DNA from: Candidatus Heteroscillospira lomanii
GTDB taxonomy: Bacteria; Bacillota; Clostridia; Oscillospirales; Oscillospiraceae
Direction: 5' to 3'
DNA length: 42,866 nt
NCBI GenBank assembly: GCA_904419385.1
Contig: CAJFRI010000004.1
Location: forward strand, 1 to 42,866
In this document: in pieces, positions 1 through 42,866 of the stretch
Numbering within the stretch: the stretch's first letter is position 1
Layout: every line of letters starts with the position of its first letter
Program-made: the position numbers and the translations under genes
Notes under the pieces: model-generated
Database searches by the model: none
What the model was told of the DNA's origin: nothing
The model's input: the letters and a program-made list of their open reading frames with translations, nothing else

Positions 1-99
1 TTGAATGTCATCCATGCTGCCGATATTCGCCATCTGCAGCAGTTCGCGGATCTTCTCCCGCCGGGCTTTTTCTTCCGGTGTGCGATTCTTTCTGGCCAT
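1..99 (-). CDS. IS256-family transposase, N-terminal fragment (continues past left window edge)
   Basis: Reverse-strand translation from ATG at 99: MARKNRTPEEKARREKIRELLQMANIGSMDDIQ..., resembling IS256-type transposase N-termini; AGGAGG-like RBS just upstream (106-115). Confidence 0.75.
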   Translation of the reverse strand, partial: MARKNRTPEEKARREKIRELLQMANIGSMDDIQ

Positions 100-146
100 T
101 TGAACAACCTCCTGTGTGATGCTTCTATTCTACACCACTCAGGAGG

Positions 147-171
147 TTTACACATAATTTGAAGAAGCCTC
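147..171. repeat. Probable terminal inverted repeat of the IS256-type element
   Basis: tttacacataatttgaagaagcctc lies directly outside the transposase start and resembles IS256-group ends (TTTACACA...TTTG...). The partner IR is outside the window. Confidence 0.5.
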
Positions 172-216
172 AGGGCTTTTGCAGGTAGATGCAGTCGATT
201 TAATTGATCCCGCGCA

Positions 217-747
217 TTACCATTCCGCGCGCCCGCGGTATTCGCTTTTGAGAATCTCGACCATATCTTCCGGACTCTCCCTGCAGCCGTTTTTAAGCCA
301 CAGTTTTATGATTTGCGTGATGCCCGCCCTGAAAAACTCCATATGGTACTCGACGAATTGGTTCTGAAAATGTTCACGCGCCAGGTTGACATCGTAGGCA
401 ATGACCTTATATTCGTTGTCATATCCGAGCTTGAAATAGGTCTGATAGAATATCTGGTTATCTTTGATATGACGGAACAGCTTCAGGTAATCATTGCTGT
501 TGAAGCGCTGGATGATTTCATCTTCATACAGGTCAGTCACTTCATTTTCCAGCTTGTTCCGTATGGCATCGGCCAAACCGTAGATGTCCGCATAATTGGC
601 ATAGAATGTGGTCCGGTTCAGCCCGGCGCGCTTGCAGATGTCCGACACCCTGATCTCGTCCAGTTCTTTTGTCTGCAGCAGCTCAACAAAGACCTTTTCG
701 ATTCGCTCCATAGACTCTTTTCTTCGTTTGTTGTTCGGTGTATTCAT
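217..747 (-). CDS. TetR/AcrR-family transcriptional regulator
   Basis: 176 aa; N-terminal HTH 'RIEKVFVELLQTKELDEIRVSDICKRAGLNRTTFYANYADIYGLADAI' typical of TetR. Confidence 0.9.
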   Translation of the reverse strand: MNTPNNKRRKESMERIEKVFVELLQTKELDEIRVSDICKRAGLNRTTFYANYADIYGLADAIRNKLENEVTDLYEDEIIQRFNSNDYLKLFRHIKDNQIFYQTYFKLGYDNEYKVIAYDVNLAREHFQNQFVEYHMEFFRAGITQIIKLWLKNGCRESPEDMVEILKSEYRGRAEW

Positions 748-763
748 AAAAACTCCTTTATCT

Positions 764-775
764 CAACAGCTGTTG
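764..775. promoter_or_regulatory. Candidate TetR operator 1 (CAACAGCTGTTG)
   Basis: Perfect 12-bp palindrome in the tetR leader, 11/12 identical to the site at 832-843. Confidence 0.5.
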
Positions 776-787
776 GCTAATTGATGA

Positions 788-847
788 TTGTTTTCTGTAC
801 GCAAATCCATTATACTCGGCTTACAAGAAAACAACAACTGTTGTTTT
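788..847. promoter_or_regulatory. Overlapping divergent promoters plus candidate TetR operator 2 (AAAACAAC-AACT-GTTGTTTT)
   Basis: Plus: TTGTTT(788-793)-N17-TATACT(811-816). Minus: TTGTTG(837-832)-N17-TATAAT(814-809). The inverted repeat at 828-847 covers the minus-strand -35. Confidence 0.5.
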
Positions 848-870
848 AATAATTTTGGAGGTCATAGCCA

Positions 871-1242
871 ATGAAAAAAAGCAGTTTTGTAGCAATGGTG
901 TTGGGGACGGTGAGCGTCGTCCTTTTTGCGCTGGGCATGTGCATGGCGCTCATACCGGAGTGGAACGCGTTCAGGCCGGGCATAATCTTTGGATGCGTCG
1001 GGCTCATCCTCGGGATTATTACGCTCGTCGTGTGGAGAAGGATGGAGAATAAAGCGCCGATCCACATCAACGGAAAGACTGTCCTGACTGTCATCATCGG
1101 CGCAGCCGGCGCCCTGGCTCTGGGCGTGGGCATGTGCTTCACCATGGTCTGGGGCAGGATGATCATGGGCGTCGTGATCGGCCTGGTCGGTATCGTCGTC
1201 TTGCTTTGCCTCATCCCCATGACAAAAGGGATTAAAGATTGA
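871..1242 (+). CDS. Small multi-pass membrane protein, function unknown
   Basis: 123 aa, about 4 hydrophobic segments; ggagg RBS upstream; first gene divergent from tetR. Confidence 0.75.
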   Translation: MKKSSFVAMVLGTVSVVLFALGMCMALIPEWNAFRPGIIFGCVGLILGIITLVVWRRMENKAPIHINGKTVLTVIIGAAGALALGVGMCFTMVWGRMIMGVVIGLVGIVVLLCLIPMTKGIKD

Positions 1243-1916
1243 AACCGAAACAGATGGCGGTGTCGCTGCTTTCAAGGACAAAGACAGGCGAAAAGCTTGT
1301 GTCCAGCCGGCGTTACCGCGTCATCCTGTCGGCAGCGGTCGCATTCGTGTTCAACTTGCTGTACGCGCTGTACCATTGCGTGCTCGGCGTTCTGAACCTC
1401 TCGCTTTGGTTCATTGCCATGTGCGCTTTTTATGGGATTCTAGCCACAATGCGGTTTTCCGCGGTGCTGTGCGAGCGAAATCAACACAGGTCGCCGTCCG
1501 ACGATACTGAAATATTTGTGATGAAGCTCTCCGGCATACTGTTGGTCACATTGGGCGTAGTGCTTGCGGCGGTGAATTATATCAGTTTATCACAGAATAT
1601 CGCCGTGAAATACGGAGAGATCACGATGATAACGATTGCGGCCTACACATTTACCAAAATAACAATGGCAATCGTCAGAGCTGTGAAGCAGCGCAGAGAC
1701 CCGTCGCCGCTGCTGAGGACGATACGGAACATCGGTTACGCGGAGGTGTCCGCTTCCATATTGACCTTGCAGCATTCCATGCTCGTCTCCTTTGGGGGGA
1801 TGGATGACAGGCAGGCCCGCCTCATGAACTCGCTCACCGGCGCGGCTGTGTGCCTGTTTGTGCTGATGCTCGGTCTGTCCATGACGGCAAAATCAAGAAG
1901 GAAGGTACATGAATAA
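1239..1916 (+). CDS. Multi-pass membrane protein, function unknown
   Basis: 225 aa hydrophobic protein; TTG start overlaps the previous stop (TTGA); stop overlaps the next start (TAATG). Confidence 0.7.
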   Translation: MKPKQMAVSLLSRTKTGEKLVSSRRYRVILSAAVAFVFNLLYALYHCVLGVLNLSLWFIAMCAFYGILATMRFSAVLCERNQHRSPSDDTEIFVMKLSGILLVTLGVVLAAVNYISLSQNIAVKYGEITMITIAAYTFTKITMAIVRAVKQRRDPSPLLRTIRNIGYAEVSASILTLQHSMLVSFGGMDDRQARLMNSLTGAAVCLFVLMLGLSMTAKSRRKVHE

Positions 1917-2149
1917 TGGCAAAATCAAAACTCGTGACAACAAACGAGAAAATTGCTGAGAAAGTTGTCGGCAGTTATAAGAAAGTCGAAAACACTGTTG
2001 TCGGCACCTACAAGAAAATAGAAGATACTGTTGTCGGCGGCTATACGAAAGTCGAGGATGCTTTTGTCGAGCGCTATCTGACAAAAGAAGGCGAGAGCGT
2101 TGAAGAGGCGAAGGAGCGCTTGAAACGCGAGCACGATACATCAAAATAA
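1916..2149 (+). CDS. Small 11-residue-repeat (amphipathic helix-like) protein
   Basis: 77 aa with tandem VVGSYKKVENT / VVGTYKKIEDT / VVGGYTKVEDA / FVERYLTKEGE; coupled to the upstream gene and followed by a terminator. Confidence 0.8.
   Translation: MAKSKLVTTNEKIAEKVVGSYKKVENTVVGTYKKIEDTVVGGYTKVEDAFVERYLTKEGESVEEAKERLKREHDTSK
1964..2062 (+). repeat. Three tandem 33-bp coding repeats (11-aa units)
   Basis: gttgtcggc-N3-ta(t/c)a(a/c)gaaa... units at 1964, 1997 and 2030. Confidence 0.8.
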
Positions 2150-2170
2150 TCCAATAGTTTTTATAAAGGA

Positions 2171-2209
2171 AAACGGGCAAGAGATCGGCAGATCTCCTGC
2201 CCGTTTTTT
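2171..2209 (+). terminator. Rho-independent terminator
   Basis: AAACGGGCAaGAGATCggcaGATCTCcTGCCCGTTTTTT. Confidence 0.9.
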
Positions 2210-2392
2210 CATCAGCGGCACATGCTGGAGGGGCGCTTTTCGCTTTCTCGCGCGCCAAAGCTCTGTAAAATCAGCATTTTTTTATTTTACCGCGATTTAA
2301 CACAGAGGCGGTTTTGGTTTTTACATTGTCTTTGTATTCTTTCTTTTGCAAGCAAGTGCAAAGCAAACACACTAAAAAGGAGTTATCTAAAA

Positions 2393-3301
2393 ATGAAAAG
2401 AACGCTTTCCCTTGTACTTATGGCCGTTATGTGCATCGGCCTCCTGGCCGGATGCGGCGGCAGCACTGAGTCCGCGGCTCCCGAGAGCACCGCTCCCGAG
2501 TCTACCGCTCCTGAGAGCACTGCTCCCGAGTCTGAGGCTCCCGAGTCCACCGCTCCCGAGGCTCTGAGCGGCATCGTCAACACCAACGGCTCTACCTCCA
2601 TGAACGACGTCATCCTCGCTCTCACCGAGGGCTTCGGTGAGGTCCAGCCCGATGTCACCGTCAACTACACCGGCTCCGGTTCCGGCGCCGGCATCGAGGG
2701 CGTGCTCGCCGGCAGCTGCGACCTTGGCCTGAGCAGCCGCGCTCTCACCGACGAGGAGAAGGCTGAGGGTGCTGTTGAGAACATCATCGCTCTCGATGGA
2801 GTTGCCGTCGTCATCAACCCCGAGAACACCGTCACCGACCTCACCATCGAGCAGATCGCCCAGATCTTCACCGGTGAGATCACCAACTGGTCCGAGCTCG
2901 GCGGCGCCGACGCTGAGATCGCTGTGTTCGGCCGCGAGAACGGCTCCGGCACCCGCTCCGCTTTCGAGGAGATAGTCGGTGTCGAGGACGCCTGCGCCTA
3001 CACCAACGAGTACAGCTCCACCGGCGACGTCATCGGCAATGTCGCCTCCAACCCCAACGCCATCGGCTATGCCTCCCTGTCCGCTGTTGACGAGAGCGTC
3101 GTGGCTCTGATGGTCAACGGTGTCGCCCCGTCTGAGGACACCGTCAAGGACGGCAGCTATGAGATCCAGCGCCCGTTCGTCATCGTCACTGTCGATGGCA
3201 CCGAGCTCTCTCCCGCTGCCCAGGCTTTCCTCGATTACGCCATGAGCGCCGAGGTCGCCGACATCATCGCCGCTGCCGGCGCCGTGTCTGCCAACGCCTG
3301 A
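2393..3301 (+). CDS. pstS: Phosphate ABC transporter substrate-binding lipoprotein PstS
   Basis: Lipobox LLAGC; 'GSTSMNDV', 'SGSGAGIEGV', 'FTGEITNWSELGG', 'RENGSGTRSAFEE'; ATG 2393 downstream of an AAAAGGAG RBS (the ORF track starts too early). Confidence 0.95.
   Translation: MKRTLSLVLMAVMCIGLLAGCGGSTESAAPESTAPESTAPESTAPESEAPESTAPEALSGIVNTNGSTSMNDVILALTEGFGEVQPDVTVNYTGSGSGAGIEGVLAGSCDLGLSSRALTDEEKAEGAVENIIALDGVAVVINPENTVTDLTIEQIAQIFTGEITNWSELGGADAEIAVFGRENGSGTRSAFEEIVGVEDACAYTNEYSSTGDVIGNVASNPNAIGYASLSAVDESVVALMVNGVAPSEDTVKDGSYEIQRPFVIVTVDGTELSPAAQAFLDYAMSAEVADIIAAAGAVSANA
2477..2560 (+). repeat. Low-complexity (A-P-E-S-T)n linker repeat in PstS
   Basis: Protein APESTAPESTAPESTAPESEAPESTAPE encoded by about 15-bp tandem units. 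Confidence 0.85.
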
Positions 3302-3521
3302 GTCCAAACAACAATCATGATGGCAATGGCCCCCACATCCTTGGGGGCCTATTGCCCTGCCATGGGGGTATATCTGACGAGTGCCCGCCGCCATGAGGCC
3401 GTCCCTTTATTCAATAAGCGTGCCCCCGGCTCCGGCACCCGCCAGATATGCCTCCAAGCGTTATATGGAGGCCTCCGCGCAGACTCCAGAGATATACATA
3501 CTGAAAGGAGAGGGAAATATA

Positions 3522-4481
3522 ATGCAGTCACCGTCAAACGCAAAAGCGTCCGCGGCAGCGGGCACAGCTGTCACCGGCAAGACGGCGGAAAAGATCGACT
3601 CCAAACACGGAGTCAAGGACATGATGGAGACCATCATGCGTGCAATTTTCGTCATATGCGGACTGGTCGCCGTGGGCTTTGTCCTCGTGATCTCCGTGTA
3701 CCTCATCATCTCCGGCATCCCCGCGATAAGGGAGGTCGGGCTGTTCAACTTTCTCGGAGGAACGAACTGGGACCCCGCAAACAGGAGCGGAGCCGCCTCA
3801 TACGGCATCCTGCCCATGATACTCACCAGCATCTACGGCACGGCCGGAGCCATAGTCATCGGCGTGCCCATAGGCTTCCTCATGGCCGTGTTCCTGTCTA
3901 AGGTCGCGCCGCCCAGGCTCTCCGCCGTTATCCGCGAGGTCGTCGACCTGCTCGCCGGCATACCCAGCGTCGTCTACGGCCTGGTCGGCATGATGGTCCT
4001 CGTGCCCGGGATAAGGGAGCTGTTCGGCCTCGCCGCAGGCGACAGCCTGCTCGCCGCCATAATCGTCCTCGCCGTCATGATACTGCCGAGCATCATATCC
4101 GTCTCCGAGACCGCGCTCAACGCCGTGCCGCGCGAGTATGAGGAGGCGAGCCTTGCGCTCGGCGCCACCGAGATAGAGACCTATTTCCGTGTGAGCGCGC
4201 CCGCAGCGAAGAGCGGCATCGCCGCCGCAGTCGTTCTCGGCGTCGGCCGCGCGATAGGCGAGGCCATGGCCATACTCATGGTCGCCGGCAACGTCGCGAA
4301 CATGCCGTCGCTCCTCTCGAGCGTCAAGTTCCTCACCACCGCCATCGCCGGCGAGATGGGCTATGCCGCCGATCTGCACCGCCAGGCCCTGTTCTCCATA
4401 GGCCTCGTGCTCTTCCTCTTTATAATGCTCATCAACGCCGCGCTCAACCTCTTCCTCAAGCGCAACAAGGAGGGCAACTGA
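3522..4481 (+). CDS. pstC: Phosphate ABC transporter permease PstC
   Basis: Multi-TM permease with 'GIPSVVYGLVGMMVLVP' and EAA-like 'EEASLALGATEIETYFRVSAPAAKSGI'; start at ATG 3522 after aaaggagag. Confidence 0.93.
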   Translation: MQSPSNAKASAAAGTAVTGKTAEKIDSKHGVKDMMETIMRAIFVICGLVAVGFVLVISVYLIISGIPAIREVGLFNFLGGTNWDPANRSGAASYGILPMILTSIYGTAGAIVIGVPIGFLMAVFLSKVAPPRLSAVIREVVDLLAGIPSVVYGLVGMMVLVPGIRELFGLAAGDSLLAAIIVLAVMILPSIISVSETALNAVPREYEEASLALGATEIETYFRVSAPAAKSGIAAAVVLGVGRAIGEAMAILMVAGNVANMPSLLSSVKFLTTAIAGEMGYAADLHRQALFSIGLVLFLFIMLINAALNLFLKRNKEGN

Positions 4482-4482
4482 T

Positions 4483-5361
4483 ATGAACGAACACGGCTCA
4501 CTCACCCAGGGCCTCTCGTCGAGGCGCAAGGCCTATGACATCACGATGCGCACGCTGCTTTATGCCTCCGCGATCATAATCTGCGCCCTGCTCGTCTTCC
4601 TGATAGGCTACATACTCTATCGCGGCGTGCCCAACCTCAGCTTGCAGTTCATCACCAGCGAGGAGAGCGTCATAAGGGACATACAGGGAATACTCCCCGC
4701 GCTCATCAATACGCTCTATATAATCGTCGCAACGCTCATCTTCATCCTGCCGCTCGGCGTCGGCAGCGCCATCTATCTCACCGAGTATGCCTCGAACAAA
4801 AAGCTCGTCGCCGCCATAGAGTTCGCCACCGAGACCCTGGCCGGAATGCCGAGCATCATCTTCGCGCTCGTCGGCGTCATAGTGTTCTGCGAGACGCTCA
4901 GCCTCGGCTATACCCTCATCGCCGGCGCGTTCTCCCTCGTCATGATGACTCTGCCGACTATCATCCGCACCACGCAGGAGTCGCTCAAGACTGTGCCCCA
5001 GAGCTACCGCGAGGGCTCCCTCGCCCTGGGAAGCGGCAAGTGGCACATGATACGCACCGTCGTCCTCCCCTCCAGCATAGACGGCATAGTCACCGGCTGC
5101 ATACTCGCCATAGGGCGTATAGTCGGTGAGAGCGCCATCCTCATGTTCACCGCCGGCATGAGCATGTCCCTGCAGAACTACAACAGCTTTTCCGACATCT
5201 TCCAGAGCTCCGGCGCGACGCTCACCGTCGCCCTCTACGTCTACGCCAAGGAGCGCGCCGATTTCGGCGAGGCATTTGCCGTCGCCGTCGTGCTGCTCGT
5301 CGTGGCGTTCGTCATCAACCTGGCAGCCAAGCTTGCCGGCCAGAAACTCAAGAAAAACTGA
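4483..5361 (+). CDS. pstA: Phosphate ABC transporter permease PstA
   Basis: '[17 protein letters not shown]', '[28 protein letters not shown]'; downstream of pstC. Confidence 0.93.
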
Positions 5362-5381
5362 GACAGGGAGTTACAGATAAT

Positions 5382-6173
5382 ATGAGCGAAATAAAATACG
5401 GCTCCGCCGCAGTCAGCGAGCGGACCATAATCGAATCAAAGCACCTCAATCTCTACTACGGCGAGAACCACGCCCTCAAGGACATATGCATAGAGGTCCC
5501 CGCGAACCGCATAACCGCTCTCATCGGCCCCTCGGGCTGCGGCAAGAGCACCTTCCTCAAGACCCTCAACCGCATGAACGACCTCGTCGAGGGCGTGCGC
5601 ATCGACGGCGAGGTGCTCTACAACGGCGAGAACATCTACGGCAAGGACGTCGACGTCACCCGCCTGCGCAAACAGGTCGGTATGGTGTTCCAGAAGGCCA
5701 ACCCATTCCCGATGTCCATCTACGACAACATCGCCTACGGCCCGCGTACCCACGGCATACGCTCAAGAGCCAAGCTCGACGAGATAGTCGAGAAGTCGCT
5801 GCGCGATGCGGCGATATGGGACGAGGTCAAAGACCGCCTCAAAAAGTCCGCCCTCGGACTCTCCGGCGGCCAGCAGCAGCGCCTGTGCATCGCCCGCGCC
5901 CTCGCGGTCGAGCCCGATATACTGCTCATGGACGAGTCGACCAGCGCGCTGGACCCGATCTCAACTTCCAAGATAGAAGACCTTGCGCTCGACCTCAAGA
6001 GCAAGTATACTGTTGTCATGGTCACACATAACATGCAGCAGGCGGCGCGCATCTCCGACAAGACCGCGTTTTTCCTCCTCGGCGAACTCATCGAGTTCAG
6101 CGACACGCAGACCCTCTACTCCCAGCCCACCGACAAGCGGACTGAAGATTACATCACAGGAAGGTTTGGTTGA
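5382..6173 (+). CDS. pstB: Phosphate ABC transporter ATP-binding protein PstB
   Basis: Walker [10 protein letters not shown], signature LSGGQQQRL, Walker [14 protein letters not shown]. Confidence 0.97.
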
Positions 6174-6176
6174 TAT

Positions 6177-6842
6177 ATGAGAAGCAGATTTGACGAACAG
6201 CTCTCCATCCTCAATACTGAGATGATCCGCATGGGCGCCCTCTGCGAGGAAGTCATCTCCCTCGCGAGCCGCGCTCTCACCCACGGCGGCGACGCGGCCG
6301 ACCGCGCCATCGCCGTCGACGCTGAGATAGACCGCAAGGAGCGCGACATCGAGGGCCTCTGCATGAAGCTCCTCCTGCTCGAGCACCCCGTGGCCCGCGA
6401 CCTGCGCGTCGTCTCCTCCGCGCTGAAAATGATCTCCGACATGGAGCGCATCGGCGACCAGGCCGCGAACATAGCCGAGATAACCGGCTACATATCCGGC
6501 ATCGACGTGCCCGAGGCCCTGCACATAGGCGATATGGCCCGCGCCACCGTCAAAATGGTCACCGACAGCGTCGATTCATTCGTCAAAAACGACCTCGACA
6601 TGGCACGCGGCGTCATGAAATACGACGACGTGGTCGACGGCCTGTTCGACAAGGTGAAAAACGGCCTGGTCGACCTCATCCGCGGCGGCAACTTCGACGC
6701 CGAGGCCGCGCTCGACCTGCTCATGGTCGCCAAGTACTTCGAGCGCATCGGCGACCACGCGGTCAATGTTGCCGAGTGGGTCGAGTACTCCATCACGGGC
6801 GTGAGGAGCAATAACGAGACCTCCGAGGTGTCCGGTATATGA
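6177..6842 (+). CDS. phoU: Phosphate signalling protein PhoU
   Basis: 221 aa; two PhoU helical repeats with 'KMISDMERIGDQAANIAE' and 'AKYFERIGDHAVNVAEW'. Confidence 0.95.
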   Translation: MRSRFDEQLSILNTEMIRMGALCEEVISLASRALTHGGDAADRAIAVDAEIDRKERDIEGLCMKLLLLEHPVARDLRVVSSALKMISDMERIGDQAANIAEITGYISGIDVPEALHIGDMARATVKMVTDSVDSFVKNDLDMARGVMKYDDVVDGLFDKVKNGLVDLIRGGNFDAEAALDLLMVAKYFERIGDHAVNVAEWVEYSITGVRSNNETSEVSGI

Positions 6843-7519
6843 TCTATTTTGTAGAGGACGACAACAGCATAAGAAAGCTCGTGCTCTACACTCTTTCGAG
6901 CCAGGGGATCGAGTGCGAGGGCTTTGCGCGCCCGTCCGAGTTCTGGGCGGCAATGGCCGAGCGGGCGCCGGATCTTGTGCTGCTCGACATCATGCTGCCG
7001 GAGGAAGACGGCGTGACCATACTCCGCCGCCTGCGCTCGACTCCGGAGACTTCCAGGCTGCAGATAATCATGCTCACGGCAAAGACCAGTGAATACGACA
7101 AAGTCATCGGCCTCGACAGCGGGGCCGACGACTACATTGCAAAGCCGTTCGGCATGATGGAGCTCGTCGCCAGGATAAAGACCGCGCTGCGCCGTGCCGG
7201 CAACTCTGAGAGCGCCGGCAGGATCTATGAGCTAGGCACTCTCAAAGTGAACCTCACGTCACACACCGTCACCGTCGACGGCAATCCCGTGTCGCTCACT
7301 CTCAAGGAGTTCGAGCTGCTCGCGCTCCTTCTCGGCCGCAAGGGCACCGTGTTCACCCGCGACCAGCTCCTCAACACCATCTGGGGCTACAGTTTCGACG
7401 GTGCGAGCCGCACCGTGGACGTCCACATCCGCACGCTGAGGCAGAAACTCGGCGGCGCCGGCAGCTGCATACAGACTGTGCGCGGCGTGGGATACAAGAT
7501 AAGCGAGGAGACAGTATGA
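6839..7519 (+). CDS. phoB: Phosphate-type response regulator (OmpR/PhoB family)
   Basis: Receiver domain 'LVLLDIMLPEEDG...LTAKTSEYDKVIGLDSGADDYIAKPF' plus winged-helix C-terminus; ATGA overlap with phoU. Confidence 0.92.
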   Translation: MIYFVEDDNSIRKLVLYTLSSQGIECEGFARPSEFWAAMAERAPDLVLLDIMLPEEDGVTILRRLRSTPETSRLQIIMLTAKTSEYDKVIGLDSGADDYIAKPFGMMELVARIKTALRRAGNSESAGRIYELGTLKVNLTSHTVTVDGNPVSLTLKEFELLALLLGRKGTVFTRDQLLNTIWGYSFDGASRTVDVHIRTLRQKLGGAGSCIQTVRGVGYKISEETV

Positions 7520-9171
7520 TAAACAGGATATTCAGGACCACTTTCGCCATAGCGATGGTCATCCTGATCGTGGCGCTCCTCCTCTTCGTCGGCATATTGT
7601 ACGGCTATTTCAACGACAACGTATTCACCGAGCTTGAGGCTGAGGCCGGCTATATTGCCAGAGGCATCGAGCTCTCCGGCATCGGGTACTTCGACGATTT
7701 CACCACCCCGAACCGCGTCACTTACATAGACCGCGACGGCGACGTTGTTTACGACAGTTCCGCAAATCCCGTTGACATGGAAAACCACGCCAGCCGCGAC
7801 GAGATCATGCAGGCTCTCGAAACCGGAGAGAGCACCAGCGCGCGCTATTCCGAGACGCTCTCTGAGAACACGCTGTACTATGCGATGCGCCTCGGCAACG
7901 GCGATGTGCTGCGCGTAGCGACCCGCCAGAGTTCGCTTTTCGCGCTCATCATGTCCCTCATGCCGCCTATCCTCATAACGATCGTGCTCGCGGCGGTGCT
8001 CGGCCTCGCGCTCTCGAGGAGGCTCGCGCGGAGGATTACCGAGCCAATAATATCGCTCGACCTCGACCATCCGGAGGACTCCGATACATACGAGGAGCTC
8101 TCCCCTCTGCTCCGCAAGCTGCGCCGTCAGAACGATATGATAAAAGAGCAGATGTCCCGCCTGAAAAAGCGCCAGGAGGAGTTCACTGCCATCACGGAGA
8201 ACATGTCCGAGGGCTTCCTGCTCATCGACAGCCAGACCAACCTGCTGTCGTATAACTCCAGCGCCCTGCGCCTGCTCGGCGCCAGCGATCCCCAGGCCGG
8301 GCAGAGCGTGCTCGCGCTTGAGCGCGGCGAGAGCTTCCGCAAAGTCATAGACGAGGCGCTCGAGGGGCACCACAGCGAGGCGCTCATGCACGACGGCGAG
8401 CGCTGCTATCAGCTGTATGCCAACTGCGTGCGCCACAACGGCCAGGTGGTCGGCGCTGTCATCGCCGTGCTCGACGTGACCGAGCGCGAGGAGCGCGAGG
8501 CCCTGCGCCGCGAGTTCTCGGCGAACGTGACGCACGAGCTCAAGACACCGCTCACCTCGATCTCCGGATTTGCCGAGATAATGATGAACGGCATAGCCTC
8601 GCCCGGCGATATACCGGAGTTTGCCGGCGACATATACAGCGAGGCGCAGCGCCTCATCACCCTTGTCGACGACATACTCCATCTGTCCCAGCTCGACGAG
8701 GAGGCCCCGCTGCCGCGCTCCGAGATAGACCTGCGCGCCATGTGCGAGAGCGTGGCCGAGAGGCTCAGGCAGCCGGCAGACAAGGCCGGCGTGAGCATAA
8801 GTGTCACCGGCGACAGCCCCACAGTGACAGGCGCGCAGAGCGTCGTGGATGAGATAATCTTCAATGTCTGTGAAAATGCCGTGAAGTACAACCGCAGAGG
8901 CGGCAATGTGATCATCTCCCTGCATGACAAGCCGGGAGAAGTTGAGCTCTCGGTCTCTGACACCGGCATAGGCATCCCGGCGGCCGACCGTGAGCGCGTT
9001 TTCGAGCGGTTTTACCGTGTGGACAAGAGCCACTCGAAGGAGATAGGCGGCACCGGCCTTGGCCTCAGCATAGTCAAGCACGGCTGCGCCTCGCAGGGCA
9101 TCGCCCTCTCGCTCGAGAGCGAGGTGGATGCCGGCACCACTATAACTCTCAGATGGAACAAAAAAGCCTGA
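7516..9171 (+). CDS. phoR: Sensor histidine kinase (PhoR-like, with PAS)
   Basis: H-box 'FSANVTHELKTPLTSISGFAEIM', N/G boxes 'NVCENAVKYN', 'VSDTGIGIP', 'GTGLGLSIVKH'; ATGA overlap with phoB. Confidence 0.93.
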   Translation: MINRIFRTTFAIAMVILIVALLLFVGILYGYFNDNVFTELEAEAGYIARGIELSGIGYFDDFTTPNRVTYIDRDGDVVYDSSANPVDMENHASRDEIMQALETGESTSARYSETLSENTLYYAMRLGNGDVLRVATRQSSLFALIMSLMPPILITIVLAAVLGLALSRRLARRITEPIISLDLDHPEDSDTYEELSPLLRKLRRQNDMIKEQMSRLKKRQEEFTAITENMSEGFLLIDSQTNLLSYNSSALRLLGASDPQAGQSVLALERGESFRKVIDEALEGHHSEALMHDGERCYQLYANCVRHNGQVVGAVIAVLDVTEREEREALRREFSANVTHELKTPLTSISGFAEIMMNGIASPGDIPEFAGDIYSEAQRLITLVDDILHLSQLDEEAPLPRSEIDLRAMCESVAERLRQPADKAGVSISVTGDSPTVTGAQSVVDEIIFNVCENAVKYNRRGGNVIISLHDKPGEVELSVSDTGIGIPAADRERVFERFYRVDKSHSKEIGGTGLGLSIVKHGCASQGIALSLESEVDAGTTITLRWNKKA

Positions 9172-9190
9172 GCGATAAGCTCAGGCTTTT
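9162..9190. terminator. Bidirectional terminator between convergent phoR and CDF genes
   Basis: AAAAGCCTGAGC-gataa-GCTCAGGCTTTT. Confidence 0.85.
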
Positions 9191-9202
9191 CCTTTTGCTG
9201 CA

Positions 9203-10375
9203 TCACACGAACGACTCGTCGATGGTGACGACGGCGGTGCAGTTCGGCAGGCGCTCGGAGACGAGCTCGGTTATCTTCTCCTTTGCCTCGTCCGCCGTCA
9301 TCTTGTTCTCGACCGGCATGACCATATCGAAAATGAGGTTCGTGTTGTTCGTGCCCTTTACCATGCGGAAATCGTGTATTGAGGCCTTCGGGTCGACCTC
9401 GCAGGCCAGCTCCGCGACTTTCTGCCGCATCTCGGCGACGGCCTTGTCGTGGGTCGCTATCGGGTCCATGTGTATCACGGCGTCACAGCCGATGCGCTCG
9501 GAGAGCTCGCGCTCTATGTGGTCTATGGCCTCGTGTATCTCGAGAATGTCGCCGTTCTCCGGCACTTCACAGTGCAGCGAGATCATGATGCGCCCTGGCC
9601 CGTAGTCGTGTACCACAAGATCGTGTATGCCGACGATGGGCTCGTGCGACATGACTATGCCGCGTATCTCCTCGACGAGCTGCGGGTCGGGCGCGCGGCC
9701 CAGCAGCGGGCTCAGAGTGTCGCGCGCGGCCTCATAGCCGGCCTTGAGGATGAACACGGCGACGAGCAGGCCGCACCATGCGTCGAGGTTCACGTTCCAG
9801 AGTCGGCTGATGAGCGTGCACACGAGCACGGCTGTGGTGGCCACGGCGTCGGACAGGCTGTCTGCGGCCGTGGCGCGCATGGCGTCGGAATTTATCTTCG
9901 CGGCGATCGCCCGGTTGTAGCTGAACATGTAGAGCTTGACGCAGATGGACGCGGCGAGTATCGCCATGCTGAGCCAGGATGCGTCGACGGCTTCGGGGGA
10001 AAAGAGCTTCTCCACCGAGGTCTTGCCGAGCTCGAAGCCCATGACGATGATGGCGACCGATACGGCAAAGCCGGAGATATACTCTATCCTGCCGTGGCCG
10101 AACGGATGGTCCTTGTCTGGACGCATGCCGGAGAACTTGAAGCCCACCAGGGTGATGAGCGAGGAGCCGCCGTCGGACAGGTTGTTGAAAGCGTCGGCCA
10201 TTATGGCTATGGAGCCGCTGATGGCTCCGGCTGCGTATTTCCCGGCGAAGAGGATGAGGTTGAGCACTATGCCCACCACGCTGCACAGCATGCCGTAAGC
10301 CCGCCTCACGGCCCCGTCGGTATAGTTGTGTCTGTCGCGTATCAATGCGCGAGATAAAAGCTCTATCATTGTCAT
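9203..10375 (-). CDS. Cation diffusion facilitator (CDF) family transporter
   Basis: 'GSIAIMADAFNNLSDGGSSLITLVGFKFSGMRPDKDHPFGHGRIEYISG' and 'AADSLSDAVATTAVL'; His/Asp CDF motifs. Confidence 0.93.
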   Translation of the reverse strand: MTMIELLSRALIRDRHNYTDGAVRRAYGMLCSVVGIVLNLILFAGKYAAGAISGSIAIMADAFNNLSDGGSSLITLVGFKFSGMRPDKDHPFGHGRIEYISGFAVSVAIIVMGFELGKTSVEKLFSPEAVDASWLSMAILAASICVKLYMFSYNRAIAAKINSDAMRATAADSLSDAVATTAVLVCTLISRLWNVNLDAWCGLLVAVFILKAGYEAARDTLSPLLGRAPDPQLVEEIRGIVMSHEPIVGIHDLVVHDYGPGRIMISLHCEVPENGDILEIHEAIDHIERELSERIGCDAVIHMDPIATHDKAVAEMRQKVAELACEVDPKASIHDFRMVKGTNNTNLIFDMVMPVENKMTADEAKEKITELVSERLPNCTAVVTIDESFV

Positions 10376-10494
10376 TCCTCAAAAAACATCAGATTTGGAT
10401 TATCATACACAATATAACATGCCGCCGGTGCATTCTCAAGCGAAAAATGCTGAGGCTCGCACCTTACGGCTCGCCGGTTCCCGGTCTAACGAAA

Positions 10495-10521
10495 AAAGCC
10501 CGCCACTCAGGCGGGCTTTAT
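10495..10521 (-). terminator. Terminator downstream of rpmB
   Basis: AAAGCCCGCC-actca-GGCGGGCTTT flanked by an A-run (T-run on minus). Confidence 0.8.
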
Positions 10522-10551
10522 TCTACGTCGGCCGGGGACACGGGGTGGCAT

Positions 10552-10737
10552 TTACGCACGGGTGACCTTGCCGCTGCGGAGGCAGCGGGTGCACGCATAC
10601 ACATGCCTCGGGGTGCCGTCAACGATGGCCTTGACGCGCTTGACATTGGGCTTCCAGGTGCGGTTGGAGCGCCTGTGCGAGTGGCTGACTTTGATGCCGA
10701 AAGCCAGATCCTTGCCGCAGAATTCACATTTTGCCAT
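10552..10737 (-). CDS. rpmB: 50S ribosomal protein L28
   Basis: MAKCEFCGKDLAFGIKVSHSHRRSNRTWKPNVKRVKAIVDGTPRHVYACTRCLRSGKVTRA; zinc-type L28. Confidence 0.97.
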   Translation of the reverse strand: MAKCEFCGKDLAFGIKVSHSHRRSNRTWKPNVKRVKAIVDGTPRHVYACTRCLRSGKVTRA

Positions 10738-10780
10738 TTATAGCTGCACCTCCTTGCTTGACTAAATAAACAGCTTATTA

Positions 10781-10809
10781 ATGATAGCAGATTGGCCGCA
10801 AAAATGCAA
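10781..10809 (-). promoter_or_regulatory. Sigma-A-type promoter for rpmB
   Basis: Minus strand TTGCAT-N17-TATCAT. Confidence 0.55.
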
Positions 10810-10859
10810 GTAAAATCTTAAAAATTGACCTGCCGCAGGCAAAAGTTTGGCGGCGGGCA

Positions 10860-10887
10860 TTGCCAAAACGGCGTGATGTGTTAAAAT
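10860..10887 (+). promoter_or_regulatory. Sigma-A-type promoter for the hprK cluster
   Basis: TTGCCA-N16-TAAAAT. Confidence 0.5.
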
Positions 10888-10944
10888 AGTACATACTGGA
10901 TATAGTGTATCTTTCAGGCGACATTAGTATAAAGAGGTGGTACT

Positions 10945-11889
10945 ATGAATAAGTACACGGTGAAGCTCTCGGATGTGGTGAAGGAGCTCAAGCTCGAAGT
11001 GGTGCACGCCGCTTCGAATTACGATGAGGCCCTCATCGATACCGCCGACGTCAACCGCCCGGGGCTGCAGCTCACCGGATTTTACGACTATTTTGATCCA
11101 AAGCGCATGCAGATCCTCGGCCGTGTCGAGAGCTCGTATCTGAAGGGACTGCGCTCGGATGACAGGCGCATGCGCTTTGAAAAGCTGATGGAACGCAAGC
11201 CGTCCGCCGTGGTGCTCTGTCACAGGGCCGAGATATATCAGGAATGCATAGATGCGGCCGGGAGCTGCGACGTGAACCTGCTCAAAACCGAGCGCGATAC
11301 GTCCGAGTTCATGTCCATAGCGATAGAGACCCTGCGCCGACATCTCGCACCGCGGACCACCATGCACGGCGTGCTGGTCGAGATACACGGCGAGGGAGTG
11401 CTGATAACCGGTGAGAGCGGGGTCGGCAAGAGCGAGGCCGCGCTCGAGCTTGTCAAGCGCGGACACCGCCTCATCGCGGACGACGCGGTCGAGATCAAGT
11501 GCACGGGGTATAATAAACTCGTCGGCACCGCTCCGGCGATGATCAGGCATTACATGGAGCTGCGCGGCATAGGCCTCATCGACGTGCGCACGCTCTACGG
11601 AGTCGGGGCAGTCAAGCGCTCGGTGAACATAGAGCTCGTCGTCAATCTGGAGACTTGGAGCGAGCAGAAAGAATACGACAGGCTCGGCCTGTCCAACCAG
11701 ACGACGAACATACTCGGCGTCGAGGTGCCGAGCATAACCGTGCCCATACGGCCGGGACGCAACCTCGCCGTCATCCTCGAGACGGCCGCGGTGAACAACC
11801 GCCTCAAGAAAATGGGATATGACGCCGCGAAGGCGCTCGTCGAGCAGCACGACCGCGCTGTCGACGAGGGCTGGGCCGGCGAGGACTGA
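10945..11889 (+). CDS. hprK: HPr kinase/phosphorylase
   Basis: Walker A 'ITGESGVGKSEAALELVKRGHRLIADDAVEI' and signature 'MELRGIGLIDVRTLYGVGAV'. Confidence 0.97.
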   Translation: MNKYTVKLSDVVKELKLEVVHAASNYDEALIDTADVNRPGLQLTGFYDYFDPKRMQILGRVESSYLKGLRSDDRRMRFEKLMERKPSAVVLCHRAEIYQECIDAAGSCDVNLLKTERDTSEFMSIAIETLRRHLAPRTTMHGVLVEIHGEGVLITGESGVGKSEAALELVKRGHRLIADDAVEIKCTGYNKLVGTAPAMIRHYMELRGIGLIDVRTLYGVGAVKRSVNIELVVNLETWSEQKEYDRLGLSNQTTNILGVEVPSITVPIRPGRNLAVILETAAVNNRLKKMGYDAAKALVEQHDRAVDEGWAGED

Positions 11890-11900
11890 GGGAGGAGTAA

Positions 11901-12818
11901 ATGGCTCGGGATATCCTGCTTGACACGATAAGAAGAGAGCTCCCCGATATGGAGCTGCGCGAGGGCGAGATCCTGAGCGCGCACTGTTCTTTCCGCATAG
12001 GCGGCCCGGCGAGGGGGATGGCGCTCCCGCGCAGCGAAGATGAGCTCGTGAGCCTGCTGAGGCTCTGCCGCTCGCTCGGTGAGGAACCGCTGCTCCTCGG
12101 CCGGGGGACGAATGTGCTGTTCGCCGACTCCGGCACGCGCCGCCTGGTCGTCAAGCCCTGCGGCGACCTCGCACAGATGCGGCTCGAGAGCGGGACCGTC
12201 ATATCCGCCGGATGCGCCGTGACGCTCGCGCAGCTCGCGTGCTTTGCGCGCGACAACTGCCTTGCGGGGCTGGAGTTTGCCCACGGGATACCGGGCACGC
12301 TCGGCGGTGCCGTCGTGATGAACGCCGGAGCATACGGCGGCGAGATGAAAGACGTACTGCTGCGTGTGCGCTTTTTCGATGACGGCGCCGGCGAGGTGAT
12401 CACCATGCCGGCGGGCGAGCTTGAGCTAGGCTACCGCACCAGCCGCTTCAGCACAAAAGGCGGCGTCGTGATCTCGGCCGAGCTGGAACTGCGGAGCGGC
12501 GTGCGCGAGGAGATAGACGCGCTCATGCGCTCGCTCATGGAGAAGCGCCGCGCGAGCCAGCCGCTCGACAAGGCCTCGGCGGGGAGTACATTCAAGCGCC
12601 CGCGCGAGGGCTATGCCGCCGCGCTCATCGACGGCTGCGGCCTCAAGGGCCGGTCGGTCGGAGCGGCGCAGGTCTCGCCGAAACACGCGGGATTCATAGT
12701 CAACAACGGCGGCGCGAGCTGCGGCGACGTGCTTGAACTCATGCGCATCGTGCAGGACACGGTGCAGCGCGAGACGGGCACCCGGCTCGAGCCGGAAGTG
12801 AAGATAATAGAGAGCTGA
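11901..12818 (+). CDS. murB: UDP-N-acetylenolpyruvoylglucosamine reductase
   Basis: 'LGRGTNVLFADSG', 'GLEFAHGIPGTLGGAVVMNAGAYGGEM', 'AGSTFKRP'. Confidence 0.97.
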   Translation: MARDILLDTIRRELPDMELREGEILSAHCSFRIGGPARGMALPRSEDELVSLLRLCRSLGEEPLLLGRGTNVLFADSGTRRLVVKPCGDLAQMRLESGTVISAGCAVTLAQLACFARDNCLAGLEFAHGIPGTLGGAVVMNAGAYGGEMKDVLLRVRFFDDGAGEVITMPAGELELGYRTSRFSTKGGVVISAELELRSGVREEIDALMRSLMEKRRASQPLDKASAGSTFKRPREGYAAALIDGCGLKGRSVGAAQVSPKHAGFIVNNGGASCGDVLELMRIVQDTVQRETGTRLEPEVKIIES

Positions 12819-12843
12819 CGGCAGTCGGCGAAAGGAGGCTCAC

Positions 12844-13704
12844 ATGGAATTTCTGATAATATCCGGTCTGTCGGGCGCGGGAAAGAGCCGTGCGGCCGAT
12901 GTCCTGGAAGACCTCGACTTCTACTGCGTCGACAACATGCCAGTCGCGCTCATCGGCAAGTTTGCCGAGCTCTGCATGGCGACCCGCGGGCGCTTTGAGC
13001 GCGTGGCGCTCGTGACGGACATACGCGAGGGGCGCAACTTCGAGGAGCTGTTCACGGCGCTCGACGGCCTGTGGAGCCTCGGCTGCGAGTACAAGATACT
13101 CTTTATGGAGGCCGACGTCGAGACCATAGTGAAGCGCTATAAGGAGACCCGCCGCCGCCATCCGCTCGCGGGCGACACCGGCACCATAGAGGCCGCGGTG
13201 CGCGAGGAGATGAAGCTGCTCGGCCCCGTGCGCGAGAGGGCCGACTACGTCATAAACACCTCCGGGCTCACGCTCGCCCAGCTGCAGAAAGAGATATGCC
13301 AGCTCTTTGTGGGCGATGGGATGAACCGCGCCATAAACGTGAACGTCATGTCCTTCGGCTTCAAATACGGCATACCGCTCGAGGCTGACCTCGTGTTCGA
13401 CGTCAGGTTCCTGCCGAACCCGTACTACGTCTCCGACCTGCGCGATAAGACCGGGCTCGACGAGGAGGTACAGAATTTCGTATACAATAACGGCGACACG
13501 CGCGAGTTCCTCTGCCTGCTCACCGACCTGCTGTCCTACCTCATGCCGCACTACATCGACGAGGGCAAGCACAACCTCACCGTCGCTGTCGGCTGCACCG
13601 GCGGCCGGCACCGTTCGGTGTCCATCGCCGTGGCGCTCACCCGTTTCCTGAACGACCAGGGCTATTACACGATAAACACGAACCGCGACATAGACAAGGG
13701 CTGA
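12844..13704 (+). CDS. rapZ: RapZ/YvcJ nucleotide-binding protein
   Basis: 'ISGLSGAGKSRAADVLEDLDFYCVDNMP', 'FGFKYGIPLEADLVFDVRFLPNPYY', 'VGCTGGRHRSVSIA'. Confidence 0.96.
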   Translation: MEFLIISGLSGAGKSRAADVLEDLDFYCVDNMPVALIGKFAELCMATRGRFERVALVTDIREGRNFEELFTALDGLWSLGCEYKILFMEADVETIVKRYKETRRRHPLAGDTGTIEAAVREEMKLLGPVRERADYVINTSGLTLAQLQKEICQLFVGDGMNRAINVNVMSFGFKYGIPLEADLVFDVRFLPNPYYVSDLRDKTGLDEEVQNFVYNNGDTREFLCLLTDLLSYLMPHYIDEGKHNLTVAVGCTGGRHRSVSIAVALTRFLNDQGYYTINTNRDIDKG

Positions 13705-13720
13705 GGGCGGGGGACGATAT

Positions 13721-14734
13721 ATGGACAATATTCGCATCCGCCGCGCGCAGGAGCCGGCCATAGTCGCCCTGGGAGGCGGGACCGGGCTCTCGACCATGCT
13801 GCGCGGGCTGAAAAAATATACCGAAAACCTGACCGCGATAGTCACCGTGGCAGACGACGGCGGCGGCTCCGGCGTTTTGCGCGACGAGCTCGACATGCCG
13901 CCCCCCGGCGATATACGCAACTGCCTCCAGGCGCTCGCCAACACTGAGCCGACCATGGCCGACCTGCTTAACTACCGGTTCACCCGCGGTTCGCTCAAAG
14001 GGCAGAGCTTCGGCAACCTCTTCCTCGCCGCGCTCAACGGCATGAGCGACTCGTTCGACCAGGCCGTCATGAAGATGAGCGAGGTCCTCGCCATCACCGG
14101 CAGGGTGCTGCCGGTCTCTAACGAGAATATCCGCCTCGTCGCCGAGTTCGACGACGGGACGGAGGTCGTCGGCGAGTCGGTCATCGCCCACCACAAGGCC
14201 GTACACGACCGCAATATCACGAGGGTGCGCCTTGTGCCTGAGCACCCGGCTCCGCTGGAGGCGAGCATAAGGGCCATAGAAGAGGCCGACCTCATCATCC
14301 TCGGCCCCGGCAGCCTGTATACGAGCATACTGCCGAACCTGCTGGTCGACGGCGTGGCTGAGGCCGTGTGCGGATCAGACGCGGTGAAACTGTACATAAT
14401 GAACGTCATGACGCAGGACGGCGAGACCGAGGGCTACACGGCCTCGCAGCACATAAAAGCCCTCCAGAAGCACGCCGGCAGGGAGCTGTTCCGCCTGTGC
14501 CTGGCCAACAGCATGGAACTGCCTGAGGATGTGCTCGCCAGATACCGTCTCTGGGGCGCGGAGCCGACTGTGCTCGACACGGAGGAGATAGCAAAGCTCG
14601 GAGTCGAGCTCATCACCGCGCCGGTGGCCGATGTGCGCGACGGGCTGGTGCGCCACCATCCGCACATGCTCGCGCGCGAGATAATGCGCATATTCTTCGA
14701 GCAGTCGCCGACAAGGATATACAGACAGAAATAG
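13721..14734 (+). CDS. yvcK: YvcK/CofD-like gluconeogenesis factor
   Basis: 'IVALGGGTGLSTMLRGLK', 'VADDGGGSGVLRDELDMPPPGDIRNCLQAL', 'GPGSLYTSILPNLLV'. Confidence 0.96.
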   Translation: MDNIRIRRAQEPAIVALGGGTGLSTMLRGLKKYTENLTAIVTVADDGGGSGVLRDELDMPPPGDIRNCLQALANTEPTMADLLNYRFTRGSLKGQSFGNLFLAALNGMSDSFDQAVMKMSEVLAITGRVLPVSNENIRLVAEFDDGTEVVGESVIAHHKAVHDRNITRVRLVPEHPAPLEASIRAIEEADLIILGPGSLYTSILPNLLVDGVAEAVCGSDAVKLYIMNVMTQDGETEGYTASQHIKALQKHAGRELFRLCLANSMELPEDVLARYRLWGAEPTVLDTEEIAKLGVELITAPVADVRDGLVRHHPHMLAREIMRIFFEQSPTRIYRQK

Positions 14735-14743
14735 GAGACCCAT

Positions 14744-15649
14744 ATGTCGTTTTCATCAAAAGTCAAAACAGAGCTGTGCAGGGAGAACCCGGTCCAGAAG
14801 AAGTGCTGCGCCAGAGCCGAGTGCTACGGCGTGCTGCTCTACTGCAACACGTTCTCACACCGCGAGATCAGGATAATCACCGGCAGCGACAGCTTTGCCC
14901 AGCGCCTGCCGCGCCTGTTCAAAAAGGCCTTCGGCTGCTCCATTGAGGAACAGGGCGAGGGCTCCAAGCACAGCTTTGTGATGACCGACCGCGCCGTTAT
15001 ACGGCAGATATTCGAGAGCTATGGCTACACGCCGGACTCCGCCCTCCAGCACCACATAAACCTCGCCGTGCTTGAGGACGACTGCTGCCGCGCGGCGTTC
15101 GTGCGCGGGGCGTTCCTGGCCGGCGGGAGCATAATGGACCCGGCCAAGCGCTATCACCTCGAGCTCGTCACCGACCACGCGACCGTCAGCCGCGAGGCCT
15201 ACTCCGTCCTGCTCGAGATGGGCTTTGCGCCCAAGGACATATCCCGAAACGGGCATCAGGTCATATACTTCAAAAACAGCGAGGCCATCGAGGACCTGCT
15301 CACGACCATAGGCGCGCCTGTGTCGGCGATGGAGATAATGCAGGCCAAGGTCGAGAAGAACATGCGCAACGCGGTGAACCGCCGCGTGAACTGCGACAGC
15401 GCCAACGCCGACAAGGTCGTGAGCGCGGCGCAGGCCCAGCTCGAGGCCATACGGCGCATCGACCGCGCGTCCGGCCTCGGCGAGCTGCCGCCGCGGCTCC
15501 AGGAGACGGCGCTGCTGCGCATAGCGAACCCGGAGGCGAGCCTGGCCGACCTCGCGCTGCTGGCCGACCCGCCAGTTACAAAGAGCTGCCTCAGCCACAG
15601 GCTCAGGAAGCTCACAGAGATAGCCGCGGCCCTGCCGCGGGAGATATGA
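14744..15649 (+). CDS. whiA: DNA-binding protein WhiA
   Basis: 'SFSSKVKTEL' N-terminus, LAGLIDADG-like 'RGAFLAGGSIMDP', C-terminal HTH 'SLADLALLADPPVTKSCLSHRLRKL'. Confidence 0.95.
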   Translation: MSFSSKVKTELCRENPVQKKCCARAECYGVLLYCNTFSHREIRIITGSDSFAQRLPRLFKKAFGCSIEEQGEGSKHSFVMTDRAVIRQIFESYGYTPDSALQHHINLAVLEDDCCRAAFVRGAFLAGGSIMDPAKRYHLELVTDHATVSREAYSVLLEMGFAPKDISRNGHQVIYFKNSEAIEDLLTTIGAPVSAMEIMQAKVEKNMRNAVNRRVNCDSANADKVVSAAQAQLEAIRRIDRASGLGELPPRLQETALLRIANPEASLADLALLADPPVTKSCLSHRLRKLTEIAAALPREI

Positions 15650-15665
15650 GAGGGGGCGCGGACCT

Positions 15666-19139
<3,474 letters not shown>

Positions 19140-19146
19140 GATGGAA

Positions 19147-19179
19147 AAAACAGGCGCTGCCGCCGGCAGCGCCTGTTTT
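19147..19179. terminator. Bidirectional terminator between dnaE and the convergent gene
   Basis: AAAACAGGCGCTGCC-gcc-GGCAGCGCCTGTTTT. Confidence 0.9.
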
Positions 19180-19183
19180 GATT

Positions 19184-20284
19184 TTATCCGTATGGGTAGG
19201 CCCACGACTCCGTCGTGCTCGTGTTGTACATAATGGGCACGAAGCGGCTCGCAAGCTGGTCCTGCGAAATGGCCTGTCCGACGATCTGCATGTCGGAGGT
19301 GACGGTGTTGCCGTCGGTCAGCCAGTAGAGCCTGTCGAAAACCCTGGAGAAGAGCTCGGGGTCCTGGCCGTTTGAGTCGGTCGTGCCGCTGCGCCAGGCG
19401 TTGGCGTCGCACACCACGGAGAGCTTGCCTCCGGCCGCCTCCACGGCATCGCGCACGGTGAGCGCATAGCCGGACATGATTATGTCGGGCGTCAGCTCAA
19501 CGGAGCCGACCTGGGAGAATACGAGCTCCGTGCCGTCGGTGGGCTGGGGCACATACAGGTCTGAGAGCAGCACTTCATCGAAGCCGAGGCTCAGCAGCTC
19601 GGCGGCGAGGCCGGCGGTGTACTGCCGGACGTCTGTGTTAGACGGGTCCAGCCAGATGCCGGCCGTGTCGCTGTATACGGTTCCTGCCGCCGTCGCGAGC
19701 GCGAGCGGTGCGTTGCGTATGGCCATATATTCGTCGATGCAGCAGCTTATGCGCGCGACGAGCCAGATGCCCTCCTCCTTGAGCGGGGCAATCGCCGAGG
19801 CTATGTCAAAAGTTCCGTTCGTGCCGTAAGACGAGGCGAGCGGGACCGACGAATACCAGCCCAGCGTTCCCTGCGTGCCTTTCATCTCGAGCACAAGGGC
19901 GTTGGCGCCGATGGAACTGAGCTGCGCGCTTATGGAGCCGAGCGTCTCGGCGGTCACCTGCTCCGCGCTGAGATATAGCGCCTTGACGGGCGAGAGATCC
20001 TCGCCGGCGGTGGTCTGTATTTCGGAATAGTCGGCCTCGTCGTAGACGATCTCGGCCACGACTCCGTAGTCGACCGAGCTGGGGCCCATGCCGTCGCTCT
20101 GTGCCTGTCCCTGCCCGGAGAAGTCGAGATAAACGCCGTCCTGCCCGTATACGATATAGCGCTGCAATCCGTAGAACAGAACTATGAACACCAGCAGCAG
20201 GAACAGCAGTATGCCGAGCGGTATCATTATGAAAGGCCGCAGGCGCAGTTTGCCCCTGTATATGTCTTTGGGTCTGTATGAAAT
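19184..20284 (-). CDS. Membrane-anchored putative glycoside hydrolase (DUF4015-like)
   Basis: N-terminal TM then TIM-barrel-like 'SPVKALYLSAEQVT...ANALVLEMKGTQGTLGW...GIWLVARISCCID...GIWLDPSNTDVRQYTAGLAAELLSLGFDEVLLSDLYVP'. Start may be ATT at 20284 (good RBS) or ATG at 20227. Confidence 0.7.
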   Translation of the reverse strand: MSYRPKDIYRGKLRLRPFIMIPLGILLFLLLVFIVLFYGLQRYIVYGQDGVYLDFSGQGQAQSDGMGPSSVDYGVVAEIVYDEADYSEIQTTAGEDLSPVKALYLSAEQVTAETLGSISAQLSSIGANALVLEMKGTQGTLGWYSSVPLASSYGTNGTFDIASAIAPLKEEGIWLVARISCCIDEYMAIRNAPLALATAAGTVYSDTAGIWLDPSNTDVRQYTAGLAAELLSLGFDEVLLSDLYVPQPTDGTELVFSQVGSVELTPDIIMSGYALTVRDAVEAAGGKLSVVCDANAWRSGTTDSNGQDPELFSRVFDRLYWLTDGNTVTSDMQIVGQAISQDQLASRFVPIMYNTSTTESWAYPYG

Positions 20285-20321
20285 GGCGCCTCACTCCTTT
20301 CGCGCCGGGGAAGATATGATG

Positions 20322-20756
20322 TTATTTCTCAAGCTCGGAGATGAGCGCGACACGCCTTGCATGCCTGCCGCCGTCGAACGGCGTGTTCAGGAATGTCTCG
20401 ACTATCTTGAGCGCAAGGCCCGGGCCGAGCACGCGCTCGCCCATGGCGAGGATGTTTGCGTCGTTGTGGCGGCGGCACATCTCGGCGGAGAAGCAGTCTC
20501 CGCACAGGGCGGCGCGCACGCCCTTTATCTTGTTCGCGGCGATTGAGATGCCTATGCCAGTGCCGCAGATGATTATGCCCCTCTCGCACTCGCCGGACAC
20601 GACGGCCCTCGCGACTTTCTCGCCGTAGATGGGATAGTCGCAGCTGTCCTCGGTGTAGGTGCCGTAATCTTTATATTCGAGCCCTTTTTCGTCCAGATAC
20701 TTCATGACCTCTGCCTTGAGATGGATGCCGCCGTGGTCGGAACCGATGGCTATCAT
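20322..20756 (-). CDS. rpiB: Ribose-5-phosphate isomerase B
   Basis: 'MIAIGSDHGGIHLKAEVMKYL', 'GIIICGTGIGISIAANKIKGVRAALC'. Confidence 0.96.
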   Translation of the reverse strand: MIAIGSDHGGIHLKAEVMKYLDEKGLEYKDYGTYTEDSCDYPIYGEKVARAVVSGECERGIIICGTGIGISIAANKIKGVRAALCGDCFSAEMCRRHNDANILAMGERVLGPGLALKIVETFLNTPFDGGRHARRVALISELEK

Positions 20757-20771
20757 GTGTGTTACCTCCTG

Positions 20772-21590
20772 TTATATTTTTATAAATTCCGGTTTGCGCT
20801 GTTTGAACACGGTGACGTACTCAAATCCCGCCTCGCGCAGGAGCTCATACCCGCGCTCGCAGCCGACGCTGGCGTCGGCGGTGCAGTGCGCGTCGCTGCC
20901 TATGGTGATGATCTCGCCGCCGAGCTCGCGGTAGCGCTTTATCACGGAGAACGAGGGTATGGTGTCGTGTATGCCGGGGTTGCGCAGGCCGGAGCAGTTC
21001 ATCTCTATGCCGCGGCCGTTTTGGATGAGATGGCGGAATATGGTGTCGAGCTCGTCGCCGTAGTTCTGCATGGTGAGCGGCAGGTCGAACCCGTCGCGCA
21101 GCATATAGCGGCGCGTGTAGCCGATGTGGGCCATCACGTCGTAGAAATCGAGGTGCGACAGCTCGAGCAGCTCGGAGACATAGAGCGCGAGATACTGGCG
21201 GCAGTCGCTCATTGAGATGTAGCGCAGCACGGAGAAATCCGGCGTGTCGCGCAGGTTGTGCAGCGAGCCGATGACGAAATCGAGCCCGTCGGTCGAGGCG
21301 ATCTGCTCGGCTCTTGCGAGGTCGTGGTTGCCCTGGCCGAGCTCGATGCCGCAGCGCACCTCCATGTCCGCGGGTACGGCGGCGCAGGTCTCTGCGTGCT
21401 GGCGGAGTATCTCCGGCCAGACGTCGAAACAGTGCTCGTCGGCCCTGCCGGTGCTGTAGTTGTCGAGATCGACATGGTCTGTGAAGCACATGAGCCTCAC
21501 GCCGCGGTCATACGAGGCGAGAGCCATGTCGGCCATCTTGTCGTGCGCGTCTGAGGAGCATGTGCTGTGGATGTGAAAATCTGTGAGCAT
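20772..21590 (-). CDS. PHP-domain phosphatase, histidinol-phosphatase-like
   Basis: MLTDFHIHSTCSSDAHDKM..., 'CFTDHVD', 'CGIELGQG', 'GSLHNL', 'IGSDAH'; start at ATG 21590 (the track's 567-aa ORF extends too far upstream). Confidence 0.88.
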   Translation of the reverse strand: MLTDFHIHSTCSSDAHDKMADMALASYDRGVRLMCFTDHVDLDNYSTGRADEHCFDVWPEILRQHAETCAAVPADMEVRCGIELGQGNHDLARAEQIASTDGLDFVIGSLHNLRDTPDFSVLRYISMSDCRQYLALYVSELLELSHLDFYDVMAHIGYTRRYMLRDGFDLPLTMQNYGDELDTIFRHLIQNGRGIEMNCSGLRNPGIHDTIPSFSVIKRYRELGGEIITIGSDAHCTADASVGCERGYELLREAGFEYVTVFKQRKPEFIKI

Positions 21591-21625
21591 AATAAACACC
21601 CAGCCTTTTATATTGGATTCCGCGC

Positions 21626-23515
21626 TCAGAAGGGCCATGCGCCTGGGAACCAGCGCAGCAGGGCGCTGGTGTAGCGTATGGAAAACGGTATGCCCGTGAG
21701 CACGGGATAGAACATTACAAAGAGCACCGCGCTGCCCGCGCAGAAGCTGTATATCCACGGGCGCCAGTTCTTGACGTATTCGCACACCTGCGCGAATACA
21801 TAGCCGAGCGCGACGGCGAGGAACAGCATGCACGGGAAATAGTGATATGCAAAGGTGAGCCTGGAAATAAAGACCCACGGCAGCAGCGAGGCGAGATAAC
21901 CGGCGGAGATCATGCCGGCGCGGAAGTCGCGCCGCCTGACCGTGCGCCAGAACATATACAGCATGGCGACGAAGCCGCCCCAGCAGAGCATGGGACCGTT
22001 GAAAGCGCCGAAAGCGGATTTGGTCGTGTCGCTGATATAGTCGAGATAGTAGAGTATGGGGCGGGCGTCGATGATCCACATCCACCAGCGCGAGGCGTAA
22101 GGATGCGTGGCCTCGAGGCCGCTGTGATAGGTGAACATGAACACCTGGTTCTCCCACACGATGTCGAAATACTCGCGCGTGAAGAACATGCCCATGCCGT
22201 CGAGCCCCGCGGCCCTGCCGTAGGGGTAATAGCTCACATAGTAGATCACGAGCGGGACTGCGACGAAAAAGATGAGGCAGAAGAAAATATTGCCGATGAG
22301 CCCCCGCGTCATCTCGCGGAGCCGTCCGCACTTTTTGAGGTACACGCCCCTGCATATCCAGTATGCCAGCCAGATGACGGCAAGCCCGGCCCCGGCATAG
22401 ATCACCGTCCACTTCGACGCGCAGCCGACGCCCCAGAGCACGCCGCTCAGCCCGAGCGGAACGAGCCGGCGCCACAGCCGCGTCTCGTCGGGGTCCTGCC
22501 GCACGAAGATGAACATGAACAGGAACGACGCGAGTATGAAGAACACCGCGTAGGTGTCGATGGTGGCGATGCGGGTCTGCACGAAGTGCATGAAATCAAA
22601 GGCGAACACAAAAGTCGCCGCGGCGGCCGCCGGAGTCGAGCCGAACATGAGCTTCAGCAGGATATACAGCAGCGGCAGCATGAGCACTCCGAACAGCGTG
22701 CCCATAAAGCGCCAGCCGAACGGCGTCATGCCGAACAGCCTTATGCCGAGGGATATGATGAGCTTGCCGAGCGGCGGATGGCTCACCTCGTAAGGCTCGA
22801 CGTTTTCAATGTGCTCCAGAGCCGTGCGGGCGTGGTATATCTCATCGAAATACGTGCTGTTCATGTATGTCATGCGCTCAGGCACGAGCTGCTGCTCGTC
22901 GAAGAGCGCGGCGTCCGCGCCGGAGTATGCGGGCTCGATGAGCTCGCCCGACGGGGTCTTGAAGGCTATCTCCGCGAGGTCGAGCCTGTCGTTGGCCGTG
23001 AGGCGCACATATCTGGCGCTGAACGTGAGAGGTATGGTCTCGTCCGAGCCGTCTCCGGCCGGCACCTCGACAGTCAGCCATTTGAACAGCTGGTTGTAGT
23101 TCTGCGTCATCGCGTCGGAGCTCTCCCAGGTCTCGCCGTCGGCGGAGTACTCGAGCGTGTAGCTCCCGGTGTGCAGTGAGGAAAAGTACATGACGCTCCC
23201 CACCTCGCGCACTTCGCCAAAGTCGAACTCGGCGGTGTCGCCGCTCTCAAAAGCGCGGCAGCTCTGCGGCGCCTCGGTGTCGCCCAGCATGAAAAACGCG
23301 AAAAACGCATAGACGAGGCTTATTATGAGCATCAGCGCCGCATCCCGCCTCGTGAGGCTATACCTCGGCGACACGGTCGCAAGACGGGGGTAGTCCGGCG
23401 CGGCCGGTTCAGGCCACGGCATGCCCTCGGGGCGGACCTGGCGGTAGATCCCGACATACCACAGCAGTATTAAGAAAAGCACCGATACCGGCAGCACGAC
23501 AATGAGCTTATCCAT
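21626..23515 (-). CDS. Dolichyl-phosphate-mannose-protein mannosyltransferase-like (PMT, GT39) with an inserted discoidin-like domain
   Basis: 'STYFDEIYHARTALEHIENVEPYEVSHPPLGKLIISLGIRLFGMTPFGWRFMGTL', multiple TMs; F5/8-type-C-like segment between TM2 and the DE motif. Confidence 0.85.
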   Translation of the reverse strand: MDKLIVVLPVSVLFLILLWYVGIYRQVRPEGMPWPEPAAPDYPRLATVSPRYSLTRRDAALMLIISLVYAFFAFFMLGDTEAPQSCRAFESGDTAEFDFGEVREVGSVMYFSSLHTGSYTLEYSADGETWESSDAMTQNYNQLFKWLTVEVPAGDGSDETIPLTFSARYVRLTANDRLDLAEIAFKTPSGELIEPAYSGADAALFDEQQLVPERMTYMNSTYFDEIYHARTALEHIENVEPYEVSHPPLGKLIISLGIRLFGMTPFGWRFMGTLFGVLMLPLLYILLKLMFGSTPAAAAATFVFAFDFMHFVQTRIATIDTYAVFFILASFLFMFIFVRQDPDETRLWRRLVPLGLSGVLWGVGCASKWTVIYAGAGLAVIWLAYWICRGVYLKKCGRLREMTRGLIGNIFFCLIFFVAVPLVIYYVSYYPYGRAAGLDGMGMFFTREYFDIVWENQVFMFTYHSGLEATHPYASRWWMWIIDARPILYYLDYISDTTKSAFGAFNGPMLCWGGFVAMLYMFWRTVRRRDFRAGMISAGYLASLLPWVFISRLTFAYHYFPCMLFLAVALGYVFAQVCEYVKNWRPWIYSFCAGSAVLFVMFYPVLTGIPFSIRYTSALLRWFPGAWPF

Positions 23516-23546
23516 GGGCGTCTCCAGTGTTGTTTAATGACGATAC

Positions 23547-23575
23547 ATTATACTACAAGTGTTGTCGATTGTCTA
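23547..23575 (-). promoter_or_regulatory. Sigma-A-type promoter for the PMT operon
   Basis: Minus strand TAGACA-N17-TATAAT. Confidence 0.5.
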
Positions 23576-23611
23576 TCGATTCAGTCCGTGAGTTTGCACA
23601 AAGTCGCATAT

Positions 23612-23653
23612 TAGATTTACATAATCAATAAATTATTTGATTATGTAAATCTA
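23612..23653. repeat. 17-bp perfect AT-rich inverted repeat overlapping the rluA-family 3' end
   Basis: TAGATTTACATAATCAA-taaattat-TTGATTATGTAAATCTA. Confidence 0.95.
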
Positions 23654-24527
23654 TTCCGGAAGCTTCTGCCGCGGCAGACATGTCGTCCGGCATCCGGCAG
23701 CTCATCTCGATGCGCGCCTGAGTCAGCGGATGTATGAGCGTGAGTTCGGCTGAGTGCAGCGCCGGGCGCGATATGAGCGGCGAGGCGCTGCCGTACATCG
23801 CGTCGCCGACGAGCGCGCAGCCCATGTGGGCGAGATGCACCCTTATCTGGTGCGTCCGCCCGGTGAGCAGGCGCAGCCGCACGAGCGAAGCTGAGCCGGA
23901 ACTCGCGAGAGTCTTGTATTGCGTAACGGCTTTCACACCGTCATGCGAGACATAGCGCATGTATGAACCCGGCACGCGCGCGATGGGCAGGTCGATCTCG
24001 CCGCACGGAGGGTCGGGAACTCCCGCGCAGAGCGCGACATAGCGGCGCGCGAATGAGTCGCCGTGCAGCATGCGGCGCAGCCGCTCGGTCATATAGGCGT
24101 TTTTCGCCGCGACCATGATGCCCGACGTGCCTCGGTCGAGCCTCGTTATCAGGTGGGGGCTCTGACCAAGGTATGCGGCCAGCATCTCAGTCACTGTGGC
24201 GCTGCCGCCGGCGCTCCCGTGGGAGGCCATGCCGGCCGGTTTGTTGATGATGAGCAGGTCGTCGTCCTCAAAGAGCACGTCGGGCTCCGGTCCTTCCCAT
24301 GCGCCCGGCGCGTCGCCGCCGGGATCTCCAACCTCGGCGGTGAGCACGTCGCCCGCGTGCAGGAGGTCCGTCGTGCGCGCGCGGACGCCGTTTATGCAGA
24401 TGCCGCGCTCGCGCAGCTTTATCCTTGAGATGAGGCCGCGCGCGAGGTGCAGCCTGTTTTTTAGCACCCATTTCACCTGTTTTCCGTCGAGATCAGGGCC
24501 TATTTCCATTCTCAGCGTGCGCATTTG
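23625..24527 (-). CDS. RluA-family pseudouridine synthase
   Basis: 'LLIINKPAGMASHGSAG', 'LITRLDRGTSGIMVAAKN', 'LLTGRTHQIRVHLAHMGCALVGDAMYG'; start uncertain (24527 or 24575). Confidence 0.92.
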   Translation of the reverse strand, partial: QMRTLRMEIGPDLDGKQVKWVLKNRLHLARGLISRIKLRERGICINGVRARTTDLLHAGDVLTAEVGDPGGDAPGAWEGPEPDVLFEDDDLLIINKPAGMASHGSAGGSATVTEMLAAYLGQSPHLITRLDRGTSGIMVAAKNAYMTERLRRMLHGDSFARRYVALCAGVPDPPCGEIDLPIARVPGSYMRYVSHDGVKAVTQYKTLASSGSASLVRLRLLTGRTHQIRVHLAHMGCALVGDAMYGSASPLISRPALHSAELTLIHPLTQARIEMSCRMPDDMSAAAEASGIDLHNQIIY

Positions 24528-24548
24528 CATCCCTCCGGTAAGAAAAAA

Positions 24549-24578
24549 CGGCTGATGAAAATGCATCAGCCGCATTTA
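24549..24578 (-). terminator. Terminator of the hrcA-grpE-dnaK-dnaJ operon
   Basis: CGGCTGATG-aaaatg-CATCAGCCG followed by TTTTTT on the minus strand. Confidence 0.75.
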
Positions 24579-24580
24579 TG

Positions 24581-25738
24581 TCATTTTTTCCGCCTTTTTT
24601 TATCGAAAAAGCCGCCGCGTTTCTCCTCGCCGGAGCCGGAAGCGGAGCCAGCAAGTGATTCGTCGAATTTGCGCAGGAGCTCTTTCTGCTCGCGGGTGAG
24701 GTTTTTCGGCGTCTGCACCGTCACAGTGACATACTGGTCGCCGCGTCCGCCGCCGCGCAGATAGGGTATGCCCTTGCCGCGCAGACGGAAGGTGGTGCCG
24801 GTCTCGGTGCCCTCGGGGATGGTGTATTTCACGTTGCCGTCGAGGGTCGGCACCTCGACTTCTCCGCCGAGCGCGGCCTTTGCAAAGCTTATCGGCATCG
24901 CATACAGCACGGAGCTGCCGTCGCGCTCGAAGTAGCGGTGCGGCGCGACGGAGACGGTGATGAGCAGGTCGCCGCCCGGGCCTCCGTTGGTACCGGCATT
25001 GCCCTGGCCGCGCAGGGATATGGTCTGGCCGTCGTCTATGCCGGCGGGGATGTTGACGGAGATCTTGCGCTGACGGCGCACTGTGCCGCTGCCGCGGCAG
25101 GCGTCGCACGGCTCCTTGATTATCTTGCCGCGCCCGCCGCACCTCGGGCACGGGCCGGAGGTGGAGAACATGCCGAGCGGTGTGCGCTGCTGCTGCCTGA
25201 CTGTGCCGCTGCCGCCGCACTGGGGACAGGTCTCAACGCTGCTGCCGGGCTTGGCTCCGCTGCCGCCGCAGGACTCGCAGGTCTCTGTGCGCGGGATGCT
25301 GACCTCCTTGGAGCAGCCGAAAGCCGCCTCCTCAAAGGTGATGTTCACGGACACGCGGATATTGTCGCCGCGGCGCGGGCCGCTGCGGCTCGACTGCCCG
25401 CCGCCAAATATGTCGCCGAAGCCGCCGCCGAATATATCGCCGAATATGTCGCCGAAGCCGCCAAAACCGCCGAAGCCGCCGCCTGCGCCTGCACCGGCGC
25501 CGAACGACGGGTCGAACGCTGCATGGCCGAACTGGTCATACTTGGCGCGCTTTTCAGAGTCGGACAGGACTTCGTATGCTTCGTTGAGCTCTTTGAACCT
25601 GGCCTCGCAGTCCTTGTCGTTCGGGTGCAGATCGGGGTGGCAGGTCTTGGCAAGGCGGCGGTATGCTTTTTTTATCTCATCCTCCGAGGCGCCCTTTTTC
25701 AGCCCGAGCACCTCGTAGTAATCGCGTTTGTCTGCCAT
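24581..25738 (-). CDS. dnaJ: Chaperone DnaJ
   Basis: J-domain '[31 protein letters not shown]', G/F region, four CxxCxGxG zinc motifs; start MADKRDYYE at 25738. Confidence 0.97.
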
Positions 25739-25791
25739 ATGTTTCAGGTCCTTTCGCAAGGATATGTTTTCCGCCGCTTAAACGCAGCATT

Positions 25792-25819
25792 GCGCAGGCG
25801 GGTGCAGACCCGCCTGCGC
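25792..25819. other. 12-bp perfect GC-rich stem-loop in the dnaK-dnaJ spacer
   Basis: GCGCAGGCGGGT-gcag-ACCCGCCTGCGC; no T-run. Confidence 0.85.
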
Positions 25820-25840
25820 GCCTCAAACGGCCGGAGCCGT

Positions 25841-27718
<1,878 letters not shown>

Positions 27719-27754
27719 TCAGTAGCTTATATGATAAAGTTGGTTTATACGGAT

Positions 27755-28321
27755 TCAGTTTGCGACCTGGACCATGCTGAAGCGGATGACCTTGTCGCCG
27801 AGCTTGAAGCCCTTTTCAAATTCCAGGACTATCTCGCCCTCGCCGTATTGGTCGTCCTCCAGGTGCATGACGGCGTTGTGCAGGGCGGGGTCGAACTTCT
27901 GTCCGACGGCCTCTATCTCCGTCACTCCGAGCTTTGCGAGGATGTCGCGCAGCTGGTTCATAGTCATCTCAACGCCCTTGCGGTAGGCCTCGTCGGCGGT
28001 CTCCTGCTTGAGCGCGCGGCTCAGGTTGTCATAGACCGGCAGGAACTTCACCACGGTGTCGGCGCGGACGTCGGCAAATATCGCTTCGCGCTCCTTTGCG
28101 CTGCGTTTTCTGAAGTTGTCATACTCGGCTGCGAGCCGGAGGTATTTATCTTTTTCGGCCTTGAGCTGCTCCTCAAGCGGGTCGGCCTCCGGCTGGGCCG
28201 CGGCCTGGCCGTCGGTCTCGGAGGTCTCGATCTCAGGAGCTTCGGCCTGAGGAGCTTCAGCCTGGCCGTTTGCGGGCTCGGATGCGGCCTCGTTCTGGCC
28301 CTTTTCCTTTTTCTTACTCAT
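27755..28321 (-). CDS. grpE: Nucleotide exchange factor GrpE
   Basis: 'KYLRLAAEYDNFRKRSAKEREAIFADVRADTVVKFLPVYDNLSRAL'; start MSKKK at 28321. Confidence 0.96.
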   Translation of the reverse strand: MSKKKEKGQNEAASEPANGQAEAPQAEAPEIETSETDGQAAAQPEADPLEEQLKAEKDKYLRLAAEYDNFRKRSAKEREAIFADVRADTVVKFLPVYDNLSRALKQETADEAYRKGVEMTMNQLRDILAKLGVTEIEAVGQKFDPALHNAVMHLEDDQYGEGEIVLEFEKGFKLGDKVIRFSMVQVAN

Positions 28322-29408
28322 GTATGTCATCTCCTTTGATCAGCTTGTTCTGGAGCTCCGGCGGGAGCTCGTGCCCCGAGGCGAACATTTTGCTCAGCCC
28401 CGCGGCTATGTAGCTCAGCTTTGCGGCAACATCGGAGTAGTCCATCCTCGTCGGGCCGACGACGCCGATGAAGCCCCGGGTGCCGTCACCGGCGTTGTAC
28501 GACGCCATGACGACGCTTGAATCCTTGAGCTCTTCGGCCACGTTTTCCGGACCGATGATGACTTTGACGTTGCCCCTGCCCTCTGCCTGTGCGCCGAGCG
28601 CCGGCAGATCGAGCAGATGGCTGCTGTCGGACAGATAATTCATGAGGTCGTGCGCCTTGTCGGGATCGCGGAACTCCGGCTGACGGAGGAGATTGGTCGT
28701 CCCGGAGACGAAGGCGGACGCGCTCCTGGTCTCGCTGAGCACTTCCAGCACAAAACCGACGATCACGGCGACGAGCCCATAGGTGTCGCTGACGGCGCGC
28801 TCGGTCGTGCGGATGAGCTGCTCGGTCACCTTGTCTTCAGTTATCCCGGTGAAGTTGGCGTTGAACACCGTGGCGAGCTTTTGTGTCATCTCGCGCTCGA
28901 CTGAGAACGGGAGATTTACCAGCTTGTTTTTCACGGCATTGTTGCTGAGCATGGCGACTATGATGAATGTGTTGGTGTCGACATATATGATGTCGAAGCG
29001 CTTCACCGTCACGGGCTCGGACGGGGCGGCGAGGGCGAGCGCAGGATAGTTCGTGAGGCTGCTCGTGAGCTTGCCGACGTCGGAGAGGACGCGGTCGAGC
29101 TCGAGCATCTTCTGGCTCATGCTGCGGTTTATCTCCTCGGTCTCCTCGATGGAGAGCCGGTGCTTTTTCATGAGCTCGTTGACATACAGCCTGTATCCCG
29201 CGGCGGAGGGCACGCGCCCGGCCGAGGTGTGAGGCTGCTCAAGATAACCCATGGCGGTGAGCTCGGCCATTTCGTTGCGTATCGTGGCGCTCGAAAAACC
29301 GAGACCGGCGTTCTGCGCGATGGTCTTGGAGCCGACCGGCTCGGCTGTCGAGATGTATTCGTCGACTATGGCGGCGAGTATTTTCTTTTTCCTTTCGCTT
29401 ATCTCCAT
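28314..29408 (-). CDS. hrcA: Heat-inducible transcription repressor HrcA
   Basis: 'MEISERKKKILAAIVDEYISTAEPVGSKTIAQNAGLGFSSATIRNEMAELTAMGYLEQPHTSAGRVPSAAGYRLYV'; overlaps grpE by 8 bp. Confidence 0.97.
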   Translation of the reverse strand: MEISERKKKILAAIVDEYISTAEPVGSKTIAQNAGLGFSSATIRNEMAELTAMGYLEQPHTSAGRVPSAAGYRLYVNELMKKHRLSIEETEEINRSMSQKMLELDRVLSDVGKLTSSLTNYPALALAAPSEPVTVKRFDIIYVDTNTFIIVAMLSNNAVKNKLVNLPFSVEREMTQKLATVFNANFTGITEDKVTEQLIRTTERAVSDTYGLVAVIVGFVLEVLSETRSASAFVSGTTNLLRQPEFRDPDKAHDLMNYLSDSSHLLDLPALGAQAEGRGNVKVIIGPENVAEELKDSSVVMASYNAGDGTRGFIGVVGPTRMDYSDVAAKLSYIAAGLSKMFASGHELPPELQNKLIKGDDIHE

Positions 29409-29445
29409 AGTGTTCACCGTTTCTGGCAGTCGCCAAAAATCTTTG

Positions 29446-29472
29446 CTAGCACTCATCCTCTCTGAGTGCTAA
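29446..29472 (-). promoter_or_regulatory. CIRCE element (HrcA operator)
   Basis: cTAGCACTC-atcctctct-GAGTGCTAA; matches TTAGCACTC-N9-GAGTGCTAA at 17/18. Confidence 0.97.
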
Positions 29473-29476
29473 ATAC

Positions 29477-29505
29477 AATCTAGCACCAAAACATCACATT
29501 GTCAA
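29477..29505 (-). promoter_or_regulatory. Sigma-A-type promoter for the hrcA operon
   Basis: Minus strand TTGACA-N17-TAGATT immediately upstream of CIRCE. Confidence 0.75.
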
Positions 29506-29556
29506 GGGGCGGGTAAGTACTTTTGAAAAAATGTTCATAATTTTGCCTGCCGGCTC

Positions 29557-29586
29557 TTGACAGGGGGAACAAAGCAAGAATGGTAT
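29557..29586 (+). promoter_or_regulatory. Sigma-A-type promoter for the lipoprotein pair
   Basis: TTGACA-N18-TGGTAT. Confidence 0.55.
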
Positions 29587-29627
29587 TCGTCATAAAAGCA
29601 CATACATTGTGAAAAGGGGAGGATGAG

Positions 29628-30533
29628 ATGAAGAGGGCATGCGTTGTGCTGCTGGCTCTCGCCGTGCTCGCGGGCTGCGCCCCTGCGGCGCCGGTTCCGA
29701 CACCGGAGCCCACGCCGGAGACGACTCCGGAGGCGGAGTTTTATTTCACGCGGGAGAATTTCCCGGTGCTCGACGGGTCGACCTCCATGGTCCCGCTGGC
29801 GGAGGCCGCGGCCGCCGTCCTGCTCGGCGAGGACGATGCGTCCGACCTCATCAGTTTCAACCGAACGAGCCAGTCGTTCCGCAACCTGGCGAACGGGAAC
29901 TGCGATGCGCTCGTCGTGGCCGAACCGGCGGAAAACGTGTTTACTGAGCTGAGCGACATGGGGTTTGAATACGACATGGCAAAGATACTGAACGATGCGC
30001 TCATCTTCGTCGTGAGCGAGGACAATCCCGTGGACAGCCTCACGGCCGGACAGGTGCGCGGGATATACTCAGGCGAGATAACGAACTGGTCCGAGGTCGG
30101 CGGCGACGATGTGGAGATAGTGCCGTTCCAGCGCAACGCCGAGGCCGGTTCTCAGGCGGCAATGCTGCGCGTCGTCATGGACGGCACGCCGATGATGGAG
30201 CCGCCCGAGGACTATGTCATCGACAGCATGGGCGGCCTGATGGAGTCCGTGCGCAATTTCGACGGGTCGGCCGGTGCGATAGGCTACAGCGTCTACTACT
30301 ACGCAAACGACATGCGTATGGCAGAGGGGCTGAAGATCATCTCCGTCGACGGCGTCGCCCCGTCGGACGAGAGCATCGCGGCCGGGGAGTATCCCTTCCT
30401 TGTGCCGGGATATGCCGTCGTCGCGCACAGCGAACCCGCCGGCAGCCCCGCGCGCATATTCTGGGACTGGCTCCAGAGCGAGGAGGGGCAGTATCTCATC
30501 GCAGAGATGGGCTATGTGCCCGCTGCGGGGTGA
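29628..30533 (+). CDS. PstS-like periplasmic-binding lipoprotein (orphan)
   Basis: Lipobox 'VLAGCAPAAP'; 'LDGSTSMVPLAEA', 'IYSGEITNWSEVGGDDVEIVPFQRNAEAGSQAAM', 'GAIGYSVYYYAN'. Confidence 0.85.
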   Translation: MKRACVVLLALAVLAGCAPAAPVPTPEPTPETTPEAEFYFTRENFPVLDGSTSMVPLAEAAAAVLLGEDDASDLISFNRTSQSFRNLANGNCDALVVAEPAENVFTELSDMGFEYDMAKILNDALIFVVSEDNPVDSLTAGQVRGIYSGEITNWSEVGGDDVEIVPFQRNAEAGSQAAMLRVVMDGTPMMEPPEDYVIDSMGGLMESVRNFDGSAGAIGYSVYYYANDMRMAEGLKIISVDGVAPSDESIAAGEYPFLVPGYAVVAHSEPAGSPARIFWDWLQSEEGQYLIAEMGYVPAAG

Positions 30534-30537
30534 CGGC

Positions 30538-32085
30538 ATGAAGAAAAAGCTTTTGCTTCTGGCATCGGCGCTGGCCGTGCTCGCAGGCTGCGCCCCTGCT
30601 GCTCCGACTCCGACGCCGGAGCCGGCACAGACGGCAGCGCCGCAGTTTTCCGAGCCGAGCGGCGTATACGCCGACTGGTCTAAGCTGCACGGCTATGAGC
30701 CGCCCGCTGAGATAGGCACGCGCCTGTCGCCCGGGCCGCTCACGGAGATAGAGCCGTCCGACGATTACGGCCTGCTCATCCCCTACGCCGGTGAGGCCGT
30801 GTATACGAGCGACGGATGGGCGAGCCAGTATGTGGCCCAGTACTATAAATATGGGATGGTGACCAGCGGCGGCTGCGTCGTGCTCGACCCGGTGCTCGAC
30901 TCGGCCTGGACCATAGAGGGCGAGCGCGGCAGCGTCTACGTTCTCGAAAAGAGAGGGGACGAAGGCTCCGTCAAAGCCGTATGCGCGCTCGACGGGAGCT
31001 GGTGCACCGGATTCGACTATGAGAGCGTGAGCATGACCGGCGACGGTTATCTCTGCCTGCTCAATCTCAGCTGGGACGACAGCGGCGCTCCGGACCCGGA
31101 GGGGCTCGCGAAAGGCTGCATCATGGATCTCGAGGGCGATGTCGTCTTCCGCCTCTCAGAGATGCAGCCCGACGGCCGTCTCGACGGGGATGCCAACATG
31201 CTCCAGAGCCTTGCGATGAACATGAGCGGCGGCCGAAGCCTGGCGCAGCTCAAGGACGGCAATGTTGCCTTCATGGGGCTCGACGGCGGCATACTCGACG
31301 CGGGATACGACAACGGCGAATTCCTGAGCGCCTTTCAGTTCGACGGCGGCACGGCTTTTGTCAAGGACATCGCCACCGGGCTGTGGGGCGTCATAGACAC
31401 AGACGGCGGCTGGGTCTGCGAGCCGGTTTACGCCGAGGTGTATTACCAGACGGGCATGTACTCCGCACTCACCACCGACGGGCGCGGGGTGCTCATCGAC
31501 GGCTCCGGACAGCAGCTCTGGCCGGGCGTCACCGCGGAGCTCACACGGTCGTATATAAAGCTCGAGAACGGCTTCATGTCCGCCGATTACAACACCTATC
31601 CTCCCGTATACGCCGGGAGCGACGGCGGCGCGCTGCCGTCGGGGAACTATTTCTGGTGCCCGCCCGGTTCCGGAGCGGCGCTGCTCTGCGGGGATGAGGG
31701 GGAGTACTACTCCTATGACGGCGCGTCCCTCACGCCGCTCCCGTACATACCGCCCGGCAGCGTGGGTTCTGTTTGGGACGACGTGATAGTTGCCTCTCAG
31801 GACGGAAAAGTCTATTTATTCGACTTCGAGGGCAGCGAGCTCCTGTCTCAGGAGGGAAACTACGCCACAGTAAGCAGAGACGCCGTGACCGGCGAGCTGT
31901 ATTTCCTTAACTACAAGGCAAACGGCTCGGTCGCGGTCACCTCCATGGACGGCAGGGAGATACACGGCGGCACGGGCATGACCATAGCGGGCGGCTATGT
32001 GAACGCCGTCGGCGCGGCGAGCTCCGCCGTCGTCGACATGGACGGCACCTGCGTGTTCCGCACGGCCCTAGACATGGGAGACTGA
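30538..32085 (+). CDS. WG-repeat-containing lipoprotein, function unknown
   Basis: Start MKKKLLLLASALAVLAGCAPAAPTPTPEP at 30538; WG-like repeat 'LWGVIDTDGGWVCEPVYAEVYYQTGMYSALTTDGRGVLIDGSGQQLWPG'. Confidence 0.75.
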   Translation: MKKKLLLLASALAVLAGCAPAAPTPTPEPAQTAAPQFSEPSGVYADWSKLHGYEPPAEIGTRLSPGPLTEIEPSDDYGLLIPYAGEAVYTSDGWASQYVAQYYKYGMVTSGGCVVLDPVLDSAWTIEGERGSVYVLEKRGDEGSVKAVCALDGSWCTGFDYESVSMTGDGYLCLLNLSWDDSGAPDPEGLAKGCIMDLEGDVVFRLSEMQPDGRLDGDANMLQSLAMNMSGGRSLAQLKDGNVAFMGLDGGILDAGYDNGEFLSAFQFDGGTAFVKDIATGLWGVIDTDGGWVCEPVYAEVYYQTGMYSALTTDGRGVLIDGSGQQLWPGVTAELTRSYIKLENGFMSADYNTYPPVYAGSDGGALPSGNYFWCPPGSGAALLCGDEGEYYSYDGASLTPLPYIPPGSVGSVWDDVIVASQDGKVYLFDFEGSELLSQEGNYATVSRDAVTGELYFLNYKANGSVAVTSMDGREIHGGTGMTIAGGYVNAVGAASSAVVDMDGTCVFRTALDMGD

Positions 32086-32091
32086 TATAAG

Positions 32092-32130
32092 AAAACAGCC
32101 GGAGGACCTGATCCTCCGGCTGCTTTTTTA
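32092..32130. terminator. Terminator between the WG lipoprotein and the convergent gene
   Basis: CAGCCGGAGGA-cctga-TCCTCCGGCTG-ctttttta. Confidence 0.9.
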
Positions 32131-32133
32131 TGC

Positions 32134-32625
32134 TCACTTGTTCGGAAACGCCTCGCGCGCCTCGTCTATATAGCGCCCGGCGACGCCCAGGTGGAACTCG
32201 CGCTCCTCCTCGGTGGTCTCGCGCCTGACGCGTGCCGGTATGCCCATGACGAGGCTGCCGTCCGGCACGACCATGCCCTCCGTGACTATGGCTCCGGCCG
32301 CGACTATGCACCCGCTGCCGACGACGGCCCCGTCCATGATGATGGAGCCCATGCCTATGAGCGTCCCGTCGCCGACGGTGCAGCCGTGCACTATCGCGTT
32401 GTGGCCGATGGTCACGCGGCGGCCGATCTTCAGCGGTATTCCGCAGCTCACATGCAGCACGCAGTTGTCCTGCACGTTCGTGCCCTCGCCTATCTCAATC
32501 GACTCAACATCGCCGCGGATGACGGCGTTGTACCACACGTTCACGTTCTCGGCGAGCTTCACGTCGCCGATGACGACGGCTCCGGGCGCGATGAGCGCGC
32601 TTTTATCTATCTGAGGTTCTTTCAT
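32134..32625 (-). CDS. Gamma-carbonic-anhydrase-like left-handed beta-helix protein
   Basis: Hexapeptide repeats 'VNVWYNAVIRGDVESIEIGEGTNVQDNCVLHV...VTIGHNAIVHGCTVGDGTLIGMGSIIMDGAVVG'. Confidence 0.9.
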   Translation of the reverse strand: MKEPQIDKSALIAPGAVVIGDVKLAENVNVWYNAVIRGDVESIEIGEGTNVQDNCVLHVSCGIPLKIGRRVTIGHNAIVHGCTVGDGTLIGMGSIIMDGAVVGSGCIVAAGAIVTEGMVVPDGSLVMGIPARVRRETTEEEREFHLGVAGRYIDEAREAFPNK

Positions 32626-32729
32626 TGTATCACTCCGTTTCTTTGGGGATGGAGCAAGTATAACACGGCGCGTTGATATGGTCAACGCATTGTGGTATCA
32701 TGGATATAACCATTTACCGGAGGATGTTT

Positions 32730-35700
32730 ATGCTGAGACTGATATACGGCATGGCCAAGAGCGGCAAGACAGGGATGGTCATGCGCGAGATAAACTCCCT
32801 CGCGCTCTCCGGCGCGCGGGACATAAAGCTGATAGTCCCGGAGCAGTACAGCCACGAGGCCGAGCGCGAGCTATGCGCCGCCTGCGGCGACTCGATGAGC
32901 CTGCACGCCGAGGTACTGAGCTTCACGCGGCTGTCGCGCCGCATATGCGACATGCTCGGCTCGTCGCGCCGGTTCATGAGCGCGAGCGCCAGGGCGCTCG
33001 TGCTTGCCCGCGCACTCGACGCCGTGGGAGCGCGGCTGAAAGTGTTCGCCGCCGCGCGCCGGTCGGACGACATGCAGCGCGCCCTGCTCGCCGCCGTGAC
33101 CGAGCTGAAGCTCGCGAACGTCACGCCCGAGCGCCTCGATGAGGAGGCGCAGCGCGGCTCGGAGCCGCTTTATGACAAGCTCGGCGACCTCGCCGTGATA
33201 CTCGGCGCATACGACGCCATGGCGCAGCGCGGCGAGCTCGACCCCGCCGACAGGCTCACGGCGCTCGCCCGCTCGATAGACGGGGCGCCGCAGCTTGAGC
33301 TCGGCGACTATTTCATCGACGGCTTCACCGATTTCACCGCGGCCGAGCGCGAGGTCATCCGCTCGCTCGCGCGCCGCTGCCGCTCGCTGACGCTGTGCCT
33401 CACGCTGGACTCGCCGTCCGGCGGCAGCGAGGTGTTCGACAGCCCGCGCCGTACTGCCGCCTGGTTCGGCAGGCTCGCCTCCGAGCGCGGAGAGCAGCTT
33501 GGGACGGTGCATGCGGAGAGGGAACCGTCCTCGCCGGCCGCCGTGCTCTCGCGCTGGCTTTTCGATTATACCGGTGAGAAGTTCGAGGCGGACGGGCGCG
33601 TGGTGCTGAAAGTCTGTCCGGATATCGAGAGCGAGTGCGCCGCCGCGGCGGCGAGAGCGCGCTCACTCGCCATGTCGGGCGCGCGCTGGCGCGACATCGC
33701 CGTCGCCGTGCGCGGGTTCGAGAGCTGCCGCGCCGCGCTCACCCAGGCTTTCGCCGAGTTCGGCGTGCCGCTCTACATAGCCGCGCGCAGCGACGTCATG
33801 CAGAAGCCGCTGCCGCTGATGATAAGCTCGGCCCTCGAGGCGGTGTGCGGCGGGTTTGAGTATGAGGACATGTTCGCCTGCTTCAAGACGGGACTCGCCG
33901 GGCTCAGCACGGATGAGACCGACAAGCTCGAGAACTACTGCATAACCTGGTCGGTGCGCGGGACGATGTGGCTGCGCGAGTGGACGATGCACCCGGACGG
34001 GTACAGCGCCCGCTTCGACGAGGACGCGAGGGCGCGCCTCGACGAGATAAACGCGCTGCGCGCGCGGGCGATAGCCCCGTTCGCGGAGCTGTACGAGCGC
34101 TCGCGCACGGAGACGACGGCGGCCGGACAGGCCGCGGCCCTCGCCGGGTTTTTCGAGGGCATAAGACTGCCGGAGAGCCTCGAGCGCCGCGCCGCCGCGC
34201 TGACGGAGCGGGGAGATGCCGCCTCCGCGGCGGAATACTCCCAGCTCTGGGACATGGCGGTCGACTCGCTGGAGCAGGCCGCCGCCGCGCTCGGCGGCGC
34301 GGAGATGACGCTCGAGGAGTTCGGCCGGCTGTACCGGCTCATGCTCTCGCAGAGCGACGTCGGCACGATACCGGTCTCGCTCGACAGCGTATCCGCCGGC
34401 GAGATGGACAGGATGCGCCGCCGCAACATAAAACACCTTATTATTATTGGAGCCTCCGACCAGCGCATACCGCAGGTTTCGGAGCCGGGCGGGGTGTTCT
34501 CCGCGGACGAGCGCCGTGTGCTGCACGAGCTGGGGCTCGACCTCGGCACGACGGCCGACATGGAGCTTGCGCGTGAGTTCAACCTGATATACAACTGCTT
34601 GTCCCTGCCGTCGGAGAGCATATATATGAGCTACAGCCCGCACGGCGCCGACGGCGCGGAGGCGAGGCCGTCTTTCGTCATGCTCAGGGCGCAGGCCCTC
34701 TTCGGGCTGGAGATAGACAGGGCCGATATGGACCTCGCGCGCATATGCGCTCCGGAACCCGCCTGGCTGCTCGCGGCGGAGGCGCTGAGGTCGCCGGGGC
34801 GGGTGAGAGACTCGGCCCTCGAGTATTTCCGCAAGGCGGGGGCCGCCCGGCGGCTCGATGACCTGCGCGCTGCCGCCTCGGCCATGCGCGGGAGGCTCTC
34901 ACCGGAGGCGGTGCGCTCGCTCTACGGCGAGAAAATAAGGCTCTCGGCCAGCCGGGCCGACAGCTTTGCCTCATGCCGCTTCAAGTTTTTCATGCAGTTC
35001 GGGCTCAAGGCAAAGCCGCGCCGGGCAGCGGGGTTCAATCCGCCCGAGATGGGCAGCTTCATGCACTATGTGCTCGAGAACGTCGCGCGCGACATAAGCC
35101 GCGACGGCCCGTTCCGCCTCGCGAAGCGCGAGCGGGTCGACGAGCTCTGCGGCGAGTATATCGGGCGGTATGTTCACGAGGAGCTGGGCGACATGAGAGA
35201 GAAGTCGAAGCGCTTCATCTATCTGTTCCAGCGCCTGAGCGAGAGCGTGCGCTCCGTCGTGTGGGACATGGTGGAGGAGCTGTCGCGCTCGGATTTTGCC
35301 CCGCTCGACTTCGAGCTGAGTTTTTCTCCGGACGGGGCCGGAGCCGTGGAGATCGACGAGTCGGCCGAGCTCACCGGCGTGGCCGACAGGGTCGACGGCT
35401 GGGTGTCCGGCGGCAAGCTGTATCTGCGCGTCATGGACTACAAGACGGGCAAAAAGAGCTTTGACCTCTCCGACGTGCTCTACGGGCGCGACCTGCAGAT
35501 GCTCATGTACCTCTTCGCTCTTGCCGACCGCGGCCGGGCGCGATACGGCATGGAGATCATCCCGGCCGGCGTGCTCTATGTCCCGGCGCGCGAGCCCATG
35601 GTCGCCGCCGACGGCGATCTGGACGACGGCGAGATCGCCTCGCTCAAGGCGAAGGAGCGCCGCCGCAGCGGCATCGTGCTCGATGATCCGGCGGTCATCG

Positions 35701-36035
35701 AGGCGATGGAGCACGGCGACGACACGCGCTACATCCCGGTGACTTTCAAAAAAGGCGTGCCGTCGGGCGACGCTCTGGTCAGCGCCGAGCAGCTCGGCTG
35801 CGTGTCGCGCTACGTCGAACTCACGCTGCGCGACCTTGCGCGTGAGCTGCGCCACGGCAGCATAGACGCCGACCCGTATTACCGCAGCCAGCAGGAGAAC
35901 GCCTGCCTCTGGTGCGACTATTTCGATGCCTGTTATTTCGACCCAAACCGCGACAGGCGCAACTATGCCACCAGGCTGAGGCCCGCCAGGGCCCTCGAGC
36001 TGATGGCGGAGAAGGAGGCGCGTGATGGCGATTGA
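32730..36035 (+). CDS. addB: Helicase-exonuclease AddAB subunit AddB
   Basis: N-terminal 'IYGMAKSGKTGMVMREI', nuclease 'RVMDYKTGKKSF', Fe-S cysteines 'SFASC...CLWCDYFDAC'; start 32730. Confidence 0.93.
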   Translation: MLRLIYGMAKSGKTGMVMREINSLALSGARDIKLIVPEQYSHEAERELCAACGDSMSLHAEVLSFTRLSRRICDMLGSSRRFMSASARALVLARALDAVGARLKVFAAARRSDDMQRALLAAVTELKLANVTPERLDEEAQRGSEPLYDKLGDLAVILGAYDAMAQRGELDPADRLTALARSIDGAPQLELGDYFIDGFTDFTAAEREVIRSLARRCRSLTLCLTLDSPSGGSEVFDSPRRTAAWFGRLASERGEQLGTVHAEREPSSPAAVLSRWLFDYTGEKFEADGRVVLKVCPDIESECAAAAARARSLAMSGARWRDIAVAVRGFESCRAALTQAFAEFGVPLYIAARSDVMQKPLPLMISSALEAVCGGFEYEDMFACFKTGLAGLSTDETDKLENYCITWSVRGTMWLREWTMHPDGYSARFDEDARARLDEINALRARAIAPFAELYERSRTETTAAGQAAALAGFFEGIRLPESLERRAAALTERGDAASAAEYSQLWDMAVDSLEQAAAALGGAEMTLEEFGRLYRLMLSQSDVGTIPVSLDSVSAGEMDRMRRRNIKHLIIIGASDQRIPQVSEPGGVFSADERRVLHELGLDLGTTADMELAREFNLIYNCLSLPSESIYMSYSPHGADGAEARPSFVMLRAQALFGLEIDRADMDLARICAPEPAWLLAAEALRSPGRVRDSALEYFRKAGAARRLDDLRAAASAMRGRLSPEAVRSLYGEKIRLSASRADSFASCRFKFFMQFGLKAKPRRAAGFNPPEMGSFMHYVLENVARDISRDGPFRLAKRERVDELCGEYIGRYVHEELGDMREKSKRFIYLFQRLSESVRSVVWDMVEELSRSDFAPLDFELSFSPDGAGAVEIDESAELTGVADRVDGWVSGGKLYLRVMDYKTGKKSFDLSDVLYGRDLQMLMYLFALADRGRARYGMEIIPAGVLYVPAREPMVAADGDLDDGEIASLKAKERRRSGIVLDDPAVIEAMEHGDDTRYIPVTFKKGVPSGDALVSAEQLGCVSRYVELTLRDLARELRHGSIDADPYYRSQQENACLWCDYFDACYFDPNRDRRNYATRLRPARALELMAEKEARDGD

Positions 36036-39000
36036 ATTCACCCCGTCGCAGCGTGCGGCGATATACGACAGGGGACGCTCCGTGCTCGTCTCGGCGGCGG
36101 CCGGCAGCGGCAAGACCCGTGTGCTCACCGAGCGCCTGATGGCCTATGTCTCCGATGCGGACGACCCGAAAGATATAGACAGCTTCCTTATTATAACATA
36201 CACCCGTGCCGCCGCGGCCGAGCTGCGCGGGCGCATACTCTCCGAGCTCATGGCGCGCTCCGCCGCGGAGCCCGGCAACCGCCGCCTGCGCCGCCAGGCG
36301 AATCTATGCTGCCGCGCGCAGATAGGCACGATACACAGCTTCTGCACCCAGATCCTGCGCGAGAACGCCCACAGTGTGGGGCTCCCGCCGGACTTCCGCG
36401 TGCTCGACGGCGACAGAGCCGAGACCATGGCCGAGCGCTGCTGCGAGCAGGTGCTCGAAGAGGCCTACGATGCCATGCAGCCGGGATTCCGGGCGCTCGT
36501 CGACACGGTCGGCGCCGGGCGTGACGACTCACGCCTCGCGCGCATGGTCCTCACGCTGCATGACAAAATGCAGACCCACCCCGACCCGGCCCTCTGGGCG
36601 CGCGAGCAGGAAAAGGCCCTCTCGCCCGAGTGCGGCGACGCATCTGAGACCGTCTGGGGAGAGTACCTGCTCTCGAGAGCGGCCGATGCGGCAAACTACT
36701 GGGCGGCTGAGATGGACAAGCTCGTCGCCGCCATGGCAGCGCCCGGCCTGGAGAAGCTGCAAAAGGCCTATTCTGCGAGCATCGAGGACACGGCGCTCGC
36801 CCTGCGCGACCTGGCGCGCTCGGCCTCTGAGGGCTGGGACGAGCTGAGAGCGCGCCTGCCTGTGCCCTTTCCGCGGCTGGGAGCCCTGCGCGGCTCGCCT
36901 GACACAAAACTCTCCGACCACATAAAGGCGCGGCGCGACAGCTGCAAAAAGGCGATGGACAAGCTCGCAAAGCAGTTCTCCGCGCCGAGCAGCGAGCTGC
37001 TGCGGGCAATGCGCGCCATGGCGCCCGCGATGACGAGCCTGCTGGAGCTCACGCTCCGCTTTTCCGAGCGCTTCTCCGCCGAGAAGCGCAGGCGCGGCGG
37101 CGTGGATTTCTCCGATCTCGAGCATCTCGCGCTGAAGCTCCTCGTCTCGCCGGACGGCGAGCCGACCGAGCTCGCTCGGCGCGTGTCCGAGCGCTACACG
37201 GAGATAATGGTCGACGAATATCAGGATGTGAACGCCGTGCAGGACATGCTGTTCCGCGCGGTGTCGCGCGGAGGGCGCAACCTCTTCATGGTCGGCGACG
37301 TGAAGCAGTCGATCTACCGCTTCCGCCTGGCCGACCCGGGGATATTCCTCGGGAAATACCGCGCTTTCAGCCGGCTCGACTCAGCCGCCGCCGGGGAGAG
37401 CTGCCGCATACTCCTGCGCGAGAACTTCCGCTCGAGGGCCTGCGTGCTCGACGCGGCGAACCATGTGTTCTCGAACATCATGTCGCGCCGCCTCGGCGAG
37501 CTGGATTACGACGAGGAGGCGGCCCTGCGCTGCGGCGCGTCGTACTATCCGCCGGAGGGCGAGGCCCCAGCCGAGCTCTGCGTAATACCGGCGGACAACG
37601 GCGAGACTCCGGAGAGCACCTCCGCCGAGCCGCGCGCCGTGGCGAAGATGATACGTTCGCTCGTCGAGAGCGGCCTGATGATAAGCGACGGCCCGGCTCT
37701 GCGGCCGGTGCGCTGCGGCGACATAGCCATATTGCTGCGCTCGCCGGGCTCGGCCGGCGGGGACTATGCCTATGCGCTCGCAGAACAGGGAGTGCCGGTC
37801 GCGGCCGGGCGGGGCGAGCCGTTTTTTTCGTCCCCCGAGGTCTCCGCTCTCATAGCGCTGCTTGCCGTCACGGACAACCCGCGGCAGGACGTGCCGCTCA
37901 TATCGGTGCTGCGCTCGGCCTATTTCGGCTTCACAGCCAACGAGCTCGCCGCGATACGCGCCTGCGACAAGAGCGCGAGCTTCTATGACGCGCTCTGCCT
38001 GCGCGCCGCGAGCGACGCGAAATGCGCCGCTTTCCTCGATAAGCTCGGCGTTCTGCGCGCCGCCGCGCCGGACACCCCGACAGACGAGATGGTGCTGCTC
38101 GCGTGCCGCCTGTGCGATGCGTTTGCCGTCGCCGCGGCCATGCCCTCTGGCGGCGACAGACGCAGGAATATGATGCGCCTGCTGGAATACGCACGGCAGT
38201 TTGAGGAGGACGGCTTCCGCGGCCTGTTCCGCTTCGTCGCCATGCTGCGCCGCATGATGGAGCGGGGCGACGAGCCCGAGCTGCCCGGCGAGGGCGGGGA
38301 CAGCGTGTCCATAATGAGCATACACAAGTCCAAGGGGTTGGAGTTCCCCGTCGTGTTCCTGTGCGACACGGCGCGGCGCTTTAACCGGCAGGACGCCGCC
38401 CAGCCCGTCCTTATACACTCCGAGCTTGGCCTCGGTGCGAAATTCACCGACATAAAGCGAGGCATCGAGTACCCGACGCTCGCCCGCCGCGCCATTGCCG
38501 CAAAGATGAATGAGGAACTGCTCTCGGAGGAGATGCGCGTGCTCTATGTCGCGATGACGCGGGCAAAAGAGCGCCTGTTCATCACCTGCTCGCTCAAAGA
38601 CCCGAAAAAGACCATAAGCTCTCTCTGCTCCTATCTCGAGAGCCCGCTTCCGCCGCAGGAACTGGAGCAGGCGCAGTCCATGGCTCACTGGCTGATCAGC
38701 GCGGCACTGCTCGAACAGGATGTGCTGAAACTCAGGATCGTCGAGCCCGCCGGAGAAGACGAGGTTGCGGCCGAGCAGCCCGGCGCGGAGAGCCTGGCCG
38801 ACCCGGAGCTCACCGGCGAGATAGCGCGCGCTCTCGCCTTTGAGTACCCGCACGAGGCGGCGGTGCGCGCCCCGTCGAAGCTCACGGCCACCGAGCTCAA
38901 GGGTGCGTTCGAGCCTGACCCGGAGAGCGCGCCGCTTGCCTCGCCGGTGAGGAAGAGCGTGTTCCGCATGCCGGACTTCAGCGGCAGGGAACTGACCGGC

Positions 39001-39540
39001 GCCGAGCGCGGCACGGCGGCCCACCTTGTCATGCAGTATATCGACTTTGAAAAGACAGGGAGCGGGGAGGCCGTGCGCTCGGAGATAGAGCGCCTGCATC
39101 TCGGCGGCTATCTCAGCGACGCGCAGGCGCGCTCAGTCGACCCGGGGATGATACTCGCGTTTTTCCGCTCTGAGCTGGGCGAGCGGCTGCTCGCGTCCGG
39201 AGAGGTGCTGAGGGAGCTGCCGTTTTCGCTGCTCGTCGACGCGCAGGACTACTATCCCGGCTGCCGCGGCGACTCGCTGCTTCTCCAGGGCGTGATCGAC
39301 TGCTGTTTTGCCGAGGGGGATAAATTTTACATAATCGATTATAAGACAGATTATGTAAATTCAGAAAACATAAAACAGCTAATCGCCCAGTACACGCCGC
39401 AGATAAAGACCTACGCCATGGCGCTCCGCCGCATGACAGGCCGCCCCGTATCAGGCACGGCGCTGTATTTCCTGCGCGCCGGCTGCACCGCTTATATAGA
39501 TGAGACCGGCGCGCTGGAGCGCATAGCCTGGCAAGGGTGA
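36025..39540 (+). CDS. addA: Helicase-exonuclease AddAB subunit AddA
   Basis: UvrD-type 'FTPSQRAAIYDRGRSVLVSAAAGSGKTRVL', 'IMVDEYQDVNAVQ', nuclease 'GVIDCCFAEGDKFYIIDYKTDYV'; overlaps the addB 3' end. Confidence 0.96.
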   Translation: MAIEFTPSQRAAIYDRGRSVLVSAAAGSGKTRVLTERLMAYVSDADDPKDIDSFLIITYTRAAAAELRGRILSELMARSAAEPGNRRLRRQANLCCRAQIGTIHSFCTQILRENAHSVGLPPDFRVLDGDRAETMAERCCEQVLEEAYDAMQPGFRALVDTVGAGRDDSRLARMVLTLHDKMQTHPDPALWAREQEKALSPECGDASETVWGEYLLSRAADAANYWAAEMDKLVAAMAAPGLEKLQKAYSASIEDTALALRDLARSASEGWDELRARLPVPFPRLGALRGSPDTKLSDHIKARRDSCKKAMDKLAKQFSAPSSELLRAMRAMAPAMTSLLELTLRFSERFSAEKRRRGGVDFSDLEHLALKLLVSPDGEPTELARRVSERYTEIMVDEYQDVNAVQDMLFRAVSRGGRNLFMVGDVKQSIYRFRLADPGIFLGKYRAFSRLDSAAAGESCRILLRENFRSRACVLDAANHVFSNIMSRRLGELDYDEEAALRCGASYYPPEGEAPAELCVIPADNGETPESTSAEPRAVAKMIRSLVESGLMISDGPALRPVRCGDIAILLRSPGSAGGDYAYALAEQGVPVAAGRGEPFFSSPEVSALIALLAVTDNPRQDVPLISVLRSAYFGFTANELAAIRACDKSASFYDALCLRAASDAKCAAFLDKLGVLRAAAPDTPTDEMVLLACRLCDAFAVAAAMPSGGDRRRNMMRLLEYARQFEEDGFRGLFRFVAMLRRMMERGDEPELPGEGGDSVSIMSIHKSKGLEFPVVFLCDTARRFNRQDAAQPVLIHSELGLGAKFTDIKRGIEYPTLARRAIAAKMNEELLSEEMRVLYVAMTRAKERLFITCSLKDPKKTISSLCSYLESPLPPQELEQAQSMAHWLISAALLEQDVLKLRIVEPAGEDEVAAEQPGAESLADPELTGEIARALAFEYPHEAAVRAPSKLTATELKGAFEPDPESAPLASPVRKSVFRMPDFSGRELTGAERGTAAHLVMQYIDFEKTGSGEAVRSEIERLHLGGYLSDAQARSVDPGMILAFFRSELGERLLASGEVLRELPFSLLVDAQDYYPGCRGDSLLLQGVIDCCFAEGDKFYIIDYKTDYVNSENIKQLIAQYTPQIKTYAMALRRMTGRPVSGTALYFLRAGCTAYIDETGALERIAWQG

Positions 39541-39541
39541 G

Positions 39542-40138
39542 CTATATGTTCCCGCGCACCCAGGCGTCGAGGAAAGCAAGCTGATCGTCTGTGTGGAACC
39601 AGTGCTCCCCACCGGGCATGACGGTGAGCGAAGCGCTGTGCCCGGAGCAGAAGCGCTCGACGCTGGCACGGGAAATGAGTTCGTCGTTTTCGGCGTACAG
39701 TATCGCCGTGGGTGCGTCCCAGCGAAGGCGTGTTTCCCGCGCAAAGCGCAGGTATTCCCACGACAGCACCTCGCCGGAGGCGGTCGTGATCTCCCGCCGC
39801 TGCATCAGCTCCGCCTCGCTCACTCCGGCCCTCAGCATCATCCCGCGGATGAGCTCCTCCATGTCGAGGACGGGGGAGATGAACAGCGCTTTTTCTACGG
39901 GCATGCCCTGCAGAGCGCACATTGCATAATAGGCCCCTATGCTGTTTGCGATCACCGCGGCGGGACCGCTGCTAAGGGCGCTGAGGAATGCGGCCTCGAT
40001 TGCCGGCTTTGCCGTCCACGGATATGCGCCGCAGTAGCCGACGCCGGCGACCGACCATCCGGGACAGAGGGGGCGAAAGCGCTCGGCTTCGGCGGGGCTG
40101 CCGCCGTTTCCGTGTATATAAAGCATGGTTTTTGCCAT
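39542..40138 (-). CDS. Alpha/beta hydrolase
   Basis: 198 aa; 'MLYIHGNGGSP', nucleophile-elbow-like 'ANSIGAYYA', 'AENDELIS', 'GEHWFH'; start MAK at 40138. Confidence 0.82.
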   Translation of the reverse strand: MAKTMLYIHGNGGSPAEAERFRPLCPGWSVAGVGYCGAYPWTAKPAIEAAFLSALSSGPAAVIANSIGAYYAMCALQGMPVEKALFISPVLDMEELIRGMMLRAGVSEAELMQRREITTASGEVLSWEYLRFARETRLRWDAPTAILYAENDELISRASVERFCSGHSASLTVMPGGEHWFHTDDQLAFLDAWVRGNI

Positions 40139-40237
40139 AAAACACCTCCGAAATGCGTGCTTCAGCACGAATGATAACACATTTTGCCTGTCATGGCCAC
40201 AATAAGCGCAAAAATGCGCTGCAAACCGAAAAAATCC

Positions 40238-40266
40238 TTGCAAAACAGGGCCGCTTGTGCTAGAAT
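40238..40266 (+). promoter_or_regulatory. Sigma-A-type promoter for rpmE
   Basis: TTGCAA-N17-TAGAAT. Confidence 0.6.
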
Positions 40267-40331
40267 CACTATGCGTCTTGTAACCACACCTGTTTGGTGT
40301 AATCAAGGCAGCTTTTGTGAGGTGATAGATT

Positions 40332-40532
40332 ATGAAACCCGGAATCCATCCTGATTATCAGCAGACCAAGATCCGCTGCGCCTGCGGCGCCGTCTATGAG
40401 ACCGGTTCCACCAAGCAGGATATCTTTGTTGAGATCTGCTCCAAGTGCCATCCGTTCTACACTGGCAAGCAGAAGCTGGTCGACACCAGCGGCCGCGTTG
40501 ATAAGTTCAACAAGAAGTTCGGCCTCAAGTAA
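40332..40532 (+). CDS. rpmE: 50S ribosomal protein L31
   Basis: [66 protein letters not shown]; zinc-type CxC/CxxC. Confidence 0.98.
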
Positions 40533-40552
40533 GATCTGCGTTATGAAATAAA

Positions 40553-40578
40553 GGGAGAGCTTTGGCTCTCCCTTTTTT
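40553..40578 (+). terminator. rpmE terminator
   Basis: GGGAGAGC-tttg-GCTCTCCC-TTTTTT. Confidence 0.9.
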
Positions 40579-40618
40579 CGTCGCCCCGGTGTGAAGTGCC
40601 GGGTTTTTTGTTTTCGGC

Positions 40619-42493
40619 TTAAAACGTCGGCGAGATGCCGAACTCCTTCATCCTGCGCCAGAGCGTCGTCGTGCTTATGCCGAGCTCGCGCGCGGCCGCC
40701 TGGCGGTTGCCGCCGTGCTTTGACAGGGCCTCTATTATCTCTCCGGCTGCGCCGGAGCTTATCGGGCGGCTGCCGCCCTCTGAGTCGGGCGTGTGCATGA
40801 GGCGGATGAGGGTCGAGACCTGCTCGGGCCCTATGCTGCTCTTGCCGGCGGAGATGGCGAGACGTTCGATGAACGACTCGAGCTGGGCGTGATTGCCGGG
40901 CCAGGAATAGCTCTTTATCACGTCGAGGGCCTCCGGAGTCAGCTCGGTGTAGCGGCCGAGCTGCGTGCACTTGCGCTGGAGAATCTCGGCCGCGAGGTCT
41001 GGGATATCGTCGCGCGTGTCTCGCAGCGGCGGATATTCGATGGCCATGGCTGCGAGGCGGAACATCAGCTCGGGCATGATTTTTCCGGAATTGATGAGCT
41101 CGGAAAGCGGCATATACGACCGGACTATGAGCCGTATGTCGAGGTGGGCTGACTCACCGCCGTCGATGAGCGGGAGCGAGTGGTACTGCGACAGGAAAAG
41201 CATCTTGAGCTGGAGCGAAGGATGCAGGTATTCAATGCCGTTTATGAAGAGAGTGCCGTTCGCCGCCTCCCAGGCGGCTCCTGTGTTTTCTCCTGTTTGG
41301 CTGCCGGAGCCGAGCAGGCAGCGCTCCTGTTCCTGCGGTGTCGCCCACATCATCGCGTCGACCGGGACGAATTTTCCATAGCGTGCCGGCTCCGACGCAT
41401 AGTGCACGCACTGTGAGAACTTGAGCACGGGCGTGCCTGCCTCGGCGCAGATGAGGAGAGGGGAGGCGCTGCGGCTGAAGCCGTATCCCTGTTTGATGGC
41501 GCGTTTCATGGCCGGCGCGGAAGTGCGGATGATTGAGAAGCTTATGCGTCCGCGGGCGTAGTCGCTGTTCGTGCGGCTGAGGTCTTTGTCAGTATCCTTG
41601 AACGAGACAAGCACACCATATTCCCCGTCGAGGATTATCCGGCGCATCATTATGGCGAAGCTGTGGTTGCGCAAAGTAACAAATTGTGTGCCGCTGTCGT
41701 TTTCAGAGAGTACGCGGCGGAACAGTTCGATGTCGAGGCCTGGGATGAGATCGGAGACATTGGAGCCTATTATCCTATCGGTGTGCATCCCGAGGACGAG
41801 GCCTGCGCTGCCGTTGCAGCGCAGGGCGGCGCCGCTTTCACCAAAGAGGATGAAGCCGCTGAACGCGCCGCGCATCAGCGCCTCGATATTGCTGTCGTAT
41901 TTCTTCTGCAGGTCAAGCGCCTTGCGCACGGTGGCCGCAGTGGAAAAGGCAATGCGTATCGACTCCTCGGTCGAACCGGCGTATATCGCCGGGACGCCGC
42001 GCTCGTGCGACAGGTGCAGGTCCTGCAGCCCGCCGATGACGGCATCCGCGCCGTCGTCTATGGCCTCGCGCGCGGTCTTATATCGCCAGTCGCTGTAATC
42101 GTGATAGAGGTACTCGCGCAGCTCGACCCCGAACAGATCGTTGAACTTTGAGAGATCGGGAAAAAAGTTCACGGCGCCGATGAGCGCTATTACAGGGCGC
42201 TCCTTGCCGGGACAGAGCTTTTTTGCCCTGTCGACCAGCACGGCGACCTCCTGAGCCGTCATGCTCAGGGTGACCAGGCTCACGTCGCACTGGGCCTGTA
42301 TCATGAGTGCCTGAAGCCCGCGGGCGATGATTATATCTGCGCCTGCGGCCGCTTTTTTCTTTGTCTCGGCTATTATTGAATCCGATGAACGTATATAGCA
42401 GATCTCGTCGACAACGTCAGGAAATTCAGCTGAGACTTTGTTGGCGAGATCGGCTATATTTGGCTGAGGAGCGAAGAAAACGATCTTTCCCAT
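40619..42493 (-). CDS. PrpR/NtrC-type regulator with PrpR_N-like sensor, degenerate AAA+ domain and Fis-type HTH
   Basis: N-terminal 'ADIIIARGLQALMIQAQCDVSLVTLSMTAQEV'; AAA+ remnant 'NGTLFINGIEYLHPSLQLKML...PPLRDTRDDIPDLAAEIL'; HTH 'GEIIEALSKHGGNRQAAARELGISTTTLWRRMKEFGI'. Walker motifs altered. Confidence 0.85.
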   Translation of the reverse strand: MGKIVFFAPQPNIADLANKVSAEFPDVVDEICYIRSSDSIIAETKKKAAAGADIIIARGLQALMIQAQCDVSLVTLSMTAQEVAVLVDRAKKLCPGKERPVIALIGAVNFFPDLSKFNDLFGVELREYLYHDYSDWRYKTAREAIDDGADAVIGGLQDLHLSHERGVPAIYAGSTEESIRIAFSTAATVRKALDLQKKYDSNIEALMRGAFSGFILFGESGAALRCNGSAGLVLGMHTDRIIGSNVSDLIPGLDIELFRRVLSENDSGTQFVTLRNHSFAIMMRRIILDGEYGVLVSFKDTDKDLSRTNSDYARGRISFSIIRTSAPAMKRAIKQGYGFSRSASPLLICAEAGTPVLKFSQCVHYASEPARYGKFVPVDAMMWATPQEQERCLLGSGSQTGENTGAAWEAANGTLFINGIEYLHPSLQLKMLFLSQYHSLPLIDGGESAHLDIRLIVRSYMPLSELINSGKIMPELMFRLAAMAIEYPPLRDTRDDIPDLAAEILQRKCTQLGRYTELTPEALDVIKSYSWPGNHAQLESFIERLAISAGKSSIGPEQVSTLIRLMHTPDSEGGSRPISSGAAGEIIEALSKHGGNRQAAARELGISTTTLWRRMKEFGISPTF

Positions 42494-42547
42494 ATTATCA
42501 CCTGCCGTCATTATACCCCAAGCCGTGAAAAAGGTAAAGAATTAGCA

Positions 42548-42583
42548 AAGCCCCTCCGCCCTGAGGCGGAGGGGCGGGGCTTG
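42548..42583. terminator. Strong GC-rich hairpin downstream of the SLH gene (terminator-like)
   Basis: CCCCTCCGCC-ctga-GGCGGAGGGG between two minus-strand genes. Confidence 0.6.
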
Positions 42584-42588
42584 TGGTG

Positions 42589-42866
42589 TTAGATGTTTGT
42601 GAAGCGCTGGAAGATGGTGGCGACCTGGGCGCGGGTGGCCGTGCCCTGAGGCTGCATGTTCTCATCGTCCACACCGTTCACGAGACCCTCGGCGACGGCC
42701 CAGGCAAGGGCGTCGGCCGCGTAGCCGGAGATGTCGCCGGCATCGGCAAAAGCATCGAGCTCGGCGCTCGCGCTGACGTCTATCTCTTTGTACTCGGCGT
42801 AGTTGTACATCATCGCCGCGAGCTGCTCGCGGGTGATGTTCGCGTTCGGCGCAAACTCAGTCTCGC
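42589..42866 (-). CDS. S-layer homology (SLH) domain protein, C-terminal part (runs off right edge)
   Basis: ...ETEFAPNANITREQLAAMMYNYAEYKEIDVSASAELDAFADAGDISGYAADALAWAVAEGLVNGVDDENMQPQGTATRAQVATIFQRFTNI; the frame is open to the window end. Confidence 0.88.
   Translation of the reverse strand, partial: ETEFAPNANITREQLAAMMYNYAEYKEIDVSASAELDAFADAGDISGYAADALAWAVAEGLVNGVDDENMQPQGTATRAQVATIFQRFTNI

What the first reader, a model, noticed from the sequence alone, without database searches (positions are those of the whole stretch)
40967..41548. Sigma-54-activator homologue with an apparently dead AAA+ domain
The 625-codon protein has PrpR/NtrC architecture: a PrpR_N-like sensor, an AAA+ central domain and a Fis HTH. 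The ATPase motifs are eroded. Walker A GESGTGKE aligns with 'AEAGTPVL' (no GK). The GAFTGA sigma-54 loop aligns with a shortened 'GSGSQTGENTGA'. Walker B GTLFLDEI aligns with 'GTLFINGI' (no DE). FREDLYYRL aligns with 'IMPELMFRL' (first Arg lost). The downstream scaffold (PPLRDTRDDIP, WPGN) and the HTH are well preserved with no frameshift, so this does not look like a decaying pseudogene. It may be a sigma-54-independent regulator that kept the fold for oligomerisation or ligand sensing.
Basis: partly seen in the sequence, partly recalled or inferred. Interest (0 to 1): 0.75.

Follow-up and report, generated by a model that had tools for sequence, protein, structure and literature searches.

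The report
Dead-ATPase PrpR-type sigma-54-independent regulator
This gene encodes a transcription regulator descended from the ATP-driven activators of sigma-54 RNA polymerase; it and a whole clade of relatives have lost both the sigma-54 contact and the ATPase but kept the sensor and DNA-binding parts, often in bacteria with no sigma-54 at all, so they probably work with the ordinary RNA polymerase.

Summary
The 630-codon frame at 40619-42511 (-) encodes PrpR_N, PAS, Sigma54_activat, lid and HTH_8. Every residue needed for sigma-54 activation except one arginine finger is gone: Walker A K is V, Walker B DE is NG, sensor I N is Y, finger 1 R is M, sensor II R is A, and the GAFTGA loop is destroyed. 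The 26 intact homologues compared keep these residues.

It is not a lone pseudogene. It belongs to a clade of about 17 proteins from many genera that all lost GAFTGA. The clade stays monophyletic (99/98) even when the whole AAA+ region is left out of the tree. Close pairs inside the clade show purifying selection.

Intact relatives usually sit beside a strong -24/-12 promoter (17/24); degenerate ones do not (1/26). In genomes at least 90% complete, GAFTGA-intact regulators occur only with rpoN (19/19), while 19/29 degenerate ones live without it. One subclade has a palindrome TGAAACG-N2/4-CGTTTCA in 7/7 loci upstream of a peptide-permease operon.

Best reading: ligand-sensing, ATPase-dead, sigma-54-independent regulators acting with sigma-A polymerase, like TyrR, DhaR and VpsR. 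New variant of a known kind. The window copy's own ligand and targets remain unknown.

The parts
40619..42511 (-). CDS of the degenerate PrpR-type regulator (630 codons as listed; likely start at the second ATG, 42493)
41915..42379 (-). PrpR_N sensor domain (residues 45-199)
   Evidence: 65.4 bits, cut-off 29.1
41672..41884 (-). PAS-like region (residues 210-280)
   Evidence: below the curated cut-off; alpha-beta fold modelled with confidence
41039..41524 (-). degenerate AAA+ (Sigma54_activat) domain, residues 330-491
41423..41446 (-). lost Walker A (AEAGTPVL, residues 356-363; K -> V362)
41270..41317 (-). site of the lost GAFTGA sigma-54 loop (LLGSGSQTGENTGAAW, residues 399-414)
41225..41260 (-). 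lost Walker B (NGTLFINGIEYL, residues 418-429; DE -> N424 G425)
41054..41083 (-). arginine-finger region (KIMPELMFRL, residues 477-486; first R -> M479, second R485 kept)
40880..40903 (-). lid motif WPGNHAQL (residues 537-544; sensor II R -> A542)
40640..40738 (-). Fis-type HTH_8 (residues 592-624), well conserved
42510..42538 (-). sigma-70/sigma-A-type promoter TTTACC-17-TATAAT in front of the regulator gene (inferred; 2 such sites found in the region against 1.0 expected in shuffles)
   Evidence: sequence
40555..40603 (.). terminator-like hairpins between the regulator and the convergent downstream gene
   Evidence: sequence

Best explanation
A ligand-responsive, Fis-type DNA-binding transcription factor, derived from a PrpR-like sigma-54 activator, that no longer hydrolyses ATP in the bEBP manner and no longer contacts sigma-54. 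SHOWN (by sequence): loss of the sigma-54 loop and of nearly all catalytic residues; conservation of the loop loss across a monophyletic clade; purifying selection on relatives; absence of -24/-12 promoters beside nearly all clade members; persistence in genomes without detectable rpoN; a conserved inverted repeat beside one subclade. INFERRED: the PrpR_N/PAS part senses a small molecule (neighbours of relatives point to sugar acids, small carboxylates or peptides); the AAA+ fold serves as an oligomerisation and signal-relay scaffold; the HTH binds a TGAAAC-type palindrome or a related site; output is exerted on sigma-A RNA polymerase as activator or repressor. For the window copy the targets are unknown: it looks like a monocistronic orphan with its own sigma-A-type promoter.
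For: Catalytic table: 26/26 intact homologues are K,D,E,N,(R/K),R,R,F,(T/S); the query is V,N,G,Y,M,R,A with no GAFTGA. Trees with the motifs removed, and with the whole AAA+ removed, both keep the degenerate clade together at 99/98. dN/dS of measurable pairs inside the clade 0.14-0.32 overall and 0.14-0.33 in the AAA+ part. -24/-12 promoter within three genes: 17/24 intact versus 1/26 degenerate, Fisher p=6e-7. rpoN in genomes at least 90% complete: 19/19 for GAFTGA-intact and 10/29 for GAFTGA-lost rows, p=2e-6. Inverted repeat upstream of the permease operon in 7/7 loci, none of whose genomes has a detected rpoN. Well-folded model, pLDDT 90, with the AAA+ fold of solved bEBPs.
Against: No close orthologue of the window protein itself was found (best about 30-33% identity), so selection on this copy is inferred, not measured. 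This genome retains rpoN and intact paralogues. The palindrome is not near the query gene, and the own-genome search shows no enrichment over its control (30 sites against 52). GC3 of the gene (0.756) is lower than in neighbours (0.81-0.88). The rows in the Fisher tests share ancestry; the tree-based pair test had almost no power (1 usable pair on starred branches).
Confidence: 0.82

Rival explanations
1. Heteromeric partner or modulator: the dead subunit joins rings of one of the three intact PrpR-type activators of the same genome and tunes sigma-54 transcription (dominant-negative or scaffold).
For: The genome keeps rpoN and three intact PrpR-type bEBPs; one arginine finger (R485) and the lid are kept.
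Against: Carriers without detectable rpoN show that the clade as a whole functions without any sigma-54 activator; subclades have their own operons and, in one case, their own candidate operator.
Confidence: 0.07
2. Recently relaxed, decaying gene (pseudogene in progress) in this genome.
For: Most eroded member of the clade with a long end branch (1.4-1.9 changes per column); orphan context; genome of only 1.79 Mb with two further degenerate paralogues; lowest GC3 of the genes compared.
Against: No stop or frameshift in 630 codons although the nonsense/missense ratio for this gene is 0.039: the roughly 600 replacements implied by the branch would bring some 25 stops under neutrality (my estimate). 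HTH, lid scaffold and fold are kept; a promoter-like site and terminator-like hairpins flank it.
Confidence: 0.08
3. It still binds nucleotide or another ligand in the old ATP site without hydrolysis, as a nucleotide sensor (a variation on the best explanation).
For: A glycine-threonine remnant of the P-loop and the fold are kept; R. capsulatus NtrC needs ATP binding but not hydrolysis (as cited in PMC10274813).
Against: Walker A Lys, Walker B Asp/Glu, sensor I and sensor II are all replaced in the query.
Confidence: 0.1

Closest known systems
PrpR (propionate catabolism activator, PrpR_N bEBP)
   Same: Domain order PrpR_N - AAA+ - Fis HTH; NCBIfam TIGR02329 matches over residues 19-622 with 161.6 bits
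   Different: Far below the equivalog cut-off (499 bits); the ATPase and GAFTGA are destroyed, whereas PrpR is a sigma-54 activator
DhaR / TyrR / HupR (bEBP homologues that lost sigma-54 and use sigma-70)
   Same: Loss of GAFTGA with HTH and AAA+ scaffold kept; DhaR is the best NCBIfam hit (164.8 bits, cut-off 551). Francke et al. 2011 (PMC3162934) list these as sigma-70 dependent
   Different: Different sensor (PrpR_N) and, in the query, loss of nearly all catalytic residues as well; apparently a separate loss event
VpsR and R. capsulatus / Caulobacter NtrC
   Same: GAFTGA-less bEBPs regulating sigma-70 promoters; VpsR is reported not to need ATP (as cited in PMC10274813)
   Different: NtrC-type response-regulator N-termini rather than PrpR_N; the NtrC proteins need ATP-binding motifs for function
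EBPs with altered GAFTGA in sigma-54-less Fusobacterium nucleatum and Jannaschia (Francke 2011, PMC3162934)
   Same: The same evolutionary idea: a regulator outliving sigma-54
   Different: There single genes with Thr/Ser -> Glu in GAFTGA; here a clade across many genera with ATPase loss and an associated candidate operator

Membership tests
Bacterial enhancer-binding protein (sigma-54 activator) | GAFTGA loop | tested here: not met
   loop replaced by LLGSGSQTGENTGAAW
Bacterial enhancer-binding protein (sigma-54 activator) | Walker A and B, sensor I, arginine fingers, sensor II | tested here: not met
   only the second arginine finger is kept
Bacterial enhancer-binding protein (sigma-54 activator) | bEBP AAA+ fold with Fis HTH | tested here: met
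Bacterial enhancer-binding protein (sigma-54 activator) | -24/-12 promoter at the adjacent target | tested here: not met
   best site beside the gene 3.4 bits; no clear adjacent target operon
PrpR (equivalog) | score over the NCBIfam cut-off; prp operon context | tested here: not met
   161.6 of 499 bits; neighbours are an MBL/SLH protein and a convergent small gene
Sigma-54-independent bEBP homologues (TyrR/DhaR/VpsR kind) | bEBP architecture without GAFTGA, conserved by selection | tested here: met
   (selection measured on relatives, not on this copy)
Sigma-54-independent bEBP homologues (TyrR/DhaR/VpsR kind) | acts on sigma-70/sigma-A promoters | not testable with these tools
   only indirect: carriers without rpoN and lack of -24/-12 sites

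The most novel reading that the evidence does not exclude
A whole clade of ATPase-dead enhancer-binding proteins has been re-wired from sigma-54 to the housekeeping RNA polymerase while keeping an enhancer-like site far upstream: in four permease loci the conserved TGAAACG palindrome starts about 100-110 bp upstream of a putative sigma-A -10 element, so a dead bEBP may control sigma-A polymerase from a distance. The clade would record the route: loop lost first in the common ancestor, Walker B and Walker A eroded later and unequally, rpoN dispensable.
Probability: 0.25. Interest if true: 0.7.

Novelty: new variant of a known kind. Interest (0 to 1): 0.5.

Why it matters
Sigma-54-independent bEBP homologues are known as scattered cases. 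Here a clade with a PrpR_N sensor shows a graded series from loop-less with intact Walker A to fully dead ATPases, spread over genera with and without rpoN, with a predicted operator. This makes testable how a regulator survives the loss of its sigma factor. It also warns that automatic 'sigma-54-dependent regulator' labels are wrong for such genes.

Tried and rejected
1) A search of named genomes (GTDB) gave only distant bEBPs, intact wherever the motifs could be read, so the organism and its close relatives could not be named. 2) Palindrome search of the own genome: fewer hits than the reversed-pattern control, so no regulon could be proposed for the window copy. 3) Operator gap fixed at 4 missed L061, L063 and L129; gap 6 fits them. 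4) Phylogenetically independent pairs test: too few usable pairs. 5) dS saturated for L019/L073 and L020/L071, so no omega there. 6) 'Only this copy is degenerate' was rejected. 7) rpoN absence is not itself special: only 121/401 genomes of the family carry it over the cut-off. The informative side is that intact regulators were never seen without it in genomes at least 90% complete.

Full report
OBSERVATION. The frame 40619-42511 (-) encodes PrpR_N, a PAS-like region, an AAA+ domain of the Sigma54_activat family, the AAA lid and a Fis HTH. The first ATG overlaps the TATAAT of a TTTACC-17-TATAAT promoter-like site, so translation probably starts at the second ATG, behind AGGTGA. The AAA+ scores 52.9 bits against 219-233 bits for the genome's three intact paralogues. 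Position by position, 26/26 intact homologues carry the Walker A Lys, Walker B Asp-Glu, sensor I Asn, both arginine fingers (one K for R), the sensor II Arg and the F and T/S of GAFTGA; the query has V, N-G, Y, M/R, A and no loop. The fold is nevertheless predicted well (pLDDT 90) and matches solved bEBP AAA+ domains.

ONE OF A CLADE. The own genome has two further degenerate PrpR_N regulators (C110 = L004, C31 = L016) beside the three intact ones. Searching 201, then 401 genomes of the family and 297 drawn from the order gave many more. With the motif columns left out, the query falls in a supported set of 15 degenerate proteins; L019/L073 join at the next node. With the entire AAA+ left out, the query, L019, L073 and the rest form one clade at 99/98, so shared erosion of the ATPase does not create the grouping. 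L004 and the partial L031 were left out of that last tree, and L016/L009 is too divergent to place firmly. Within the clade (18 rows counted, L009 included) the loop is gone in all; the Walker A column still holds Lys in 8/18 and the first Walker B column Asp in 6/18. GAFTGA was also lost elsewhere: parsimony gives five changes on the wider tree, involving order family f2 (L109-L120), L116/L118, L107, L041 and the L030-L044 group, which keeps its Walker motifs.

SELECTION. Pairs inside the clade: L031/L076 omega 0.14, L022/L026 0.16, L070/L071 0.32, with the AAA+ part at 0.14, 0.14 and 0.33; intact pairs 0.09-0.13. So the dead domain is constrained, perhaps less so in L070/L071. For the query no close orthologue is at hand; absence of any stop despite roughly 600 implied replacements and a nonsense/missense ratio of 0.039 argues against neutral drift (my estimate: some 25 stops expected).

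SIGMA-54 LINK. A -24/-12 weight matrix that I wrote from the known consensus finds a site of 13 bits or more within three genes in 17/24 intact loci and 1/26 degenerate loci; the one exception (L122, 14.1 bits) precedes a doubtful ORF. rpoN (PF04552) was found in 8 of the 32 genomes searched as carriers of degenerate regulators (one of the eight is a broken match) and in 23 of 30 searched as carriers of mostly intact ones. Scored per protein in genomes at least 90% complete: intact 19/19 with rpoN; GAFTGA-lost 10 with and 19 without. The family base rate is 121/401 over the cut-off, so absence is common; what matters is that intact ones were not seen without it. Rows are not independent by descent.

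OPERATOR AND TARGETS. Relatives sit beside glucarate dehydratase (L059, L121, L122, L064), galactarate dehydratase and a TctC receptor (L124), a nickel-pincer isomerase with an RraA-like aldolase (L055, the C110 paralogue), a DctM transporter and a DHDPS-family enzyme (L126), or a peptide-permease operon led by an unknown protein of about 400 aa. Upstream of that operon seven loci from several genera share TGAAAC-N4/6-GTTTCA, mostly TGAAACG-N2/4-CGTTTCA, the best conserved element of the region; none of these genomes has a detected rpoN, though some are incomplete. In four of them the palindrome starts about 100-110 bp upstream of a putative -10, which is enhancer-like but rests on weak promoter calls. 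The window copy has no such operator nearby, and the own-genome search shows no enrichment.

CONTEXT OF THE WINDOW GENE. Upstream, same strand: an MBL-fold protein with SLH domain, interrupted by an assembly gap just beyond the window (C4:42867-42912), and a hairpin after it. Downstream: a convergent small gene that reads like ribosomal protein L31 (my recognition, not tested), separated by terminator-like hairpins. The regulator thus looks monocistronic.

COMPARISON. TyrR, DhaR, HupR, VpsR and some NtrC proteins are bEBP homologues that lost GAFTGA and use, or are thought to use, sigma-70 (PMC3162934; PMC10274813). The query works like these by inference. It is not a member of the sigma-54 activators (defining features tested, not met) and not PrpR as an equivalog. 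A 2019 survey of Clostridiales EBPs (PMC6615313) searched only species that have sigma-54, so carriers without rpoN fell outside it.

LIMITS. Organism names are hidden; gene calls in relatives are my own crude ones; promoter and operator claims are sequence patterns only; no function was tested.

Noticed in passing
G000:C4:42589-44960 (window end and beyond; L054): Upstream neighbour is a long MBL-fold protein (weakly like subclass B3 metallo-beta-lactamases, far below their cut-offs) with an SLH domain; the assembly has a run of N at C4:42867-42912, so the window ends at a gap and the 74-aa SLH ORF is probably its C-terminus.
   Followed up: partly
L061, L062, L063, L065, L125, L128, L129: Peptide-permease operon led by a conserved protein of about 400 aa beginning like M..YDE(F/Y)VYTLPK, without a Pfam family over its cut-off in those scanned; in L065 and L125 a strong terminator-like hairpin lies between the palindrome and the operon.
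   Followed up: partly
L030, L033, L035, L040, L044: A separate group of bEBPs keeps Walker A/B but has GAFTGA replaced (e.g. GALPGG, SAFPGR); four of the five genomes have no detected rpoN. L030 has no PrpR_N. ATPase without sigma-54: possibly a different route to sigma-A.
   Followed up: partly
L109-L120 (order family f2, except L116 and L118): Proteins of mostly about 400 aa with a degenerate Sigma54_activat domain, no PrpR_N in the three scanned, GAFTGA deleted, all in genomes without detected rpoN: an independent loss with omega 0.08-0.11 in two pairs.
   Followed up: partly
G000:C31 (L016, L056): Third degenerate PrpR_N regulator of this genome directly follows a 395-aa gene that looks like a PucR/CdaR-type regulator with a C-terminal HTH.
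   Followed up: no
window:32673-39540: Two large adjacent ORFs that read like AddB and AddA (RexBA) helicase-nuclease subunits, overlapping by 14 bases.
   Followed up: no
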